In this document: positions 1-64,000 of the stretch, piece after piece
How positions within the stretch are numbered: the stretch's first letter is position 1
Layout: each line of letters starts with the position of its first letter
Assembly (NCBI GenBank): GCA_021414025.1
Contig: JAIOPG010000002.1
Span: forward strand, 682,001 to 746,000
Length of the DNA stretch: 64,000 bases
Direction of reading: 5' to 3'
Origin: Planctomycetota bacterium
GTDB lineage: Bacteria; Planctomycetota; Phycisphaerae; Phycisphaerales; SM1A02
Notes under the pieces: generated by a model
Databases searched by the model: none
What the model was told of the DNA's origin: nothing
The model's input: only the letters and a program-made list of their open reading frames with translations
Translations under genes and position numbers: made by a program

Positions 1-1617
1 GCGGATGGCGGCGGCGCGGATCCGGGCGATGCCGGCCCGCTCGAAGGCCAGGTTCCGGATCTCGGCGTTCATGATCATCATTTCGTAGATGCCGCGGCGG
101 CCGCGGTAGCCCACATTGCCGCACTCCGCACAGCCCACCGGCATCATGACCTTGTCCTTCTCGGAATCGGCGATGTTCACCAGTTGCAGGATCTTGGGAT
201 CGGGCTCGGGGTCGATCTTCTTGCACTTGTCGCAGAGGATGCGGGCCAGGCGCTGGCCCATGACGGCCTGGATGCTGCTGGCCACCAGGAAGGGCTTCAC
301 ACCCATGTCCACCAGTCGCGTGATGGCGCTGGGGGCGTCGTTGGTGTGGAGCGTGCTGAAGACCAAGTGGCCGGTGAGCGCGGCCTGGATGGCGATGTCG
401 GCGACTTCGCGATCTCGAATTTCACCGACCAGGATGATGTTGGGCGCCTGGCGGAGCATGGACTTCAGAATCGCCGGGAAGGTCAGGCCGATCTGGTCGC
501 GGACCTGCACCTGGTTGATGCCCTTGAAGTTGTACTCCACGGGGTCCTCGGCGGTGATGATCTTCTTGTCGGGCCGGTTGAGGACGTCCAGCGCCGAGTA
601 GAGCGTGGTGGTCTTGCCGCTGCCGGTGGGACCGGTGACCAGGAAGATGCCGTTGGGCCGGCGGATGACCTTGTTGAAGGTGTCGAGCATGTCCTGCTCG
701 AGGCCGAGGTTGAGCAAGCCGATGCGCACGCTGTCCGGCCGCAAAATACGCAGCACCACGCTCTCGCCGTGGTAGGCCGGGCAGGTGCTGGCGCGGAAGT
801 CGATGCTGGTGCCGTCGATGAGCATCTTGATGCGGCCGTCCTGCGGAACGCGCCGCTCCGCCATGTTCACGCCGGCCATCAGCTTGAAGCGGGCGAGCAG
901 ACCCGCCTGGTTGCGCTTGGGCAGCTTGTCGCGGAGAATGCACTCGCCGTCGATGCGGTAGCGCACGCGGACGTACTCCGTCATGGGTTCGACGTGGATG
1001 TCGCTGGCCCGGCCGCGGACGGCTTCGATGATGATGCGGTTCACCAGGCGGACGATCGGGGCGTCGTCGGCGGCATCGACGTCGATCGACTTGTCCACGC
1101 TCTTGTCGACGCTCTTGTCCACCGAGACGTCGATGGAGTCGGTGAGCAGGCTCTCCTGCTTGACGGCGCTGACCGACTTGTTGCCGATGTCCAGGAAGGC
1201 CTGCAGCTGGCGCTTGCTGGCAATGGCGGTGTCCAGTTCGGCGCTGAGGCGGAAGCGGAGCACATCGAAGAGCTCCAGGTCCATCGGGTCGTGCACCAGC
1301 AGCTTCAGGCGGCCGTTGGTCTTGGAGATCGGCAGCACCAGGTGCTTGCGCATGATCTCCTCGGGGATCAGCTCGCGGTTGATCTTGGCGCTGTCCTCGG
1401 CGCGGTCGAGGTTGAGGAACTCCATGCCGAACTGGTGGGCCAGGGCCCGGGCCACGTCCTCCTCGTTGCAGGCGCCGATCTCGATGAAGGCCTCGCCGAT
1501 GCGCTTCTCGGTGCCGCTGGTCAGCTCCATCGCCTTGGCGACCTGCTCGGGCGTGACCAGCTTCCATTGCTGGAGGATCTCGGCAAGTTTGAGTCGAACC
1601 TTTCGGGCCACGCGCAT
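1..1617 (-). CDS. GspE/PilB family secretion or pilus assembly ATPase (3' end outside window)
   Basis: This hexameric cytoplasmic ATPase powers type II secretion or type IV pilus assembly. The 539 codons present show an N-terminal MshEN-like domain (about residues 1-130), a Walker A GPTGSGKTTT near residues 329-338, and the zinc-binding cysteine pairs CDKC (462-465) and CAEC (about 495-498) typical of GspE/PilB. The stop codon lies beyond base 1. The ATG at 1615-1617 directly abuts GAGGAG, whereas the GTG at 1609-1611 sits six bases after it, so the true start may be two codons downstream. It is divergent from coaB across about 76 bases. GspE and PilB cannot be told apart without the neighbouring genes. 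Confidence 0.9.
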   Translation of the reverse strand, partial: MRVARKVRLKLAEILQQWKLVTPEQVAKAMELTSGTEKRIGEAFIEIGACNEEDVARALAHQFGMEFLNLDRAEDSAKINRELIPEEIMRKHLVLPISKTNGRLKLLVHDPMDLELFDVLRFRLSAELDTAIASKRQLQAFLDIGNKSVSAVKQESLLTDSIDVSVDKSVDKSVDKSIDVDAADDAPIVRLVNRIIIEAVRGRASDIHVEPMTEYVRVRYRIDGECILRDKLPKRNQAGLLARFKLMAGVNMAERRVPQDGRIKMLIDGTSIDFRASTCPAYHGESVVLRILRPDSVRIGLLNLGLEQDMLDTFNKVIRRPNGIFLVTGPTGSGKTTTLYSALDVLNRPDKKIITAEDPVEYNFKGINQVQVRDQIGLTFPAILKSMLRQAPNIILVGEIRDREVADIAIQAALTGHLVFSTLHTNDAPSAITRLVDMGVKPFLVASSIQAVMGQRLARILCDKCKKIDPEPDPKILQLVNIADSEKDKVMMPVGCAECGNVGYRGRRGIYEMMIMNAEIRNLAFERAGIARIRAAAIR

Positions 1618-1693
1618 CTCCTCAATTCAGTCGGAACGGGACAGTCCAGGGAACCAATCGTAGTATGCAGACCCCGCAGGCAAGCCGCAACTC

Positions 1694-2386
1694 ATGACGC
1701 ACACGAATCCCGGCCAACTTCCAACGCCACTTCGCTGGCTGCTGACCCTGGGTCCCACGCACGAGCCCATCGATCAGGTCCGGTTCATCGGCAATCGCTC
1801 CAGCGGACGCATGGGTTTTGAAATCGCCAAGGCGGCCCGGGACGCGGGCGCAGAGGTGAAAATTCTTGCGGGCCCCTGCTCGGCGGCCGGGTTGGATTCG
1901 TGGCCGAATCTCGCGCGGTTCCAGACCGCCGAGGAGCTGCGCGGGTTATTGACCGAGCAGTGGAAGGACTTCGACGTGCTGGTGATGGCCGCGGCGGTCG
2001 CGGATTGGCGCGTGGCCGGGGCGGCGCGAACCGGCAAGCTGCGCCGCAGCGCCGCGCCACCCGCGCTGCAGCTGGAGCAGGTGCCGGAGATCCTGGGCAA
2101 CCTCAGCAGCCGGGCGGATCAGTTCATCGTGGGATTCGCCCTGGAGCCGCTGGCGGAGGTCGTCGACAACGCCCTCAAAAAGCTTGCCGCCAAGAAGGCC
2201 GACTGCATCGTGGCCAACTCGCTGGAGACGCTTGACTCCGGCGCCTCCGACGCACAGCTGGTCTGGCCGGATGGGCGCGTAACCACCCGCGGCGGATCGC
2301 AGACCTTCGAGCCCAAGGAGCGGATCGCCCGCTGGATCGTTGAGAGCATCGCCCCGGCGATCGCACGGAAGTGCCGCAAACAGTAA
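1694..2386 (+). CDS. coaB: Stand-alone CoaB-like phosphopantothenate-cysteine ligase domain protein
   Basis: The 230-residue product matches the DFP/CoaB half of the usual CoaBC fusion, which joins cysteine to 4'-phosphopantothenate in coenzyme A synthesis. Near the N terminus are GPTHEPIDQVRFIGNRSSG (about 19-37), the nucleotide-binding signature of CoaB, and later VMAAAVADWR and IVGFALE, which are also typical. The flavoprotein decarboxylase half (CoaC) is absent from this ORF and from the window, so it is probably encoded elsewhere. The gene is followed 41 bases later by gnd. A possible -10 TAGTAT lies at 1661-1666. The family is clear; the split arrangement is read from the sequence. Confidence 0.85.
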   Translation: MTHTNPGQLPTPLRWLLTLGPTHEPIDQVRFIGNRSSGRMGFEIAKAARDAGAEVKILAGPCSAAGLDSWPNLARFQTAEELRGLLTEQWKDFDVLVMAAAVADWRVAGAARTGKLRRSAAPPALQLEQVPEILGNLSSRADQFIVGFALEPLAEVVDNALKKLAAKKADCIVANSLETLDSGASDAQLVWPDGRVTTRGGSQTFEPKERIARWIVESIAPAIARKCRKQ

Positions 2387-2427
2387 TCTTTGAATTCACT
2401 TCTTCCCACCACAACAAGGAGTCAGCC

Positions 2428-3459
2428 ATGCGAATTGGAATGATCGGTCTGGGTCGAATGGGGGCGAACATGTGCCAGCGCCTGATGAAGGCCGGGCATG
2501 AGATCGTGGCCTGGGACATGAATGCCAATTCGGTGAAGGACCTGGCTGCAAAGGGTGCCATCGGCGCCTCCTCGATCCAGGACATGATCGCCAAGCTGCC
2601 CGCCCCGCGCGCCATCTGGATGATGATTCCGACCGCCTACGTCGACGAAACGATCGCCAAGATCGCGCCGCTGCTGGCCAAGGGCGACACGCTGATCGAC
2701 GGAGGCAACAGCTACTACAAGGATGACATCCGCCGCGCTAAGGAGCTCGCCGGCAAGGGCATCGACTATGTCGATGTGGGAACCTCCGGCGGTGTCTGGG
2801 GACTGGAGCGCGGCTACTGCCAGATGATCGGCGGACCCGCCGAGACGGTGAAGCGTCTCGACCCGATCTTCAAGGCGCTGGCTCCGGGCAAGGGAACCAT
2901 TCCCGCGACGGAGAACCGCAAGAACCGCGCCGGCACCGCGGAGCAGGGCTATCTGCACTGCGGCAACAGCGGCGGCGGACACTTCGTGAAGATGGTCCAC
3001 AATGGCATCGAGTATGGAATCATGGCGGCCTACGCCGAGGGCCTGAACATCATCAAGCATGCCGACGCGGGGCTGCACGAGCGAGAGAAGAGCGCCGAGA
3101 CCACCCCCCTTCGCGATCCGGAAAACTATCAATATCAGTTCGAACTTCCGGACATCGCGGAAGTGTGGCGCCGGGGCAGCGTGATCAGCAGCTGGCTGCT
3201 GGATCTCACCGCCAACGCGCTGGCGGAAGACCCGCAGATGAGCAAGTACGCCGGCCGGGTCAGCGACTCGGGCGAAGGCCGATGGACGATCGACGCCGCC
3301 GTGGCTGAGGGCATTCCGGCGCACGTGCTGACCGCGGCGCTCTACACACGCTTCGCCAGCCAGGGCCAGGCTCTCTTCGCCGACAAGCTCTGCTCGGCGA
3401 TGCGCAAGCAGTTCGGCGGTCACGACGAGCTTCCCTCGAAGCCGGGCGCCAAGGCATGA
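2428..3459 (+). CDS. gnd: 6-phosphogluconate dehydrogenase, decarboxylating (short GntZ/YqeC type)
   Basis: The enzyme oxidises and decarboxylates 6-phosphogluconate to ribulose 5-phosphate in the pentose phosphate pathway. The 343-residue product has the Rossmann motif [10 protein letters not shown] at residues 5-14, the substrate motif [18 protein letters not shown] and the catalytic stretch [12 protein letters not shown]. Its length fits the short bacterial subfamily rather than the 470-residue dimeric form. I chose the ATG at 2428 because AAGGAG lies seven bases upstream and the Rossmann motif starts at once. An in-frame ATG at 2371 would add 19 unrelated residues. Its stop overlaps the zwf start by four bases (ATGA), so the two steps are translationally coupled. 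Confidence 0.95.
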
Positions 3460-4856
3460 ACGGCAAACCGCAATGCGACGCGATGGTGCTCTTCGGCGCC
3501 AGCGGCGACCTGGCCCACAAGAAGCTCTTCGACACCATCCAGGCCCTGATCCGCCGCAATGTGCTCAACGGCCCGGTCATCGGCGTCGCCAAGAGCAGCA
3601 TGACCAAGGAGCAGATGCTGACGCGGGCACGCGAAGGGATCACCACCTATGGCCGCGGCGTGGACGAGGCCGCCTTCAAGAAATTCTCCGAGCAGTTCCA
3701 GTATGTCGATGGGGACTACGCGGACCTCTCCACGTTCCAGGCGCTCAAGAAGGCCCTGGGCAGCGCCCAGCGCCCGCTGCACTATCTTGCGATTCCCCCC
3801 GTGCTCTTCGGCGCCGTCACCAAGCAGCTCGAGGCCTCGGGGTGCGCCGAGCATGCGCGGGTGGTGGTGGAGAAACCATTCGGCCGCAACACTGCCAGCG
3901 CCAAGCAGCTCAACGCCACGCTGCACGAAGTCTTCGACGAGGCGCACATCTTCCGCATCGACCACTACCTGGGCAAGGAGGCGACGCAGAACATTCTCTT
4001 CACCCGCTTCGCCAACTCCTTCCTGGAGCCGCTCTGGAACAGCCACTGGATCAAGCAGATCCAGATCACCATGGCGGAGAGCTTCGGCGTGCAGGGGCGC
4101 GGGGCCTTCTACGACTCGACCGGCTGCATCCGCGACGTGATCGAGAACCACCTCATGCAGGTGGTGGGCTTCCTCTGCATGGAGCCGCCGGTCTGGACCG
4201 ACATGGAGCGGGTGCGCGACGAGCAGGTGAAACTGTTCCGGGCCATCCGCACCCTCACCACCCGCGACGTGGTGCGCGGACAATTCGATGGCTACCTGAA
4301 GGAGCCGGGCGTGGCCCCCAACAGCATGACCGAAACCTGGGGCGCCGTCCGCCTGGCCATCGACAATTGGCGCTGGAACGGCGTGCCGGTCTACATCCGC
4401 GCCGGCAAGTGCATGCCCATGTCGGCGACGGAGGTGCGCGTGGAGTTCCACCGCCCGCCCAATGTGGTTTTTCCCGATGCGCCGCCGGGGCCCCACAATT
4501 TCGTGCGCTTCCTCTTCAGCCCGCGCATCGAGATCGGCATCAACATGCAGGCCAAGATCGACGGCGAGGTCATGGGCGGCATGCCCATCGAGCTGATGGC
4601 CGTCGACGCGCAGCCCGACGAGATGACTCCCTACGAGCGGCTGATCGGCGACGCGATCCGCGGCGACCAGGCGCTCTTCGCACGACAGGATGCCGTTGAA
4701 GAAGGATGGCGCATCGTGGAGAACATTCTGGACAACGCGGTGCCCATCATGAAGTACCAGCCGGGCACCTGGGGGCCGGAGCCCGCCAACGAGATCCTGA
4801 TGCCCGAGGGCGGATGGCACTCACCGCAACTCTCGACGGCGCCGAAGGGCGGTTAG
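3456..4856 (+). CDS. zwf: Glucose-6-phosphate 1-dehydrogenase
   Basis: This enzyme catalyses the first step of the oxidative pentose phosphate pathway, producing NADPH and 6-phosphogluconolactone. The 466-residue product carries the nucleotide-binding [11 protein letters not shown] at about residues 14-24 and the active-site signature RIDHYLGKE at about 168-176, followed by the conserved C-terminal G6PD domain. Length is normal for the family. It overlaps gnd by four bases, so flux into and out of the oxidative branch is likely set by one transcript. The lactonase gene (pgl) is not next to it. The tRNA-Leu gene follows on the same strand. Confidence 0.96.
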
Positions 4857-4871
4857 ACTTCGAGCGCGGCA

Positions 4872-4893
4872 GGGTCGAACGCGGGTTCGACCC
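4872..4893 (+). repeat. Perfect inverted repeat between zwf and tRNA-Leu
   Basis: GGGTCGAAC and GTTCGACCC form a nine-base-pair stem around a GCGG loop, 15 bases after the zwf stop and 10 bases before the tRNA. There is no T-tract, so it is at best an atypical terminator. It may instead be a processing or stabilising hairpin. The downstream arm resembles a tRNA T-arm. Confidence 0.5.
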
Positions 4894-4903
4894 GCTCCGC
4901 TTC

Positions 4904-4988
4904 GGGACCGTGGCGGAACAGCAGACGCAGCGGACTTAAAATCCGCAGTTGAGAAATCGACGTGTGGGTGCAACTCCCACCGGTCCCT
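4904..4988 (+). tRNA. tRNA-Leu, anticodon UAA, atypical D/T-loop elbow
   Basis: A class II cloverleaf can be drawn by hand. The acceptor stem is GGGACCG/CGGTCCC. The D-stem is GCG/CGC, the anticodon stem GCGGA/TCCGC with loop CTTAAAA (anticodon TAA), the variable arm GTTGA-GAAA-TCGAC, and the T-stem GTGGG/CCCAC. CCA is not encoded. The T-loop reads TGCAACT, so position 55 is G instead of the near-universal U. The D-loop is one base short and lacks the GG pair. The discriminator base appears to be T rather than the A normally recognised by leucyl-tRNA synthetase. All stems are intact, which argues against a decayed pseudogene. Confidence 0.75.
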
Positions 4989-5054
4989 CTTGCCGGCCCG
5001 TTGACGCGGCGCTTCGACGAGTCCACGTAGGGGCATTGATAGGATGAGCCTTCC

Positions 5055-6836
5055 ATGGGCGACGCCAAATCCCAGAAAAATCCGGCCGCCCCCCATCCGC
5101 TGGACCGCCCGCTGGTGGTGCTGGCGACAAACCAGCCCTGGGCCGCCGATCTGCTGCGGCTGGCGCTGAGCGACGCCGCCGCGCAACTCGAGATCATTCC
5201 CCGCGACGAGCATTCCATCGAGCGGATCGTGCGCTTCGCGCCGACGGTGATCGCCGTGGAGCTCTCGGAGCCGGGAGCCCAGGGATTCGACTTGCTCCGC
5301 GCCTTGGCGGCCAACGCCGACACGAAGGACACTCCCTGCGTCGCCATGGCGGCGCTGCCCGATCCACTGATCCGCACCGCGGCCTTCGCGGCCAAGGCCG
5401 AGGAGTTCATCTCTCGCATGAGCGATCCCGCCGAAGTCCGCTCGCGGGTGGGGACGCTGGCCAAGCTGGGCATGGCCCAGTCGCGGGAGCGCCAGGCCGA
5501 GGCGGAGATCAACGAGCTGCAGAAGCGCCTGAACGAGCGTGCCCATTCGCTTACCGACAGCGAGCGCCTGGTGACACATCTGCAGAAGTCGCTGGTGGTC
5601 GACGGGCAGCTGCATCGCAACCGCGTCGACGGACTGGTCGCGGTCGGCATCGAGCTCAACAAGGTGCAGGACATCCATCTGCTGATGGACCGGATCCTGA
5701 GCGAGGCCCGTCAGCTCATCGGCGCCGACGCGGGGACCATCTTCATCACCGAACAGAATGTGCTGCGCTTCGCCTACACGCAGAACGACACGCTCTCGCG
5801 GCGCTCCCCCAAGGTCGATTCGCCGCGCCTCTCCAGTTACCTGCTGCCCGCCGGCGCCGGATCGATCGCCGGATGGGTGGGCGTGAGCGGCGAGAGCATC
5901 AACATCCCCGACGCGTATGCATTGGATCCGGGCAGCCCCTTCCAGTTCGACGCCTCCTTCGACCGGCTCACCGGCTACCGCACCCAGAGCGTGCTGGCCC
6001 TGCCGCTGCGCACCAGCCTGGGCCGCGCCGTGGGCGTGCTGCAGCTGCTCAACGCCATGGACAGCGAGGGCCGCGCTCGACCGCGCTTCACCGACGCCGA
6101 CCAGGCCCTGCTCTCGCACTTCGCCAGCATCGCGACGGTGGCGATCGAGCGCACCCAGCTGACCGAGAGCATCATCACCCGCATGCTGCGGATGACCGAG
6201 ACCCGCGATCCCATCGAGACCGGGCAGCACATCGACCGCGTCGCCGGCATCTCCGCAGCGCTCTTCGAGGAGTGGGCGCACCGGCGCGGGCTCTCCGGCC
6301 CCGCCTTCGAGCGGCAGCGCGACCGGCTGCGGATCGCGGCGCGGCTGCACGACGTGGGCAAGATCGGCATCTCAGACACCATCCTGAAGAAGACGGAGAA
6401 GCTGGACCCGAGCGAGTACGAGATGGTGAAGCGCCACGTGCTGATCGGGGCGCGCTTCTTCCTGGACCAGCCGACGGAGTTCGACGAGTCCTCGCGCGAC
6501 GTGGCCCTGAACCACCACGAGCGCTGGGATGGCGGCGGCTACCCCGGCTATGTGGACCTGGACGGCAAGCTGCTGCTGGATCCGGTCACCAAGCAGCCGC
6601 GCCTTGGCGGCAAGAAGGGCGAGGACATTCCCCTCTTCGCGCGGGTGGTCTCGCTGGCTGACGTCTTCGACGCCCTCTCGAACAAGCGCTGCTACAAGGA
6701 GGCGTGGGCGGAGCGCCGCGTGCTGGACACGATCCGCGGCGAGTCGGGCAAGCAGTTCGACCCGGAGCTGGTGGAGATCTTCTTCGCCAAGCTCTCGGTG
6801 ATCCGCGACATCCGCCAGCTGCATCCGGACGCCTGA
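5055..6836 (+). CDS. Pseudo-receiver - GAF - HD-GYP protein, probable c-di-GMP phosphodiesterase
   Basis: The 593-residue protein starts with a degenerate receiver (about 18-140). The phosphorylated Asp is replaced by Glu69 (VIAVELSEP) and the usual C-terminal Lys-Pro is missing. A short helical linker follows, then a GAF sensor domain (about 200-345) and an HD-GYP domain (about 370-585) with the His432-Asp433 pair in RLHDVGKIG and GGGYP at 493-497. HD-GYP proteins hydrolyse cyclic di-GMP. It lies directly upstream of the Wsp-like genes, in the position where Pseudomonas has the receptor gene wspA. A hairpin and a promoter-like element separate it from them, so co-transcription is uncertain. 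A -10-like TAGGAT lies at 5040-5045. Confidence 0.9.
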   Translation: MGDAKSQKNPAAPHPLDRPLVVLATNQPWAADLLRLALSDAAAQLEIIPRDEHSIERIVRFAPTVIAVELSEPGAQGFDLLRALAANADTKDTPCVAMAALPDPLIRTAAFAAKAEEFISRMSDPAEVRSRVGTLAKLGMAQSRERQAEAEINELQKRLNERAHSLTDSERLVTHLQKSLVVDGQLHRNRVDGLVAVGIELNKVQDIHLLMDRILSEARQLIGADAGTIFITEQNVLRFAYTQNDTLSRRSPKVDSPRLSSYLLPAGAGSIAGWVGVSGESINIPDAYALDPGSPFQFDASFDRLTGYRTQSVLALPLRTSLGRAVGVLQLLNAMDSEGRARPRFTDADQALLSHFASIATVAIERTQLTESIITRMLRMTETRDPIETGQHIDRVAGISAALFEEWAHRRGLSGPAFERQRDRLRIAARLHDVGKIGISDTILKKTEKLDPSEYEMVKRHVLIGARFFLDQPTEFDESSRDVALNHHERWDGGGYPGYVDLDGKLLLDPVTKQPRLGGKKGEDIPLFARVVSLADVFDALSNKRCYKEAWAERRVLDTIRGESGKQFDPELVEIFFAKLSVIRDIRQLHPDA

Positions 6837-6870
6837 GCCAGGCGGGCCGGTGCCGCACGCGACCATCGAC

Positions 6871-6895
6871 GGCGCTGCGGGCGCGAAGCGCCTTT
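6871..6895 (+). terminator. Possible weak terminator between HD-GYP gene and cheW
   Basis: GGCGCT and AGCGCC can pair around a ten-base loop and are followed by only TTT. It is immediately followed by a -10-like TATGCT. It could separate the HD-GYP gene from the Wsp-like unit, but the short T-run makes this tentative. Confidence 0.3.
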
Positions 6896-6898
6896 CGA

Positions 6899-6904
6899 TA
6901 TGCT
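6899..6904 (+). promoter_or_regulatory. -10-like TATGCT, leaderless-type promoter of the Wsp-like operon
   Basis: TATGCT is separated from the cheW start at 6911 by exactly six bases (CCCTCC). No clear Shine-Dalgarno sequence lies in between. The geometry recurs at other unit starts in this window and predicts a transcript beginning at or next to the start codon. Confidence 0.45.
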
Positions 6905-6910
6905 CCCTCC

Positions 6911-7408
6911 ATGCGCTCCCTGCTGTGGTCGGTTCAGAACAGGCTCTTCGCGGTCGATCTGCGGCATGTGCGCGAGGTCTGCCCGGTGGTCTCGGCGCAT
7001 CCGCTGCCCGCGGGCCCGCCCTGTCTGCTGGGCCTCTTCGACTACCACGGCGCCCTGATCCCGCTGCTGGACGCCGGCATTCTCACCGGGCTGGAAGCGG
7101 TCAAACCGCAATTGGGATCGCGCACGCTGCTGATCGAGGCGCTGCTGGACAATGACCCCGAGAGCGCGGGCGTTTCGATCTTCGGCCTGCGCGTGGAGCA
7201 GACGCTGGGGCTGCGCGACCTGGACGCGGGCGGCGCGTGGAATCCGGAGGGCGGCCTGCCCGGCTTCGGTCACCTGCGCGAGGTGCTCAACGCCCCCGAT
7301 GGGCGCGTGCAGGTTTTCGATTGCCCGAGCGTGGCCCGAGAGCACCGCCATCTGCTGCAAGGCGCCGGCGCCCTGGCCGCAACCCCCGAACGACGGCTGG
7401 CCCCGTGA
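6911..7408 (+). CDS. CheW-like coupling protein (WspB position)
   Basis: The 165-residue protein resembles CheW-domain scaffolds that link receptors to the CheA kinase. Visible landmarks are the N-terminal strand LLWSVQNRLFAVDLRHVREV and the CheW-like GLFDYHGALIPLLDAG. The start at 6911 is chosen because the domain begins there, the promoter-like TATGCT precedes it, and frame upstream of it is unrelated. The stop overlaps the CheR start as GTGA. It is the first of two CheW proteins, as in the wspBCDEF-wspR gene order. Sequence is divergent, so the family call rests partly on context. Confidence 0.8.
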   Translation: MRSLLWSVQNRLFAVDLRHVREVCPVVSAHPLPAGPPCLLGLFDYHGALIPLLDAGILTGLEAVKPQLGSRTLLIEALLDNDPESAGVSIFGLRVEQTLGLRDLDAGGAWNPEGGLPGFGHLREVLNAPDGRVQVFDCPSVAREHRHLLQGAGALAATPERRLAP

Positions 7409-8601
7409 AGGAGCTGACCGCGTGGCTGGCGGCGCACACTCCGCTGGATTCGCAGCTCAACAGCTTCGTGGAGCTCTTCGCCGTCGAACGGATGCGCCTG
7501 CTGAAATGCTCCACCGCCGCGGAGTACGTCGCGCGGCTGGAGCGCGATCCGCAGGAGGCGAAGAGTCTCTTCCATCATCTCGCGCCGCCGGAGACCTGGC
7601 TCTTTCGCTACGCCGCCGCCTTCGAGGCGCTGCGCGGCGAACTGATGAAGTGCGATCGATCACGCGTGATCGAGGTGGCGAGCCTGGGATGCGCCACGGG
7701 CTCCGAGCCCTACTCGATCGCGGCGACGGCGCTTTCATGCGGATTGACCTGCGAGCTCATCCGGATCCTGGCCCTGGACTACAGCGCGGAGCACCTGGAG
7801 ATGGCACGGGCCGGTCGTGCCAGCGCCGTCGCCCAGCGCACGCCGCTTCCAAGCTGGGCGACTCCATGGTTTCATCCGACAAGCCAGGGTCAGCTCCAAC
7901 TTGATCCGCGCGGGCTGGAGATGATCGAGTTCCGGCAGGCGGATCTCTCCATCTGGAAGCCGGACCGCGCTTTCGACTTCGTCTTCTGCCGCAACGTGGC
8001 GATCTATCTGAACAGCTCGACGAAGAAAAGCCTGGGCGCCTTGCTCTGCTCCATGGTGCGTCCGCAGGGACTGATTTTCCTGGGGCACGCCGACTCGGCG
8101 ATCCTCAACGGAACCGCGGCAAGGCGGGTGGAGATTGACAATGCATTCATCTTCGCCAAGTCGCAGGCGCCCAAGGAGTCCCGGACTCCGCCCGTCATCG
8201 CCTCACCGATGGCCCCGGCGCGTCCCTCGAGCCGAAGTGTCAAGTCCGTTGCGGCAAAGCCGATCGAGCCGCCCGCGCCTGTCGCGGATCTGCTGGCGCA
8301 GGCTCAGGCCGCCGCCGACGCCGGCGATCTGCCCGAAGCGGAGAAGGCGCTGCTGGCCCATCTGAAGCACCATCCCGGCGAGACCCAGGCGCACCTGCTG
8401 CATGGATGCGTGCTCATGGCGCGGAACCGGCACGCCGAGGCCGAGCGCTGCTTCACCAAGGTCGTGTACCTTGACCCGGCGAACTCGCTGGGACTGCTCT
8501 CGCTCGCCGCGATCGCCGATCTGCGCGGCGACGCGAAGAGCGCGGAACGCTTCCGCGACCGAGCTGCGCGCAACGCTGTGGAGCCTCACCGTGAGCCATG
8601 A
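7405..8601 (+). CDS. CheR-type receptor methyltransferase with C-terminal TPR (WspC-like)
   Basis: CheR enzymes methylate glutamates on chemoreceptors with S-adenosylmethionine. The 398-residue product has the SAM-binding GCATGSEPYSIA (about residues 94-105) and the conserved FDFVFCRNVAIYLN. A linker and TPR-like helices follow (about 290-395), the arrangement of WspC and FrzF-type CheR proteins. The GTG start at 7405 overlaps the upstream TGA by four bases and places VKELTAWLAA at the N terminus. A longer open frame upstream encodes nothing recognisable. The presence of CheR implies a methylated receptor somewhere in the genome, though none is in this window. Confidence 0.9.
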   Translation: MKELTAWLAAHTPLDSQLNSFVELFAVERMRLLKCSTAAEYVARLERDPQEAKSLFHHLAPPETWLFRYAAAFEALRGELMKCDRSRVIEVASLGCATGSEPYSIAATALSCGLTCELIRILALDYSAEHLEMARAGRASAVAQRTPLPSWATPWFHPTSQGQLQLDPRGLEMIEFRQADLSIWKPDRAFDFVFCRNVAIYLNSSTKKSLGALLCSMVRPQGLIFLGHADSAILNGTAARRVEIDNAFIFAKSQAPKESRTPPVIASPMAPARPSSRSVKSVAAKPIEPPAPVADLLAQAQAAADAGDLPEAEKALLAHLKHHPGETQAHLLHGCVLMARNRHAEAERCFTKVVYLDPANSLGLLSLAAIADLRGDAKSAERFRDRAARNAVEPHREP

Positions 8602-9172
8602 CCCAACCGATCAACCCGTGAGCGCCGCGGACGGACTGACCCGCCTGCTGGCGCGGCCGATCGGCATCGAGGGGCTCGCCGAGAACACCGCGGCGCTTTC
8701 GCTGAAGCGGCAGCACTCGCTCCGCGAGGAAGGCACGATCCTGCTTTTTCGAATCGGCGGCGAGCGCTTCGCGCTGCCGGCCGCCAGCGTTCTCAATGTC
8801 TTTCCCGTCGCCGCCGTGCGCAAGGTGCCACATCGAACTAGACCCCCCTTTCGCGGCCTCTGCTGCCATGAGGGGGCGATTTTGCTGACCGGCATGCTGC
8901 ACGTGGTTCTGGACATGCCCGCCGACGAAACCGGCGACGCCAAGCTGCGCCGGATGATCGTGATCGGCAGCGAGGAGTCCGCCTGGGCCTTCGAGGTGGA
9001 CGCGGTGGAGTGCATCCGCCGGGTCGATCCCGCTCAGTTCCGCCACGCGCCGGCGACGATTCCGAGGAACGCCACCTCCTGCACCACCGCCCTGATTCCA
9101 ATGGAGGATGGGGACGCCGCACTGCTGGATCCCGACGCGATCCGCTCCACCATGGAGCGCTCCATCCAATGA
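8591..9172 (+). CDS. Second CheW-like coupling protein (WspD position)
   Basis: The product is about 193 residues long. A hydrophilic lead-in of about 40 residues precedes a CheW domain with ILLFRIGGERFALPAASVLN and, later, GAILLTGMLHVVLDM. It would couple receptors to the downstream CheA. The GTG at 8591 overlaps the end of cheR by 11 bases; a second in-frame GTG at 8618 is a possible alternative. The stop overlaps the CheA start as ATGA. Its position between cheR and cheA is that of wspD. Confidence 0.8.
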   Translation: MSHDPTDQPVSAADGLTRLLARPIGIEGLAENTAALSLKRQHSLREEGTILLFRIGGERFALPAASVLNVFPVAAVRKVPHRTRPPFRGLCCHEGAILLTGMLHVVLDMPADETGDAKLRRMIVIGSEESAWAFEVDAVECIRRVDPAQFRHAPATIPRNATSCTTALIPMEDGDAALLDPDAIRSTMERSIQ

Positions 9173-11538
9173 GCTCCTTCGGCGGCTTCGACCTTTTCGA
9201 ATTGTTCCGCGCCGAGATCGAGACGCACGGGGCGGCGCTCAACGAGGGGCTGCTGCGCCTGGAGAAGAATCCGGCCGACGTCCAGCCGGTTGACGCGCTG
9301 ATGCGCGCGGCACACTCCATCAAGGGGGCGGCGCGGGTGATCGGCCTGGACCTGGCGGTCGACCTCGCCCATCACATGGAGGATTGCCTGGTCAGCATCC
9401 AGAAGAAGAAGGAGGCCTGCACCCCGGAGCGCGTGGAGCAGCTGCTGGGCGGCACGGACATCCTGACCCAGCTTTCCGCGCTCAAGGAGGCGGAGTTGCC
9501 CGAGTGGAAGTCGCGCAACGCCGCGGAGATCAACTCCCTGGTGACGGCGCTTTCGGGGGCGGCGCATGCGGCGCCCGTCGCCGAGAAGCCTGCGGCGCCG
9601 ATGGATGCGGCACCAAAGGACGCGGACAACACCGCAACCAAGGATGCCAAAAACTCCGAGCCCGCCCGGGAATTCGTGGAGTCGACGCCGGTGCCGGCCC
9701 CCACGCCGCTGGCCCCGCCGCGGCCGTCGCCGAAATCATCGCAACAACCGCTGCAGACCGTGGAGAAATCCTCCGCCGCCGTCAGCCCCTCCGCCGGCGC
9801 GGCCACCGAGGTGCGCACCGTTCGGGTGAACGCGGAGAATCTGGATCGCATGATGCGCCTGGCCGGCGAGAGCATGGTCGAAGGCAAGCGCTTCCCGCAG
9901 ATTCGCCGCGGCCTGCGCGAGATGAAGTCGCAGCTTCGCTTCGCGCGGGACTCCTTCGAGTCGGCGGTCAAGCGCCGCGACGCCACCGAGATCGCCAACT
10001 CCCTCTCGCGCCTGGCGGGCATCGAGGGCAGCCTGACCAAGCACGCCGAGTTCCTCGAAAATGTTTTCCGGCGGACCGAGGAAGTCGGCACCCGCCTCTA
10101 CCACGAGGTAATCGGCAGCCGGATGCGCCCCTTCGGCGACGTCACCGCGGGCCACCCCCGGATGATCCGCGACCTCGCCAAGAAGCTGGGCAAGAAGGTC
10201 CAGTTCGACATCGAGGGCGCCGATGTTGCCGTCGACCGCGACGTGCTGGCGCGCCTGGAGGCGCCGCTGAACCACATGTTGCGCAACGCCGTCGACCACG
10301 GCGTGGAGCTTCCCCCCGAGCGCCTGGCGGCGGGCAAGTCCGAGAGCGCGCATCTGCGCCTGCAGGCGCGGCACCACGCAGGCATGCTCGAGGTGCGCAT
10401 CCGCGACGACGGCCGCGGCATCGACCCGGACCGGATCCGCGCCAAGGTCGTCGAGAAGCGGCTGCAATCCGCCCAGATCGCCGCGGGGTTAAACAAGGCG
10501 GAGCTGCTGGAGTTCCTCTTCCTTCCCGGCTTCTCCACTGCATCGCAGGTGACCGAAGTCTCCGGCCGAGGCGTCGGCCTGGACGTCGTCAGCCAGTCGG
10601 TGCGCGAGATCGGCGGCTCGGTCCGCCTGGAATCGCAGCCGGGCCAGGGCTCGGAGTTCATCCTTTCGCTGCCGATCACCTTGAGCGTGATCCGCGCCCT
10701 GACCGTGCGGGTGTGCGGCGAGAGCTACGCCTTTCCGCTGGCCCGCATCGAGCGCATCGTGAAGGTGGACGCGGCGCAGCTGGTCAGTGTCGAGGGGCGT
10801 TTGACCTTCCAACTGGAGGATCGCTCGATCGGGCTGCTTCGCGCCGACGACCTCTTCGGCCTTCCCGCGGCGGCGGAGCCCGCCACCTCGACGATCGTGC
10901 ACGTGCTGGTGCTGGGCGAGTTCGACCATCCCTGCGGCCTGGTGGTGGACCAGTTCCTGGGCGAGCAGGACCTGGTGGTGCGCAAGCTCGATCCGCGTCT
11001 GGGCAAGACCCCCTTCATCAGCTCGGCCGCGATCGACGACGAGGGCGGCGCGATCCTGATCATGGATGTCGAGGACCTGCTGCTGGGGATCCGGCGCGGG
11101 CTTTCCGAGGGCGGCGTGCGCGGGCTGGACATCGCCTCGCTGCGGCGCGGCTCGGCGGGGCGCAAGCGCATCCTGGTGGTGGATGACTCCATCACTGTGC
11201 GCGAGGTGGAGCGGCAGATGCTGGCGCGGCTGGGCTACGAGGTGCAGACCGCGGTTGATGGCGTCGACGGCTTCGCCCAACTCAAGGCCGGAAGCTTCGA
11301 CCTGCTGGTGACCGACGTGGACATGCCGCGCATGAATGGGATCGAGTTCGTCAAGGCGCTGCGCCGCGAGAGCCGCTTTGCCAACCTGCCGGTGGCGATC
11401 GTCAGTTACAAGGACCGCGCCGAGGATCGCGCCGCCGGCATGGAGGCCGGGGCCAACGCCTACCTCACCAAGGGATCCTTCCAGGATCAGTCCTTCATCC
11501 AGACGATCGTGGACCTGATCGGCGAGGCGCAATCATGA
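9169..11538 (+). CDS. CheA-type hybrid histidine kinase with C-terminal receiver (WspE-like)
   Basis: This 789-residue kinase autophosphorylates on a histidine and passes phosphate to receiver domains. The order is an Hpt domain with His49 in RAAHSIKGAARVIG, an acidic and Pro-rich linker (about 125-215), a dimerisation region, and an HATPase with NHMLRNAVDHGVE and DDGRGID. A CheW-like regulatory domain follows, then a receiver with phosphoacceptor Asp716 in LLVTDVDMPRMNG. The fused receiver is a hallmark of WspE and FrzE-type kinases. Both ends overlap neighbours by ATGA. It would phosphorylate CheB and the PP2C regulator encoded just downstream; that is inferred from the Wsp model. Confidence 0.93.
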   Translation: MSSFGGFDLFELFRAEIETHGAALNEGLLRLEKNPADVQPVDALMRAAHSIKGAARVIGLDLAVDLAHHMEDCLVSIQKKKEACTPERVEQLLGGTDILTQLSALKEAELPEWKSRNAAEINSLVTALSGAAHAAPVAEKPAAPMDAAPKDADNTATKDAKNSEPAREFVESTPVPAPTPLAPPRPSPKSSQQPLQTVEKSSAAVSPSAGAATEVRTVRVNAENLDRMMRLAGESMVEGKRFPQIRRGLREMKSQLRFARDSFESAVKRRDATEIANSLSRLAGIEGSLTKHAEFLENVFRRTEEVGTRLYHEVIGSRMRPFGDVTAGHPRMIRDLAKKLGKKVQFDIEGADVAVDRDVLARLEAPLNHMLRNAVDHGVELPPERLAAGKSESAHLRLQARHHAGMLEVRIRDDGRGIDPDRIRAKVVEKRLQSAQIAAGLNKAELLEFLFLPGFSTASQVTEVSGRGVGLDVVSQSVREIGGSVRLESQPGQGSEFILSLPITLSVIRALTVRVCGESYAFPLARIERIVKVDAAQLVSVEGRLTFQLEDRSIGLLRADDLFGLPAAAEPATSTIVHVLVLGEFDHPCGLVVDQFLGEQDLVVRKLDPRLGKTPFISSAAIDDEGGAILIMDVEDLLLGIRRGLSEGGVRGLDIASLRRGSAGRKRILVVDDSITVREVERQMLARLGYEVQTAVDGVDGFAQLKAGSFDLLVTDVDMPRMNGIEFVKALRRESRFANLPVAIVSYKDRAEDRAAGMEAGANAYLTKGSFQDQSFIQTIVDLIGEAQS

Positions 11539-12572
11539 AGATCGCCGTGGTCAATGACTTGAAGATCGCGCTGCACGCGCTGACCCACATCGTGCAGGGC
11601 ATTCCCGGTGTGACGCTGGCTTGGACCGCGCTGGACGGCGAGGAGGCGGTGTCCAAGTGCGCCGCCGACCGGCCCGACCTGGTGCTGATGGACCTGATCA
11701 TGCCGAAGATGGACGGCGTGGAAGCCACCCGCCGGATCATGAAGGAAAGCCCCTGCGCGATTCTGGTGGTCACGGCGACCATCGAGGGGAATTCCGGCCG
11801 CGTCTTCGAGGCCCTGGGCGCCGGGGCGCTGGACGCCGTCGAGACGCCGCGCTTCGAGCAGGCGCTGGATGGCCCGGGCGGCGACCCCCTGCGGACCAAG
11901 ATTGCCCAGATCCGGCGCAATCAGAAGATCGAGCGGCAGCCGCCGAGGGAAGTCGCGGTGCCCGCCCACACTGCGGGCGATCGCGCGTCCGCCGCGCCGA
12001 TGGTTTTGCTGGGGGCCAGCACCGGCGGGCCGCAGGCGCTGGCGACCGTGCTGCGCTCCTTCAAGTCGCCGATGAATTTCGGCGTGGTGCTGGTCCAGCA
12101 TCTGGACGCGGCCTTCATCGCGGGGTTCCGCAACTGGCTGGGACAGGAGACGGGGCTGGGCATCAAGGCCGCAGCACCCGGAGACCGCGTGGCGCCGGGC
12201 TATGTCTATGTGGCCTCATCCAACCGTCACCTGATGCTCACCGCCGGCGGCGTCTTCATCGAATCGGATCAACCCGCCGACGCGCTGCACAAGCCGAGCG
12301 TTGACGCGCTGATGCTCTCCGCCGCGGGCACCTCGCTGCAGGGCGCCGCGGCGCTGCTGACCGGCATGGGCCGCGACGGCGCGGCGGGACTGCTCGCCCT
12401 GCGCCAATCGGGATGGTCGACCATCGCCCAGGACGCCGCGACCAGCGTGGTCTGGGGCATGCCCGGAGCCGCCGCACAATGCCAGGCCGCCGAGCAGGTC
12501 CTGCCCATCGACAAGATCGGACCCGCCCTGCAAAACGCCTTGACCCGAAAGCAGAATCTCCGCCATGAGTAA
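11535..12572 (+). CDS. CheB-type methylesterase response regulator (WspF-like)
   Basis: CheB removes methyl groups from chemoreceptor glutamates and is activated by phosphorylation. The 345-residue product has a receiver starting KIAVVND, the same unusual Asn-Asp pocket start as Pseudomonas WspF, with phosphoacceptor Asp53 in LVLMDLIMPKMDG. The methylesterase domain follows with the catalytic triad Ser162 (GASTGGP), His189 (VQHLD) and Asp281 (GMGRDGA). It overlaps the CheA gene by four bases and the downstream regulator gene by eight. CheR plus CheB shows that this array is adaptation-competent. Confidence 0.93.
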   Translation: MKIAVVNDLKIALHALTHIVQGIPGVTLAWTALDGEEAVSKCAADRPDLVLMDLIMPKMDGVEATRRIMKESPCAILVVTATIEGNSGRVFEALGAGALDAVETPRFEQALDGPGGDPLRTKIAQIRRNQKIERQPPREVAVPAHTAGDRASAAPMVLLGASTGGPQALATVLRSFKSPMNFGVVLVQHLDAAFIAGFRNWLGQETGLGIKAAAPGDRVAPGYVYVASSNRHLMLTAGGVFIESDQPADALHKPSVDALMLSAAGTSLQGAAALLTGMGRDGAAGLLALRQSGWSTIAQDAATSVVWGMPGAAAQCQAAEQVLPIDKIGPALQNALTRKQNLRHE

Positions 12573-13755
12573 CCCCGAAGCCGTCCGCCCCGTCCATCCC
12601 ATGAAGACCATCGTGCTGCTGGTGGACGACCAGATGATCATTGCCGCGGCGGTGCACAAGATGCTGCAGTCGCAGCCCGACTGGGAGTTCCACTACTGCA
12701 ACGACGGCACCAAGGCCGTCGAGATGGCGCTGGCCCTGCGGCCCACCGTGATCCTGCAGGATCTGGTGATGCCCGAGACCGACGGACTCTCGCTGGTGCC
12801 GGAGTACCGCAAGCATCCCGAGCTGGCGGAGACGCCGCTGGTGGTGCTCTCCTCGCTCGAAGTGGCCGAGACCAAGGCCAAGGCCTTTGCACTGGGCGCC
12901 AACGACTACCTGGTGAAGCTGCCCGACCCGGTCGAGGTGATCGCGCGGATCAAGCACCACTCGGACGGCTACAAGGCGGCGCTGGAGCGCAACGCGGCCT
13001 ACGCGGCGCTGGCCGCCAGCGAGAAGCACCTGCAGGAAGAGGCCAAGCGCGCCGCGGAATACGTGCGCTCATTGCTGCCCGATCCCATCGCCAAGGGCGC
13101 CGCGACGGCGCAGTGGAAATTCGTTCCCAGCGAAAGCCTGGGCGGCGACGCCTTCGGCTATCACTGGCTGGACGAGTCGCGCATGGCGATCTATCTGCTG
13201 GACGTCTGCGGCCACGGCGTCGGTCCGGCGCTGCTGGGGGTGAGCGCCATGAACACGATCCGCGGCGGCGCGATTCCCGGCCGCGACATGCGCGACCCTG
13301 CGGCCGTGCTGGAGGGACTCAACGACCTCTACCCGATGGCCCAGCACAACGACATGTTCTTCACGCTCTGGTATGGCATTCTGGATGTCGACGCGGCGAC
13401 ATTGAAGTGGTGCGGCGGCGGCCATCCGCCGGCGCTGGTGGTGGGGCCGGATGGAGCGCTCACGCGGCTCCCCTCGCAGGGGCTGATGATCGGCGCCGCC
13501 ACCGGCATTCCCTATGACTCGAGCGAGGTCAAGCTGCAGCCCAACTCCAAGATCTTCGTCTACAGCGACGGCATCTTTGAGATCACCAAGCCTGACAACA
13601 CCATGACCTCGCTGGAGGACTACATCGCCGAGGTTGGCAAACTCCACGCCAAGCCCGACCCGCTGGCGAGCATGGTGGCCTGGGGTCAGGCCGCGCAGGG
13701 CACAGCGCAGTTCGTGGACGACGTGAGCCTGCTCGAGATCCGCTTCAATCCGTGA
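12565..13755 (+). CDS. Response regulator: WspR-like receiver fused to PP2C/SpoIIE-type phosphatase
   Basis: The 396-residue protein has a receiver (about 12-135) with TIVLLVDDQMII, the phosphoacceptor Asp66 in VILQDLVMP, and GANDYLVKLPDPVEVIARI. That receiver looks closely like the one of Pseudomonas WspR. After a short helical linker the GGDEF domain expected of WspR is absent. Instead there is a SpoIIE-type PP2C phosphatase with metal-binding motifs GGDAFGYHWLD, Asp213 in DVCGHGVG, SDGIFE (Asp335) and FVDDVSLLEI. Such phosphatases usually dephosphorylate STAS-domain anti-sigma antagonists. Alternative starts are ATG 12565 or ATG 12601. It shares a GTGA overlap with apbE. Confidence 0.92.
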   Translation: MSNPEAVRPVHPMKTIVLLVDDQMIIAAAVHKMLQSQPDWEFHYCNDGTKAVEMALALRPTVILQDLVMPETDGLSLVPEYRKHPELAETPLVVLSSLEVAETKAKAFALGANDYLVKLPDPVEVIARIKHHSDGYKAALERNAAYAALAASEKHLQEEAKRAAEYVRSLLPDPIAKGAATAQWKFVPSESLGGDAFGYHWLDESRMAIYLLDVCGHGVGPALLGVSAMNTIRGGAIPGRDMRDPAAVLEGLNDLYPMAQHNDMFFTLWYGILDVDAATLKWCGGGHPPALVVGPDGALTRLPSQGLMIGAATGIPYDSSEVKLQPNSKIFVYSDGIFEITKPDNTMTSLEDYIAEVGKLHAKPDPLASMVAWGQAAQGTAQFVDDVSLLEIRFNP

Positions 13756-14753
13756 GCGGCATGGCTCCCCTGACCGCCCTGCTCTGCCTGGTTCCGCTGC
13801 TGCAAACAACAGCGCCGCAGCAGCCGGCCGCGGGGCCGCAGCGATTCCATTTTCAGGAGGTTCATCTTGGCGCCCCGGTGGAGATCACGCTCTACGCACA
13901 GACGGAGCCCGCCGCGCGGGTAGCGGCCAGGGCGGCCTTCGACGAGATCGCGCAATGGGAGAGCGCGCTGAGCGACTACTCGCAGGAGTCGGAGGTCGCG
14001 CGGCTGCCCAAGTCCGTCGGTGCGCCGGTGCATGTTGGACCGCGCCTGGCCAAGGCGCTTTCTTTGTCGATGGAATTCCACCTCGCATCCGGCGGAGCGT
14101 TCGATCCCGCACTGGGGCGGCTGACCACGTTGTGGCGAACGGCCTTTCGAACCTCCGCCATGCCCAGTGCGGCCGAGCTGGCCGACGCCCGCGAGCATTC
14201 GGGGGCCCGGCACATCGCGTGGGACGCGGCGGCGGGCACCGTGGCTTTGAAGTTGGAGGGAGTGCAGCTGGATTTCGGCGGCATCGGCCAGGGACTGGCC
14301 GCCGACGGGGCCATGGCGGCGCTGCGGGCGCAGGGCGTCTCCTCTGCGCTCATCGACATCAGCGGCGACATCCTCGCGGGCGATCCCCCGCCCGGCGCCG
14401 AGGGGTGGCGCGTCCGGGTCGAGCCGGAGTTTCCCGGCGGCGTCGTGCGATCTTTTGTGCTGGCCAACCGCGCCCTGTGCGTCAGCGGTGACCGCGGCCA
14501 GCCGGGGCACATCGATGGCAAGACCTTTTCGCACATCCTCGATCCCGCGACGGGCGCACCGATTGACACGCCGCGACAATCCGTCGCACTGGCGCCCAGT
14601 GCCGCGGTCGCGGACGCCCTTGCCACCATCGCCTGCGTCATGCCGACCGAGAAACTGCGGACCTTCGCGAAGCAATACCCCGACGCGGAAATCGCCATCG
14701 AGCGCAAGCCGCGCGACGGCGGAACGCAGTGGATCCAGCGCGGCAAGCGCTAG
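13752..14753 (+). CDS. apbE: ApbE-type FAD:protein FMN transferase
   Basis: ApbE enzymes attach FMN covalently to a Thr or Ser of exported flavoproteins. The 333-residue product has a hydrophobic N-terminal signal-like segment (APLTALLCLVPLLQ), then the family landmarks ALSDYSQESEVARL, GGIGQGLAADGAM and the nucleotide-binding region around HIDGKTFSHILDPATGAPI. The GTG at 13752 overlaps the upstream stop; ATG 13761 is an alternative giving a cleaner signal peptide. No flavinylated partner (RnfG/NqrC type) is adjacent, so its substrate is unknown. Its stop shares the bases CTAG with the convergent gene on the other strand. Confidence 0.9.
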   Translation: MSGMAPLTALLCLVPLLQTTAPQQPAAGPQRFHFQEVHLGAPVEITLYAQTEPAARVAARAAFDEIAQWESALSDYSQESEVARLPKSVGAPVHVGPRLAKALSLSMEFHLASGGAFDPALGRLTTLWRTAFRTSAMPSAAELADAREHSGARHIAWDAAAGTVALKLEGVQLDFGGIGQGLAADGAMAALRAQGVSSALIDISGDILAGDPPPGAEGWRVRVEPEFPGGVVRSFVLANRALCVSGDRGQPGHIDGKTFSHILDPATGAPIDTPRQSVALAPSAAVADALATIACVMPTEKLRTFAKQYPDAEIAIERKPRDGGTQWIQRGKR

Positions 14754-16048
14754 GTCAGTTTGGTTTTCCCGGGAACCCGGATCATCGGCGGCGGCGGCGC
14801 GCTGTTCATGTCCAGCTTCTCCGGCCCAAGTTTTTCCTGGCTGTTGACCACCTGATCCCAGGTCACTTCCTGTCCCGAGTAGGCCGCCATACGTCCCATG
14901 AGCGCCATGCGGCAGGAGTTGACCACGAAGCCGCCATCGTCGATGCGCTTGCCGCTGCGCAGCGCCTTGTAGAACTCGTCGTGCTCAGTCTGATACATGT
15001 TGGGATTGGGCCCGTCCGGCGGATAGGACCAGGGATGCTCGCCGATGATTTCATGCGTCGGCCCCCACCCATTAATGAACGCGCTGCCCTTGCTGCCCAG
15101 CACGGTGTCGACGTTCTCGTTGTAGCAGTCGGGCTGCTGGCGGCAGACCAGGGTGGCGCGGCGGTTGCGCGGCCACTCGTAGACCACCGCGAAGTTGTCG
15201 TAGACGTCGCCGCGCTCGGGAATATTTTCGCGCACCCCGCGGCTGCCGATGGCGGTGCAGCGCGTGGGCGGCTGGTTGCCGAAGGCCCAGTTGATCTTGT
15301 CGACGCTGTGGACCGCCTGCTCCACCAGGATGTCCCCCGAGAGCCAGACGTGGTGCTGCCAGTTGCGCAGCTGGAACTCCATGTCGCTCCATCCGCTCTT
15401 GCGCGGCTGGATGCCCAGCGGACTGGTGAGATAGTCGCTGTGCATGGCCAGGACTTCGCCGATGTCGCCGCCCAGGATGCGGGTGAAGGTCTCGCGCTCC
15501 GGCAGTGAGTAGCGCCAGCAGAATCCGCTCATGAACTGCAGCTTCTTGGCGCGGGCGTCCTCGATGCATTGCACGACGGCGCGGGCGCCGGCGGCGTCGG
15601 TGAACATGGGCTTCTCGCAGAAGATGTTCTTGCCCGCGTCGACCGCGGCGCGAAGGTGCATCGGGCGGAAGTATGGGGCCGTGGCCAGGATCACCACGTC
15701 GGCGTCGGTGGCGCAGGCCTTCTGCCCCGCGTCGAAGCCGGTGAAGCGCCGATCCGGCGGCACATCGACGCGCGAGCCCTCGGGCCGCTTTTTCAATTCC
15801 TCCAGCGCGGTTTCGATGCGGTCGGGAAAGGTGTCGGCCATGGCCCAGAGCACGACGCCGGGGTCCGCCTTGAGGGCCTGCGAGGCGGCGCCGGTGCCGC
15901 GCCCGCCGCAGCCGATGAGCGCCACCTTGATCTTGTCGCTGCCCGCGGCCTGCGCGAAGGCACGGCCAAGGACGGGCGCGGCCATCGCGGCCGCTCCGGC
16001 GAGCGCCGCGGTCTGGATGAAGTGTCGGCGGGGATAGTTGGGTTCCAT
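14750..16048 (-). CDS. Gfo/Idh/MocA family oxidoreductase with TAT signal
   Basis: The 432-residue product starts with a twin-arginine signal (RRHFIQTAALAGAAAMAAP) and is therefore predicted to be exported folded. A Rossmann domain follows with VALIGCGGRGTGAA. EKPMFTD holds the conserved Glu-Lys-Pro of this NAD(P)-dependent sugar oxidoreductase family. The ATG at 16048 has AGGAG five bases upstream; longer open frame upstream of it has no homologous look. The substrate cannot be told. Secreted paralogues of this family are numerous in planctomycetes. It converges on apbE with a four-base overlap. Confidence 0.9.
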   Translation of the reverse strand: MEPNYPRRHFIQTAALAGAAAMAAPVLGRAFAQAAGSDKIKVALIGCGGRGTGAASQALKADPGVVLWAMADTFPDRIETALEELKKRPEGSRVDVPPDRRFTGFDAGQKACATDADVVILATAPYFRPMHLRAAVDAGKNIFCEKPMFTDAAGARAVVQCIEDARAKKLQFMSGFCWRYSLPERETFTRILGGDIGEVLAMHSDYLTSPLGIQPRKSGWSDMEFQLRNWQHHVWLSGDILVEQAVHSVDKINWAFGNQPPTRCTAIGSRGVRENIPERGDVYDNFAVVYEWPRNRRATLVCRQQPDCYNENVDTVLGSKGSAFINGWGPTHEIIGEHPWSYPPDGPNPNMYQTEHDEFYKALRSGKRIDDGGFVVNSCRMALMGRMAAYSGQEVTWDQVVNSQEKLGPEKLDMNSAPPPPMIRVPGKTKLT

Positions 16049-16122
16049 GCGGGCTCCTGGGGATGGGGTGCGAGCGCGGTCGTGCCCGCCGAGGATAAGG
16101 CGTGCGCGGACTCCAAGTGAAA

Positions 16123-16962
16123 CTATTTCGTCGAAGCGGGTTTGGAATCCGCGGGTTTGGCGGCGCCGGGCGCAGCCAGCGCGGCGGCCGGGAGCTCGCA
16201 GGCGACCCGGAATCCCGCGAAGGATCCATCGGCGAGCCACCATCGGCTGGGCGGGATCTGCGGATCCGTGGCGTTCCAATCGGGGCTGGAGGCGCGGATC
16301 GTCGAGCAGTCGACTCGCTCGATTTTGTCGTTGTAAGCCCCGCCCACCAGGACCGCCTTGCCGTCGTCGCCAACCGCCCATTCCGCGGCGTTGCCCTTGA
16401 GATCGTGGAAGCCGTTGCTCATCGCCTTGCGGGTGCCGACGCGATGGGTGCGACCGCCGGAGTTCCTCGCGAACCAGGCGATCTCCTCCAATGGAACCGC
16501 GTCGCTTGAGCCCGCCGCGCAGGCCCCCTGAAACTCGCGCACCGTGGGCAGGCGAAATTTGCGTCCCGTCTTGGCCGAGAGCCAGACGCAGAATTGCCGG
16601 GCGTTCTCCTCGCTGACCGAGATCGCGGGAAATCCCGCGTGGCCGAAGCCGCGGTCCATGGAGATGTAAGGCTTGGTCGGCCGCGCGATCGCGTCGGCCT
16701 CGGCGGGGCCGCTGCCCGCATCGCGAGAAAAGACGAAGGCGTCAAGCAGTTCCCAGGGAACTTCGGTTTTCCCCAGCAGCACCAAGGGCTTGCCATCGCC
16801 GCCGGCGGGATCCTGGATCGGCAGCAGCTCGATCTCCAGCGCCGTGCCGGAGATGTGAACCTTCACCGGGACGCGGTCCGAAGCGCTTGACGCGGACAGA
16901 GCGGCCAAGACCAGGAATGAAAGACCAAGCGATCGAGCTCGAAGAGCTCGCGGTCCAATCAT
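16123..16962 (-). CDS. Exported FGE-sulfatase-like domain protein, probably non-catalytic
   Basis: The 279-residue protein has a signal peptide (LGLSFLVLAALSASSAS) and a C-terminal formylglycine-generating-enzyme-like fold: FPAISVSEENARQFCVWLSA, FRLPTVREFQGAC, GFHDLKGNAAEW and FAGFRVACE. True FGEs use two cysteines in a CHRYRC-like loop. Here the equivalent region reads VDCSTIRASSP, with one cysteine only, so formylglycine synthesis is unlikely. The tail is rich in Ala, Pro and Lys. Its ATG overlaps the stop of the upstream propeller gene (ATGA), so the two are co-translated and may act together at the cell surface. Confidence 0.8.
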   Translation of the reverse strand: MIGPRALRARSLGLSFLVLAALSASSASDRVPVKVHISGTALEIELLPIQDPAGGDGKPLVLLGKTEVPWELLDAFVFSRDAGSGPAEADAIARPTKPYISMDRGFGHAGFPAISVSEENARQFCVWLSAKTGRKFRLPTVREFQGACAAGSSDAVPLEEIAWFARNSGGRTHRVGTRKAMSNGFHDLKGNAAEWAVGDDGKAVLVGGAYNDKIERVDCSTIRASSPDWNATDPQIPPSRWWLADGSFAGFRVACELPAAALAAPGAAKPADSKPASTK

Positions 16963-19250
16963 TGATAACTCAGCAGCATGAGCCCGACATCGCCACCGTC
17001 GACCTCGCCCGAGCCATCCAGATCGGAGACGCAGCCTGGGCAGGGACCGAAGTCCAGCAGCAGCAGGCCCATGTCGCTTCCATCCACGACGCCGTCGCCG
17101 TTGAGGTCGGCGGGATCGAGCTCCGGACATTGCAGGGCGAAGACCGAAACGTCGTCGATCGCGGCCTCGACCAGCGAGCCGTTGATGATGTCGCGGGCCA
17201 CGAACTTCAGCTTGATGCCCGCCGCGGTGACGGTGACAAAGTCGGCCACGCGGAACTGCTTCTGCACCCAGTCGTTGGCATTCTCGGTGACCGATTCGAG
17301 CAGCACCCAGTTGGCCCCGTTGTTGCCGGAGATGTAGATCGGCATGTTGTCCTCATTGGGCCCGGCGCCCTTGTCGTTGGAGTACCAGCGCCAGTAGGAG
17401 ACATAGGGGTCGGTCAAGCCCGACACGGAGAGAAGCGGACTGGTGAGCGTGGTCTGTCCGCCGTCGATGTCGTTGGTTCCATCGCCGGCGCCCGCGGTGG
17501 CGTTGCCGGTGACAAAGCACTTGACGCCGGAAGTGGTGTGGTCATTCTCGGGCTGCGCGCTGGTGCCGACCGGATCGGCCCAGACCCAGATGCCGCTGGT
17601 GGCCACGGTTCCATCGGCGGTTCCGCCGATGACCCAACCGGTCGCATTGGCTTCGAACGTTTGATCGACCGTCACTTGCGTTCCAAGCGCCGAGGTGGCG
17701 CTGTAACTGCCCGCGAGCGGATCGTGAAGATCCACGGGATCGTTGGTGGTGACCGAGATGCTCCAGGAGACGGGCTCGCCGCAGGGTGTCGGCGGCGAAT
17801 TCACCGCGTAGAGGCCGCCGCCCTCGGGCAGCATCGTGGTTGCAGTGGAGTTGGCGCCGACGGTGGTGGTGAGCACCACGCCGCCCGGGGTCACCGTGTA
17901 TCCGGCGGTGGTGGCGACTTGCACGGCGACGCGCTGGCCCGTGGGATTGAAGTAGGCTGGCTGGCCTTCCGGATAGGAGACCGTGGCGGGCTCCTGACCA
18001 ATCTTCCACACAAACAATCCACGCTCGATGTCCGAGCCGAGGATGATGCCGGAAGGCAGGTAGGGATAGTTGCTCCACAAACCGTTGAAGGTCGACGCGG
18101 GCGAGGCATCGTCGTTGGGGTAGGTGTCGAACCAGGCGACCTGCACAGGAGTGCTGGGCGTGCTGATGTCGAAGAGGCGGATGCCGCTGGTGTAGTTGGA
18201 GCAGTGCAGCAGGTTGCCCTTCACGTACTCGTTGTGGTCGATCGACGTCACGCCGGTCGTGTAGGTGCCGGCGCTGACCGGCGCCGCGAGGTTGCTGATG
18301 TTGACGATGATGCCACGGCTGTTCACGCCGAAGTTGTCCTCGTCGAGCTCGTCGTTGATGTAGGCGTACTGGCGGTCCTCGCTCAGCCAGACCTGGTGGC
18401 AGAAGGCCGCCTGAGAATAGGTGAAGCGGCCGATGACGGTGATGCTGGCCTTGTTGGTGATGTCGAGGATGTCCAGGCCGGTGTTGGTGTTGCCGCCGTT
18501 GGTGCCGCCGCAGGCGAAGAAAATTTCCTTGCCGGCGTAGGGACCGGTGGTCCAGTGGTAGACCACGCCGTCGTGGGTGTACTTCGGATTCCAGGCGGAG
18601 ACGTAGGCCGGCGACGCGGGATTCGGCTCGAGGTTGTAGACGCGAATGCCGTTGGTGCTGCCGCCCATGCGATAGAGGTAGCCGGTCTGCGTGTTGATGA
18701 TCATGGTGTGCGTGGCGGTGGCGCCGCCGGTGGTCACGCTGGGCAGCTCGGTCACGATGCCGTTGTCGATCTGCGAAAGGTCGAAGACCTGGATGCCGCC
18801 GCCGCCCTCGCTCACCGCATAGGCATAGGTCTTGTAGGTCTTGAGATTCCTCCACATGCTGGTGGGGCCGGTCTTGAACGACACGATGCTCGCCGATCCG
18901 GGATTGGTGACCTCGACGAAGCCCGTGCCGTTGGAGAGACCCATGAGCGCGTACTCGCGGCCCGAGGGGCTGACGTATCCCCACACGTCGTTGCCGCTGG
19001 TGTTGGAGGGATCAAAGGTATTGCAGGGAAACCAGGACATCAGTCGGATGCCGTTGGCATTGAATGCCATGGCGGCGCTGGTGGTCTTGGTCGGCTCGTC
19101 GTCGAGGCGCCAGGCCGGCCCGAAGATCGGCGGCTCCCAGTCGCGCGCCTTGAGGTCGCCCTCGTGGGCGAGCGCCATCATGATGGGAGCGATCACAGCG
19201 GCGGTGGCGAGGGCGATCAGGGACATTGTGAATGGCGAGCGAGTCTTCAT
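16959..19250 (-). CDS. Secreted choice-of-anchor-B-like beta-propeller protein with dockerin-like C terminus
   Basis: The 763-residue protein begins with a signal peptide (MSLIALATAAVIAPIMMALA). The middle (about 50-400) is an LVIVD-type propeller of repeated GFVEVTNPGSASIVSFK-like and LDILDITNKASIT-like units, as in choice-of-anchor B proteins. Next comes a region resembling a carbohydrate-binding or jelly-roll domain (about 540-710) with YVSYWRWYSND. It ends with two dockerin-type EF-hand repeats, DLNGDGVVDGSDMGLLLLDFG and DLDGSGEVDGGDVGLMLL. Dockerin-like ends of this sort are frequent in planctomycete secreted proteins without cellulosomes. Function is unknown; surface display or scaffold docking is inferred. 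Confidence 0.85.
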   Translation of the reverse strand: MKTRSPFTMSLIALATAAVIAPIMMALAHEGDLKARDWEPPIFGPAWRLDDEPTKTTSAAMAFNANGIRLMSWFPCNTFDPSNTSGNDVWGYVSPSGREYALMGLSNGTGFVEVTNPGSASIVSFKTGPTSMWRNLKTYKTYAYAVSEGGGGIQVFDLSQIDNGIVTELPSVTTGGATATHTMIINTQTGYLYRMGGSTNGIRVYNLEPNPASPAYVSAWNPKYTHDGVVYHWTTGPYAGKEIFFACGGTNGGNTNTGLDILDITNKASITVIGRFTYSQAAFCHQVWLSEDRQYAYINDELDEDNFGVNSRGIIVNISNLAAPVSAGTYTTGVTSIDHNEYVKGNLLHCSNYTSGIRLFDISTPSTPVQVAWFDTYPNDDASPASTFNGLWSNYPYLPSGIILGSDIERGLFVWKIGQEPATVSYPEGQPAYFNPTGQRVAVQVATTAGYTVTPGGVVLTTTVGANSTATTMLPEGGGLYAVNSPPTPCGEPVSWSISVTTNDPVDLHDPLAGSYSATSALGTQVTVDQTFEANATGWVIGGTADGTVATSGIWVWADPVGTSAQPENDHTTSGVKCFVTGNATAGAGDGTNDIDGGQTTLTSPLLSVSGLTDPYVSYWRWYSNDKGAGPNEDNMPIYISGNNGANWVLLESVTENANDWVQKQFRVADFVTVTAAGIKLKFVARDIINGSLVEAAIDDVSVFALQCPELDPADLNGDGVVDGSDMGLLLLDFGPCPGCVSDLDGSGEVDGGDVGLMLLSYQ

Positions 19251-19401
19251 GGGGTGGTCTTCGGTAGGGATCTTCAGTCAAAAGAAACGACAACCGGTCT
19301 CCTCGGGGAAACCTGGGATGACATCCTGTCAGCCGCAGTTAGTTTGACCTGAAAACCGGGGCATGTCAGCACTTTTTTGGTCTTTTTGAAAGATTTTCCG
19401 T

Positions 19402-20589
19402 TCAGGGACTTCGCGTCGTCGGAACGGTGATCGGCGGATTTGAATTGTAATCCCCGGTCAATCCATGCAAAAAGGCAATCAAGTCCGCGGTTTCCTGGGG
19501 CGATAAGTCCAGCCGCCGCAGCACCGACTCCGAGTGGTGGTCCAGCAGAGCCGCCCCTTCGAGCGTGCTGTAGAAGCGGATGACTTCCTCGAGCGACTTC
19601 ATCTGACCCTGGTGCATGTAGGGCGCGGTTCGATCGATCTGCCGCAGGCTCGGCGTGCGGAATTGCCCCCACTGCTCCGGGTTCGCCTCGGTGGCCAGCG
19701 TCACGCGGGCCCGCGCGCCGGAAGGGTCGTCGCTCCATGTGCCGGCGGCGTTGAAGGGATCCTGGCGCAGGCGGGCCACGCCGTCGATGCGGCCGCGATC
19801 GGTGGGCAGCGCGTCGTCCGCCAGCGGCGCGCCGATGAAGTGAAACTGCCCGTCGCTGAAGGTGGGACCGTTGTGGCAGTCGAAGCACCGGGCCCGGCCG
19901 ACGAAGAGCTTGGCGCCGCGGATCGCATCCACGCCGAAATCCTGCGTGGGTCCGTCGTTGCCGGCGCGGACCCTCTCGATCCAACGGTCGAACGGCGCCG
20001 GGTCGCTGCGCAGCATCCGCTCGTAGGCGGCAATCGCCTTGCCGACCTGGGCGAAGGCCTTGTCGATCTCGTGAGGTTGGTCCGACGCGGGAAAGGGACC
20101 GAAGACACTGCGATATTTGCCGTGGAGCAGCGGATCCGCGGCAATCCGCTCCATCACCTCGGCGCGGGTCAGACCCATTTCGCTGGGCGTCTCGAAGGGA
20201 TGCAGCGCCTGGCTCCACAGGGAATCCGCGCGTCCGTCCCAGGTCAGCCACTTCTGATGGGCGACGTTGAGCAATCCCGGCGTGTGCCGCGTGCCCTTGC
20301 CGAGACCCACGGCGACATCGAGCCCATCGGTGAAGTTCATGCCCGGCTTGTGACAAGTGGAACAGGAGACGGTGCCGTCGCGACTGAGGTTGGCGGAGAA
20401 GAACAGGTCATGTCCAAGAGCCGCGGCTTTCGGATCGTCGGACCAGCGATTGGTCGGATCGGGTGGCGGCGGCGGAAGCGGCGAGAGCGTGAGGAGCTGC
20501 TGCTTCTCGCGAGAACTCAGCACCACGGGCGCGGCGCATCGGACTTGAGTGAAGAGCACAAGCGCCAGAAAGATGGAACGAGATCTCAT
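19402..20589 (-). CDS. Di-heme cytochrome c peroxidase (CCP/MauG family)
   Basis: The 395-residue protein has a hydrophobic N-terminal export segment and two c-type heme motifs, CSTCH at 76-80 and CFDCH at 235-239. Further CCP/MauG landmarks are RHTPGLLNVA and FRTPSLRQIDRTAPYMHQG. Members reduce hydrogen peroxide in the periplasm or oxidise protein side chains (MauG). The Met at 20589 overlaps the stop of the upstream NHL gene as ATGA, so the pair is translated together. About 150 bases without a recognisable gene separate it from the propeller gene downstream. Confidence 0.92.
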   Translation of the reverse strand: MRSRSIFLALVLFTQVRCAAPVVLSSREKQQLLTLSPLPPPPPDPTNRWSDDPKAAALGHDLFFSANLSRDGTVSCSTCHKPGMNFTDGLDVAVGLGKGTRHTPGLLNVAHQKWLTWDGRADSLWSQALHPFETPSEMGLTRAEVMERIAADPLLHGKYRSVFGPFPASDQPHEIDKAFAQVGKAIAAYERMLRSDPAPFDRWIERVRAGNDGPTQDFGVDAIRGAKLFVGRARCFDCHNGPTFSDGQFHFIGAPLADDALPTDRGRIDGVARLRQDPFNAAGTWSDDPSGARARVTLATEANPEQWGQFRTPSLRQIDRTAPYMHQGQMKSLEEVIRFYSTLEGAALLDHHSESVLRRLDLSPQETADLIAFLHGLTGDYNSNPPITVPTTRSP

Positions 20590-22823
20590 TCCAGTTCGAG
20601 CGTGGCCTGGTTGCGGCGCACCCGCCCGTCCTTCTTGAGGTCGAAGATCAATTCCCAACGGCCCGGCATGTGGAACAACAACGGTTCGGCGCGCCAATGC
20701 CCTGGAGAAACCTGGGTCACTTTGGGAACGACATTCATGCCATGGTTGTGCTGGGGCATCTCGGCGTCGCAGCGAAGCTCGTAGCCTTCAAGCGGCTTGC
20801 CATCGGCGTCGACCGCGGTGACTTCCAGCGCGAAAGGCTCCGCCCGCGCGATGGGCTCCACCGCCTTCCAGGTCATGGTGCCGCCGGATTGCAGGTTGAA
20901 TGATCCATGGCCCGCCTTGAGCAGCGCGATCCATGAAGCTCGATCCGCCTGAGCCTTGGCTTCCACCGCAGCATCAGGCATGCCGGGTTGCGGGGATGGA
21001 TTCGCGGCGCGGCTCTTGCTGAGCGTGAAGGAAGCCTGCCAGGAGCCATCGCGACCGAATCGCTGCAGTCGATGGTTTCCATAGTCGACCACATAAACCG
21101 ATTTGCCGTCGCCGGTGTCGACGCCGGCGGGAAGCCAGAGCGAGCCATTCTTGGCGGCCTCGATGCCGTCGAAGAATTTCTCCGGAGCGCGCGGCGGCAG
21201 GCCGAAGGTGCGGATCACCTTTCCCTGCGGATCCAGTTCAATCAGCGCGTCGTCGGCCGAGTCGCTGACATAGACATGGCCATCGAGGCCCGCGGCGATC
21301 CCCTGCGGCGAGCGAATGCTCTCGGGCAGCGTCATGACCGACGCGCCCTTCGGGCTCCGCCGCTCGATGGCGCCGGGCCAGAGCAGAAGAATTTCGTTGG
21401 CGTCCGCATCAAAGGCCGACGCGATGACCTTGCCGCGAAGGTCAGCCGCGCGCGGCCGCGCATCGCAAAGGGATGTCTCGCCGTTGGTCGTGACCCACGC
21501 GATGTCGCCGCTGGCGAAGACGACACCCGCTCCCCTCGTCTGCGAAGTTTGGGGCGAACCCGCCTTGAAAATGAGATCCACGGGACGGCTCTTTGAAAGT
21601 GAGCACTCCTTTCGCACTTGGACGAGATCGATGGATTCGTCGAGCACGGCCATGAAGGCGTCGAAGGCCAGCTCCCGGGAGAGGTCGCGCTTCAGACGCC
21701 AGTGCTCCACGCGGTCGACCAGCGCGTCCAGCACCCAGACGCCCATGCCGTCGGCGTCCGTCTGCACCGACACCGGACGAATGAAGCGGCCGGGCTTGTC
21801 GCCGTTGCCTCCGAGCGTCGAAACATAGATCGGGGGATCGCTTCGCGTGTCCCAGAGCACCACCGTTCCGCTCTCGGGCTCCCACGCCGCCACCAGGCTG
21901 GAGCAGGAGGAGACATCGACGCCGAAATGACTGCTCACGCCCTCGCGGCTGGGCATTGGCGGCCGCACCGGCGGCTGCTCTCCGGCGCGCAGCGGACGAA
22001 AGACCTGCACGCGCCGCTCGAAGCCCTCGCACACCGCGACGCGCCCTGTCTTGGCGTCGATGGCGATCGCGGTCGGGTAGTGGATCTTGCCCTTGCCTTC
22101 ACGCGGCCGCAGAGCGTGCAAGCCGAAGACATCGCGCAGCGCCCCCTTCCAGTCCAGTCGCGTGATCCGGTGGCCGAGACGGTCGCTCACCAGCGGTCCG
22201 CCCGCGTCGAAGGCAATGCTGTAGGGCTCGATGAACTGGCCGGGGAAGAATCCGCGCTCGCCGGTAGCGAAGGAAGATCCATCAGCGGCGAGGCAGACCA
22301 CGCGGCTGTGGCCCGTGTCTGCGACCCACAACGAACCATCCGGCGCGAAGGCCAGAGCTTCGGGAGCGAGCCATCCACCCTGCTTGATGACCACCGGCGT
22401 CGGTTCGCCATTGCCCAGCGGCATGCGGAAGACCGCGTCCTGGTCGCGCAGACACCAGGCGATTTCCTTGTCGTTCGAAGCGATGGAAGTGGCATTGGCG
22501 GGCACGCTTTGCGGAATCGGCGCACTTTTGTCCAGGCTTCGAAGCGCGATGCCATCCGATGCCAGGGCAATCGGCCCGCTTGAAAGCAATTCGCAGGGCT
22601 GGTCGGACACGCTCGTTGTCGACATGGCCCCGGGCGAAGTCAAATCGACGCGGATGACACCGCGACGACCTGCGGCGATGAGCAGCGTCCCATCGCCGTC
22701 AAAGCGGACGCCTTTGGCTTCGGCGATTTTTTCGACCGTTCCCTCGTGGACGTAGGCCTCGCCGGCGCGGAGTGCACTCGAAAGCATCAGCGTGAGCAGG
22801 AAGGCGAGCAAGGGAATCCGCAT
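20586..22823 (-). CDS. Exported NHL-repeat propeller protein with C-terminal YtkA-like domain
   Basis: The 745-residue protein has a signal peptide (IPLLAFLLTLMLSSALRA) and NHL-type repeats such as GSLWVADTGHSRVVCLAADG, GHVYVSDSADDALIELDPQG and VYVVDYGNHRLQRFGRDG. The last 80 or so residues (AEPFALEVTAVDADGKPL, AEMPQHNHGMN, GHWRAEPLLFHMPGRWEL) resemble the YtkA/FixH-like beta-sandwich found in copper- or haem-protein maturation contexts. It is co-translated with the di-heme peroxidase, suggesting joint function in the periplasm. The start is set by the signal peptide and by TAGACT seven bases upstream. Confidence 0.83.
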   Translation of the reverse strand: MRIPLLAFLLTLMLSSALRAGEAYVHEGTVEKIAEAKGVRFDGDGTLLIAAGRRGVIRVDLTSPGAMSTTSVSDQPCELLSSGPIALASDGIALRSLDKSAPIPQSVPANATSIASNDKEIAWCLRDQDAVFRMPLGNGEPTPVVIKQGGWLAPEALAFAPDGSLWVADTGHSRVVCLAADGSSFATGERGFFPGQFIEPYSIAFDAGGPLVSDRLGHRITRLDWKGALRDVFGLHALRPREGKGKIHYPTAIAIDAKTGRVAVCEGFERRVQVFRPLRAGEQPPVRPPMPSREGVSSHFGVDVSSCSSLVAAWEPESGTVVLWDTRSDPPIYVSTLGGNGDKPGRFIRPVSVQTDADGMGVWVLDALVDRVEHWRLKRDLSRELAFDAFMAVLDESIDLVQVRKECSLSKSRPVDLIFKAGSPQTSQTRGAGVVFASGDIAWVTTNGETSLCDARPRAADLRGKVIASAFDADANEILLLWPGAIERRSPKGASVMTLPESIRSPQGIAAGLDGHVYVSDSADDALIELDPQGKVIRTFGLPPRAPEKFFDGIEAAKNGSLWLPAGVDTGDGKSVYVVDYGNHRLQRFGRDGSWQASFTLSKSRAANPSPQPGMPDAAVEAKAQADRASWIALLKAGHGSFNLQSGGTMTWKAVEPIARAEPFALEVTAVDADGKPLEGYELRCDAEMPQHNHGMNVVPKVTQVSPGHWRAEPLLFHMPGRWELIFDLKKDGRVRRNQATLELE

Positions 22824-22830
22824 GTCGATG

Positions 22831-22836
22831 AGTCTA
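22831..22836 (-). promoter_or_regulatory. -10-like TAGACT before the NHL gene
   Basis: On the minus strand TAGACT lies seven bases before the ATG at 22823. There is no Shine-Dalgarno sequence in the gap. The identical hexamer recurs at 25225, 28795 and 29947. Confidence 0.45.
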
Positions 22837-22887
22837 GGAATGATTCCAGCCGCGTGCGAAGTGGTTTGTTGGTAGAAATTCACTCGG

Positions 22888-24384
22888 ATGTCGATCGAAT
22901 CGAAACCCATGCGTCGCCGACGAGTCTCATGGACGACCGTCTGGACGACCGTCGCCGCCATCCTGGTCGTTGGACTCCTCTTGTATGGCGCGGCTGGCAG
23001 CCTGGACGCGCGCATGCACACTCTGACCGCCGAGAACTCGCAGCACGCCATCACCCAGGTCTGTTCGAACTGGCTCGTGGGGTGCCTGCCCTTCGCGGCG
23101 CTCCTGCTGGCCATTGCGGTCTTCCCCGCGATCCCTTTCCTGGAGCACTGGTGGGAGCGCAACACCAGCAAGCTGCTGGTGAGCAGCCTCATGGGTTTGG
23201 TGGCGATGGTGTGGCTTGAACGCGCGGTGGGGGACACGGCCTTCATGCTCACCGCGCTGATGCATGGATTGCACGAATATGTTCCCTTCATCATTCTGCT
23301 GCTGAGTTTGTTCGTGATCGCCGGCGGCATCTCCCTCGGCGGGAAATTCGTCGCCACGCCCTACATGAACACGGCGATCCTGGCGGTCGGCGCGGTGCTG
23401 GCCAACCTGCTGGGCACCACCGGCGCCAGCATGCTGCTGATCCGGCCGCTGCTTTCGGCGAATTCCCACCGAACATGCCGCACGCACACGGTGGTCTTCT
23501 TCATCTTCCTGGTCAGCAATTGCGGCGGACTGCTTTTGCCGATCGGCGATCCCCCGCTTTTCCTGGGCTACCTGCGCGGCGTCCCCTTCGAATGGACCCT
23601 GACCCTGTGGAAACCCTGGCTCTTCGTCAACGGCCTGATCCTGGCCGTGTTCTACGCGGTGGATCTGCGCCGCTGGAAGCAGGAGGGATTCCACGGGCAC
23701 CGCGAAAGCGCGGCGCCGGGACGCCGCCTCACCGTTCACGGCGAATCCAACGCCATCCTGTTGATTCTTGCGGTTCTCGCGGTGGCCACGATCGCGCCGG
23801 GCAAGCCCCTGCCCTTCCTTGAGGCAACCGCGCCGGAATTCCTGCGCGAAGGCGTGCTGCTGCTGCTGACGGGATTGAGCTGCGTGATCACGCCGATGAG
23901 AGTGCGCAAGCTGCAGGGATTTTCCTTTGGCCCCATTCTCGAGGTCGCCGCGATCTTCTCCGGCCTCTTCATCGCGATGCAGATTCCGATGATGGTGCTG
24001 GGCGCCAAGGGCGGGGAACTCGGCATCGAAACGCCGCTCTCATTCTTCTGGATCACCGGCGCGCTCTCCAGCGCGCTGGACAACGCCCCCACCTACGTCG
24101 TCTTCCTGGAGGTGGCGCGGAGCCAGACCCCGCAGCACCTCGCGGAGGGAACGCTGGCCCTGGTCGGCGGCGAATTCGTGCGGAGCAATCTGCTGGCGGC
24201 CATCTCCTGCGGCGCGGTTTTCATGGGGGCCATGACCTACATCGGCAATGGTCCCAACCTCATGGTGAGGGCGATCGCGGCGAAGGAGGGCGTGGTCATG
24301 CCATCGTTCTTCCGCTACATGCTTTGGTCCTGCGGCGTGCTGCTGCCGATCTTTGCGGCCGCGGGTTACTTGTTCCTGCGCTGA
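22888..24384 (+). CDS. NhaD/CitM-like sodium:proton antiporter family membrane protein
   Basis: The 498-residue protein has about a dozen hydrophobic segments and family-like motifs: NLLGTTGASMLLIRPLL, SNCGGLLLPIGDPPLFLGYL and, in the second half, GALSSALDNAPTYVVFLEV and GAMTYIGNGPNLMV. The paired T/S-rich re-entrant motifs (TTGASM, SALDNAPT) are typical of the ion transporter superfamily that holds NhaD antiporters and citrate carriers. Sodium/proton exchange is the usual annotation for this subgroup; the substrate is not proven. It is divergent from the NHL gene across 64 bases and has no operon partner. Confidence 0.85.
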   Translation: MSIESKPMRRRRVSWTTVWTTVAAILVVGLLLYGAAGSLDARMHTLTAENSQHAITQVCSNWLVGCLPFAALLLAIAVFPAIPFLEHWWERNTSKLLVSSLMGLVAMVWLERAVGDTAFMLTALMHGLHEYVPFIILLLSLFVIAGGISLGGKFVATPYMNTAILAVGAVLANLLGTTGASMLLIRPLLSANSHRTCRTHTVVFFIFLVSNCGGLLLPIGDPPLFLGYLRGVPFEWTLTLWKPWLFVNGLILAVFYAVDLRRWKQEGFHGHRESAAPGRRLTVHGESNAILLILAVLAVATIAPGKPLPFLEATAPEFLREGVLLLLTGLSCVITPMRVRKLQGFSFGPILEVAAIFSGLFIAMQIPMMVLGAKGGELGIETPLSFFWITGALSSALDNAPTYVVFLEVARSQTPQHLAEGTLALVGGEFVRSNLLAAISCGAVFMGAMTYIGNGPNLMVRAIAAKEGVVMPSFFRYMLWSCGVLLPIFAAAGYLFLR

Positions 24385-24396
24385 ATCACACCCGCC

Positions 24397-25218
24397 TCAG
24401 GAGCTCGGTTGATCCTTCTTCGGTGATTCGGCCGGAGGGACGGCCTCGGGTTTTTCTTCGTCGTCGCCTTCGCGCTTCATCATGGCATAGATGATGGACT
24501 GGGCGACCACGCTCTCCCCGACCAGCCGACCGACGCGCGAGCTGGCGGCGTCGAGATTGCGGATCTCGCCGCGGTCGAGGTCACTCTCGAAATCCTTCAG
24601 CGCGTTCTCCACCGCCAGCATCATGCTGGCCAGCACCGCCCACTCTTCGCGGGTGTCCGGCCAATACTTGCTTGAGCGCACCAGATCGACCGGGAATCGG
24701 ATGCGCCAGCCCTCCGGCGTCTCGGCCAGCGTGAGCGCGCCGGAAAAAATCGGCTGCCCGTCGTAGCTCAGGGAGGCGGTGCCGTCACCCAAATCCGTGG
24801 CCGTCAGCCTTGCCCGCTGCGCCACCAGCCACGCGGCGGGATCGGCGATGGCGACCACCGTCAGGTCACGCGTCGAGGCCTGGCCTTTTTTGCCCAGGAT
24901 GGCGCCGACTTCCTTTTCCACCTGCGACGGGAAGCGATCGCGCAGATCCGCCGCGACCTTCAGCAGGCGAGCCAGCATGTCCCCGGCCTTGGCCTTCACT
25001 TCGGCGATGGCGCTGGCCTCGGTCACGCCGTCGTCGAAGGTGATGTCGCGGGCGGGAATCTCCAGCAGCATGGGCAGGTCCTCGGCGCGATTCTTGGTGG
25101 CCATTTCCGCGGCGGCGTCAAGCATCGCCTCGGGAGTGCTGGTGTCGTACTTGGGCTTCTTGCATCCGGCGATGCAGGCGATCAGGCAGAGCAGGATGGA
25201 GATTCGGCAGCGCGTCAC
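24397..25218 (-). CDS. Predicted lipoprotein of unknown function
   Basis: The 273-residue protein begins with a lipoprotein signal (ISILLCLIACIAGC), with Cys19 as the likely lipidated residue. The rest is mostly helical and charged, with an acidic, Pro- and Lys-rich C-terminal tail. I recognise no domain. The start is a GTG at 25218; TAGACT lies six bases upstream. The stop converges on the antiporter gene 12 bases away, and the gene is divergent from thiS. Confidence 0.75.
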   Translation of the reverse strand: MTRCRISILLCLIACIAGCKKPKYDTSTPEAMLDAAAEMATKNRAEDLPMLLEIPARDITFDDGVTEASAIAEVKAKAGDMLARLLKVAADLRDRFPSQVEKEVGAILGKKGQASTRDLTVVAIADPAAWLVAQRARLTATDLGDGTASLSYDGQPIFSGALTLAETPEGWRIRFPVDLVRSSKYWPDTREEWAVLASMMLAVENALKDFESDLDRGEIRNLDAASSRVGRLVGESVVAQSIIYAMMKREGDDEEKPEAVPPAESPKKDQPSS

Positions 25219-25224
25219 GCGGCA

Positions 25225-25230
25225 AGTCTA
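25225..25230 (-). promoter_or_regulatory. -10-like TAGACT before the lipoprotein gene
   Basis: TAGACT on the minus strand is followed after exactly six bases by the GTG start at 25218. This supports both the start choice and a leaderless transcript. Confidence 0.45.
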
Positions 25231-25261
25231 GCCGCGGAACATGGCCTATTATCCACTCCCG

Positions 25262-25471
25262 ATGTCCGTCATCGAGATCCACGTCAACGGCGAAGCCCGA
25301 ACCTGCGAATCCGTGCGCACGGTCGCGGAGCTGCTGCACCACCTGGGGCGCGGCGGTGCGCCGTGCGCCGTGGAGGTGAACCAGAAGCTGGTTCCCAAGT
25401 CACAGCATCCCGCGCACCCGCTGAAGGATGGCGACCGCGTGGAGCTGGTGACGCTGGTCGGCGGAGGTTGA
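25262..25471 (+). CDS. thiS: ThiS sulfur-carrier protein
   Basis: The 69-residue ubiquitin-like protein starts [13 protein letters not shown] and ends in GGG. The terminal Gly-Gly is the site that is adenylated and thiocarboxylated to donate sulfur for the thiazole ring of thiamine. The ATG at 25262 starts at the first beta strand; an in-frame ATG at 25241 would add seven residues. A -10-like TATTAT lies at 25247-25252. thiG follows after one base. ThiF, ThiH/ThiO and other thiamine genes are not present here. Confidence 0.93.
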
Positions 25472-25472
25472 C

Positions 25473-26339
25473 ATGAGCGGAACCCTGGATCAACTCACCG
25501 ACGTCGCTCCTTCGCCGCTGCAGGTGGGAAGTTTCACGCTGCGCTCGCGTCTGGTGGTGGGCACCGGCAAGTACAAGGATTTCGAGCAGATGCGCCTGGC
25601 CATCGAGGCCGGCGGCGCCGACGCGGTCACGGTCGCGGTGCGCCGCGAGCGCCTCTACGACAAGGAGGGGCGCTCGCTTCTTGATGCATTGCCGCTGAAC
25701 CGCCTCTCGATTCTGCCCAACACCGCGGGGTGCTTCACCGCCGCGGACGCAGTGCGGGTGGCGCGACTGGGCCGCGATCTGCTGGAGCAACTGGGCAATC
25801 CCGGGCAGCGCTGGGTCAAGCTCGAGGTGTTGGGTGACAAGTCGACGCTGCTGCCGGATCCGGTGGGCACACTCGAAGCCTGCGCCGAGCTGGTCAAGGA
25901 TGGCTTCGAGGTGCTCTGCTACTCGAGCGACGATCCAATCGCCGCTGTACGGCTGCGCGACGCCGGGGCCACCAGCGTGATGCCGGCGGGAAGCCCGATC
26001 GGCTCGGGCCGCGGCATCGCCAACCGCGAGGCGATCCTGATCCTGATCGACCTGCTGAAGAACCCGGCGCATGGCGGCAGCGCCAGCTATCCGGTGATCG
26101 TCGACGCGGGCGTGGGCACGCCAAGCGACGTCACCCTGGCGATGGAGCTTGGTGCCGACGGCGTGCTGCTGAACACCGGCATCGCCCACGCGGCGGATCC
26201 GGTTCAGATGGCGCGAGCCATGCGGCTGGCGCTGGAGGCGGGCTATTTCGGCTTCCGTTCCGGCCGCATACCGCGGAAATTGCTGGGCACCGCCAGCAGT
26301 CCCTGGTCGGGAACGATCACGCACATTCCCGGAGAGTGA
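25473..26339 (+). CDS. thiG: Thiazole synthase ThiG
   Basis: ThiG forms the thiazole phosphate moiety of thiamine from 1-deoxy-D-xylulose 5-phosphate, dehydroglycine and ThiS thiocarboxylate. The 288-residue TIM barrel shows [13 protein letters not shown], the Schiff-base lysine Lys116 in WVKLEVLGD, and the phosphate-binding region [13 protein letters not shown] and [10 protein letters not shown]. Length is slightly above average because of a short N-terminal extension. It directly follows thiS and probably shares its transcript. No TPP riboswitch precedes the pair. Confidence 0.96.
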
Positions 26340-26350
26340 GCGCGGCCGAA

Positions 26351-26397
26351 TGCATCGGCGTCACAATCTTTGCGTTGATGCAACCGCGCCGCGCGGT
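26351..26397. terminator. Possible hairpins in the convergent thiG/aminotransferase gap
   Basis: TGCATC/GATGCA (26351-26356 and 26377-26382) and ACCGCG/CGCGGT (26383-26388 and 26392-26397) are inverted repeats in the 66-base gap between two convergent genes. Neither has a T-tract, so termination is only a guess. Confidence 0.22.
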
Positions 26398-26405
26398 CGC
26401 GGCGA

Positions 26406-27578
26406 TCACTTGGTCTGAGCCACGGGCTTGGCCGCATCGGTCATGAGCCCGCGCAGAATGCCCAACCCCTCGGCCAGCTTGGTGCGCGACACCGCGTAGC
26501 TCAATCGGAAGTGCGTGTCGCGCTTGCTGAAGACGCCGCCGGGGATCACCAGCACCCGCTGCGCAATCGACTGCTCGACGAATTGCGACGCCGTCATCTT
26601 CAATCGCGGCGGCACCTCCACAAAGGCGTAGAACGCTCCGCCCGGGCGCACCACCTTGGCCACGCCTTCGAAGGCGTCGAGCACCATCTGGCGGCGCGCC
26701 TCATACTCGGCGAGCACGGGCGAGAGATCCTGGTCGAATGCCGGCAGCACGCCCCATTGAAAGGGCGAGGGCGCGCAGACGAAGGTGCTCTGCTGCAGCT
26801 TGGAGATTTCCTGGATCAGCCGCGTGGGTCCCGCCGCGTAGCCCAGACGCCAGCCGGTGCAGCCGTAGGATTTTCCGAAGCCGCGAATCACCAGGCAGTC
26901 GCGGGTCAGGCGCCCCGGCGAGGGGCAGACGCCATTCTCGCGCGCCTCGGGATAGCAGATCTCGTCGTAGATCTCGTCCGAGATCAGCAGCACGCCGCGG
27001 CGCTTGCAGAGGTCCACCAGATCGGCGACCTCCTTGCCGGTGAGCACCGCGCCGCAGGGATTGCTCGGGCTGTTGAGCAGCACCGCCTTGGTGCGCGGCG
27101 TGATCAGCGGCTCCACGCGCTGCGCGGTCATGCGGAAGTCGGGGTAGGTGTCGCAGAGGACGCAGTTGGCGCTGAGCATCTTGCCGACCTGCGGATACAT
27201 CACGAAATAGGGATCGGGTGAGATGAACTCGTCGCCGGGATCCAGCAGCGCCATCAGCGCCAGCAGAATGCCGCCGCTGGTGCCGTTGGTGACCACGACG
27301 GAAGTGTCGGGATCCCCCTCCGCCCAGCCGAAATCCTCGGCGAGTCGTGCCCGGATGGTCGAAAGCAGCTGCGGGATCCCCTGGGTGACGGTGTAGCCGT
27401 TCTTGTTCTCGCGGATGGCGGCGATGGCCGCTTCCTTCATCTCGTCGGGCACGGGAAAATCCGGCTGACCGATGGAGAGGTTGATCGGGTTGGGCATCTT
27501 CATGCCCAGGTCGAACACCTTGCGGATGCCCGAGGAATCGACCGAGCGACTTCGAGCTGAGAGAAGTCGGTCAATCAT
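26406..27578 (-). CDS. PLP-dependent class I/II aminotransferase (aspartate aminotransferase-like)
   Basis: The 390-residue fold-type I enzyme shows the PLP lysine Lys236 in IRGFGKSYGCTGWRLGY and the AAT-family motifs SIGQPDFPVP, NSPSNPCGAV and SDEIYDEICY. FRLSYAVS near the C terminus carries the carboxylate-binding arginine. It transfers amino groups between amino acids and 2-oxo acids; aspartate or aromatic substrates are the likeliest, but the sequence alone does not decide. The gene for the small basic protein lies 33 bases upstream on the same strand. Confidence 0.88.
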   Translation of the reverse strand: MIDRLLSARSRSVDSSGIRKVFDLGMKMPNPINLSIGQPDFPVPDEMKEAAIAAIRENKNGYTVTQGIPQLLSTIRARLAEDFGWAEGDPDTSVVVTNGTSGGILLALMALLDPGDEFISPDPYFVMYPQVGKMLSANCVLCDTYPDFRMTAQRVEPLITPRTKAVLLNSPSNPCGAVLTGKEVADLVDLCKRRGVLLISDEIYDEICYPEARENGVCPSPGRLTRDCLVIRGFGKSYGCTGWRLGYAAGPTRLIQEISKLQQSTFVCAPSPFQWGVLPAFDQDLSPVLAEYEARRQMVLDAFEGVAKVVRPGGAFYAFVEVPPRLKMTASQFVEQSIAQRVLVIPGGVFSKRDTHFRLSYAVSRTKLAEGLGILRGLMTDAAKPVAQTK

Positions 27579-27611
27579 CGCGGATCACTCGTGCGGCGCG
27601 TCGGGGCAGGA

Positions 27612-27959
27612 TCACTTCTTGCCGGCGGGGGCCGCGGCCTTGGCGCCCGCGGCGGGCTTGGCTCCGGCGGCGGGGGCGGCGGCCTTGGCTCCGGCAGCAG
27701 GCTTGGCGCCGGCGGCGGGCTTGGCTCCTGGGGCGGCAGCGGCGGCATCACCCTCGGCTCCGGCAACCGCTTCCTTCTTCGGCTTCTTGCTCACGGTGGC
27801 CTTGATCGAGCGGACCTTCACGGTGCCCAGCACGGACTTCTGCTCCACGTCGAAGCGACCCTCCAGGGTCAGCCGCGCGATGCGCTCGGCGCGGGTGAGC
27901 ACGTTGCGATGCTGGTTCAAGGCGCCGGACTTGGTCTTCAGACTTGGATGAATGCTCAT
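27612..27959 (-). CDS. PVC-type small basic protein with Ala/Pro/Gly/Lys-rich tail
   Basis: The first 55 or so residues (SIHPSLKTKSGALNQHRNVL, TRAERIARLTLEG, KVRSIK) match the small basic protein family that I know as conserved in Planctomycetes, Verrucomicrobia and Chlamydiae and thought to be ribosome- or rRNA-associated. The remaining 60 residues are unusual: repeats of PAAGAK and AAAPAG units rich in Ala, Pro, Gly and Lys, resembling histone H1-like tails. The protein has 115 residues. A GGAAG lies about eight bases before the ATG. The function is unknown, but it is good taxonomic evidence. Confidence 0.85.
   Translation of the reverse strand: MSIHPSLKTKSGALNQHRNVLTRAERIARLTLEGRFDVEQKSVLGTVKVRSIKATVSKKPKKEAVAGAEGDAAAAAPGAKPAAGAKPAAGAKAAAPAAGAKPAAGAKAAAPAGKK
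27613..27745 (-). repeat. Degenerate tandem repeats encoding the PAAGAK tail
   Basis: The 3' part of the small basic protein gene is built from imperfect GC-rich units encoding (G/A)AKPAAGAK and AAAPAAG. Copies differ mainly at third codon positions, which suggests expansion followed by drift. Confidence 0.7.
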
Positions 27960-28016
27960 GGCAGAAACTTCCGATGTCGTTCGAGGTGGAGGCTTCCGCT
28001 GCGCCGAACGAGGAGC

Positions 28017-28787
28017 TCAGCGGAAGAGTTCGAGATAGGCGTCGGAGAAATCCCGGTTGCCCTTGGACTGGGCTTTCCAACGCTGGCCGACCGACTTGAC
28101 TTTCGCGAGAAGCTCCTGCCCTTCCTTGGTGTCGAGAGCCGCTTTGGTTCTCAAGCCGGGCAGGACGATCACTTTGCGCGATTTGGCATTATTGTCGGAA
28201 ACCAAGTACGCGGCAAGCCCCTCGGCCCTGCAAAATGCGAGCATATTGTCCGCCTGGTCGCCGGAGGGGCGGGCCAAAGTGAGGTAATTCACGCCCTTTT
28301 CGCGGGGATCCACCGACGGTGCCGCGGGGGGCGCGTTCCTGGTGTCCGACTTCGAATCCGTCTTGGCCTCGGTTTTCGGATTGGATTTCGTGCCGGGCGC
28401 GTTGTTCGCGGAGGATTTCGGCGGCGCGCTTGTGGTCGCTGGTGCGGCGTTGGAGCCCGCGGATCCATTCTCCTTCAGAGGATCCTTCACCATCTTGTTC
28501 ATGGCCAGCGTCTTGTCGTCGTTGATCTTGGCGGAGAAGCCCTCGGCGAATCCGGAGGAGCGGCCGCGTCCGACGCCGAAGATGTAGGCCAGCACGGCGA
28601 GTCCGATGATGGCGATCAGCAGCAGCCAGAGGAATCCCACCGGCACACGGATCGAGCGCGTCGCGTCGGCGCCGAAGGGCGAGGAGCTCGGCGTGCTTCC
28701 GCCCGAGAGTCCGCCGCCCGCGGAAATGGATCCGCGTCCGCCGCTCTGGGTCAGTTCGTACAGGGTGGGAGTGCCGCGTCGCCTCAT
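28017..28787 (-). CDS. Single-pass membrane protein of unknown function
   Basis: The 256-residue protein has a cytoplasmic Gly/Ser-rich N terminus and one transmembrane helix (VGFLWLLLIAIIGLAVLAYIF, about 52-72). A low-complexity Ala/Ser/Lys linker with many Asn and Pro follows. The C-terminal domain of about 100 residues (GVNYLTLARPSGDQADNMLAF, AAYLVSDNN, KVIVLPGL) looks like an SPOR-like alpha/beta fold, but this is only a resemblance. The ATG at 28787 is preceded by TAGACT after seven bases. A longer open frame upstream overlaps acpS and is not used. Confidence 0.7.
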   Translation of the reverse strand: MRRRGTPTLYELTQSGGRGSISAGGGLSGGSTPSSSPFGADATRSIRVPVGFLWLLLIAIIGLAVLAYIFGVGRGRSSGFAEGFSAKINDDKTLAMNKMVKDPLKENGSAGSNAAPATTSAPPKSSANNAPGTKSNPKTEAKTDSKSDTRNAPPAAPSVDPREKGVNYLTLARPSGDQADNMLAFCRAEGLAAYLVSDNNAKSRKVIVLPGLRTKAALDTKEGQELLAKVKSVGQRWKAQSKGNRDFSDAYLELFR

Positions 28788-28794
28788 GGCCGTG

Positions 28795-28800
28795 AGTCTA
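28795..28800 (-). promoter_or_regulatory. -10-like TAGACT before the membrane protein gene
   Basis: TAGACT on the minus strand lies seven bases before the ATG at 28787, in the ten-base gap to the end of acpS. No ribosome binding site is visible. Confidence 0.45.
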
Positions 28801-29220
28801 CCCTTCCCGAACCGTTCGTCCCGCCACCACCGTAGCCGCCGCCATTTGCTCGATGTGGGTGAGCGAGACCTGCCACGCGTCGATGCCGCGCTGGGCGGCG
28901 AGCTCCGCGGCGCGGCCGCGCACCGTGAGCATCGGCGAGCCGTCGGCGCGGTGCGTGCACTCGATGTCGGTCCAGGTGATCCCCTCGCGCAGCCCGATGG
29001 AGAGCGCCTTGAGCGCCGCCTCCTTGGCGGCGAAGCGCGCGGCGAGGCGCTCCACGCGGCGCTTGGGACCCGAGGCGGCGTACTGCTGCTCGGCGGCGGT
29101 GAAGACGCGGTCGAGGAAGCGCTCGCCATGCTCCTCGATCATCCGCGCGATGCGGGCGACCTCGACCAGGTCGATGCCGACGCCGACAACCTGCATGGAG
29201 GGAATCGGAAGGCTCGTCAT
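28798..29220 (-). CDS. acpS: Holo-[acyl-carrier-protein] synthase
   Basis: AcpS transfers 4'-phosphopantetheine from CoA to acyl carrier protein. The 140-residue product has the signature GVGIDLVEVARIARM and RFAAKEAALKAL, which include the Mg-binding Asp and Glu. WQVSLTHIEQMAAATVVA closes the fold. I chose the ATG at 29220 because it overlaps the upstream stop as ATGA. It is co-translated with the sugar-isomerase-like gene. Confidence 0.94.
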   Translation of the reverse strand: MTSLPIPSMQVVGVGIDLVEVARIARMIEEHGERFLDRVFTAAEQQYAASGPKRRVERLAARFAAKEAALKALSIGLREGITWTDIECTHRADGSPMLTVRGRAAELAAQRGIDAWQVSLTHIEQMAAATVVAGRTVREG

Positions 29221-29939
29221 GGATTCACCGCGGGCAGAAGATCGTTCCATCGCTTGACGCAGCGGGCGCATTCCTCGGCGGGCTGTCGCCACGCACGGCA
29301 GTCGATCACGGGCAATCCGCGGAAGCCGCAGGTGTCCAGCGCGATCCGGTAGGCCAGTGCGTCGAGGCGCCCCTGCCCGATCGCCCCGCGCTGTCCGGTC
29401 GCGTCGATGTCGTTCACCCGGGCCGCCACCAGGCGCGAACCCGCCTGCGAGACTTCCTGGGCCGGGTTTTTTTGCTCGAGCAGGATCGCGGCGGGGTCGA
29501 TGCCGATGCCGCTCAAGTCGCTGGCCTTCGGGCGGGTGAAATCCGCCATGGGCACGCCGCGCCGCGCGGCCTCCTGGGCGATGGTCTTGGCGAGGTCCGG
29601 ATCGCCCGGCATGAAAAAGCTCACCGGCATCCGGTTCAAACCCTCCGCGAAGGCGATGGACTCGAAGAGCGCGGTCATGGATCGCTCCACCGTCTCCAGC
29701 TGCGCGAAGCGCTCCAGCGGAATGAAGCAGTCGATGCCGGAGGCGGCCAACTCATGTCGGCGCAGCGTGGCCGCGACATCGCGGCGGGCGCCGATGTCAA
29801 GCTCGCGCGGCCGCAGCCCGGGCTGCGAGGCGTCGAACTGAACGCCGGCGACGTTCAGGCGCACCGCCTGGGCGAAGCCGCCGGGCGAAGGACCCAGCGC
29901 CGCCAGGGTGACCGCGAGTTGAACGGGAGGCGTCCGCAC
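29217..29939 (-). CDS. AP-endonuclease 2/xylose-isomerase-like TIM barrel family protein
   Basis: The 240-residue product resembles sugar phosphate isomerase/epimerase proteins, with LNVAGVQFDASQPGL near the start, PRELDIGARRDVAATLRRHE, SGIDCFIP and an evident alternating beta/alpha pattern. The usual metal ligands cannot be assigned with confidence. The start is a GTG at 29939, with TAGACT seven bases upstream. Frame continues upstream but antisense to nth. It is divergent from nth across 27 bases and co-translated with acpS. The substrate is unknown. Confidence 0.65.
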   Translation of the reverse strand: MRTPPVQLAVTLAALGPSPGGFAQAVRLNVAGVQFDASQPGLRPRELDIGARRDVAATLRRHELAASGIDCFIPLERFAQLETVERSMTALFESIAFAEGLNRMPVSFFMPGDPDLAKTIAQEAARRGVPMADFTRPKASDLSGIGIDPAAILLEQKNPAQEVSQAGSRLVAARVNDIDATGQRGAIGQGRLDALAYRIALDTCGFRGLPVIDCRAWRQPAEECARCVKRWNDLLPAVNP

Positions 29940-29946
29940 GCGTGCG

Positions 29947-29952
29947 AGTCTA
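29947..29952 (-). promoter_or_regulatory. -10-like TAGACT in the divergent gap with nth
   Basis: TAGACT on the minus strand precedes the GTG at 29939 by seven bases. The whole gap to nth is only 27 bases, so the two promoters must overlap. Confidence 0.45.
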
Positions 29953-29966
29953 TCGGTGGAACTACC

Positions 29967-30740
29967 ATGCCGAGGACGATGGACGCGAAGGTGAAAAAGA
30001 AGCCGGCCACCGAGGTTGCCCGGGCGCAGAAGTTGCTCGCGGCGCTGCGGCGACGCTATCCCGACGCCCGCTGCGCGCTGCACTGGAACAAGCCGCATGA
30101 GCTGCTGATCGCCACGATCCTGAGCGCCCAGAGCACCGACGTCGGCGTGAACAAGGCCACTCCCGCTCTCTTCGCGCGCTTCCCATCGCCGCGGGCTTTC
30201 GCCGACGCGACGCCGGCGGACATCGAGCCCTTCGTGAAGACGCTGAACTTTTTCCGCAACAAGGCAAGAGCAATTCATGAGAGCATGAAGATGGTGTGCG
30301 AGCGCCACCGCGGCGAAGTGCCGCGCACCATGGAAGCCCTGCTTGAACTTCGCGGCGTGGCCCGCAAGACCGCCAATGTGGTGCTGGGCAATGCCTTCGG
30401 CATGAACGAGGGGGTCGTGGTCGACACGCATGTGGGACGGCTGGCGCGGCGGATGAAACTTTCCCGACATGAGGATCCGGTCGACGTGGAAGCGGACTTG
30501 ATGGGCCTCTTTCCCCGGGAGCACTGGTGCCAATTGAGCCATCTGCTCATCGACCACGGACGCAACGTCTGCAAAAAGCGCGGCGGAAGCTGCTCCGAGG
30601 ATTCCATCTGCAAGGAGTTCTGCTCGGAGGCCAAGAGGGCCACACCATTACCTTCGATGGCGCAAGACAAAAAGGGCCCGTCACGCCCGAGGAAACCTAG
30701 GTCTTCGAAGCGGGCTTCGGCTCGCCCTCGTCGGGGGTGA
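29967..30740 (+). CDS. nth: Endonuclease III with atypical Fe-S cysteine spacing
   Basis: Nth removes oxidised pyrimidines and nicks the abasic site. The 257-residue product has the helix-hairpin-helix LLELRGVARKTANVVLG with the catalytic Lys, and the catalytic Asp in VVDTHVGRLARR. The C-terminal cluster loop is C-x6-C-x5-C-x3-C (in VCKKRGGSCSEDSICKEFC) rather than the usual C-x6-C-x2-C-x5-C. A basic tail of about 35 residues follows. The last 44 bases overlap the convergent lipoprotein gene. The start at 29967 has GGTGGA upstream; a second ATG at 29979 is possible. Confidence 0.9.
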   Translation: MPRTMDAKVKKKPATEVARAQKLLAALRRRYPDARCALHWNKPHELLIATILSAQSTDVGVNKATPALFARFPSPRAFADATPADIEPFVKTLNFFRNKARAIHESMKMVCERHRGEVPRTMEALLELRGVARKTANVVLGNAFGMNEGVVVDTHVGRLARRMKLSRHEDPVDVEADLMGLFPREHWCQLSHLLIDHGRNVCKKRGGSCSEDSICKEFCSEAKRATPLPSMAQDKKGPSRPRKPRSSKRASARPRRG

Positions 30741-32214
30741 ATTCGGCCACGCCCATCCCGCCGAAGTGGCTGACCCAGACGGCCCCCAGTCCGGTGCGCA
30801 GCGGATGAATCCACAGGATCGGTCCGGGCAGGCGAAGCTCACCGCGCTTGACGATGATCAGCGCCCCCGTGGTCACGGCGGCCCCGTCGCCCTGCGAAGC
30901 GGGCTTCAGCACGGTGATCCCATCGGTGTGTCCCACCCAGAGATCGCCATCCACGGAGGTGAGCACGCAGGCGTAGATGTTGGGCGGCAGCTCCCACTCC
31001 GTCTCCGCCGTCGATGACTTGAAATGAATCTTGCGCCCCGCCGTGACGGGATTCACGCCGTCGCCCTTGTCGATTTCCGCTTCGGCCCAGGCCAGCGTGA
31101 CCTTGGTGTCGGCGATGGTGGTCAGCGACACGGTCTTGTCGGAGAGCGTGGGCTTGCCGCGGATGGGATAGAGCCAGAATCCCTCGCTGCTTCCGGCGAG
31201 GACGCGCCGTCCGTCGAAAAGGGATTGCTCCAGGCGGCCCGGCTCGCGCACCGCGTCGGTGAACGTGTCGCCCGGACCGTCCTTGTCGTCGTGCAGATGA
31301 AAGACGCCGCGGCCAAAGGAGCCGGTGACGGCGTAGAGATTGTCCGAAAGCGGCGCCAGATCCCTCGCGCCCTTGACCGAGGTGTACATCGGCGACTCGA
31401 GCTTGCCCCCCTTCACGTCCCATGACGCGATTTCGGTGTCGAAGATCGCCCAGACCCGCCCGTTGGCCACGACCAGGCGGCGAAGGATTCCGCGGATCGG
31501 CTCGCCGGCGACTTCGCGCAGGTCGGCATTCATGAGCCCCACCGTCGCGCCTTCCTTGCCCTGCAGCGCGAAGGCGAATCCACCCGGCAGACCGGCGCTG
31601 GCCGGCAGCGGCTCCAGCATGCTGGCGGCGCCGAGGAAGCGGTTGTCCTGCAGCAGCTGCACCCGCCGCGCCACCGGCGCCGCGGGTCCGTGCTTCGTGT
31701 CGACCACGCGGCCCACCGTCGCCTCGCCCGCGAGCAGCTTCTCGCCATCGGCGGCCCGCACCACGCCGCCGTCGCCCGAGATGTAGAGCATGTTGTTCAC
31801 CACGCGGATGGAGCGCGGGCGGATGCCCAGCTCCTTCGCGGTGACGAGGTCGATCAGCACCGGCAAACGCGGCGAGGAAATGTCCCAGCGGACCACGGCG
31901 TCGCCGTCGACGACCGCCACCAGGTCGCCATGCCAGAGGGCGATGTCGGTGATGGCGCCGCCCTCGCCGTTGGGCTCGATGCGCTCGCTGCGCAGGGGCT
32001 TGGTCCCCCGGCCTTCGAGCACCATCAGCTGCGATCCGAAGCCGACGTACCAGAGGCCGTCGTTGACCAGCAGGCAATCCTGCGTGCCCCCGACCTGATG
32101 GGTCAGCTTCAGCGTCTTGGTCCGCCGGTCGACCCGGTCCTCCTTGACGTAGTTCTCCAGGCAGCCCCAGAGGGGGAGCATGCAGAGTGCCAGGATGAGC
32201 AGCGGCCGGCGCAT
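30697..32214 (-). CDS. Beta-propeller lipoprotein of unknown function
   Basis: The 505-residue protein has a lipoprotein signal (LLILALCMLPLWGC) with the lipidated Cys near residue 18. The body is a series of beta-rich units such as GGAITDIALWHGDLVAVVDG, NMLYISGDGGVVRA and GDLWVGHTDGITVL, indicating a seven-bladed-type propeller of the WD/PQQ class. Function is unknown. The start is supported by TACCTT six bases before the ATG. The 3' end overlaps nth by 44 bases tail to tail. Confidence 0.78.
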   Translation of the reverse strand: MRRPLLILALCMLPLWGCLENYVKEDRVDRRTKTLKLTHQVGGTQDCLLVNDGLWYVGFGSQLMVLEGRGTKPLRSERIEPNGEGGAITDIALWHGDLVAVVDGDAVVRWDISSPRLPVLIDLVTAKELGIRPRSIRVVNNMLYISGDGGVVRAADGEKLLAGEATVGRVVDTKHGPAAPVARRVQLLQDNRFLGAASMLEPLPASAGLPGGFAFALQGKEGATVGLMNADLREVAGEPIRGILRRLVVANGRVWAIFDTEIASWDVKGGKLESPMYTSVKGARDLAPLSDNLYAVTGSFGRGVFHLHDDKDGPGDTFTDAVREPGRLEQSLFDGRRVLAGSSEGFWLYPIRGKPTLSDKTVSLTTIADTKVTLAWAEAEIDKGDGVNPVTAGRKIHFKSSTAETEWELPPNIYACVLTSVDGDLWVGHTDGITVLKPASQGDGAAVTTGALIIVKRGELRLPGPILWIHPLRTGLGAVWVSHFGGMGVAEFTPDEGEPKPASKT

Positions 32215-32220
32215 CGGGGA

Positions 32221-32226
32221 AAGGTA
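32221..32226 (-). promoter_or_regulatory. -10-like TACCTT before the propeller lipoprotein
   Basis: TACCTT on the minus strand is followed by six bases and the ATG at 32214. The match to TATAAT is weak, but the spacing repeats elsewhere in the window. Confidence 0.35.
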
Positions 32227-32280
32227 TCCGCTGGCAAGCCCTTGGGGAACACGCGGCCAGGTCGTGCGTGCCGGAGGCGA

Positions 32281-32286
32281 TACGCT
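32281..32286 (+). promoter_or_regulatory. -10-like TACGCT before the small TPR gene
   Basis: TACGCT lies exactly six bases before the GTG at 32293. It also directly abuts the alternative GTG at 32287, which therefore could not be the start of a leaderless message from this site. Confidence 0.4.
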
Positions 32287-32292
32287 GTGTCC

Positions 32293-32613
32293 GTGGACAC
32301 CAAGACCCGAATCGATCATTTGAAGAAGCTGCACGCCGCGGACCCCAAGGACGACTTCTGCATCTACAGCCTCGCCCAGGAATACGCGGGATCCAATCAG
32401 CTGCCGGAAGCCATCACATGGTTTGAAAAACTTTTGGCGGAGCATCCCGCCCACGCCTACGGCTACTACCACTACGCCAAGGCGCTGGAGCGCTGCGACC
32501 GCGCCAAGGACGCGCTGGCGGCGCTGCAGCGCGGACTGCAGGAGGCGCGGAAATCCGGCGATGCCAAGGCCGCGTCGGAACTCGCTTCCTACCTGGACGA
32601 GCTGACCCCGTAG
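32293..32613 (+). CDS. Small tetratricopeptide-repeat protein
   Basis: The 106-residue protein consists of about three TPR-like helical pairs: DDFCIYSLAQEYAGSNQLPE, AITWFEKLLAEHPAHAYGYY and AKALERCDRAKDALAALQRG. It is likely a protein-protein interaction adaptor; no partner is evident. Two GTG codons compete. 32293 lies six bases after TACGCT, the spacing seen at other starts. 32287 would have a GGAGG nine bases upstream. recX begins 18 bases after the stop. Confidence 0.75.
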   Translation: MDTKTRIDHLKKLHAADPKDDFCIYSLAQEYAGSNQLPEAITWFEKLLAEHPAHAYGYYHYAKALERCDRAKDALAALQRGLQEARKSGDAKAASELASYLDELTP

Positions 32614-32631
32614 TCGCAGCGGAGCTTGGAC

Positions 32632-33249
32632 ATGGCCCACACCATCGAACTCGTCACCTTGCATGCGAACGATCCCGGACTGGTCTACTGGTTCGTCGAC
32701 GGCCGAAGGTTCGGCCCGCTGCGGCGCGACTACGCCGACAAGCTGGGCATCCGCGCCGGCGCCTCATGGAACAAGGCCCGCGCGCAGAAGGTGGAGCATC
32801 TGGCACAACTGCAAGCGTGTCACACGGCGGCGCTGTCCCTGCTGGCGCGGCGCGATTACACGCAGGCGCTTCTGCTGGAACGGCTGGGGCGCCGCTGGCC
32901 CGACGCGATCGCCGAAGCCACCGTGGAGCAGATGCGCGCCGCGGGCTGGGTGAACGACAAGACCTATGCCGTGCGCCGGGCGGCCAAGTTGTCGGAGCGC
33001 AGGATCGTCTCGCGCGAGCTGCTCGGGGCGCATTTGGCCAGCGAGGGCGTGCCCGAGACGATGGCGGAGCGCGCAGCGCACGGCGCGGCGACCTCGGAAA
33101 CGCAGCTCGGCGCCGAGGCGAAGCGACTCGCGCGATCCGGGAAGTCGCCTGCGGTGATCGCCCGGAAATTCGCCCGCGCCGGTTTCGATGTGGATACGAT
33201 TCAGTCGGCTTTCTCGAAAGCCCGCATCGCATGGGACCCCGATTCATGA
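32632..33249 (+). CDS. recX: RecX-family regulatory protein
   Basis: RecX modulates RecA filaments. The 205-residue product has the family's three-helix repeats: ALSLLARRDYTQALLLERL, the motif GWVNDKTYAVRRA and RIVSRELLGAHLASEGV, then a degenerate third repeat. An N-terminal extension of about 60 residues precedes the repeats, as in other long RecX proteins. GGAG lies seven bases before the ATG. recA is not adjacent. The stop overlaps the following lipoprotein gene as ATGA. Confidence 0.85.
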   Translation: MAHTIELVTLHANDPGLVYWFVDGRRFGPLRRDYADKLGIRAGASWNKARAQKVEHLAQLQACHTAALSLLARRDYTQALLLERLGRRWPDAIAEATVEQMRAAGWVNDKTYAVRRAAKLSERRIVSRELLGAHLASEGVPETMAERAAHGAATSETQLGAEAKRLARSGKSPAVIARKFARAGFDVDTIQSAFSKARIAWDPDS

Positions 33250-33866
33250 ACTCTGTTGCCATCACGTGCGCCGCGACCCTTGCGCCGCTGCTCTCCATGC
33301 TGGGCGGCTGCCAGAACCAAACCAACACGCTCACCCACGCGGGCGACGATCCGACACCTGATCTGAAGAGCCCGATGCCCTCGACCGCCGCGGCCAAGCC
33401 GAGTCCGGCGAGTCTGCGGGGGCTGGACCGAAGGAATTGGGAGACGCAGCAGGTCGACGCGCCGCGCGGACAAGTCCAGGTGCAGCCCAATTACTCGGAG
33501 CCGCTGGTGCTCAACGGAACCGCTTCGCGCGACGGCTACCTCTTTCCCAACGCACACGATTCCCTCTACCTCTCCAGCAGTGTCGGCGCCGCTGCGATGG
33601 AAGGAGCGGCCCAGGTGGTGTGGCCCGGAATCCTGATCGTGATCTCGCCGGTTCGCATGGCCGTCGGGGAGCCGCCCTGGCTCACCGTCGAGCAGCCCCT
33701 GATGGCAGTCGGCGTGCTTCCTCCGAGCCAGACCCGCGAGGATCCGGCGCTGTGGAAATGGGTGACGGTGCAGCCGGACACCACGGCGCCGACCAAGCCC
33801 TCAACGACGATGAACGCGATCGGCGGCGCCGCGCCGGCGAAGTCTCCAGAGCCGAAGAAGCCATGA
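33246..33866 (+). CDS. Predicted lipoprotein of unknown function
   Basis: The 206-residue protein has a lipoprotein signal (TCAATLAPLLSMLGGC) and a Pro/Ser/Thr-rich segment. A compact beta-rich region of about 100 residues (YSEPLVLNGTASRDGYLFP, VWPGILIVISPVRMAVG) and a Pro/Lys-rich tail follow. I recognise no family. It overlaps recX and the rhodanese gene by four bases on each side, so recX, this gene, the rhodanese and cdsA form one coupled unit. Confidence 0.7.
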   Translation: MNSVAITCAATLAPLLSMLGGCQNQTNTLTHAGDDPTPDLKSPMPSTAAAKPSPASLRGLDRRNWETQQVDAPRGQVQVQPNYSEPLVLNGTASRDGYLFPNAHDSLYLSSSVGAAAMEGAAQVVWPGILIVISPVRMAVGEPPWLTVEQPLMAVGVLPPSQTREDPALWKWVTVQPDTTAPTKPSTTMNAIGGAAPAKSPEPKKP

Positions 33867-34264
33867 GCGCACCGGTCGAACCTCGCGACAGCTTTCAGAT
33901 GGACGCGCGGGGACTTCCCAGCGGATATCCCTTGCGCCCGGATTGGGAGATCACGCCGCGCGACTATGTCCGGCGCAAGGCCGCCGGCGAGCGCTTCGTG
34001 CTGGTGGATGTGCGGCCGCAGCAAGCCCGCGAGATCGCCCTGCTGCCGGACTCGCTGCATATTCCGCTGCCGGAACTTGAGGCGCGGATCGACGAGTTGC
34101 AGGAGATCGACGGTGCCTGCGTTGTGACCTTGTGTCACCACGGCGTCACCAGTCTCCGCGCTGCGGCCGTGCTGCGCCACGCCGGTGTTTCCAACGTCTA
34201 CAGCATGGCCGGCGGCATCCATCTCTGGAGCGTGGACATCGATCCCGCCGTTCCCATTTATTGA
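33863..34264 (+). CDS. Single-domain rhodanese
   Basis: The 133-residue protein is a rhodanese (sulfur carrier or sulfurtransferase) with the persulfide cysteine Cys91 in the loop TLCHHGVTSLRAA and the conserved FVLVDVRPQQAREIA and NVYSMAGGIHLWS. A hydrophilic lead of about 25 residues contains PRDYV, the usual rhodanese start. No signal peptide is seen, so it is cytoplasmic. Its neighbours give no hint of the sulfur acceptor. The stop overlaps the cdsA start as TTGA. Confidence 0.92.
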   Translation: MSAPVEPRDSFQMDARGLPSGYPLRPDWEITPRDYVRRKAAGERFVLVDVRPQQAREIALLPDSLHIPLPELEARIDELQEIDGACVVTLCHHGVTSLRAAAVLRHAGVSNVYSMAGGIHLWSVDIDPAVPIY

Positions 34265-35127
34265 CCCCCGTGCTGATTCCCCGACTTTTCATTGGTTCCC
34301 TGCTGATTGCAGCGCTTCTCGGGTTGCTCTACGCCGACGAGCGCCTCGCCGGAAGCGCGGCGGCCTGGCTTCCGGAGGGGCGCGTTCCGCCCGGCGCGCT
34401 GCTCTTCGCGGCGTGCCTGGTGCTCATTCTCCCGTTGCTCTCGCGCGAACTTTCGCGCCTGCTCCGCGCCGTCAACCCGGAGGCGCCGAGCGATGCGATG
34501 ACCTGCGGCATTGCTCTGCTGGCCTTCGCCACCGCCAGCGCGCAGGCCTTCCACTGGGACCTGCTCTACGCGGTCGCGGGCGGACTGCTGCTGCTCACGC
34601 TGCTGCCGGCGCTGGAGCCGCTGCTGCGTCGGCGATATTTCGAGAGCCTGACCCGGATCGGCTACTGGGTCCTGATCTCGGTCTGGATCGGCTGGCTTCC
34701 CGCGTGCTGGATCGCCGCCCGCGCCACGCTTCCGGCGTGGGCGCTGGCGTGGGCCGTGCTGGCGATCAAATCCGGCGACATCGGCGCCTACTTCACGGGA
34801 ATCCTTGTGGGCCGCCATCGCCTGGCCACCTGGGTCTCGCCCAAGAAGAGCATCGAGGGACTGATCGGCGGCATCGCGCTGGGCGCGGCGGTCGGCGCAT
34901 GGCTGGCCCATGCGCTGGAACTTCCGCTGCCCTGCGGCATCCTCTTCGGCGCACTCGGGGCGTTCGTGGGCATGCTGGGCGACCTCGCCGAGAGCCTGCT
35001 CAAGCGGGAGGCCAACTTCAAGGATTCCGGGCGATCGATTCCCGGCATGGGCGGCATCTTCGACGTGATGGACAGCCTGCTGCCCACGGCTCCGCTGGTG
35101 GTGTGGCTGCTCTCCAAACCCCGCTAA
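34261..35127 (+). CDS. cdsA: Phosphatidate cytidylyltransferase
   Basis: CdsA makes CDP-diacylglycerol for phospholipid synthesis in the inner membrane. The 288-residue product has about eight hydrophobic segments, an AIKSGDIGAYFTG motif and the C-terminal signature SLLKREANFKDSGRSIPGMG followed by GIFDVMDSLLPT. The classical signature has GHGG and DR; here they read GMGG and DV, a variant I associate with PVC-group CdsA. The start may be TTG 34261, overlapping the rhodanese stop, as also seen at 49855. GTG 34270 is an alternative. Confidence 0.88.
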   Translation: MTPVLIPRLFIGSLLIAALLGLLYADERLAGSAAAWLPEGRVPPGALLFAACLVLILPLLSRELSRLLRAVNPEAPSDAMTCGIALLAFATASAQAFHWDLLYAVAGGLLLLTLLPALEPLLRRRYFESLTRIGYWVLISVWIGWLPACWIAARATLPAWALAWAVLAIKSGDIGAYFTGILVGRHRLATWVSPKKSIEGLIGGIALGAAVGAWLAHALELPLPCGILFGALGAFVGMLGDLAESLLKREANFKDSGRSIPGMGGIFDVMDSLLPTAPLVVWLLSKPR

Positions 35128-35199
35128 AGATTGTCGGCACAGGGCGTGCGGGCGAACCGTCATCCGTGCTATTCTTTGGCTCTCCAAAGGAACTTCCGC

Positions 35200-35976
35200 A
35201 TGCCATTGATGGAACAAATTCTCGCTCTCCACGGTGTCGACGTCCAGGTTCGCGCTCTTGAGGGTCGGCTGGACTCGGCCAACCACTATCTGAAGACGCA
35301 GGAGCGCCTGCTCAAGGACGTGCAGGCCCAGCACGACGAGGTCGAGTTGCAGCGCAAGCACACCCAGGCCCAGGTGGCCAACCTGGAGATGGAGGCGAAC
35401 TCGGTCGCCGTGCAGATCCAGAAGATGCGCGACGAGCTCAACAACAGCGGCAACACCAAGCAGTACAGCACCATCCTCACCGCCCTGAAGTCGCTGGAGC
35501 TGCAGAAGGACAATTTCGAGCAGCAGGCGCTGGGGCAGATGGAGAAGGTCGAGCAGCTGGCGGCGCGGCTGGCCCAGTTCAAGGCGCAACTGGCCGAGCG
35601 CACCACCCTGCGCGACAAGGCCGCGGCCGAGGTGAAGGAGCGGACGCAGGAGACTTCCGCGCGGCTGGCGGAATTGAAGGGCGAGCGCGCCAGCGCGGCG
35701 GCCCACGTGCCCCCCGAGGCAATGAAGATTTTCGACGTGGTCGCGGACATGCACGACGGCGAGGCGGTGGCCCCGGTGCTGGCCGTCGACGTGCGGGCCC
35801 GCGAATACGCCTGCAGCGAATGCAACGTGGAGATCCCCTACCAGGTCTACTCGCGGCTGCTGGGCGCCGGCACCTCGCTGGTGCAGTGCCTCTCCTGCAA
35901 GCGCATCCTCTATCTGGAGCAGCCGGAGATCGACGCGGCCGCCGCCAAGAAGCGGCCCGCCGCCAAAAGCTCCTGA
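35200..35976 (+). CDS. Coiled-coil protein with C-terminal C4 zinc ribbon
   Basis: The 258-residue protein is a long helical hairpin (about 5-180, rich in Gln, Glu and Lys with heptad pattern) followed by a C4 zinc ribbon with CSEC and CLSC about 35 residues apart. This is the architecture of the bacterial C4-type zinc-ribbon, possibly nucleic-acid-binding, proteins often found near RNase H or dnaG genes. AAAGGA lies just upstream of the ATG at 35200. Its stop abuts that of pyrD on the other strand without any gap. Confidence 0.85.
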   Translation: MPLMEQILALHGVDVQVRALEGRLDSANHYLKTQERLLKDVQAQHDEVELQRKHTQAQVANLEMEANSVAVQIQKMRDELNNSGNTKQYSTILTALKSLELQKDNFEQQALGQMEKVEQLAARLAQFKAQLAERTTLRDKAAAEVKERTQETSARLAELKGERASAAAHVPPEAMKIFDVVADMHDGEAVAPVLAVDVRAREYACSECNVEIPYQVYSRLLGAGTSLVQCLSCKRILYLEQPEIDAAAAKKRPAAKSS

Positions 35977-36912
35977 TCACGCCTGCTGGGCGCTGCCGAC
36001 GAGCTCGCCGAAACTTGAGACTCCCAGTTGCGCGGCCCATAGCGCCAAGCCTTTGGAAATTTTCATAGGAAGACCCGGATCGACGAAGAACGCGGTGCCC
36101 AGCCCCACGGCGCTGGCGCCGGCCACGATCAATTCCGCGGCGTCCTTCCAGCTGAGCACGCCGCCGAGGCCGATGATGGGAACGCCGGCGCTCTTGGCGA
36201 CATTTCGGTAGACCTCATACACCAGGCGCACCACGATTGGATGGATCGCCGGGCCGGAGAGCCCGCCCTGCCCGCGCGACAGCACGGGCTTGCGCGACAC
36301 GGGGTCGATCTTCATCGCGGGAAAAGTGTTGCACAGTGTGAGAGCGTCGGCGCCCGCCTCGACCGCGGCCGCCGCCAGCGCCAGAGTCGGCCCGTCGGGA
36401 GGAAGTTTGATCCAGAGCCTCCCCTTGGGAACGGCGGGGCGGACTTCGCGGATCAGCGCCGTAAGCGAAACCGGATCCCCGCCGTGATGGCGGCCCGTGG
36501 CGGTGTTGGGGCAGCTCACGTTCAACTCGACCGCGGCCATGCCGCACTCGATCAGGCCCCGCGCCACGGCAACGAAGTCCGCGACGGTGTGTCCCGCGGC
36601 GGATCCGACCACCGCGCAGGGAAGTTTTGCGGCCTTGGGCGCGTAGTCGCTCTGGAATTTTTTCAGCCCGGGATTGGCAAGGCCGATCGCGTTGAGAATG
36701 CCCGCCTCGGTTTCCACCAGGCGCCACGGATCGTTGCCCTCGCGGGCTTCCGGCGTGATGCTCTTGGTGACGATCGCACCGAGGACACCCGGGTCCATGA
36801 TGTCGGCGAGTTCGTCCACGACGCCTGCCGTGCCCGCGGCCGCGATCAGCGGCGATGCGAGCGACAGCGAGCTGATGCTTGTATTCAAAATGGGCGGCGG
36901 CGCGAAGGCCAT
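35977..36912 (-). CDS. pyrD: Dihydroorotate dehydrogenase, class 1 (1B-like)
   Basis: PyrD oxidises dihydroorotate to orotate in pyrimidine synthesis. The 311-residue FMN-dependent TIM barrel shows PLIAAAGTAG, GLANPGLKKF, the catalytic-cysteine motif ELNVSCPNTATG (Cys134) and IIGLGGVLSWKDAAELIVAG. A Cys at the active site marks class 1 enzymes. The partner subunit pyrK of class 1B is not nearby. The ATG at 36912 directly follows the stop of the upstream gene with one base between. A GTG at 36939 is less likely. Confidence 0.93.
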   Translation of the reverse strand: MAFAPPPILNTSISSLSLASPLIAAAGTAGVVDELADIMDPGVLGAIVTKSITPEAREGNDPWRLVETEAGILNAIGLANPGLKKFQSDYAPKAAKLPCAVVGSAAGHTVADFVAVARGLIECGMAAVELNVSCPNTATGRHHGGDPVSLTALIREVRPAVPKGRLWIKLPPDGPTLALAAAAVEAGADALTLCNTFPAMKIDPVSRKPVLSRGQGGLSGPAIHPIVVRLVYEVYRNVAKSAGVPIIGLGGVLSWKDAAELIVAGASAVGLGTAFFVDPGLPMKISKGLALWAAQLGVSSFGELVGSAQQA

Positions 36913-36913
36913 C

Positions 36914-37561
36914 TCAGTTGGCGGCGCTTCCGCCGCCACGAATCCGGCTCAGGGTTTCCGCGTCGATCCCCAGGTACTCGTGCATGTGCTGCTCGAAGAC
37001 CTCCTGGTCGCGGTCGCGCGAGAAGTCCAGGCGCAACTCGTTGATCACCTTGGTGCCCTGGCCGATCCAGGCCTTCCACGTCTCGGCGGAAATATGCTGG
37101 CGGATCCACTCGCCGACGGGGCCGCGAAAAGGCGCGGACTCAAGCTGCGTGCCGGGCCGGCCGGTGCGCGTGCAGACGAAGGTGCCCGAATTGCGCAGGC
37201 GCTCGGCGGCCTCCTCGTCGGAAGGAGCGGCCACCTTGGGCGGCTCGCGGCCGATCGATTTCAGCAACTCGGCCATCGCCTGCTGCGGCATGCGATCGCC
37301 TTTGCTCGCCGCGATTTCATAGCCCTTGTTCAGCGTGGCCACGGCGCGGTCGCTCCATCCGGCGCCGATCTCCGCCTGCCCGCATAATTGCCAGGCCTTG
37401 CTCATGTCCGGCACCAGCTCAAGGCAGCGCTGCAGACTTTTGGCGGACTCGGCGAATCGCCCCGCCTGCAGATAGGCGTTGCCCAGGCTGAAGTGCGCCA
37501 TCTCGTTGGTGGGATCGGCGGCGGCCATCTTCTCGAACTGGGCGATGCGGTCGGCGTTCAT
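36914..37561 (-). CDS. TPR - Fe(2+)-trafficking (YggX-like) fusion protein
   Basis: The 215-residue protein has two or three TPR units in its first 90 residues (AHFSLGNAYLQAGRFAESAK, AWQLCGQAEIGAGWSDRAVA). Its second half, about 125-205, resembles the YggX iron-trafficking protein: FVCTRTGRPGTQL with the conserved Cys, GEWIRQHISAETWKAW, TKVINELRLD and FEQHMHEYLG. YggX protects Fe-S enzymes and is normally a 90-residue single-domain protein. The fusion is clear in frame, with AGGAA before the ATG. pyrD follows one base after the stop. Confidence 0.85.
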   Translation of the reverse strand: MNADRIAQFEKMAAADPTNEMAHFSLGNAYLQAGRFAESAKSLQRCLELVPDMSKAWQLCGQAEIGAGWSDRAVATLNKGYEIAASKGDRMPQQAMAELLKSIGREPPKVAAPSDEEAAERLRNSGTFVCTRTGRPGTQLESAPFRGPVGEWIRQHISAETWKAWIGQGTKVINELRLDFSRDRDQEVFEQHMHEYLGIDAETLSRIRGGGSAAN

Positions 37562-37585
37562 GGGTGTTTCCTGGGGCGGTGCCCG

Positions 37586-37915
37586 CTAGGCGGTCGGGTC
37601 GTACTTGAGGCTGAGCAGGCCGTCCAGCCGCGCGCGCTTGAGCATCGGGGCGACGGCGCCATCCTCACGGCAGAGCAGCTGCATGTTGCCGCCGCGGGCG
37701 CGGCGGTGGGTCGCCAGCAGCACCAGCACGCCGACCGCGGGCGAGTTGAAGGATTCGACCTTGCGCAGGTCGAGCTCGATGGTGCCCACTCCGTTGAGGG
37801 CCAGGCTCTGCAGCGCGGCCTCGAACATCTGGAAGGTGTGCACGTCGACGTTGCCGACGACGCGGAGGAACTCGCGCTGCCCGTCGCTCTGAAAATGCCA
37901 TTCAAGTGAACTCAT
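37586..37915 (-). CDS. STAS-domain protein (anti-sigma factor antagonist-like)
   Basis: The 109-residue protein is a stand-alone STAS domain: FLRVVGNVDVHTFQMFEAAL, GTIELDLRKVESFNSPAVGV and AVAPMLKRARLDGLLSL. The serine in FNSPAVG occupies the usual phosphorylation site of anti-anti-sigma factors. It overlaps the stop of the BatA-like gene as ATGA, so it belongs to the Bat-like operon. It is a possible target of the PP2C regulator at 12565-13755; no kinase partner (RsbW-like) is present in the window. Confidence 0.85.
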   Translation of the reverse strand: MSSLEWHFQSDGQREFLRVVGNVDVHTFQMFEAALQSLALNGVGTIELDLRKVESFNSPAVGVLVLLATHRRARGGNMQLLCREDGAVAPMLKRARLDGLLSLKYDPTA

Positions 37916-39888
37916 CGTGTTGCTCCGGAGCGATGGTAGAGCCACCACTCGATCATCATCAAGGCCAGCACGGCCGCCACTACCAGCGGCCAGACGGCTA
38001 ATGTAGACCATCCCGCCGACTTTGGCTGAAGTTCGCCGCCGGGCAGGGCCAACTGCCTTGCGGCGGCCACGTCGCACTCCGCCGCGTCGGTCAGGTTCAC
38101 CGCGACGGCGCGGGATTTCTGCTTGCCCGCCGGATCGATGTACTCGACGCGGTAGACACCGGCCAGGCGCAGCGGCCCGTAGGCGACCTCGCCCTCAAGC
38201 GGGTTTTGCGCGACCCGCGCTCCCGAGGGCAGCATGACGACCACCTTGGTCGACCCCTTGGGAATCCGGGTTCGCAGCATGGCCCCGGGCTCAAGCGACT
38301 CGCTGGCCACGGCGCTGCCCAGCGCGCCGAGGAACTCGACCGCCTGCGCCGTGAAGTTGACGAAGCTGCGCTGGAAGGGCCAGTTGGAATCCATCGGCGC
38401 AAAGGCGGCGTAGATCACCGTCGCGTTGGCGCTCCGGCCCGAAACGATCAGCGGGCCCTTCGATCCTTCGAGCAGCGCCGTCCATTCCGAGCTCGGCGCA
38501 ATCGCCGCCGCTTTGTCGACCACCAGATCGGCGAACTGACTCTGGGCCATCGCCTTGTGGTCGCTCTTCCAGGCCCGCGCGGCCTGGCGCGGCTGCTCGC
38601 CATAGGCGTTGAGCCCCGCGATCGGCGGAGGCTTTCCAAAGATCAGCCAGCGGCCCGCGGTCAGCGCGGGGAGGTCGCAGCCCACCGTGACAATCACATC
38701 GAAGGATTCCGTCCACTCCGGCTCGGCAACCATGCGCTTCGCCAGCGCCTCGCCGGACATCTGCTGCAGCGCGACGGAGGGCAGGCTGTCCAGCAGCGAC
38801 TCCAGAGCCGGATCGCTGCCCGCCAGCAGGAGCTTCAGCGTCTGCTGCTCCTGGATCGCGATCGAAGCGTGGTCGTCCGTTTCAAAGGCGTCGCCGGGCT
38901 GGAGCGAGACGCCCAGCACACCCGCGCTGGGCAGGGTGAAGGGCGAGAAGGCCATTTTCTGCTCGCCGGGCATGCGCGAGGCCCCCTTGCCCGTTGCCGC
39001 CGGAATCGCGACGGGCTCGGGGCTGCTGGCGATCAGCGTGCCGTTGCTGCGCACCTGCACGGAGCGCTGGGCCGGTGCATCGGAGTCATTGCGCAGCGCC
39101 GCGAAGGCATAGACCTGGGCCGCGTCCTCGCCGCGCCGCTCGGCACCCACGGCGGAGAGCCCCTGGTTGACGGTGTCGCTGCTGCCGCATCGGATCCAGG
39201 TGAACTCCTCGCCCTTGCGCAGCGCGAGTTGAGCCAGATCCGGAATGTTGCCGTCGCTCACGATCTCGACGGCGGGCACGGCGGAGAGGGCCTGGTCCTG
39301 CTCCGAGGCTTGCTCGGAGGCAAAGGCCCGCGCCAGCGCGATGGCCGGCGCGATCCGCGTGACTTGATCCGTCGGTTCGATCGCCTCGATCGCCTCGCGG
39401 ATCCGGGCGGCGCTGGTGGAAAATGGAATGCGGACCGAGGCGTCCTCGGCGAATGAGATCACCATCACCTCGGGCGGACTCGAGGCGAAGAGTCCGCCCC
39501 CCTGCCAGGAATCGACTTGGGCGGCAGCGAGCTGCTTGGCTTGCTCCAGGCGGGTGCGTCCGTCCGAGGCGTCGCGGGTCTGCATGCTTGCCGACTGGTC
39601 GATCAGCATGACCACGCGGCCGGAGGGTTTGGCCCATCCCTTGAGCATGGGTTGCATCAGCGCCGCCGCAAGCAGCAGCAGGATCAGGCATTGCAGCAGG
39701 AAGAGCGGCGAGAGGCGCAGGCGCTGGAAGAGCGTGTTGGCCCGGAGGTCCTCGGTCTGCGACTTCCAGAGCAGCGTGCTGGAGATTTCGCGGCGCGTGC
39801 GGCGCAGCTTGAGCATGTAGAGCGCCAGCAGCGCCGGCACCACGATGAGCGCGGCGATCGCGCCGATCATTGGGGTGAGCAGCGTCAT
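37912..39888 (-). CDS. BatA-like membrane protein with vWA domain
   Basis: The 658-residue protein starts with the BatA-type N-terminal region containing two transmembrane helices (about 8-28 and 60-82) and LRRTRREISSTLLWKSQTED. A von Willebrand A domain follows, with the MIDAS motif DQSAS (in VVMLIDQSASMQT). The long middle part is beta-rich and periplasmic. One helix near the C terminus (LAVWPLVVAAVLALMMIEWW) returns it to the membrane. It overlaps both neighbours by ATGA. Bat-type proteins are usually linked to MoxR chaperones, cell-envelope integrity or stress tolerance. Confidence 0.85.
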   Translation of the reverse strand: MTLLTPMIGAIAALIVVPALLALYMLKLRRTRREISSTLLWKSQTEDLRANTLFQRLRLSPLFLLQCLILLLLAAALMQPMLKGWAKPSGRVVMLIDQSASMQTRDASDGRTRLEQAKQLAAAQVDSWQGGGLFASSPPEVMVISFAEDASVRIPFSTSAARIREAIEAIEPTDQVTRIAPAIALARAFASEQASEQDQALSAVPAVEIVSDGNIPDLAQLALRKGEEFTWIRCGSSDTVNQGLSAVGAERRGEDAAQVYAFAALRNDSDAPAQRSVQVRSNGTLIASSPEPVAIPAATGKGASRMPGEQKMAFSPFTLPSAGVLGVSLQPGDAFETDDHASIAIQEQQTLKLLLAGSDPALESLLDSLPSVALQQMSGEALAKRMVAEPEWTESFDVIVTVGCDLPALTAGRWLIFGKPPPIAGLNAYGEQPRQAARAWKSDHKAMAQSQFADLVVDKAAAIAPSSEWTALLEGSKGPLIVSGRSANATVIYAAFAPMDSNWPFQRSFVNFTAQAVEFLGALGSAVASESLEPGAMLRTRIPKGSTKVVVMLPSGARVAQNPLEGEVAYGPLRLAGVYRVEYIDPAGKQKSRAVAVNLTDAAECDVAAARQLALPGGELQPKSAGWSTLAVWPLVVAAVLALMMIEWWLYHRSGATR

Positions 39889-40790
39889 TTGAGCAGCCCC
39901 TGCTTGCGGAAGGTCTCCAGCAGCAGCTTCTGATAGTCGACCGCCGAGTCGATGGTCATCTGGCGCACCCCCAGCCGCAGGCAGGCCTCGCGCAGCTCGG
40001 CGTTGAAGGTCTCCACGCGGCGCTTCTGGTCGCGCACGACCGCGGCGGTGAGGGTGATCTCAACTTCGTTCTTGTTCTCGCGATCCACCAGGCGCACGTC
40101 ATCGCTTTGACCGCCCTTGCGCGGATCCATTTCCTCGGGCGAAAGCACCTGCAGCGCGAAGACATCCCAGCCCCGCGCCGCCAGCGCGCGCAGGCCGGTG
40201 GCGTAGCCCTCGCGCAGCAGATAGTCGCTCAGAACCACCACCACGCCGCGGCCAAGACGCGCCGAGGCCAGCGTGCGGCAGGCGCTTTCAAAGCCCGTCG
40301 CGCCCTCGGCCTTGCGCGAGATCAGCCAGCTCGCGGCCTCGGCGGCGCGGCGGCGGCCGCGCAATCCCGAGAGCTTGTCGGCGCGTCCCTCCTGCAGCAG
40401 CGCCAGGGTGACGCGGTGCTGGTTGACCAGTCCGACATAGGCCAGCGCCATGGCGATGCGCCGCGCCACATCGAACTTGTTGGGCTCGCCGGAGTCCATG
40501 CTGGCGCTGCCGTCGACGGCGATCACCAGGCCCAGGTCCTCCTCCTCCAGGAACATCTTGAGGAAGAGGCGGTCGAGGCGACCGTAGATGTTCCAGTCGA
40601 CGAAGCGCAGGTCGTCGCCCGCCGCATAGGGTCGGAAGTCGGCGAAGTCCATGCCCTGGCCGCGGCGCCGGCTGCGGCGCTCACCCTGCATGCGCCCCTG
40701 CAGCATCTTGCGGCTCATCAGGTCCAGGCGGTCCAGCGCCGCCACCAGCGGTGCGTCCAGAAGATCGTCAAGCCGGGTCAGCGCGCTCAT
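39885..40790 (-). CDS. DUF58 family protein (vWA-like)
   Basis: The 301-residue protein belongs to the DUF58 family, found next to MoxR in nearly all such operons. Landmarks are GMDFADFRPYAAGDDLRFVDWNIYGR, here split by eye into GMDFADFRPYAAGDD and RFVDWNIYGR, and the vWA-like VDGSASMDSGE. GVVVVLSDYLLREGY is also typical. It is presumed to be a MoxR client or co-factor in the cytoplasm. ATGA overlaps join it to moxR upstream and the BatA-like gene downstream. Confidence 0.92.
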   Translation of the reverse strand: MSALTRLDDLLDAPLVAALDRLDLMSRKMLQGRMQGERRSRRRGQGMDFADFRPYAAGDDLRFVDWNIYGRLDRLFLKMFLEEEDLGLVIAVDGSASMDSGEPNKFDVARRIAMALAYVGLVNQHRVTLALLQEGRADKLSGLRGRRRAAEAASWLISRKAEGATGFESACRTLASARLGRGVVVVLSDYLLREGYATGLRALAARGWDVFALQVLSPEEMDPRKGGQSDDVRLVDRENKNEVEITLTAAVVRDQKRRVETFNAELREACLRLGVRQMTIDSAVDYQKLLLETFRKQGLLK

Positions 40791-41803
40791 GGAGCCTCCA
40801 CGGGCAGCGACTTCATGATCCGCTGCAGGATCTGGTTGGCGTCCACGCGGTCGCCATCGGCTTCAAAGGTCAGGCCCAGCCGATGGCGCAGCGCCGGCAG
40901 CGCCACGGCGCGAAGGTCGTCGATCGCCAGCGCGTAGCGCCCGGCCAGCAGCGCCCGCACCTTGCCCATGGCAACCATGGATTGCGCCCCGCGAGGACTC
41001 GCCCCGCAGCGAATGTAGCGCCGGGCAAATTCGCCGAAGAAGGGCGAGCCGGGTTGCGTCGCCAGCACCAGGCGGATCGCCCAGTCCAGCACCTGCGGCG
41101 CCGCGACGACCTCTCGCGCCAGCTGCTGCGCCGCCAGCAGCTGTTCGGGAGTGATCACGGCCTTGAGCGCCGGCAGCGGCTGGCTGGTCGTTCGTTCAAG
41201 AATGGTGCGCAGCGCTTCGCGAGATGGACTGGGCACCTCGATCTTGGCCATGAAACGGTCCAACTGCGCCTCGGGCAGCGGGTGCGTTCCCTCCTGCTCG
41301 ATCGGATTCTGCGTCGCCAGAACCAGGAAGGGCTTGTCCAGCTGATAGGTCTTTCCGCCCACGCTCACCGAGCGCTCCTGCATGGCCTCCAGCAGCGCCG
41401 ACTGGCTGCGCGGCGTGGCGCGGTTCAATTCGTCGGCCAGAAGAACCTGCGTGAAGATGGGGCCGGGCCGGAATTTGTGCTCGCGCCCGCCGTGGACCGG
41501 ATCCTCCACCAGCACGGTCGTGCCCAGCACGTCGGCGGGCATCAGGTCGGGCGTGCACTGGATGCGCGAAGCGCGCAGACCCGCCGACTCGGAGATGGTC
41601 TGCACGAGCAGGGTCTTGCCGAGGCCGGGCACGCCCTCGAGCAGGATGTGACCGTTGGCCAGCAGGCACCAGAGGGTCTGTTCGAGCGAGTCGCCCAGCC
41701 CGACGATGCGCGTGCAGATGGAATCCTTCCACTGCGTAGCCACGGCGCGGAAGGCGTCGCATTCAGCAGCGATGTCGCGCCGGGGTGTTGCGACTTCGCT
41801 CAT
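40787..41803 (-). CDS. MoxR-family AAA+ ATPase
   Basis: The 338-residue AAA+ protein has Walker A GVPGLGKT (57-64), Walker B LLADELNRATP, the sensor region LVLATQNPIEQEGTHPLPEA and the arginine-finger region YIRCGASPRGAQS, all diagnostic of MoxR. These ATPases act as chaperones for vWA-domain proteins. Its four operon neighbours carry vWA or vWA-like domains or membrane anchors, which fits. ATGA overlaps join it to the large double-vWA gene and to the DUF58 gene. Confidence 0.95.
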   Translation of the reverse strand: MSEVATPRRDIAAECDAFRAVATQWKDSICTRIVGLGDSLEQTLWCLLANGHILLEGVPGLGKTLLVQTISESAGLRASRIQCTPDLMPADVLGTTVLVEDPVHGGREHKFRPGPIFTQVLLADELNRATPRSQSALLEAMQERSVSVGGKTYQLDKPFLVLATQNPIEQEGTHPLPEAQLDRFMAKIEVPSPSREALRTILERTTSQPLPALKAVITPEQLLAAQQLAREVVAAPQVLDWAIRLVLATQPGSPFFGEFARRYIRCGASPRGAQSMVAMGKVRALLAGRYALAIDDLRAVALPALRHRLGLTFEADGDRVDANQILQRIMKSLPVEAP

Positions 41804-44724
41804 GAGGAGCCTCCCTGATCCTGGGCGCGGCGCTTCGCCTCGCGGAGTCGCTCCAGCGGCGAGAGCTGGTCCAGCGGAATCTCGGGTTCGCGTGTCGCCA
41901 CCGGCGCTTCGGGGATGGGCTCGTCCAGTTCCACCACGGAAGCCGGAGCTGCCGCCCGCTGCGGTGCAACCCGGGGTGCCGCGACCGGCGCGGAAGCGCG
42001 GGCGGTTTCGCCGGCGGCGCGCTGCCGCGCGGTCTTCCACGCCTGCGCGACCTGGCCGACCACGACTTTCGCATCCGCCGACGCGCTTCGCTTCTCGAAG
42101 ACCAGTCGGCGGGCGGCCACATCGAGCACGAAGAGCCCGGTGGCCGCATAAAGAAGGATGTCCCACAACTGGCGGAGCGATTCCGCAGGCAGCGTTCCGC
42201 CGGCGTCGAACAGTTGCACGGCGGGATCGCCCAACTTCAGCACGCGCCCGCCGGAAACGGCGGCCACCTGGGCGAGCTTGGCCTGATCTTCGCGCTGGAA
42301 GCGAAATTCCCGCGGGTAGGAGACATTCACCGCCGCCTGCACGAAGACCGGCCGCTCGCTGGAACCCTGCTTGAGCGCCGCGTTCACCAGATAGGCCCCC
42401 GCCTCGTCGGTGGGAAACTTCGCCGACCATCGGCCCGGCGTCTTCTGCCGCAGCGAGAGCGGAGCGACCGTGCCGTCGGGCCGCAGCACCTTTGCCGTCG
42501 CCACGCTGGTGGTGGCGGCGGCGTCGTCGTCGTCGCGCACCGAGAGCTCGACCATGGCATCGTCGCCGTCGAGCTGCGTGGTCAGCGAGGTGTCCAGCGG
42601 GGCGCTCTGCCGCAGCAGCCATCGCGCCAGTCCGGCGCACCAGGGTTGGTAGCCGCTCCATCGAACCCAGGCTCCGCCCCACCGCGATGAGAGGTCGCTG
42701 GTGAATGCGGCGGAACGGCCGACGCCGTAGTTCCACCAGGCGAACAAGGGATCGGAGCCCTTCTCGTTGGAGGAGACCGAGAGCGCGTTCTGTGAGAGAC
42801 CGCCGCGCGGCGCCGTGATGACATAGCCCGCGACCTGCGGCACTGGACTGGTGAGGGGAACGCCGGGCGGGCTGGGTCCGGTCATCGACGGCGCGAAGGA
42901 GCCCTCCGCCAGCAGGCTCCGGTTGAGCACCATCGCCTCCTTGATGAAGATCTGCGGCAGCGTCACCTGCGCGTTCTGCGCCTTCACCGGGTAGCAGTTG
43001 CCGCCGCCCACCTTGGCCATCTGCACCAGCAGCGGATCGTTGGTCGAGTCGCCGATCGAGACGGTGGAGAGCGTGATGCCCCGTCGGGCCAGCTGCGTCA
43101 CTCGTCGAATCCCCTCGTTGGGATCGCCCTCGGTCTGTCCGTCGGTCAGGACCACGATGTGCTTCACGGCGCGATTCGATCCCTCCAGCTCCTTCGCGGC
43201 CAGATCAAGCGCGGGAAAGAGATTGGTTCCGCCGGTCGGCACGATGGTGCGGATCAGGTGGGCGATCGCCTCGGGCTGCTCGGCGCTGGTCAGCGGCACC
43301 ACCACCCGCGACTGACCGCTGAAGGCGATGACGGTCACTTCGTCACCGGGCGAGAGCGAGCGGATGCCCTGGATGGCCGCCTCGTTGGCGCATTGCTGCT
43401 GGTCCATGTTGCTGCCCGCGACCGGCATCGCCATGGAGCCCGAGCAGTCGATGATCAGGGCCAGCGCGCCCTTGGGAATCTGCCGCTCCTTGGGCGGGTT
43501 CATCTCCACCGGCAGCGCCTTGGCAGTCTGGCTCTCGGCCCATCCGCCGGCGCCGAAGGAATGGTCGCCGCCGAGCATCAGCAGTCCGACGCCGAAGTCG
43601 CGCACCGCGGTCTCGATGGACTGGTCGGCGGCCTGGTCGATGCTCCAGCGCGAGACGTTGGCCAGCACGATGGCGTCGAAGCTGCCGGCGACGGTGGGAT
43701 CGGAGAGGATCGCGGCGCCGGCGACCAGCACATCGAGCTTGCTCGCCCGCAGCGCGTCGGCGAAGGCGCGGGTCTCGTTGCCCGAGTCGTCCACGATCAG
43801 GAGGCGCCCCTCGCCCGAGACAAAGGTGATGGCCGAGGCGACGTTGTTCTCGGCGACGGCGTCGTCGCCGGGAATGCGCGGCTCGAAAATGGCCTTCATC
43901 CGGATCACCCCCGAGCGCGGCAACGCCACCGGAATCGAGATGATGTTGGGGCCCGTGTCCAGATGGACCGCCATCGCGTTGCTGTCGCTGCGAGAATCCA
44001 GGTCGACCGCCTCGCCGTCGATCTCGAAGCGGATGCGTCCGTCGGTCGGCTGACGTGCGCGGACGACCAGTTTGGCGTCGATGTTCTGGCCGCGCCGCGC
44101 CCGGGTGGGCACGCGCAGCGCCTCGACCATCGTGTCATTGGCCTTGCCGACTTCAAGCGGGACCACGTCGATCGCGACGCCGGCGGAGCGGGCCACCTGC
44201 GCCGCCTCCAGAACGCTGCCCGAAGTCTCGTTGCCATCGCTCAGCAGCACGACGCGCTTGCGAGTGTCGCGCGGCATCAGGGCCATTGCCATGCGCACCC
44301 CCGCCGCCAAGTCGCTGCCGGCGGCGTCCGAGGCGTGGCCGGAAAGGCTCACCTTGGGAATCGTCTCAGGCTTGCTCTGAATCTCGGCGCTCTTGGCGAA
44401 GGTCACCACGCCCAACCGGTCGCGCGGCGATGGGCGGTCCGCGGCCCGCTCCTGCAGCCACTGCTGCGCCGCGCCGCGCGTGGCGGCGGGAACCGATCGG
44501 CTGGCGTCGGCCACCACCACCACGGTGACGCCGTCATTGGATTCGACCAGGCTCGGCTGCGAAAGGGCCGCGACCAGCAGCAGAACCACAAGGCTGCGCA
44601 CACTCGCGGAGACCACGCACCGGGTCAGGCCGAAGCCGGCGATGCCGCGCCAGGCCATCCACCAGATTGGCGCCAGCAGAAGCAACAGCGCGAGCCAGCC
44701 CGGATGCTCACATGAGATCCACAC
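41800..44724 (-). CDS. Large membrane protein with two vWA domains and GATase-like domain
   Basis: The 974-residue protein has N-terminal membrane helices (about 9-28 and 43-60). A first vWA-like domain follows (VVVVADASRSVPAATRG), with loosely conserved MIDAS. A GATase1-like segment comes next (RLLIVDDSGNETRAFADAL, GVGLLMLGGDHSFGAGGW). The second vWA domain has a clear MIDAS, DCSGSM, in LALIIDCSGSMAMPV. One helix and a Pro/Ala-rich tail close the protein. The same architecture is common beside MoxR in planctomycetes and verrucomicrobia. The start is a GTG at 44724 preceded by AGGGGG. Confidence 0.88.
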   Translation of the reverse strand: MWISCEHPGWLALLLLLAPIWWMAWRGIAGFGLTRCVVSASVRSLVVLLLVAALSQPSLVESNDGVTVVVVADASRSVPAATRGAAQQWLQERAADRPSPRDRLGVVTFAKSAEIQSKPETIPKVSLSGHASDAAGSDLAAGVRMAMALMPRDTRKRVVLLSDGNETSGSVLEAAQVARSAGVAIDVVPLEVGKANDTMVEALRVPTRARRGQNIDAKLVVRARQPTDGRIRFEIDGEAVDLDSRSDSNAMAVHLDTGPNIISIPVALPRSGVIRMKAIFEPRIPGDDAVAENNVASAITFVSGEGRLLIVDDSGNETRAFADALRASKLDVLVAGAAILSDPTVAGSFDAIVLANVSRWSIDQAADQSIETAVRDFGVGLLMLGGDHSFGAGGWAESQTAKALPVEMNPPKERQIPKGALALIIDCSGSMAMPVAGSNMDQQQCANEAAIQGIRSLSPGDEVTVIAFSGQSRVVVPLTSAEQPEAIAHLIRTIVPTGGTNLFPALDLAAKELEGSNRAVKHIVVLTDGQTEGDPNEGIRRVTQLARRGITLSTVSIGDSTNDPLLVQMAKVGGGNCYPVKAQNAQVTLPQIFIKEAMVLNRSLLAEGSFAPSMTGPSPPGVPLTSPVPQVAGYVITAPRGGLSQNALSVSSNEKGSDPLFAWWNYGVGRSAAFTSDLSSRWGGAWVRWSGYQPWCAGLARWLLRQSAPLDTSLTTQLDGDDAMVELSVRDDDDAAATTSVATAKVLRPDGTVAPLSLRQKTPGRWSAKFPTDEAGAYLVNAALKQGSSERPVFVQAAVNVSYPREFRFQREDQAKLAQVAAVSGGRVLKLGDPAVQLFDAGGTLPAESLRQLWDILLYAATGLFVLDVAARRLVFEKRSASADAKVVVGQVAQAWKTARQRAAGETARASAPVAAPRVAPQRAAAPASVVELDEPIPEAPVATREPEIPLDQLSPLERLREAKRRAQDQGGSS

Positions 44725-44759
44725 GGAACCCCCTGGGTTGCGACGGCATCGTCATGGCG

Positions 44760-46460
44760 CTATGGAGTGCCGGGGCGGGACGCGGGCGGCGCGGCCGGAG
44801 CCGTCGGAGTGGGCGGCACGGCCGGAGCGGTCTTGGCGGCGTCGATCTTTTTCTTCCACTGCGTGAAATATTTTTGATGCGCCTCGCGCAGCGGCGCGGG
44901 AACCGGATCCTCGTCGGAACCCTCTTCGAGACCCGCTTCGACCTGCTGCTGAATTGCCGTGAGCTTGCGGGTGGACTCCTCGGTTGAGTTGGAGGAACCC
45001 TGGACGAAGTCGCGCGCGATCGGCTCCGCGTCCAGATTCTGCGAAGCGCTGAGGACCTCGTCGGTCTTGAACTCCTTGGGATCGGTCATGCGGGCATCGG
45101 CAAGCGTGGGCTCCGCCTTGCTCGAACCCGCCTTGCGCCCGCCCGGCGAGCGACAATTCGCAAGCGCGTTGGTCAGGCTCTGGCACTGGCCGGACGCATT
45201 GGAGGACTTCTTGAACATGTCCATCAAATTCCCGGGCCGTCCGTTGGCGGCCTCCTTGGCGGCATTGCCCAGCGAGTTGCATTGCTTGCAGGCCTGGCTG
45301 GCGTTCTTCATCATCTTGGAGAGCTTCAACTTGTCCTCGGGCGAGAGATTCTTGCTCGCCATCAGCGCCTGCTGCAGGGCCTGGGGATTCGACGCCAGCT
45401 TGGGATCCAGCCCCGCGTTGGCCAGCGCCTTCTCCAGCTGCTTCATCGATGAACTCGAAGGCGACCCCTCCTTGTTCATGGCGGCGGCGACCCGCTCCAG
45501 CGCCGCCTTCGCCGCGGCGGCTTCCGCGGCGTTGGAACTCTGCGTCTTGGCCGCCAGCTTCTCCGCGGCGATCTTCGCCGCCTCGTAGTCGCCGCGCTTC
45601 AGGGCCTCCATCAGCTCGCGCTCATCGCCATCAGGAATGGACATCTGCGCCAGGGCGTTCTTCATCGCCTCGGCCTCCTCGAATTTGTCCGACTGGCTCG
45701 CCTTCTCCAGCGCCGCCTCAAGCAGCGCCCTCTGCTGGAAGGCCTGCGCCTCGCGCTCGGCCGCCGACTCCGGCTGCTGCTTGGCGCGCTCGAGCAATTG
45801 TTGCGACGCCTCGATGGCCTTCTGGATCGACTCGTCCAGCGAGGCGACCTCCTTGGCGATCTCGATGGTGTTGCTCAGTTTCTGCTCAGCCTCGGCCGCC
45901 TGCGCCGCAGACGTTGTCTCCGAACGGCCCTGCGAATTCTTTTTCGCGGCGTCGGCGGACCAATTCGGTACCAGGAACCACGCGGCGAGCACCACCACCA
46001 GCGTGATGCCGCTCAACCGCCACTCGGGGCCGAATCGGCAGGCGAAGGATTGCCGGAGGCGCTCGTCCAGCCGGGGGTCCCGCGCCACCCGCTCGGCATC
46101 GGCCACAGCCGCCATGGAAAAATCGTCGCGCTTGCCCTGCATGGCGTAGGCCGTGCTCATGCGGCTCTCAAGTCGCAGTCGCTCATCCAACTGCGCCGCC
46201 GCTGAAGCCGCGGTGGGCCAGCCGCGCCGGGTGAACAACAGCGCCGCGTGCGCCATGAACAATGCGAAGCCAATCGCCAGGGCCATCGACATCGACGAGA
46301 AGGCCTCGGGCAGCTTCGGCGAGAAGAACAATCGCGAGACCACGATCCAGGCCAGCATGCCCCAGCCGGCGGAGGGCAGCGCGATCGCGGCGACCTCCAG
46401 GGATTCGATCACTCGAAGCCTTCGACGCGCGCGATCGACCAGCCGTTGGACTGCGGTCAT
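44760..46460 (-). CDS. Membrane-anchored helical protein of unknown function, first gene of the Bat-like operon
   Basis: The 566-residue protein has three hydrophobic helices (about 24-46, 58-78 and 152-172). More than 300 residues of Ala-, Glu-, Lys- and Gln-rich helix follow, with coiled-coil character, and a Pro/Ala-rich end. I recognise no catalytic motif; proteins of similar layout precede vWA genes in related operons. The ATG at 46460 is preceded by TATCCT after six bases. The next gene begins 35 bases after the stop. Confidence 0.75.
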   Translation of the reverse strand: MTAVQRLVDRARRRLRVIESLEVAAIALPSAGWGMLAWIVVSRLFFSPKLPEAFSSMSMALAIGFALFMAHAALLFTRRGWPTAASAAAQLDERLRLESRMSTAYAMQGKRDDFSMAAVADAERVARDPRLDERLRQSFACRFGPEWRLSGITLVVVLAAWFLVPNWSADAAKKNSQGRSETTSAAQAAEAEQKLSNTIEIAKEVASLDESIQKAIEASQQLLERAKQQPESAAEREAQAFQQRALLEAALEKASQSDKFEEAEAMKNALAQMSIPDGDERELMEALKRGDYEAAKIAAEKLAAKTQSSNAAEAAAAKAALERVAAAMNKEGSPSSSSMKQLEKALANAGLDPKLASNPQALQQALMASKNLSPEDKLKLSKMMKNASQACKQCNSLGNAAKEAANGRPGNLMDMFKKSSNASGQCQSLTNALANCRSPGGRKAGSSKAEPTLADARMTDPKEFKTDEVLSASQNLDAEPIARDFVQGSSNSTEESTRKLTAIQQQVEAGLEEGSDEDPVPAPLREAHQKYFTQWKKKIDAAKTAPAVPPTPTAPAAPPASRPGTP

Positions 46461-46466
46461 GCCCCA

Positions 46467-46472
46467 AGGATA
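46467..46472 (-). promoter_or_regulatory. -10-like TATCCT at the head of the Bat-like operon
   Basis: TATCCT on the minus strand lies exactly six bases before the ATG at 46460. It probably drives the whole overlapping series of genes down to pyrD. Confidence 0.42.
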
Positions 46473-46519
46473 GCCCCTTCAACCATCCCTGATTTTGATT
46501 GGGTAGGATTGTCCGCAAC

Positions 46520-47278
46520 ATGAAGCTGCTCCTTCTCACCTCGACGCTCCTCTGCCTGGCGGCTCAGACCGCGCCCTCCCAGCCCGCCCCGACCGACGCG
46601 CAGACGCTGCAGGAGGTTCAGGCGGAAAACCAGAAGCTCCGCGACGATCTCGCCGCCGCCCAGAAGCGCATCAAGCAGCTTGAATCCGCCAACGGCTCGA
46701 AGACGGTGCCCGCCGGAGCGCCGGCAGCCCCGCCATCGGACGCCAAGGCCGACCTGATGGGCAATCCGATCGCGGTCCTGGACTTCTTCCAGAAGAAATT
46801 CGCCGAGGACATGACCAAGCGCCGCGTTCCGCTGCCCCAGGAGAAGGACTCCAAGGCCGCACGGCAGGTCTATCTGGGCAAGGCCAAGGAGTGGTGCGAG
46901 GGCATCAACCGCACCACCTACTCCATCGAGTGGCGCGGCCGCATCGTCAGCGTCGGTGAAGTCAAGGGCGGCAACCAGGACTTCGAGTTCCAGTGCGTCT
47001 CCGCCGACAACAAGAGCAACTTCGGCCGCTTGGTGCCGGCCTCCATCATCAAGACCAACGCCCCGCAGCTGGCCACGGCGATGGCTGACCGCGAGGCGAT
47101 CTGGATCATGACCGCCACGCTGGTGCCGGCCACCTATGTGGATCCGGAGATGGTCCAGCCCAACACTTTCGACAATCCACAGCTCGCGGGCCCGTGCGTC
47201 GCGTTCAAGTTCCAGCTCAAGGTGCTGCGGCTTTATCCGGAGAAGGGCGCCCCCGCGCCGACGCCGAAGGAGAATTGA
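46520..47278 (+). CDS. Secreted protein with N-terminal coiled coil, unknown function
   Basis: The 252-residue protein has a signal peptide (LLLLTSTLLCLAAQTAPS), a short coiled coil (LQEVQAENQKLRDDLAAAQK), a Pro/Ala linker and a compact C-terminal domain of about 170 residues without recognisable motifs. The ATG at 46520 starts the signal peptide; TAGGAT lies ten bases upstream. It is divergent from the Bat-like operon, with a 59-base gap. feoA follows after 76 bases and a GCCCGC/GCGGGC hairpin. Confidence 0.7.
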   Translation: MKLLLLTSTLLCLAAQTAPSQPAPTDAQTLQEVQAENQKLRDDLAAAQKRIKQLESANGSKTVPAGAPAAPPSDAKADLMGNPIAVLDFFQKKFAEDMTKRRVPLPQEKDSKAARQVYLGKAKEWCEGINRTTYSIEWRGRIVSVGEVKGGNQDFEFQCVSADNKSNFGRLVPASIIKTNAPQLATAMADREAIWIMTATLVPATYVDPEMVQPNTFDNPQLAGPCVAFKFQLKVLRLYPEKGAPAPTPKEN

Positions 47279-47354
47279 AGGGTTTCCGCCGCGACGCGGA
47301 GTGAATGGGATCCGTTCTTGCCCGCTGCCCGCGGGCCTCATACACTCGGGGATC

Positions 47355-47651
47355 ATGGTTGTCATTGCCACAACAGGCCCCAAGGGTGGAGCGAAGGATC
47401 CGCGGCGCGTTCCGCTGACGCAACTGCTGCGCGGCCAGCGCGCCATGATCGACGCCGACTCCATGACCACGCTGGCCGAAGCCGACCGCTGTCTGCTTCG
47501 CGCCATGGGAATCCACGAAGCCTGCGAATTGAAGGTCTGCAAGGCCGGGGCTCCCTGCATCATCGAGGTGGAGCGGACGCGCGTCGGCTTGAGCGGCTCG
47601 GTCGCCAGCCAAGTTTTCGTGAGACCCTGCGATGGCTGCCCAGCAGCCTGA
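47355..47651 (+). CDS. feoA: FeoA-like protein
   Basis: The 98-residue SH3-like protein resembles FeoA, the small cytoplasmic partner of the FeoB ferrous iron transporter: VPLTQLLRGQRAMI, LLRAMGIHEACELKV and VGLSGSVASQVFVR. The ATG at 47355 is preceded by TACACT (47341-47346) with a TTGCCC 18 bases further upstream, a plausible promoter. The stop lies 20 bases inside feoB, so the two are translated together. Confidence 0.88.
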   Translation: MVVIATTGPKGGAKDPRRVPLTQLLRGQRAMIDADSMTTLAEADRCLLRAMGIHEACELKVCKAGAPCIIEVERTRVGLSGSVASQVFVRPCDGCPAA

Positions 47652-49653
47652 CGAACCCGAGCCGGAACGGGTCTACTCAGTCGAGCGCCCACCGCGGGCG
47701 GCTCTGCTTGGCCAGCCCAACACCGGCAAGACCACCCTTTTCAACCGACTCTGCGGATCACGTGCCCGCACCGCCAACATCCCCGGCACCACCGTGGAGA
47801 GCCGCGTCGGAGTCGCCTCCACCACGCACGGGCCGCTTGAAATCATGGATCTGCCCGGCATCTATGGACTGAGCCTGGAAGTGCCGGAGAGCAAATTGTG
47901 CCGCGACTGCCTGGAGGGGCGCATCGGCGACGTCGCCCCCGACGTCGCGGTGATCGTTGCCGACGCCACCAATTTCTCGCGCTCGCTGCGCTTCGCCGCC
48001 CACGCGCTGCGGCGCAAGATGCCCTGCGTGATCGCGGTCACGCTGGCCGATGACGCGCGACGAAAAGGTTTCAGCGTGAATGCCAAGTCGCTCACCGAAT
48101 GCCTGGGCTGCCCGGTCGTGGTCACCAGCGGACGGACCGGCGAGGGTGTGGATGAGCTGGCCGACGAAGTGCTGCGCATGTCGCTGCACGGAATTTCCGA
48201 CGAGTCCTTCGAGAAGCGGCTGAATCATCTGCCCGCTTCCACGGTGAGCGACTCGGATCTGGCGAAGTGGGCCAATGATGTGCTGGTCGAAGTGGCCAGC
48301 GGCCGCATCTCCTCGGCGAGCAAGGCCGTCGACCGTGTCGATCGCGCGCTGACCCATCCGGTGTCAGGGCTCTTCGCCTTCATCGCCGTCATGAGCGTGC
48401 TCTTCGCCAGCATCTTCTGGCTGGCGAAGTTCCCCATGGATGGACTCGACGCCATTTTCGGATTCGCCAGCGACTGGCTTCGCGGCGTGATGCCCGACGG
48501 GGCCCTGCGCGACCTCTTGGTGAACGGCATCATCGGCGGCATCGCCGGAACCGTGGTGTTTCTGCCGCAAATCTGCCTGCTCTTCTTCCTGCTCTCGCTG
48601 CTGGAGGACTCCGGCTACCTGGCCCGCGCCGCCTTCGCGGCGGACCGATTCATGCGCCGCTTCGGCCTGCCCGGCCAGGCCTTCGTGCCCCTGCTCTCAA
48701 GCCACGCCTGCGCCCTGCCCGGCATCATGTCCACGCGGCTCATTCCCGATCCCAAGGACCGCCTGGCCACCATTCTGGTGGCGCCCTTCATGAGCTGCAC
48801 GGCGCGCCTGCCGGTATATGTGCTTTTGATTTCGCTCTTGTTCGCGGGCCGGCCCTGGCTCGCCGGCCTTGCCTTCGTCGGCTGCTACGCCACCGGCGCC
48901 GTCGCGGGATTGCTCAGCGCACTGCTGGTGCGGCGCACGCTGCTGAAGGGCCCCGCCCGGCCGATGCTGCTTGAGATGCCACCCTACCGCAAGCCCTCCT
49001 TGCGCATCGCCCTGTGGGTCATGTACGACCGGGCGGTCATGTTCATCAAGAACGCGGGCACCATGATCCTCTCGATCTGCGTGGTGATGTGGTGGCTGAG
49101 CGCCTATCCCAGGATCGCGCCTTCGGCCGAGGTGCTGAAGCTGCGCGAGGAGTCCGCCATGGTGGCCAAGCAGGCCGACGCACCGCCGGAGAAGGCGGCC
49201 GCGCTGGACCACGAGGCCGACCTGCTCGAGGCGCGAGACCAGCAACTGGGATCGCTCGCCGGCAAGCTGGGCCATGTCGCCGAGCCGATGTTCCGGCCGC
49301 TGGGCTTCGACCACCAGCTCACCGTGGCCGTGCTCACCAGCTTCCTTGCCCGCGAGGTCTTCGTGAGCACGCTGATGATCATCTCCTCCACGGACGACCC
49401 GGATGAAGCTTCGGTGATCGACCGTCTTTCGCACAACCGCCGCGCCGACGGAGCACTGCTCTTTACGATTCCCACCGCGGCGTCGCTGCTGGTGTTCTTC
49501 ACGCTGGCCATGCAGTGCCTGCCCACCCTGGCGCTGGTGCGCCGCGAGACTTCGTCGTGGAGGTGGCCTCTTCTACAATTCGTCTGGATGAGCGGCCTGG
49601 CCTGGGGCATGGCGTGGGCGGTCCGCAGCGCACTTCTTGCAGGAGGATTCTGA
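47632..49653 (+). CDS. feoB: FeoB ferrous iron transporter
   Basis: FeoB imports Fe(II) through the inner membrane. The 673-residue product has an N-terminal G domain with G1 GQPNTGKT (27-34), G2 NIPGTTVE and G3 DLPGIYGL, then two Gate domains and about nine membrane helices. The G4 motif, normally NxxD, reads TLAD (137-140), so the asparagine for guanine recognition is replaced by threonine. The middle holds GLPGQAFVPLLSSHACALPG. A charged insert of about 60 residues lies before the last helices. AGGAGG at its 3' end serves the next gene. Confidence 0.94.
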   Translation: MAAQQPDEPEPERVYSVERPPRAALLGQPNTGKTTLFNRLCGSRARTANIPGTTVESRVGVASTTHGPLEIMDLPGIYGLSLEVPESKLCRDCLEGRIGDVAPDVAVIVADATNFSRSLRFAAHALRRKMPCVIAVTLADDARRKGFSVNAKSLTECLGCPVVVTSGRTGEGVDELADEVLRMSLHGISDESFEKRLNHLPASTVSDSDLAKWANDVLVEVASGRISSASKAVDRVDRALTHPVSGLFAFIAVMSVLFASIFWLAKFPMDGLDAIFGFASDWLRGVMPDGALRDLLVNGIIGGIAGTVVFLPQICLLFFLLSLLEDSGYLARAAFAADRFMRRFGLPGQAFVPLLSSHACALPGIMSTRLIPDPKDRLATILVAPFMSCTARLPVYVLLISLLFAGRPWLAGLAFVGCYATGAVAGLLSALLVRRTLLKGPARPMLLEMPPYRKPSLRIALWVMYDRAVMFIKNAGTMILSICVVMWWLSAYPRIAPSAEVLKLREESAMVAKQADAPPEKAAALDHEADLLEARDQQLGSLAGKLGHVAEPMFRPLGFDHQLTVAVLTSFLAREVFVSTLMIISSTDDPDEASVIDRLSHNRRADGALLFTIPTAASLLVFFTLAMQCLPTLALVRRETSSWRWPLLQFVWMSGLAWGMAWAVRSALLAGGF

Positions 49654-49654
49654 G

Positions 49655-49858
49655 ATGCCGGTGAATGAATGGGAATTCTGGGTCGTCTCGCTGATCGCCA
49701 TCTTCGGCCTCTTTGCGGTGCTGCGCCCGCTGCTTCCCAACAAGAACGCCTCGCCGTCGTGCCCGAGCTGCACGGCGAAGCCCGGCAAGAGAAAAACCAA
49801 GCTCACTCCGCTGACCATCTCCAAGGACGCGAAGAAAGTCGGCGGCGAGGCGCATTGA
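49655..49858 (+). CDS. Small FeoB-associated Cys-containing membrane protein
   Basis: The 67-residue protein has one transmembrane helix (EFWVVSLIAIFGLFAVL) followed by a CPSC pair and a very basic tail. Small single-pass proteins with cysteines follow feoB in many bacteria and are annotated as FeoB-associated, so iron handling is a fair inference. A strong AGGAGG eight bases before the ATG at 49655 supports it. It overlaps the flavoprotein gene as TTGA. Confidence 0.75.
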   Translation: MPVNEWEFWVVSLIAIFGLFAVLRPLLPNKNASPSCPSCTAKPGKRKTKLTPLTISKDAKKVGGEAH

Positions 49859-51165
49859 CGAGCGACACCGCCGCAGCCGCCGCGCCAACCCTCTGGGAAG
49901 CCGATGTCGCGGTCATCGGCGCGGGAGCGGCCGGATTGATGACGGCCATTTACGCCGGACGCCATGGGGCCCGCGTGGTGGCGCTCGACGGCGCGCCGCG
50001 CATCGGAATCAAGATTCTCGTGGCCGGCGGCGGCCGCTGCAACGTGACTCACCACGTCGTGCGCGAGCAGGACTATGCGGGCAGCACCCCCGCCGCGATC
50101 CGCCGCGTCCTGTCGCGATTCTCCGTGGCAGATTGCGTCGCCTTCTTCAAGGACCTTGGTGTGGAACTCAAGCAGGAAGAGACGGGCAAGTTGTTTCCCG
50201 TGACCGACGACGCGAACACCGTGCTCGATGCGCTGCTCCAGGCAGCCAAGGACGCCGGCGCCCAGATTCGCTGGCCGACGCGAGTGGAATCCATCACCCC
50301 GGTGCAAGAGGGGTTTGAGGTTGCGGGCCCGTGGGGCAAGCTGCGGGCGCGGCGGGTCGCCCTCTGCTGCGGCGGCAAGAGCCTTCCAAAGTCCGGTTCG
50401 GACGGCCTGGGGTTTGAGCTGGCCAAGGCGCAGGGCCACACCGTGACCGGCCAGGTCCTGCCCGCGCTGGTCCCGCTGGTGGCACAAGCCGAGCACTGGG
50501 TCCGCACGCTTAGCGGCCTGACCATCGTGGCCGAGGTCCGCGTGCTCTCTGGAACCGGCAAGCGGCTGGTTTCCTTCGCCAATTCGATGCTCTTCACGCA
50601 CTTCGGCCTTTCCGGCCCGGCGATCCTGGACATCAGCCGTTACCTCCTGATGGAGCGCGTCCGCGACCCGGCCGCCTCGCTGCAGTTGAGCTTCATGCCC
50701 GGCGCGACCCTCGATGAGGCCGACGCATGGCTGCTGGAACCCAAGGCCCAGTCCGTGCTTTCGCGCCTGCGCGAGCGGCTGCCCGAGCGCCTGGCCCGGA
50801 CGCTGCTCGAAATCGCCGGGATTCCCTCGGACAAGACCCCAAAGCAGATCGAGCGGGAGAAGCGGCGATCTCTGGCACAACTTCTGAGCGGCGCCGCGGT
50901 GACCATTACGGGCGATCGCGGCTTCAGTCACGCCGAAGTGACCGCGGGCGGCGTGCCCCTGAACGAGCTGAACCTGGCCACCATGGAGAGCCGCAAGTGC
51001 CCCGGCCTCTACCTCGCCGGCGAGATTCTGGATGTCGACGGGCGGATCGGCGGGTTCAATTTTCAATGGGCATGGGCGAGCGGTTTCGTCGCCGGGATTT
51101 CCATGTCGGCCTCGCTGAATTCGCCTCTACACTTTCTGAAGCATGGCGAAGAAAGCAGCCGATAG
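49855..51165 (+). CDS. BaiN/HI0933-like NAD(P)/FAD-dependent oxidoreductase
   Basis: The 436-residue flavoprotein has the FAD dinucleotide motif VAVIGAGAAGLMTA, GGGRCNVTH, and the C-terminal GLYLAGEILDVDGRIGGFNF typical of the HI0933/BaiN family. The reaction is unknown for most members. The only sensible start is the TTG at 49855, overlapping the upstream stop by four bases. Frame upstream belongs to a shadow of feoB and the small gene. dacB starts immediately after its stop. Confidence 0.9.
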   Translation: MTSDTAAAAAPTLWEADVAVIGAGAAGLMTAIYAGRHGARVVALDGAPRIGIKILVAGGGRCNVTHHVVREQDYAGSTPAAIRRVLSRFSVADCVAFFKDLGVELKQEETGKLFPVTDDANTVLDALLQAAKDAGAQIRWPTRVESITPVQEGFEVAGPWGKLRARRVALCCGGKSLPKSGSDGLGFELAKAQGHTVTGQVLPALVPLVAQAEHWVRTLSGLTIVAEVRVLSGTGKRLVSFANSMLFTHFGLSGPAILDISRYLLMERVRDPAASLQLSFMPGATLDEADAWLLEPKAQSVLSRLRERLPERLARTLLEIAGIPSDKTPKQIEREKRRSLAQLLSGAAVTITGDRGFSHAEVTAGGVPLNELNLATMESRKCPGLYLAGEILDVDGRIGGFNFQWAWASGFVAGISMSASLNSPLHFLKHGEESSR

Positions 51166-52740
51166 ATGGCCGTGAATCCCGTTCAATCCCGCCGTCGTCC
51201 ACACCCCTCGATGAGGCGTCTGGCCTGTGTCGCCGCAGCAACCCTCAGCGTGTGGTGCGCCTCCTCGCTCGAAGCCGCCGACCTGGCCTTCAACGTGCGC
51301 TCCCTGGTGAATTCCTCATCGCCCAAGAAGGGCACCACCGCGGTCAGCATCCGCGGCGAAAGCGGCGCCGAACTCGTCCGCATCAACGCCGACACCGCGG
51401 TCATGCCCGCCAGCAACGAGAAACTGATCACCACCGGCTCGGCGCTGCGGATCCTGGGAAGCGACTTCGTCTTTCAGACGCGACTGCTGCGCGATGGCGA
51501 CCGCCTGATCGCGGTGGGCGACGGCGACCCCGCCTTCGCGGATCCCGAATTGCTCTCGCAGATGGTCTACACCGACGCCGAGGGCCAGCAGCAACGCGGC
51601 ATGACGCCGGAGGCGCTGCTGGATCTCTGGGTGGAGGGCGCCAAGAAATCGGGAATGAAGGAGTGCGCCGAGCTCGTCATCGACGATCGGGTTTTCGATC
51701 GCAAGGGTGTGCATCCCGGCTGGCCTGCCGACCAGCTCAACGAGCAGTACTGCGCCGCGGTGAGCGGACTCACCTTCCATCTGAACCGCCAGGATTTCTG
51801 GGCCAAGCCCGCCGATCGCGGCGCGGAAGTTTCCAGAACCCGCCCCAGCGCCGACTTTCTCACCATCGACAACCGCACCAAGAAGATCAAGGGCAAGGAT
51901 GATGGCCTCTGGATCCAGCGCGAGGAGGCGGCCAACACCTTCACCATCCACGGCTATTGCTTGAAGCCACTTGAAGAGCCTGTGAGCGTGGCGATCGCCG
52001 AGCCATCGAGCTACTTCGCGAAGCTGCTGGCGGAGCGCTTGACCAAGGGCGGCATTCCGGTGAAGGCGGTGCGGCTCGCGGCGACAACGGATCCCGCGGC
52101 CAAGGGTGATGTGGTCGGGCCGGTCATCCGCACTCCCATCGCGACGGTGCTGACCCGCTGCAATGTCGACAGCCAAAACTTGTACGCCGAGTGCCTGCTC
52201 AAGCGCATCGGCTTCGCATCGACCGGCGCCTCCGGCACCTGGCTCAACGGCTCCGACGCCATCGAGAAGCTGGTCCGCGCACGCATCGGCGAGCAGGTGA
52301 ATCTGGACGCTCTGGACTCCGTGGATGGCTCCGGCCTCTCGAAGGAAAATCGCGTGACCACCAGCATTCTCAGTGCCTGGGTCAATGATCTGGTCGGCGA
52401 CCCCAAGCTGGGGGAGATCTTCACCGGCACGCTGGCCGTCGGCGGCAAGAGCGGCACCGTGAAGAAGCGATTCCGTGATTTGGACGCCAGGAAATTCACC
52501 GTGCACTGCAAGACCGGCTACATCGACGGCGTCTGCGCCCTTTCCGGCGTGGTGCAATGCGTCAACGGGCATCACGCCACCTTCAGTGTGATTTGCAATG
52601 GTTTCGAGTCGGGAGGCGTGAGCAAGGCCAAGCAGCTGCAGGAGAGCATCGTGAAGGCGACCGCGGAATACCTTGACACGTTGCAACCGGTCGGCGCCGT
52701 GGCTTCACCCAAAATTCGGGAAGCTCTCGGCGGCGGCTGA
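51166..52740 (+). CDS. dacB: D-alanyl-D-alanine carboxypeptidase/endopeptidase (PBP4, DacB family)
   Basis: DacB-type enzymes trim or cut peptidoglycan cross-links in the periplasm. The 524-residue product has a signal peptide (RLACVAAATLSVWCASSLEA) and the SxxK motif SNEK (83-86). SQN (in NVDSQNLYAECLL) and a KTG-type motif near the C terminus (GGKSGTVKKRF) complete the active site. Length is normal for class C PBPs. The gene starts one base after the flavoprotein stop. Peptidoglycan enzymes fit the view that planctomycetes do make peptidoglycan. Confidence 0.92.
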   Translation: MAVNPVQSRRRPHPSMRRLACVAAATLSVWCASSLEAADLAFNVRSLVNSSSPKKGTTAVSIRGESGAELVRINADTAVMPASNEKLITTGSALRILGSDFVFQTRLLRDGDRLIAVGDGDPAFADPELLSQMVYTDAEGQQQRGMTPEALLDLWVEGAKKSGMKECAELVIDDRVFDRKGVHPGWPADQLNEQYCAAVSGLTFHLNRQDFWAKPADRGAEVSRTRPSADFLTIDNRTKKIKGKDDGLWIQREEAANTFTIHGYCLKPLEEPVSVAIAEPSSYFAKLLAERLTKGGIPVKAVRLAATTDPAAKGDVVGPVIRTPIATVLTRCNVDSQNLYAECLLKRIGFASTGASGTWLNGSDAIEKLVRARIGEQVNLDALDSVDGSGLSKENRVTTSILSAWVNDLVGDPKLGEIFTGTLAVGGKSGTVKKRFRDLDARKFTVHCKTGYIDGVCALSGVVQCVNGHHATFSVICNGFESGGVSKAKQLQESIVKATAEYLDTLQPVGAVASPKIREALGGG

Positions 52741-52742
52741 TG

Positions 52743-53537
52743 TCAGAGCACCGCGGGGACGCTGTCGGTCAACTCAAGTTCAATGGGCTCGGAGGGATTC
52801 GTCTGGCGAACCTTGATGCGCTGTTCGCGCGCCAACTCCAGCAGGGCCAGGAACAATCCGATCCGGTCCATGCGGCTGCGGCCCTCGAAGATCGATTCAA
52901 GATTCATGCGCCGCTCCGGCGCCCGTGAGAGCCGGTCAACCAAGTCGTCCTGGTGAAGTCCGATCGGCGTGTCATCGAAAGCCACCTGGTGCTCGCCCAG
53001 GCGCGTGAAGTCCACGGCCAGCGTGATGCGCTCGAAGGCTTCCAGCAGGTCCAGAAGGTGCACGTCGCCGATGTCGAGGTCCTGCACCTCCTCCACGGTG
53101 GTCGCTTCCTCATCCTTTTGGGGCTCGCCCGCGGCGCCGGAGGCCGACCAGCGCCGCGAGAACTCGCTCCGCAGTGAATCCAAGGTTTCCGCCGCGGTGC
53201 GGAAGCGCTGATAGGCCAGCAATTGCTGCACCAATTCGCGCCGCGGATCCTCGTGCAGGGTGGAATCGGGCAGCACCTGCGAATCATCCTGCTCGGGCTT
53301 TGGCGACAGAAGCCGGCTCTTGATCTCCACCAGCGTGGCCGCAAGCACCAGGAATTCGCCCGCCTGCTCCACGTCCATCTCGGTGGTGCCCTTGAGCACC
53401 TCGAGATATTGATTGGTGATCGCAGCGATCGGAATGTCGTGGATGTCGACTTCGGCGCGGCGGATCAGGAAGAGCAGCAGATCGAGCGGCCCCTGAAACG
53501 CCGAGAGCTTGACCTGGTATTCATCGACGCTGGCCAC
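52743..53537 (-). CDS. scpA: Segregation and condensation protein A (kleisin)
   Basis: ScpA links the SMC heads and recruits ScpB for chromosome condensation. The 264-residue product has the N-terminal signature YQVKLSAFQGPLDLLLFLI, the KSRLLSP turn and the C-terminal winged-helix region FLALLELAREQRIKVRQ. The start is a GTG at 53537, supported by TACAGT six bases upstream. Residues further upstream are not conserved-looking. scpB is not in the window. It is divergent from kdsD across 47 bases. Confidence 0.92.
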   Translation of the reverse strand: MASVDEYQVKLSAFQGPLDLLLFLIRRAEVDIHDIPIAAITNQYLEVLKGTTEMDVEQAGEFLVLAATLVEIKSRLLSPKPEQDDSQVLPDSTLHEDPRRELVQQLLAYQRFRTAAETLDSLRSEFSRRWSASGAAGEPQKDEEATTVEEVQDLDIGDVHLLDLLEAFERITLAVDFTRLGEHQVAFDDTPIGLHQDDLVDRLSRAPERRMNLESIFEGRSRMDRIGLFLALLELAREQRIKVRQTNPSEPIELELTDSVPAVL

Positions 53538-53543
53538 GGGGCC

Positions 53544-53549
53544 ACTGTA
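53544..53549 (-). promoter_or_regulatory. -10-like TACAGT before scpA
   Basis: TACAGT on the minus strand is six bases before the GTG at 53537. Together with TATCAT on the other strand it forms a very compact divergent promoter pair within 47 bases. Confidence 0.42.
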
Positions 53550-53572
53550 CCAAAGCCGCCCCGCGTTTTCGC

Positions 53573-53578
53573 TATCAT
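53573..53578 (+). promoter_or_regulatory. -10-like TATCAT before kdsD
   Basis: TATCAT matches TATAAT at five of six positions and lies six bases before the ATG at 53585. There is no Shine-Dalgarno sequence between. Confidence 0.5.
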
Positions 53579-53584
53579 TTTCGC

Positions 53585-54598
53585 ATGACCGGAAAGACGG
53601 CGAGCGACGAGGCGACCTTTCTCTCGGATGTGCTTCGCTCGGAGGCGGAGGCAATCACGCGGCTCGCCCTGCGGATCTCCCAGGACAGTCCGGAGTCGCA
53701 ACACTTCGTCAAGGCCATCGACCTGATCTGCGAGTGCAAGGGGCACGTGGTGGTCAGCGGCATGGGCAAGTCCGGCCTGATCGGCACCAAGCTCTCCGCC
53801 ACCTTCGCCAGCCTCGGGCAGCCCAGTCATTTCGTGCACCCGGCCGAGGCGGTGCATGGCGACCTCGGTCGCATCCGCACCGATGACGTGGTGATGCTGC
53901 TTTCCTACAGCGGCGAGACCGAGGAGCTGCTCAACTTCGCGGCCATCCTCAACGCCGACGGCGTGCCCCGGATCGGCATTTCCAAACATGCCCAGACCAG
54001 CCTGGCCAAGATCTCCTCGGTGCACATTTCGCTGGGTGACATCGAGGAGGCCTGCCCCCTGAACCTGGCCCCCACCGCCACCACCGCCACCATGCTGGCC
54101 GCCGGCGACGCTCTGGCCCTGGCCGTGGCCCGGCGGCGCAACTTCAAGGCCGACGATTTCCACAAGATCCACCCCGGGGGAATGCTGGGTATCGGCCTGC
54201 GGCCCGTCAGCGAGGCGCTGCGCTTCCAGGTGGGCAAGAACCTGACCTGCGTTCCGCTGGAGTCGACCATGAAGGGCGCCCTGCAATCTGCGGGCGAGGG
54301 CCGCCGCGCCGGCGCCCTGATGGTGGTGGACTCCCACGGGCGCCTGGCGGGCATCCTGACCGACGGCGACGTGCGGCGCCTGATCAACAAGTTCGGTGCC
54401 GCCGCGCTGGACAAGCCCATCGCCGACTGCATGACCAAGCACCCGCGCTGCCTGCCGGCCCAGTCGCTGGTGCGCGACGCGGTGCGGATGATCCGCGAGC
54501 TGCGCGTCGACGAGCTGCCGGTGGTGGACACCGACGGGCGCCCCATCGGTCTGATCGACGTGCAGGACCTGGTGGCCCTCAAAGTGGTGCGGGACTAG
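53585..54598 (+). CDS. kdsD: Arabinose-5-phosphate isomerase (KdsD/KpsF family)
   Basis: The enzyme interconverts ribulose 5-phosphate and arabinose 5-phosphate, the first step to KDO of lipopolysaccharide. The 337-residue product has a SIS domain (about 40-170) with VVVSGMGKSGLIGTKLSATF, SHFVHPAEAVHGDLG and LLSYSGETEELL. Two CBS domains follow (about 210-265 and 275-335). Length matches the family. No other KDO or lipid A gene is nearby, but the enzyme implies an outer membrane with KDO. A STAS gene starts four bases after its stop. Confidence 0.94.
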   Translation: MTGKTASDEATFLSDVLRSEAEAITRLALRISQDSPESQHFVKAIDLICECKGHVVVSGMGKSGLIGTKLSATFASLGQPSHFVHPAEAVHGDLGRIRTDDVVMLLSYSGETEELLNFAAILNADGVPRIGISKHAQTSLAKISSVHISLGDIEEACPLNLAPTATTATMLAAGDALALAVARRRNFKADDFHKIHPGGMLGIGLRPVSEALRFQVGKNLTCVPLESTMKGALQSAGEGRRAGALMVVDSHGRLAGILTDGDVRRLINKFGAAALDKPIADCMTKHPRCLPAQSLVRDAVRMIRELRVDELPVVDTDGRPIGLIDVQDLVALKVVRD

Positions 54599-54601
54599 TC
54601 C

Positions 54602-54949
54602 ATGCAGACCCACGTCTCCGAGCGCGACGGATTGATCCTGGTGGTGGCCGCGGATGGCGGCCTGAACGCGGGCACGGCGCAGCAGCTGATCGACGAGATC
54701 GCCGAGCATGTCAAGACCGGCGCCACCCAGATCATCGTGGACTGCGCCAAGCTGGAGGTGCTCTCCAGCATGGGGCTGGGCTCGCTGCTGCAGATCCACA
54801 ACAAGATGAAGAAACTCGGCGCCGAGGTGCGCCTCTGCGGATTGCGCAGCCTGCTGGCGCAGGCCATCCTGCTGTCGCGCTTGGACAAGGTCTTCTCGGT
54901 CTACACCGACGTGAACGCCGCGAAACTCTCGTTTCGCCCGGTTTCCTAG
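54602..54949 (+). CDS. STAS-domain protein (anti-sigma factor antagonist)
   Basis: The 115-residue protein is a single STAS domain of the SpoIIAA/RsbV type: ILVVAADGGLNAGTAQQLID, QIIVDCAKLEVLSSMGLGSL and VFSVYTDVNAAKL. The serines of VLSSMGLG fit the phosphorylation site. It is the closer of the two window STAS proteins to canonical anti-anti-sigma factors and thus a good candidate substrate for a PP2C phosphatase. It is co-transcribed with kdsD, which is an unexpected partner. Confidence 0.9.
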   Translation: MQTHVSERDGLILVVAADGGLNAGTAQQLIDEIAEHVKTGATQIIVDCAKLEVLSSMGLGSLLQIHNKMKKLGAEVRLCGLRSLLAQAILLSRLDKVFSVYTDVNAAKLSFRPVS

Positions 54950-55109
54950 GGGTTTCGGGCCGCTTGTGCCCAAGTCCGCGCGTGGCCACAAGATGCGGTG
55001 GGCGCGAGGGCGGCGCGGGCAAATTTTTTTCTTCGACGCGCAGAATTTGTGGCGCGCACGGCGCGCTCGGTTCGATGAAGTCTCCACGCCAAGCGGCGCG
55101 GAGCGAACC

Positions 55110-55313
55110 ATGCAGACCAAAGAGCAGCTGATCGAAGCCATCCAACGAATCAACCCCTCGGCGATGCGCGAATTCCTGTCGAACTTCGACTGGCACGCGC
55201 TGCGCCGATACCTGGACCATCTGAGCATGACGCTCGAGCCCCGCGGAGTGGACAGCCACTGGACGCGGCCGGGCGACACCCCAGCGGTGGTGTGGCGGCG
55301 GTCTGCGGCTTGA
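55110..55313 (+). CDS. Small hypothetical protein
   Basis: The 67-residue protein (TKEQLIEAIQRINPSAMREF, FDWHALRRYLDHL, ending in GDTPAVVWRRSAA) is mostly helical, with a conserved-looking C-terminal GDTPA turn. I recognise no family. GGAG lies about seven bases before the ATG at 55110. Frame upstream to 54966 has different composition and probably is not translated. A 160-base gap separates it from the STAS gene; it holds a run of seven T near 55023-55030 but no feature I can name. Confidence 0.6.
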   Translation: MQTKEQLIEAIQRINPSAMREFLSNFDWHALRRYLDHLSMTLEPRGVDSHWTRPGDTPAVVWRRSAA

Positions 55314-55360
55314 CTCCCGTCGACCGCCGTCGCACCTACCTATGATCGCGTGACAACACG

Positions 55361-55396
55361 ACCCGCGGCTTTCACGGCCGCGGGTTTTCTTTTTCG
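55361..55396 (+). terminator. Rho-independent terminator
   Basis: CCCGCGGC and GCCGCGGG form an eight-base-pair stem with a seven-base loop, followed by TTTTCTTTTT. It would end the plus-strand kdsD-STAS-small protein unit before the convergent regulator gene. Confidence 0.85.
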
Positions 55397-55414
55397 ATTC
55401 GGTTCGAAGTCCCT

Positions 55415-55894
55415 CTAGAGCCTCGGGCTCTTGAGCAGCGCTTCCACGCGCCGCTTGAGCAGACGCACGCGCAGCAGGCTGCGCACGCGGGTGATCAGCT
55501 CCAGCTTGTTGACCGGCTTGGTCAGGAAGTCGTCGCAGCCGCACTCCACCGCCCGCTCGAAGTCCCCCACTTCATTCAGCGCCGTCACCATGATGATCAC
55601 CGTGTCGCGCATCGAAGGGTCCTGCTTCAGCTTGCGGCAGACCTCGAAGCCGCTCATCCGGGGCATCATCACATCCAGCAGGATCAAGTCAGGGCGGCAG
55701 CGATGAACGGCCTCGATGGCCTCCACGCCGTCGTGGGCCGTCTCCAGCTTGCATCCCAGCGATTCCAGCCAGGCCTGCATCAACTCGACGTTCTGAAGAT
55801 TGTCGTCCACCAGCAGCAGAACCGCCCCCTTGAGCTCCTCGTCGGAAGGCTCGCGTTCGATCTCTTGCTCCAGCTCGTCTTGCGGTGTGGCCAT
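55415..55894 (-). CDS. Single-domain response regulator with helical extensions
   Basis: The 159-residue protein has an acidic N-terminal lead (about 1-22) and a complete receiver: VLLLVDDNLQNVELMQAWL, the phosphoacceptor Asp in LILLDVMMPRMSGFEVC, and CDDFLTKPVNKLELITRVRS. A basic helix follows. No output domain is present. PleD- or DivK-like signalling by protein contact is likely. No kinase gene lies nearby. The start at 55894 is supported by TAGGAT exactly six bases upstream. Confidence 0.9.
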   Translation of the reverse strand: MATPQDELEQEIEREPSDEELKGAVLLLVDDNLQNVELMQAWLESLGCKLETAHDGVEAIEAVHRCRPDLILLDVMMPRMSGFEVCRKLKQDPSMRDTVIIMVTALNEVGDFERAVECGCDDFLTKPVNKLELITRVRSLLRVRLLKRRVEALLKSPRL

Positions 55895-55900
55895 GGGGGC

Positions 55901-55906
55901 ATCCTA
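55901..55906 (-). promoter_or_regulatory. -10-like TAGGAT before the response regulator
   Basis: TAGGAT on the minus strand is six bases before the ATG at 55894. It overlaps the stop region of the upstream oxidase gene, so the regulator can be transcribed on its own. Confidence 0.43.
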
Positions 55907-58900
55907 GCCTGCGTGCGACCCATTTTGGATGGGATGGGAAACGGGCAGGAGCAATTTCGAGAGGAGTTCGACCGGGTGCAGCGCCTCGGCGGCAGTGCCG
56001 TCGCGGATCTGATGACGGCAGCTGGTGCCGGCAGCGACGATCACCGCGCCGGGCGCGGCGCGGATCGCCGGAAAGAGGGATTGCTCGCCGATCTTCATGG
56101 AAAGGTCGTAGCGGTGCTGCGCGTAGCCGAACGAACCGGCCATGCCGCAGCAGCCGGAGTCGAGGGCCGTCAGTCGAGCGCCGAAGATGCGGCGCAGCAG
56201 GCGCGTGCCGGACTCGGAGCCCCACAGGGACTTCTGGTGGCAATGGCCGTGGTAGATCACTTGCTCCTTGACCGACTCGATCTTCGGCCGGCAGGGATGA
56301 TCCTCCCAACGGGCGTCAAGGAACTCCTCGACCAGCATGCTGCGGGCGGCGAGATCCGCGAGTTGCCTTGCATCGACCTCCATCTTGAGGTCGAGCCAGT
56401 CATCCTTGATCGCGCTGAGGCAGGATGGTTCAAGGGCGAGCAGCGCGACCGCATTCTCCTGCTTCAGGCAAGCCAGCAATGCGCGGGCGGTTGCCGCGCA
56501 GGTTCCCGAGGCTTCCGCCAGCATTCCCACGCTGATCAGGGTGCGTCCGCAGCAGCCGGCGTCGGGCATCACCACGCGGTAGCCAAAGGCTTCGAGTAAT
56601 TCCACGGCGTGGCGTGCGATCTGCGTTTCGCCATAGTTGGTGAAGCAATCCGCGAAGAGAAGCACGGTGGGCCGCGAGGAATCTCCGCCGCGCTTGCGCC
56701 GCTGGACCCAACGATGGACGGCAGGGCCGAATTTGGGCAGCGTCCGATCGCGGTGAAATCCAATCATGGAGTGCAGCAACGCTTCAAAAGGGTTGAAAGC
56801 GAGCATCGCGTTGGCCAGCGGCCACAAGCGCGAGCCCAAGCGGTTGGACTTGCGGATTCGTCCGACCAGTTTCGTCCGGAAGGGAACGCTGCCTTTCACG
56901 GCGAATTCCTGGGCCTGGTATTCAGCCTTCAGTTTGGAGATGTCGACGTTGCTCGGGCACTCGCTTTGGCAGGCTTTGCAGGAGAGGCAGAGATCCAGCG
57001 TCGCCTTGGTTTCAGGATCGCTCCAGGATTGTCCCGGCGTGCTGAGCCCCGTTTCTGAAATCTGTTGCTCCCCCGCTTTTGACAAGCTCGATTCATTCAT
57101 CTGCCCCGAGAGCGCCAGCCGCAGCGCGTTGCCGCGACCGCGCGTCGAGTGTCGCTCGTCGAGCGTTGCCCGATACGAAGGACACATCACCCCCGTTGGT
57201 TGGGTCCGGCGGCAGAGCCCGGCGCCGTTGCAAGCCTCGACCGCATGTTCGAAGCCCTGCTCTTTCTCGAAGCGGAAGAAGGTGTTGGTCTTGGGCAGCG
57301 TGACCTCGCGATCATGCGGCTTCACGCGCAGCGACCTCATCATGCGCGACGGATCGCTGGTGTCGATCAGATTGCCCGGGTTCATCAGGCCGTGGGGATC
57401 GAAGATCGCCTTGATCTCGCGGAAGACCTGGCAGAGCTCCTTGCCCAGCACGCGGTCCAGAAGCGGCGTGCGCAGGCGGCCGTCGCCATGCTCTCCCGAA
57501 AGCGCGCCGCCATACTTGGCCACCAGATCCGCGACGTCCGAGGCGATCGAAGCGACCTGTGCGCGGCTGGCCTCGTCGGTGATCTTCACCAGCGGCCGGA
57601 TGTGCAGACAGCCCACGCTGGCATGGGCGTAGTAGGCCGCGGTGGTGCCATGGCGGGTGACGATCGCTTTGAATTCCTCGACGAATCGGAGCAACTTCGC
57701 GGGATCGACCGCCGTGTCCTCCACGAAGGTCATGGGTTTGCGGTCGCCGGGAATGTTGTGCAGCAGCGGCTCGCCGGCCTTGCGCAATTTCCAGGCGGTC
57801 GCGACGGAATCCAGCGAGAGAAACCGATACATCGCGGCGCCGGGGACGGCCTTGGCCAGCGCGTCGAACCGGGCGTTCAGTTCCGCGTCGCTGGCGCCCT
57901 GGTATTCGACGTAGATCACGGCACCAAGATGGCCGCCCCGGGGCACGGGCATCAGATCCACATAGCGGCGGTACTCGGTGTTGTTGCGGGCGGCGTTGAG
58001 CACCACATCGTCGATCAGCTCCACCGCGCTGGGCCTGGTGTCGATCATCGCCATGAGCGGCGTGAGCGCCTCGGCGATGCTGGCGAAACCGAGAATGGCC
58101 AGCCCCGTGCGCGGCGGCTTGGGAACAATCTTCAGCGTGGCCTCAACCGTCACGCCAAGCGTTCCCTCGGAGCCGCACATGAGATGGGCGAGGTTGACCT
58201 GGTCGAAGGTGCCCGGCGTGCTCGACTGGAGCTGCTCCAGCAGCAGATCGATGTTGTAGCCATCGACGTGGCGGAGGATTTTGGGAATGCGTTTGCGAAT
58301 CTCGTCGGCGTGCGGCATCGCGATCGCCGCGAGTTGTTTGGCGATCGCGTTTTGCACCGGATCCCTGTCACAAGAGCCGCGCGAGAACTTCTGCACGGAG
58401 CCATCCGCCAGAACCACGGTCAAGGCGAGCAGATTTTCCACGGTGCGCCCATGCACGATGCTGCGGGCCCCCGCCGAATTGTTGCCGATCATGCCGCCGA
58501 GGGTGGCGTGCGAGCTAGTGGCGACATCGGGGCCGAAAATCATGCCGTGCGGCGCGAGGGCCGCGTTCAACTGATCCAGCGTGACGCCGGGTTCAACCGT
58601 GGCCGTGCGAGCCGCGACATCGATGGCGCGAATGCCCCGGCAACGGGCGCTCATGTCGATCGCAATCGCTTCATTGACGCACTGGCCGGCCAGGCTCGTG
58701 CCGCCGCCACGAGGCAGCATGGGAATCCGCCGCGGCGAGCAGTAGCGAACAAGGTCGATGGCCGCCTCCGGCCGGTTCAGGATCACCACGCCGATCGGCT
58801 CCACCTGGTAGATGCTGGCGTCGGTGGCGTAGAGCATGCGGTCATGCTTGCCGAAGCGCACTTCGCCCAGATGCATCGCCCGCAGGTCGTTGGCCGCGCT

Positions 58901-58987
58901 GCGGCGCAGCTCGGCGAGCGGCGCCAGCATCGGCAATCGAATCGAAGTGGCCGAGTCGGTTGGAGAAACGGGGTGAACGGCGCTCAC
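55904..58987 (-). CDS. YdiJ-type FAD/Fe-S oxidoreductase (D-2-hydroxyacid dehydrogenase family)
   Basis: The 1027-residue protein fuses a GlcD-like FAD domain (MLPRGGGTSLAGQCVNEAIA, FGPDVATSSHATLGGMIGNN) and FAD-oxidase C domain with a GlcF-like half. That half has two ferredoxin-type clusters (CNGAGLCRRTQPTGVMCPS and CLSCKACQSECPSNVDISKL) and two CCG motifs (DAGCCGRTLISVG, DSGCCGMAGSFGY). YdiJ of E. coli, a D-2-hydroxyglutarate dehydrogenase, has the same order and length. Electrons probably pass to quinone. The GTG at 58987 overlaps the upstream stop. Confidence 0.9.
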   Translation of the reverse strand: MSAVHPVSPTDSATSIRLPMLAPLAELRRSAANDLRAMHLGEVRFGKHDRMLYATDASIYQVEPIGVVILNRPEAAIDLVRYCSPRRIPMLPRGGGTSLAGQCVNEAIAIDMSARCRGIRAIDVAARTATVEPGVTLDQLNAALAPHGMIFGPDVATSSHATLGGMIGNNSAGARSIVHGRTVENLLALTVVLADGSVQKFSRGSCDRDPVQNAIAKQLAAIAMPHADEIRKRIPKILRHVDGYNIDLLLEQLQSSTPGTFDQVNLAHLMCGSEGTLGVTVEATLKIVPKPPRTGLAILGFASIAEALTPLMAMIDTRPSAVELIDDVVLNAARNNTEYRRYVDLMPVPRGGHLGAVIYVEYQGASDAELNARFDALAKAVPGAAMYRFLSLDSVATAWKLRKAGEPLLHNIPGDRKPMTFVEDTAVDPAKLLRFVEEFKAIVTRHGTTAAYYAHASVGCLHIRPLVKITDEASRAQVASIASDVADLVAKYGGALSGEHGDGRLRTPLLDRVLGKELCQVFREIKAIFDPHGLMNPGNLIDTSDPSRMMRSLRVKPHDREVTLPKTNTFFRFEKEQGFEHAVEACNGAGLCRRTQPTGVMCPSYRATLDERHSTRGRGNALRLALSGQMNESSLSKAGEQQISETGLSTPGQSWSDPETKATLDLCLSCKACQSECPSNVDISKLKAEYQAQEFAVKGSVPFRTKLVGRIRKSNRLGSRLWPLANAMLAFNPFEALLHSMIGFHRDRTLPKFGPAVHRWVQRRKRGGDSSRPTVLLFADCFTNYGETQIARHAVELLEAFGYRVVMPDAGCCGRTLISVGMLAEASGTCAATARALLACLKQENAVALLALEPSCLSAIKDDWLDLKMEVDARQLADLAARSMLVEEFLDARWEDHPCRPKIESVKEQVIYHGHCHQKSLWGSESGTRLLRRIFGARLTALDSGCCGMAGSFGYAQHRYDLSMKIGEQSLFPAIRAAPGAVIVAAGTSCRHQIRDGTAAEALHPVELLSKLLLPVSHPIQNGSHAG

Positions 58988-59841
58988 GGAACCGGGATGG
59001 TAGATGGTTCGTCCGGCTTTGGTTTCGCTGAGTCGGGCGGTTTCGGCTTGAGACGCTCGGCGGCGTTGGGAGTTTCCATCGGCTTCGCCTGAGGCTGCAG
59101 ATCGTCCAGTCGCTCGACGCGGCGTCGATCGCCGACATCCAGCGAAAGCATGCCCGCGGGAATCTCGATCGGATCGAAGGTCATCCGCCATTCCAGGGCC
59201 GCGTTCTTGGGAACGCGCGGACCGCTTTCGATGCGGCGCGTCGCGGCGCGAAGTGCGTGGGTGGATTCGCCGACGAAGGTGAGTTCGAGTGTGCCGTTGC
59301 TGCCAGCCAGCAACACGATGATCGTTCCGTCATCCTTCTTGACGAAGGATTTCAATGCGACGACGCCCAGTTCCGGGTCGATGGCCTTCCACCAATCTTC
59401 GGATGGGCCGCGCAACGCCAAACCCAGCTGCGGCCAGGGACTTTCCGGAATGGCCTGGCGAAATGTGACCGCGGGATCGGTGCCTGCGTCGCGATCGACG
59501 GCGGCGTCCATTTCCTTGTGGATGCCCCGCATTCGCTTCGGGTCCACAAGCACGGTCAGATTGTCCTGCTCCAAAGCAAACTTGCGGTCGCTTGCGTCCC
59601 AGGCAATCACGCTTGCTTCGGCGTTTCTTTCGGAGGCAAGGTCGCCATCCTGAACCGCGACCGTGACTTTGCAGCGAGCCGCGCCCGCGGAAGAGGCCCA
59701 GCTCTTGGCGAGCGCGGCCCAGTTGTCCCCCGCCGCATCCGCGAATGCGCTTTGTGCAAGCACAATCCCCAAGCAACCGGCAACGAATCCAATCCCCCGC
59801 TTTGCCAAAACGACCTGAACGATCGGCCTAGAGATCGACAT
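58984..59841 (-). CDS. Exported protein of unknown function resembling the N-terminal half of the TlpA-like protein
   Basis: The 285-residue protein has a hydrophobic export signal (GIGFVAGCLGIVLAQSAFA) and a beta-rich body (ALEQDNLTVLVDPKRMRGIH, IIVLLAGSNGTLELTFVG, LEWRMTFDPIEIPAGML). A Pro/Lys tail follows. The layout resembles the first 300 residues of the TlpA-like protein at 61243-62637, but no thioredoxin domain follows. The stop overlaps the oxidase start as GTGA. The start overlaps the OsmC gene by 14 bases. Function is unknown. Confidence 0.65.
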   Translation of the reverse strand: MSISRPIVQVVLAKRGIGFVAGCLGIVLAQSAFADAAGDNWAALAKSWASSAGAARCKVTVAVQDGDLASERNAEASVIAWDASDRKFALEQDNLTVLVDPKRMRGIHKEMDAAVDRDAGTDPAVTFRQAIPESPWPQLGLALRGPSEDWWKAIDPELGVVALKSFVKKDDGTIIVLLAGSNGTLELTFVGESTHALRAATRRIESGPRVPKNAALEWRMTFDPIEIPAGMLSLDVGDRRRVERLDDLQPQAKPMETPNAAERLKPKPPDSAKPKPDEPSTIPVP

Positions 59842-60301
59842 AAATCGGCTCGCATTGAACGATGGTCTTCACCGAGTTGGCAATGAAGCACTCTGCGTGG
59901 GCTTCATGGTGCATCTGGTCGATCTGCTCCCGCGTCGGCACAGGAGCGCCGGAAAACCGTACCTCCGGCCTCATCGTGACTGAGGCAACGAACATCTTCC
60001 CGTCGGCGTTCTTCGCCATGCTGCCGATGGCGGCGTCGCGGTAGCGGTCGACGCAGAATTTGCGCTTGGCCGCAATGGCCAGGAACCACAGCATGTGACA
60101 GCTCGAGAGGGAAGCGATGAACGCTTCCTCGGGATCGATCGCAGCCGCGTCGGACATCGGAACAGGAACGACATCCGGCGACGAAGAGCCCGCGACCTCC
60201 AAACCCCCGTCGAAACGAAGCAGGTGCTTCCGGCTGTAGCGCCTGCCAAGAAAGTCCTGCTCGCCGCGGAGCCAAAGAATTTCTGCAGTGCATTGGGTCA
60301 T
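59828..60301 (-). CDS. OsmC family protein
   Basis: The 157-residue protein resembles OsmC/Ohr peroxidases, which reduce organic hydroperoxides through two cysteines. Cys68 in SLSSCHMLWFLAIAAK and Cys138 in HAECFIANSVKT fit the peroxidatic and resolving positions, and EEAFIASLSSCHM is the family's central helix. The upstream start at 60301 is an ATG. It belongs to a minus-strand cluster with a cupin and an acetyltransferase. Confidence 0.9.
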   Translation of the reverse strand: MTQCTAEILWLRGEQDFLGRRYSRKHLLRFDGGLEVAGSSSPDVVPVPMSDAAAIDPEEAFIASLSSCHMLWFLAIAAKRKFCVDRYRDAAIGSMAKNADGKMFVASVTMRPEVRFSGAPVPTREQIDQMHHEAHAECFIANSVKTIVQCEPIYVDL

Positions 60302-60337
60302 GATTCGTGCCTACCTTACCTCAACAGGATGAATCCC

Positions 60338-60706
60338 TCACATCGGGCGAAGCTGGTCTGCGATGGAGCGGGTTTTGTCGGTGACCACGCCACCTGTGTG
60401 CAGCGTGCTCTTGCGTTCGATGAGCATGAGGTGACACTCCTGCTCGGCGACCGGGTTGTGGCGTACACCCTTGGGCACCACGAACATCTCGCCCTCGTCG
60501 AGCTCGACCGAGCCGCTTTCCATCTCGATGCGCAGGTGTCCCTTGAGGATCAGAAAGAGCTCGTCCTCGTTTTCGTGGCTGTGCCAGGCCAGCGAGCCGC
60601 GGACCTTGGCGACCTTGACGAAGGCGTCGTCGACTTCCGCGATGACCCGCGGCGACCAGAGCTCGGTGAGCGAGGCGGCGATCTGCTTTGGTGACATGGG
60701 TTTCAT
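60338..60706 (-). CDS. Small cupin-domain protein
   Basis: The 122-residue single cupin shows motif 1 WHSHENEDELFLILKG (two His and Glu metal ligands), EGEMFVVPKGVRHNP (motif 2 His) and the barrel in between. It likely binds a metal; a specific reaction cannot be assigned. It stands between the OsmC and acetyltransferase genes on the same strand. TAGGCT lies 12 bases before the ATG. Confidence 0.88.
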   Translation of the reverse strand: MKPMSPKQIAASLTELWSPRVIAEVDDAFVKVAKVRGSLAWHSHENEDELFLILKGHLRIEMESGSVELDEGEMFVVPKGVRHNPVAEQECHLMLIERKSTLHTGGVVTDKTRSIADQLRPM

Positions 60707-60721
60707 CGTGGCAAACCCAGC

Positions 60722-61246
60722 CTACCTTTCCTCAATCCAGTAGCGGCGCTTCGGCTTTCCTTGATCCGGCACGCTCACGATGTTCTCGAGCACGCCGCCG
60801 TTCTTCTCGATGGTCTTGTACGACCCGACGTTGTCATCGTCGCAGGTCACCAGGACGCGGCGGATGCCAAGTTGCTTGTGCGCGATCTGCAGCGACTGCC
60901 GGAGGATCTCGGTGGCATAGCCGCGCCGGCGGAATTCCGGCACGACGGCATAGCCGATGTGCCCGCCCACCCGCTCGAGGAAATCATTCAAGGAGTGGCG
61001 AATCGAAGTCCGCCCGACGATGCGGTCGCCCACGAACGCGAAAAGAAAAGTCGACGGCACAAAATTCCGCTGCAAGTTAACGCCCACAGCCTGGTCCGCG
61101 ACCAGCTTGAGATAGCTGCGAAAGGGCATTCCTTCCGTGTAATAGTGAAGGAAGTGCGGAAAGTCCGGCGACGTGGCGTGGTGGGCGCGCAGAAACTCCG
61201 CCTCTTCATCGACGTGCGGCAGGCGAAGTTTCAGTTGCAAACTCAC
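60722..61246 (-). CDS. GNAT family N-acetyltransferase
   Basis: The 174-residue protein is a GNAT acetyltransferase with the acetyl-CoA loop VVPEFRRRGYATEIL, followed by RRVLVTCDDDNVGSYKTIEK. NGGVLENIV near the end resembles YkkB/ElaA-type members. The substrate is unknown. It begins with GTG 61246, overlapping the TlpA-like stop as GTGA, so translation is coupled. Confidence 0.87.
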   Translation of the reverse strand: MSLQLKLRLPHVDEEAEFLRAHHATSPDFPHFLHYYTEGMPFRSYLKLVADQAVGVNLQRNFVPSTFLFAFVGDRIVGRTSIRHSLNDFLERVGGHIGYAVVPEFRRRGYATEILRQSLQIAHKQLGIRRVLVTCDDDNVGSYKTIEKNGGVLENIVSVPDQGKPKRRYWIEER

Positions 61247-62637
61247 CCCTTCGTCGACAGCGCCTTCTCGACATCCTTCTTCAGGTTCTCAACGGCGTTC
61301 GCGTCAAATCCAAGGTGCGTCGCCGCGATCTTGCCGTCCGGCCCGATGACCACGGTGAAGGGAATGCCCGTCAGCTGGAAATCCTTGCCCGCCTTGTCGT
61401 CGACATCCACCAGCGTCGGCACGGTGAAGGCCTTGTTCTTCCAGAAGTCGGCGACCATCTTGATGCGCTCCTCCGGCTTGCTCGGGTCGGAGCGCTCCAT
61501 CACGTCCACGGCATAGACCACGATCGGCTTGCCGCTCTCGGCCGCCCACTTCGCGAAGGTGTCCAGCAGCGGCAGACCCTGCATGCAGGGCTTGCACCAG
61601 GTCGCCCAGAAATCAAGCACCACGACCTTGCCCTTGAGATCCGCCAGCGAAACGGTCTTGCCATCGGTGGTGGCCAGCGTGAAGTTCGGAGCGTCGTCGC
61701 CTGTGTCAAACGCCTGGTCGATCGCCTCGAGCGAATCCTTCATCTTGCGGCCCGCGGGATCGAAGGCAATCGGCGTGGTGAAGCCGTTGTCGTAGACCTT
61801 GCGCTCGAACGACACCGTCATCGGCAGGCGCATTCCCGCCGGGAACTGCGGATTGGTCAGCGACAAGTCCAGCGAGTCGATCAGTCCGCTCTTGGGATCG
61901 AGGTTGGCCACCACTTCGGTGCCCGCCGGATCGACCAGCAGCACTTGGTCAGGCTTGCCATCCTTGCCCGCGCGGAAACCCGTCGGCACGATGTCCGGGC
62001 ACTGGCCCAGCGTCAGCGCCGAAGCGGATTCGGATTGATCGCCGCCGATCAAAATCAGCGACGGCAGCGGCAGCTTGCCACCCATCACATCGCCGATCGC
62101 CTTGACCGCGGTGCCCTCCGCCTTGATCTGCGCGTACTTCGGCCGTCCATCCATTTCCACATAGACCTGGTCCTTCAGGCGGGTGATGGTGATGCCGGGC
62201 ATGACCACTTTGGCGTCGCCGCCCTTGCTGGCCATGAGCTGCACCTTTTGATCCTGCCCCTGGAACTGCGGCGAGCGGATGGTCATGGTCTCTTCGACCG
62301 CCGGCAGCGCGCCGTACTTCGCCGTCAGCCCGTGCACCGTTTCAACGGCCTTCTTCATGGACTCTGGGGATTTCTCCTCCGCGGTCCAGGTGGTCGAAGG
62401 CGCAGGCGACTTGAACTCCGGCGGAATGTCCATCGGGGCGCCCGCGGGCGGAGGCATGTCGCTTGGAATCGCCGGCGCATCGGGCGGAGTCGGCGGCGGA
62501 GTCGTGGGAGCTGCGGGAGGCGCGCTGGGTGTCGAGCTCGGCATGGTCTGGGCCATGGCAAAAGGCACCGCGGTCAGACCGGCGCAGAGAACGAGAGCGG
62601 CGAACGCGGACGACTTGGACAACGTGGACTTTTTCAC
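61243..62637 (-). CDS. Exported TlpA-like thioredoxin protein with N-terminal beta-rich domain
   Basis: The 464-residue protein has a signal peptide (AFAALVLCAGLTAVPFAMA), a Pro-rich spacer (about 30-75), a beta-rich domain of about 230 residues and a C-terminal TlpA/ResA-type thioredoxin. The thioredoxin has FWATWCKPCMQGLPLL (Cys348 and Cys351) and GIPFTVVIGPDG. It would reduce or form disulfides in the periplasm. The GTG at 62637 has AGGAG seven bases upstream. The beta-rich half looks like an outer-membrane lipoprotein-sorting or DUF2092-like fold; that is only a guess. Confidence 0.87.
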   Translation of the reverse strand: MKKSTLSKSSAFAALVLCAGLTAVPFAMAQTMPSSTPSAPPAAPTTPPPTPPDAPAIPSDMPPPAGAPMDIPPEFKSPAPSTTWTAEEKSPESMKKAVETVHGLTAKYGALPAVEETMTIRSPQFQGQDQKVQLMASKGGDAKVVMPGITITRLKDQVYVEMDGRPKYAQIKAEGTAVKAIGDVMGGKLPLPSLILIGGDQSESASALTLGQCPDIVPTGFRAGKDGKPDQVLLVDPAGTEVVANLDPKSGLIDSLDLSLTNPQFPAGMRLPMTVSFERKVYDNGFTTPIAFDPAGRKMKDSLEAIDQAFDTGDDAPNFTLATTDGKTVSLADLKGKVVVLDFWATWCKPCMQGLPLLDTFAKWAAESGKPIVVYAVDVMERSDPSKPEERIKMVADFWKNKAFTVPTLVDVDDKAGKDFQLTGIPFTVVIGPDGKIAATHLGFDANAVENLKKDVEKALSTKG

Positions 62638-62669
62638 TTGCAGACTCCTGATGGAAATTTTGTGACGAC

Positions 62670-63179
62670 TCAAACCGGACCGATACAGCGACCGATCGCC
62701 GTTTGGTCCAGCGATTCGACGAGCGAGTGTACGCTCATTTTTTGAGTTGGAAGTATCAAATCTCCGGCGAGCTCGGAGAGCGGTTTGAGCACAAATTGCC
62801 GCCCGAACATGCGCGGATGGGGCAGTTGCAGCCCCGGCTCGTTCACCAGGTGCTTGCCGACAAACAGCAAGTCGAGGTCGATGGTCCGCGGGCCGCCCTC
62901 GCCCTCCTGGTCGCGGTCTCGCCCCAGAGATTTTTCGATGCGCATGCAGCCGGCCAGCAGCTCCCGCGGCGAATGCGGCGACCACCCCGTGACCACGGCG
63001 TTGAGAAACATGCCCCCCGCGTGTTCGCCCACCGCGACCGTTTCATACACGGAACTGGTGTTGACGCTGGTCAGCACGCGTTGATCGATGATCGCCTTCA
63101 CAGCCTGCCGCAGCAGGCTCTGCCGGTCGCCCATGTTGGATCCCAGCGCGATGCCGACAAATTCGCCTTGAAAAATCAT
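62670..63179 (-). CDS. folK: 2-amino-4-hydroxy-6-hydroxymethyldihydropteridine diphosphokinase
   Basis: FolK transfers pyrophosphate from ATP to the pterin in folate synthesis. The 169-residue product has GIALGSNMGDR, FLNAVVTGWS and the signature GPRTIDLDLLF, and LPHPRMFGRQFVLKPLSELA. Length is normal. It overlaps the stop of cinA as ATGA. Other folate genes are not here. Confidence 0.95.
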   Translation of the reverse strand: MIFQGEFVGIALGSNMGDRQSLLRQAVKAIIDQRVLTSVNTSSVYETVAVGEHAGGMFLNAVVTGWSPHSPRELLAGCMRIEKSLGRDRDQEGEGGPRTIDLDLLFVGKHLVNEPGLQLPHPRMFGRQFVLKPLSELAGDLILPTQKMSVHSLVESLDQTAIGRCIGPV

Positions 63180-64000
63180 TTCTTCCACTCCCAGATGATC
63201 GGCGCGGCGAAGGCCTCCTTGCCAAGCAACGCAAATCGCAGCAGGGCCAGCGCGCTCTTGGCCGAGCGATCGCGGATGGAGGCGCGGTCGCCGGGGAAGC
63301 GGAAGTGCTTCACCGCTTCGAAGCGCGGCCCGCTGATGGCGATGAAAACGTCGCCCACTGGTTTCGCGGCACTTCCGCCCGTCGGGCCCGCGATGCCGGT
63401 GATGCTCGCGGCCCATTCTGTTTTCAGAAGTCCGGCGCACCCCCGCGCCATCGCCAGCGCCACTTCCGCGCTGACCGCGCCATGCTCGGCCAGCATGTCG
63501 CCCGGCACCTGCAGCAGGTCGATCTTGGCGCTGTTGGCGTATGTGACGGCGCCGCCCGCGAACCATTCACTCGATCCGCTCTCCGCCGTCACCAATCCAG
63601 CCGTCAATCCGCCGGTGCAACTCTCCGCCAGCGAGAGCCGCTCCCCCCGCTTGAGCAGCAATTTTCCCAGCGATCCGGCGAGAGTCGTTTCATCGCGACC
63701 GAAGGCATAGGGCGCCCACAATTTCTCGACTTCAGCGGCCACGCGGCTCATGGCGCCGGGCTCGGCGGCCTCGCCCACGCCGCGGATCCGTGCCGAGACG
63801 ATCGATCCGCTGGCGGTGGTGCCGATGAGCGGGTTCTGCTCGCGGCCCATGCGATCTCCCAGAAGTTCGGCGAGAAAACTTTCCCCCTGTCCGAAGGCGT
63901 GAACCGCCGAAGTCGACATAGCCGCCCTTGGCAGATGCGGCGCAACCTCCACGTCGAACATCGGCTTCATCTCGTTGGGCGGACCGGGCAGGCACCAGAT
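63176..64000 (-). CDS. cinA: CinA-family protein, 3' part (5' end outside window)
   Basis: The 274 residues present begin with LPGPPNEMKPMF, the end of the MoCF-like domain of CinA, so the gene continues past base 64000. A C-terminal nicotinamide-nucleotide amidohydrolase (PncC) domain follows, with SLAESCTGGLTAGL, FAGGAVTYANSAKIDLLQV, GAVSAEVALAMA and ITGIAGPTGGS. CinA recycles NMN and other pyrophosphates. A short ORF starting at an internal Met would be misleading. Confidence 0.92.
   Translation of the reverse strand: MWCLPGPPNEMKPMFDVEVAPHLPRAAMSTSAVHAFGQGESFLAELLGDRMGREQNPLIGTTASGSIVSARIRGVGEAAEPGAMSRVAAEVEKLWAPYAFGRDETTLAGSLGKLLLKRGERLSLAESCTGGLTAGLVTAESGSSEWFAGGAVTYANSAKIDLLQVPGDMLAEHGAVSAEVALAMARGCAGLLKTEWAASITGIAGPTGGSAAKPVGDVFIAISGPRFEAVKHFRFPGDRASIRDRSAKSALALLRFALLGKEAFAAPIIWEWKK

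Follow-up and report, generated by a model that had tools for sequence, protein, structure and literature searches.

A tRNA-Leu(UAA) with A18 and G55 in its elbow, shared across a planctomycete genus, and the recurrence of this base combination in bacterial and viral tRNAs

The window, the whole 64,000-nucleotide stretch of planctomycete DNA that was analyzed, contains a tRNA-Leu(UAA) gene located between genes for glucose-6-phosphate dehydrogenase and a protein with GAF and HD domains (Table 1). The tRNA gene is recognized by ARAGORN, which calls a tRNA-Leu(taa) at 4904-4989, and by the Rfam tRNA model RF00005 (4904-4988, 52.7 bits). The pairing count agrees with the original prediction of five well-paired stems including a five-base-pair variable arm: the acceptor stem (7 bp), the D stem (3), the anticodon stem (5), the variable arm (5) and the T stem (5) consist of standard pairs throughout. 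The z score of the RNA fold is -3.85, and the lowest-energy single-strand fold differs from the full cloverleaf. The cloverleaf with a long variable arm and a UAA anticodon is that of a tRNA-Leu(UAA), and neither the broken stems nor the unconstrained drift of a pseudo-tRNA are observed. The leucine identity is assigned on the basis of orthology, anticodon and synteny; base 73 is not used for this purpose.

Table 1. Features of the tRNA-Leu(UAA) locus (positions within the window)
Feature	Position	Strand	Basis
Upstream neighbor, glucose-6-phosphate dehydrogenase	3456..4856	+	Pfam G6PD_N and G6PD_C; matched in 14/14 genus loci
tRNA-Leu(UAA), complete, CCA not encoded	4904..4988	+	ARAGORN, Rfam RF00005
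Acceptor stem, 5' strand (partner 4981-4987)	4904..4910	+	pairing count
D arm; stem 4913-4915/4926-4928; D loop AACAGCAG, base 17 absent	4913..4928	+	invariant in 14/14 genus members with the gene
A18 in place of G18	4920..4920	+	sequence, alignment
G19, kept, pairs with C56	4921..4921	+	sequence, alignment
Anticodon arm; anticodon TAA at 4937-4939	4930..4946	+	ARAGORN, pairing
Long variable arm, 5 bp; compensatory changes within the genus	4948..4961	+	pairing, alignment
T arm; T loop TGCAACT at 4969-4975	4964..4980	+	sequence, pairing
G55 in place of U55/Psi55	4970..4970	+	invariant in 14/14 genus members with the gene
Acceptor stem, 3' strand	4981..4987	+	pairing count
Discriminator T73; A73 in 13 other genus members	4988..4988	+	alignment
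Downstream neighbor, GAF and HD domain protein	5055..6836	+	Pfam; matched in 14/14 genus loci

When the bases of the D loop are numbered in the register that keeps the G19-C56 pair, base 17 is absent and the elbow consists of A18, G19, G55 and C56. One part of the canonical elbow, G19 with C56, is present, and the other, G18 with U55 (Psi55), is replaced by A18 with G55; because G19 is retained, it is one of the two contacts between the D and T loops that has changed. The G at position 55 of the T loop (TGCAACT) is as originally described. The D loop had been described as one base short and devoid of the GG pair: base 17 and the GG are indeed missing, but G19 is kept. The lack of base 17 is by itself not odd given that the canonical relatives L062 and L063 lack this base as well. 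We define here an A18-G55 class as tRNAs that combine A18 and G55 and keep G19, U54, C56 and A58, and the sequence of this tRNA-Leu shows all these features.

A search for this tRNA over 61 genomes (the window genome and 60 others) produced matches in 53, including 14 of the 16 genomes of the genus; no match was detected in two genus drafts, G003 (73% complete) and G009 (91% complete). All 14 genus genomes with the gene share the D loop AACAGCAG and T54-G55-C56, the T loop being TGCAACT in 13 and TGCGAAT in one. The comparison with orthologs in related planctomycetes, which had been proposed as a check, thus finds an identical elbow in every genus member that has the gene. These 14 genomes contain 6 distinct sequences of the tRNA, with stem changes that affect both partners of the alignment pairs 31-39, 46-57, 48-55 and 49-54 and an unchanged elbow. 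The flanking genes are kept at all 14 loci, and the identity of the glucose-6-phosphate dehydrogenase is 73-86% in the 13 relatives. A sequencing error at the elbow, the concern raised along with the original prediction, is rejected because 14 separate assemblies would not share one and the same error, and the identical elbow in these 14 genomes likewise argues against a pseudogene. Outside the genus, the loci of 16 relatives were taken, of which 15 were called by ARAGORN and read (L061-L070, L072-L076); the elbow is canonical in all 15, and base 17 is already absent in some of them, e.g., AATGGCAG in G016. Because these relatives are canonical and some already lack base 17, the sequences are most simply explained by a swap from G18-U55 to A18-G55 at or before the base of the genus, on an ordinary short D loop.

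The window genome (2.80 Mb in 8 contigs, 97.5% complete) contains 47 RF00005 matches, only one of which is read by ARAGORN as UAA; a second UAA isoacceptor, in particular a canonical one that would have made the present copy redundant, was not found among these 47 matches. One weak match (L046, 29.5 bits) is not called by ARAGORN. On the fetched stretches, ARAGORN identifies five tRNA-Leu genes, with the anticodons UAG, CAA, CAG, GAG and UAA, and the first four all have the canonical elbow and A73. The UUA codons are rare, as had been anticipated, yet in use, with 17 occurrences among 43341 codons of 123 predicted ORFs, a count that is based on a simple choice of ORFs, some of which might be false, and includes 2 codons counted twice via overlapping loci. 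A UUA codon in the CheA gene corresponds to a leucine of one CheA of solved structure (L of AATLSDQE) and to a methionine of another; this single codon, compared with solved relatives, gives no sign of UUA recoding. The genome encodes both TruB and LeuRS, and a loss of TruB is therefore rejected.

The rarity of UUA and the presence of T73 in the window genome alone are what would be expected of a decaying, dispensable tRNA that has been drifting since this codon became so infrequent. Such decay is nevertheless very improbable: the elbow does not vary in any of the 14 genus members that carry the gene, even though their stems show compensated changes, no other UAA isoacceptor was found in the window genome, and the single UUA codon checked, that of CheA, occupies a leucine or methionine position.

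The T at base 73, present at position 4988 as originally noted, appears to be a different matter. LeuRS requires A73, and this base is found in all 13 other genus members. Because T73 is confined to the window genome, it lies outside the coordinated change, so that among the altered features that had been pointed out, only those at positions 18 and 55 can be considered coordinated. T73 is a change separate from the elbow swap and could have arisen by mutation in recent times or through faulty assembly; if it is no error, a tRNA-Leu with this base might be aminoacylated inefficiently or with the wrong amino acid. U73 is also found in tRNA-Ser(UGA) and tRNA-Ser(GCU) of the window genome, and its presence in tRNA-Ser(UGA) of 16 out of 16 genus genomes (loci L742-L757) indicates that it is normal for some serine tRNAs in this genus. 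Given that the local SerRS presumably accepts U73 and that tRNA-Leu and tRNA-Ser both have a long variable arm, T73 might cause partial mis-serylation and render UUA ambiguous in this one species. This scenario is quite improbable considering that T73 might be an assembly error or neutral, that leucine and serine tRNAs differ in other features, and that the single checked UUA codon is at a Leu/Met position.

Coordinated replacement of bases 18 and 55 is not limited to this genus. A pattern scan of 334 Planctomycetota genomes identified 9 Leu-type A18/G55 tRNAs in 7 genomes and no Leu-type A18/U55 tRNAs; for scale, 40 of these genomes yielded 132 Leu tRNAs with G18/U55, in 39 genomes. Among type I tRNAs of the same 334 genomes, a pattern that requires A18 but accepts G as well as U at position 55 matched 40 tRNAs in 24 genomes, with G55 in all 39 that were listed, and the type I G18/G55 pattern had no matches. 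A scan of GTDB genomes for Leu-type tRNAs with G55, with base 18 left free, detected 96 stretches, of which 80 were listed; the loci of all 96 were then read. The 60 distinct Leu-type G55 tRNAs called by ARAGORN, those of the genus included, have A18 in 56 cases and G18 in none, and the remaining 4 have a still shorter D loop. This count leaves aside the 19 of the 80 listed stretches that are not called by ARAGORN, where A18 was read by eye in 5, AGG in 13 and TGG in one (L078). Judging by the titles of the records, the hits presumably belong to Patescibacteria, Omnitrophota, Opitutae/Opitutaceae, Chloroflexi, Acidobacteria, cyanobacteria, Actinomycetota and Planctomycetota, some of the phyla being taken from the names.

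Several A18/G55 tRNAs have other anticodons. Long-variable-arm tRNA-like genes with A18/G55 in L082, L087, L136 and L153 (Acidobacteria by title) and in L132 (Defluviicoccus) contain a loop that by eye resembles a UGG anticodon loop, and only L136 is called by ARAGORN, as Pro. The cyanobacterial L119 and L148 each encode a long-variable-arm tRNA with A18/G55 and a CCU anticodon that is called tRNA-Arg. Possibly orthologous A18/G55 tRNAs are present in several genomes and families of planctomycetes, namely Arg CCG (L730-L732), Thr UGU (L718, L723-L726, L728, L740) and Thr GGU (L719-L722, L729), with the anticodons read by eye from type I pattern matches.

Viral contigs contain 57 stretches (62 matches) that fit the Leu pattern with A18/G55 and 9 that fit it with A18/U55; of the latter, only L244 has, by eye, an ordinary length and anticodon arm. 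The viral Leu pattern with GG and G55 is found in at least 120 stretches; by hand counts from the printed loops, an A precedes the GG in 110 of the 121 listed matches and is lacking in 11, compared with 21 of the 123 listed G18/U55 matches that have such an A. Most of the listed viral GG/G55 matches have no normal anticodon arm and are the tRNA-like elements described below. With the viral type I pattern, A18/G55 is found in at least 120 stretches, A18/U55 in 87 and G18/G55 in 19. Exceptions to the covariation are more numerous in viruses, where, in absolute numbers, they are not rare.

Running ARAGORN on 711 loci yielded 3193 distinct tRNAs, from which a non-target set was obtained by removing the tRNAs of the window genome and of its relatives along with all those that fit one of the search patterns. 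In this set, the 366 tRNAs with G55 include 336 with A18, 10 with GG, 16 with YG and 4 with none of these, and the 1898 tRNAs with U55 include 1814 with GG, 14 with A18, 37 with YG and 33 with none; GG is also found in 31 of the 33 tRNAs with C55. GG was scored first, hence AGG is counted as GG. The 336 A18/G55 tRNAs are not independent, coming from 66 contigs most of which were picked for holding one such tRNA; on the contigs picked because they contain U55 tRNAs or the tRNA-like element, A18 accompanies G55 in 5 of 7 cases and GG accompanies U55 in 1006 of 1047. The original suggestion that positions 18 and 55 changed together, and not by decay, is strongly supported by the fixation across the genus and the recurrent A18/G55 covariation. 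The 336 tRNAs span 19 amino-acid types, with serine absent.

This breadth also bears on a function outside translation. The staphylococcal cell-wall tRNA-Gly has a G at position 55 and is shunned by translation, and by analogy with this precedent, the planctomycete tRNA-Leu might serve as an amino-acid donor. Such a role is scarcely credible because UUA in the window genome would be left with no known reader and because the same swap occurs in non-target tRNAs of as many as 19 amino-acid types.

Some contigs carry arrays in which A18-G55 tRNAs comprise most of the scored tRNAs: 34 of 38 in L159, 33 of 36 in L217, 18 of 18 in L187, 17 of 20 in L162, 15 of 19 in L118, 16 of 17 in L165 and 10 of 11 in L143. 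The G55 tRNAs represent 17 isotypes in L159 and 16 in L217. HNH and PhoH genes were recognized on the latter contig, which is viral (3 of its 16 ORFs tested), a ParA-like gene adjoins the array in L159 (2 of 8 ORFs tested), and the four ORFs tested in L118 had no match. The A18-G55 arrays occur on both viral and bacterial contigs, including those of planctomycete genomes (e.g., G244). Given that five array-holding genomes have 52 to 85 RF00005 matches each, the arrays are probably additional to the normal tRNA set. No cultured phage with an A18-G55 elbow was found: in the examined stretches of phiCbK, Alice and Cp1R7A-A1, all of which hold tRNA clusters, none of the 72 tRNAs called by ARAGORN has G55. 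The 12 tRNAs clustered on 20 kb of an uncultured phage of 595 kb lack G55 as well, so that position 55 is canonical throughout these four phage stretches.

The existence of such arrays on viral and bacterial contigs, the planctomycete G244 among them, makes it conceivable that the elbow of the tRNA-Leu has its origin in a mobile or viral array, from which transfer or gene conversion would have brought it, and not in a change at the locus itself. An import is unlikely, however, because the stems and the anticodon arm resemble those of the canonical tRNA-Leu(UAA) of sister genera, with 84% identity to G029/L061 over the tRNA, and because the locus is syntenic across the genus.

The viral scans additionally revealed a tRNA-like element with a G55 T arm, which is present in at least 120 viral stretches (L248-L367), as well as in L091, L121 and L259, and in Enterococcus phage EG-TP1 (PQ571292.1, 67-141; L758). 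Among the 121 listed matches, the acceptor-like stem has 7 of 7 pairs in 82 and 6 pairs in 22, and the Leu-type D arm contains TAGGT in 93. The middle part consists of 30-52 nt and, by eye, lacks a normal anticodon arm. Twelve Firmicutes examples of the element have no Rfam match at the gathering score. In EG-TP1, the element is unannotated, and the gene gp1 for a transcriptional activator is some 245 bases away. This element is possibly a new phage RNA class.

Altogether, these comparisons suggest that the gene encodes a working tRNA-Leu(UAA), the sole one of the genus, in which the elbow would be locked by A18-G55 instead of G18-Psi55 while G19-C56 is kept; we put the probability of this reading at about 0.8. 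As judged from its sequence, the tRNA is a member of a recurrent natural class of A18-G55 elbows. Because other bacteria and clusters of viral tRNAs show the same paired replacement, A18-G55 looks like a real alternative way of locking the L shape of tRNA, and the covariation of A18 and G55 points to a physical contact between bases 18 and 55 in this class. In the canonical elbow, base 18 stacks between bases 57 and 58 and bonds to Psi55 (PMC4810234). A18, which is still a purine, would probably insert between bases 57 and 58 of the T loop in the same manner as G18, and its amino group is predicted to form hydrogen bonds with O6 and N7 of G55; the stacking and the hydrogen bonding together would preserve the L shape. 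With no U55, formation of Psi55 by TruB would be impossible, and with no G18, so would be formation of Gm18 by TrmH, so that both modifications are expected to be absent. The tRNA is presumed to be charged with leucine and to decode UUA.

The G18-Psi55 pair is termed invariant (PMC6337575) and Psi55 universally conserved (PMC4810234; PMC7912444). The A18-G55 elbow does not appear in the accessible parts of PMC4810234, PMC7609411, PMC7912444, PMC7566577 and PMC6337575, and is not described in the open literature searched; key subscription papers, including those on suppressor selections, are beyond that search. A natural, recurrent and covarying replacement allows a direct test of the role of the 18-55 contact and of Psi55, adds a tertiary covariation that can be used by tRNA models, and provides a scaffold for modification-independent tRNAs. 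More tentatively, A18-G55 may be a second general solution for the elbow that is free of Psi55 and Gm18: viral and other mobile arrays would have converted most of the tRNA set (16-17 isotypes on two contigs), perhaps escaping host modification enzymes or host factors that read the elbow, and some cells would have moved essential tRNAs to the same solution. Wholesale use of A18-G55 by viral tRNA sets, if real, might indicate that hosts possess factors which recognize the standard elbow.

Compared with the canonical bacterial tRNA-Leu(UAA), the genus tRNA has the same cloverleaf, long variable arm and anticodon, the same U54, A58, G19 and C56, and stems close to those of sister genera; it differs in A18 and G55 and, in the window genome only, in T73. 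The staphylococcal cell-wall tRNA-Gly has G55 in common with the genus tRNA-Leu, which, unlike the former, is the only isoacceptor found for its anticodon, UAA. Zagryadskaya, Kotlova and Steinberg reportedly selected, in 2004, suppressor tRNAs with altered D and T loops, and the elbow is said to tolerate other base combinations; these suppressors are laboratory selections, whereas the A18-G55 tRNA-Leu is natural. Like the genus tRNA, tRNA-Pyl and type II mitochondrial tRNAs are natural, working tRNAs without the G18-Psi55 contact (PMC7609411). In these tRNAs, however, both motifs, G18 G19 and TPsiC, are missing (PMC7609411), in contrast to the genus tRNA-Leu, which keeps G19, C56 and the remaining core, the 18-55 pair alone being swapped.
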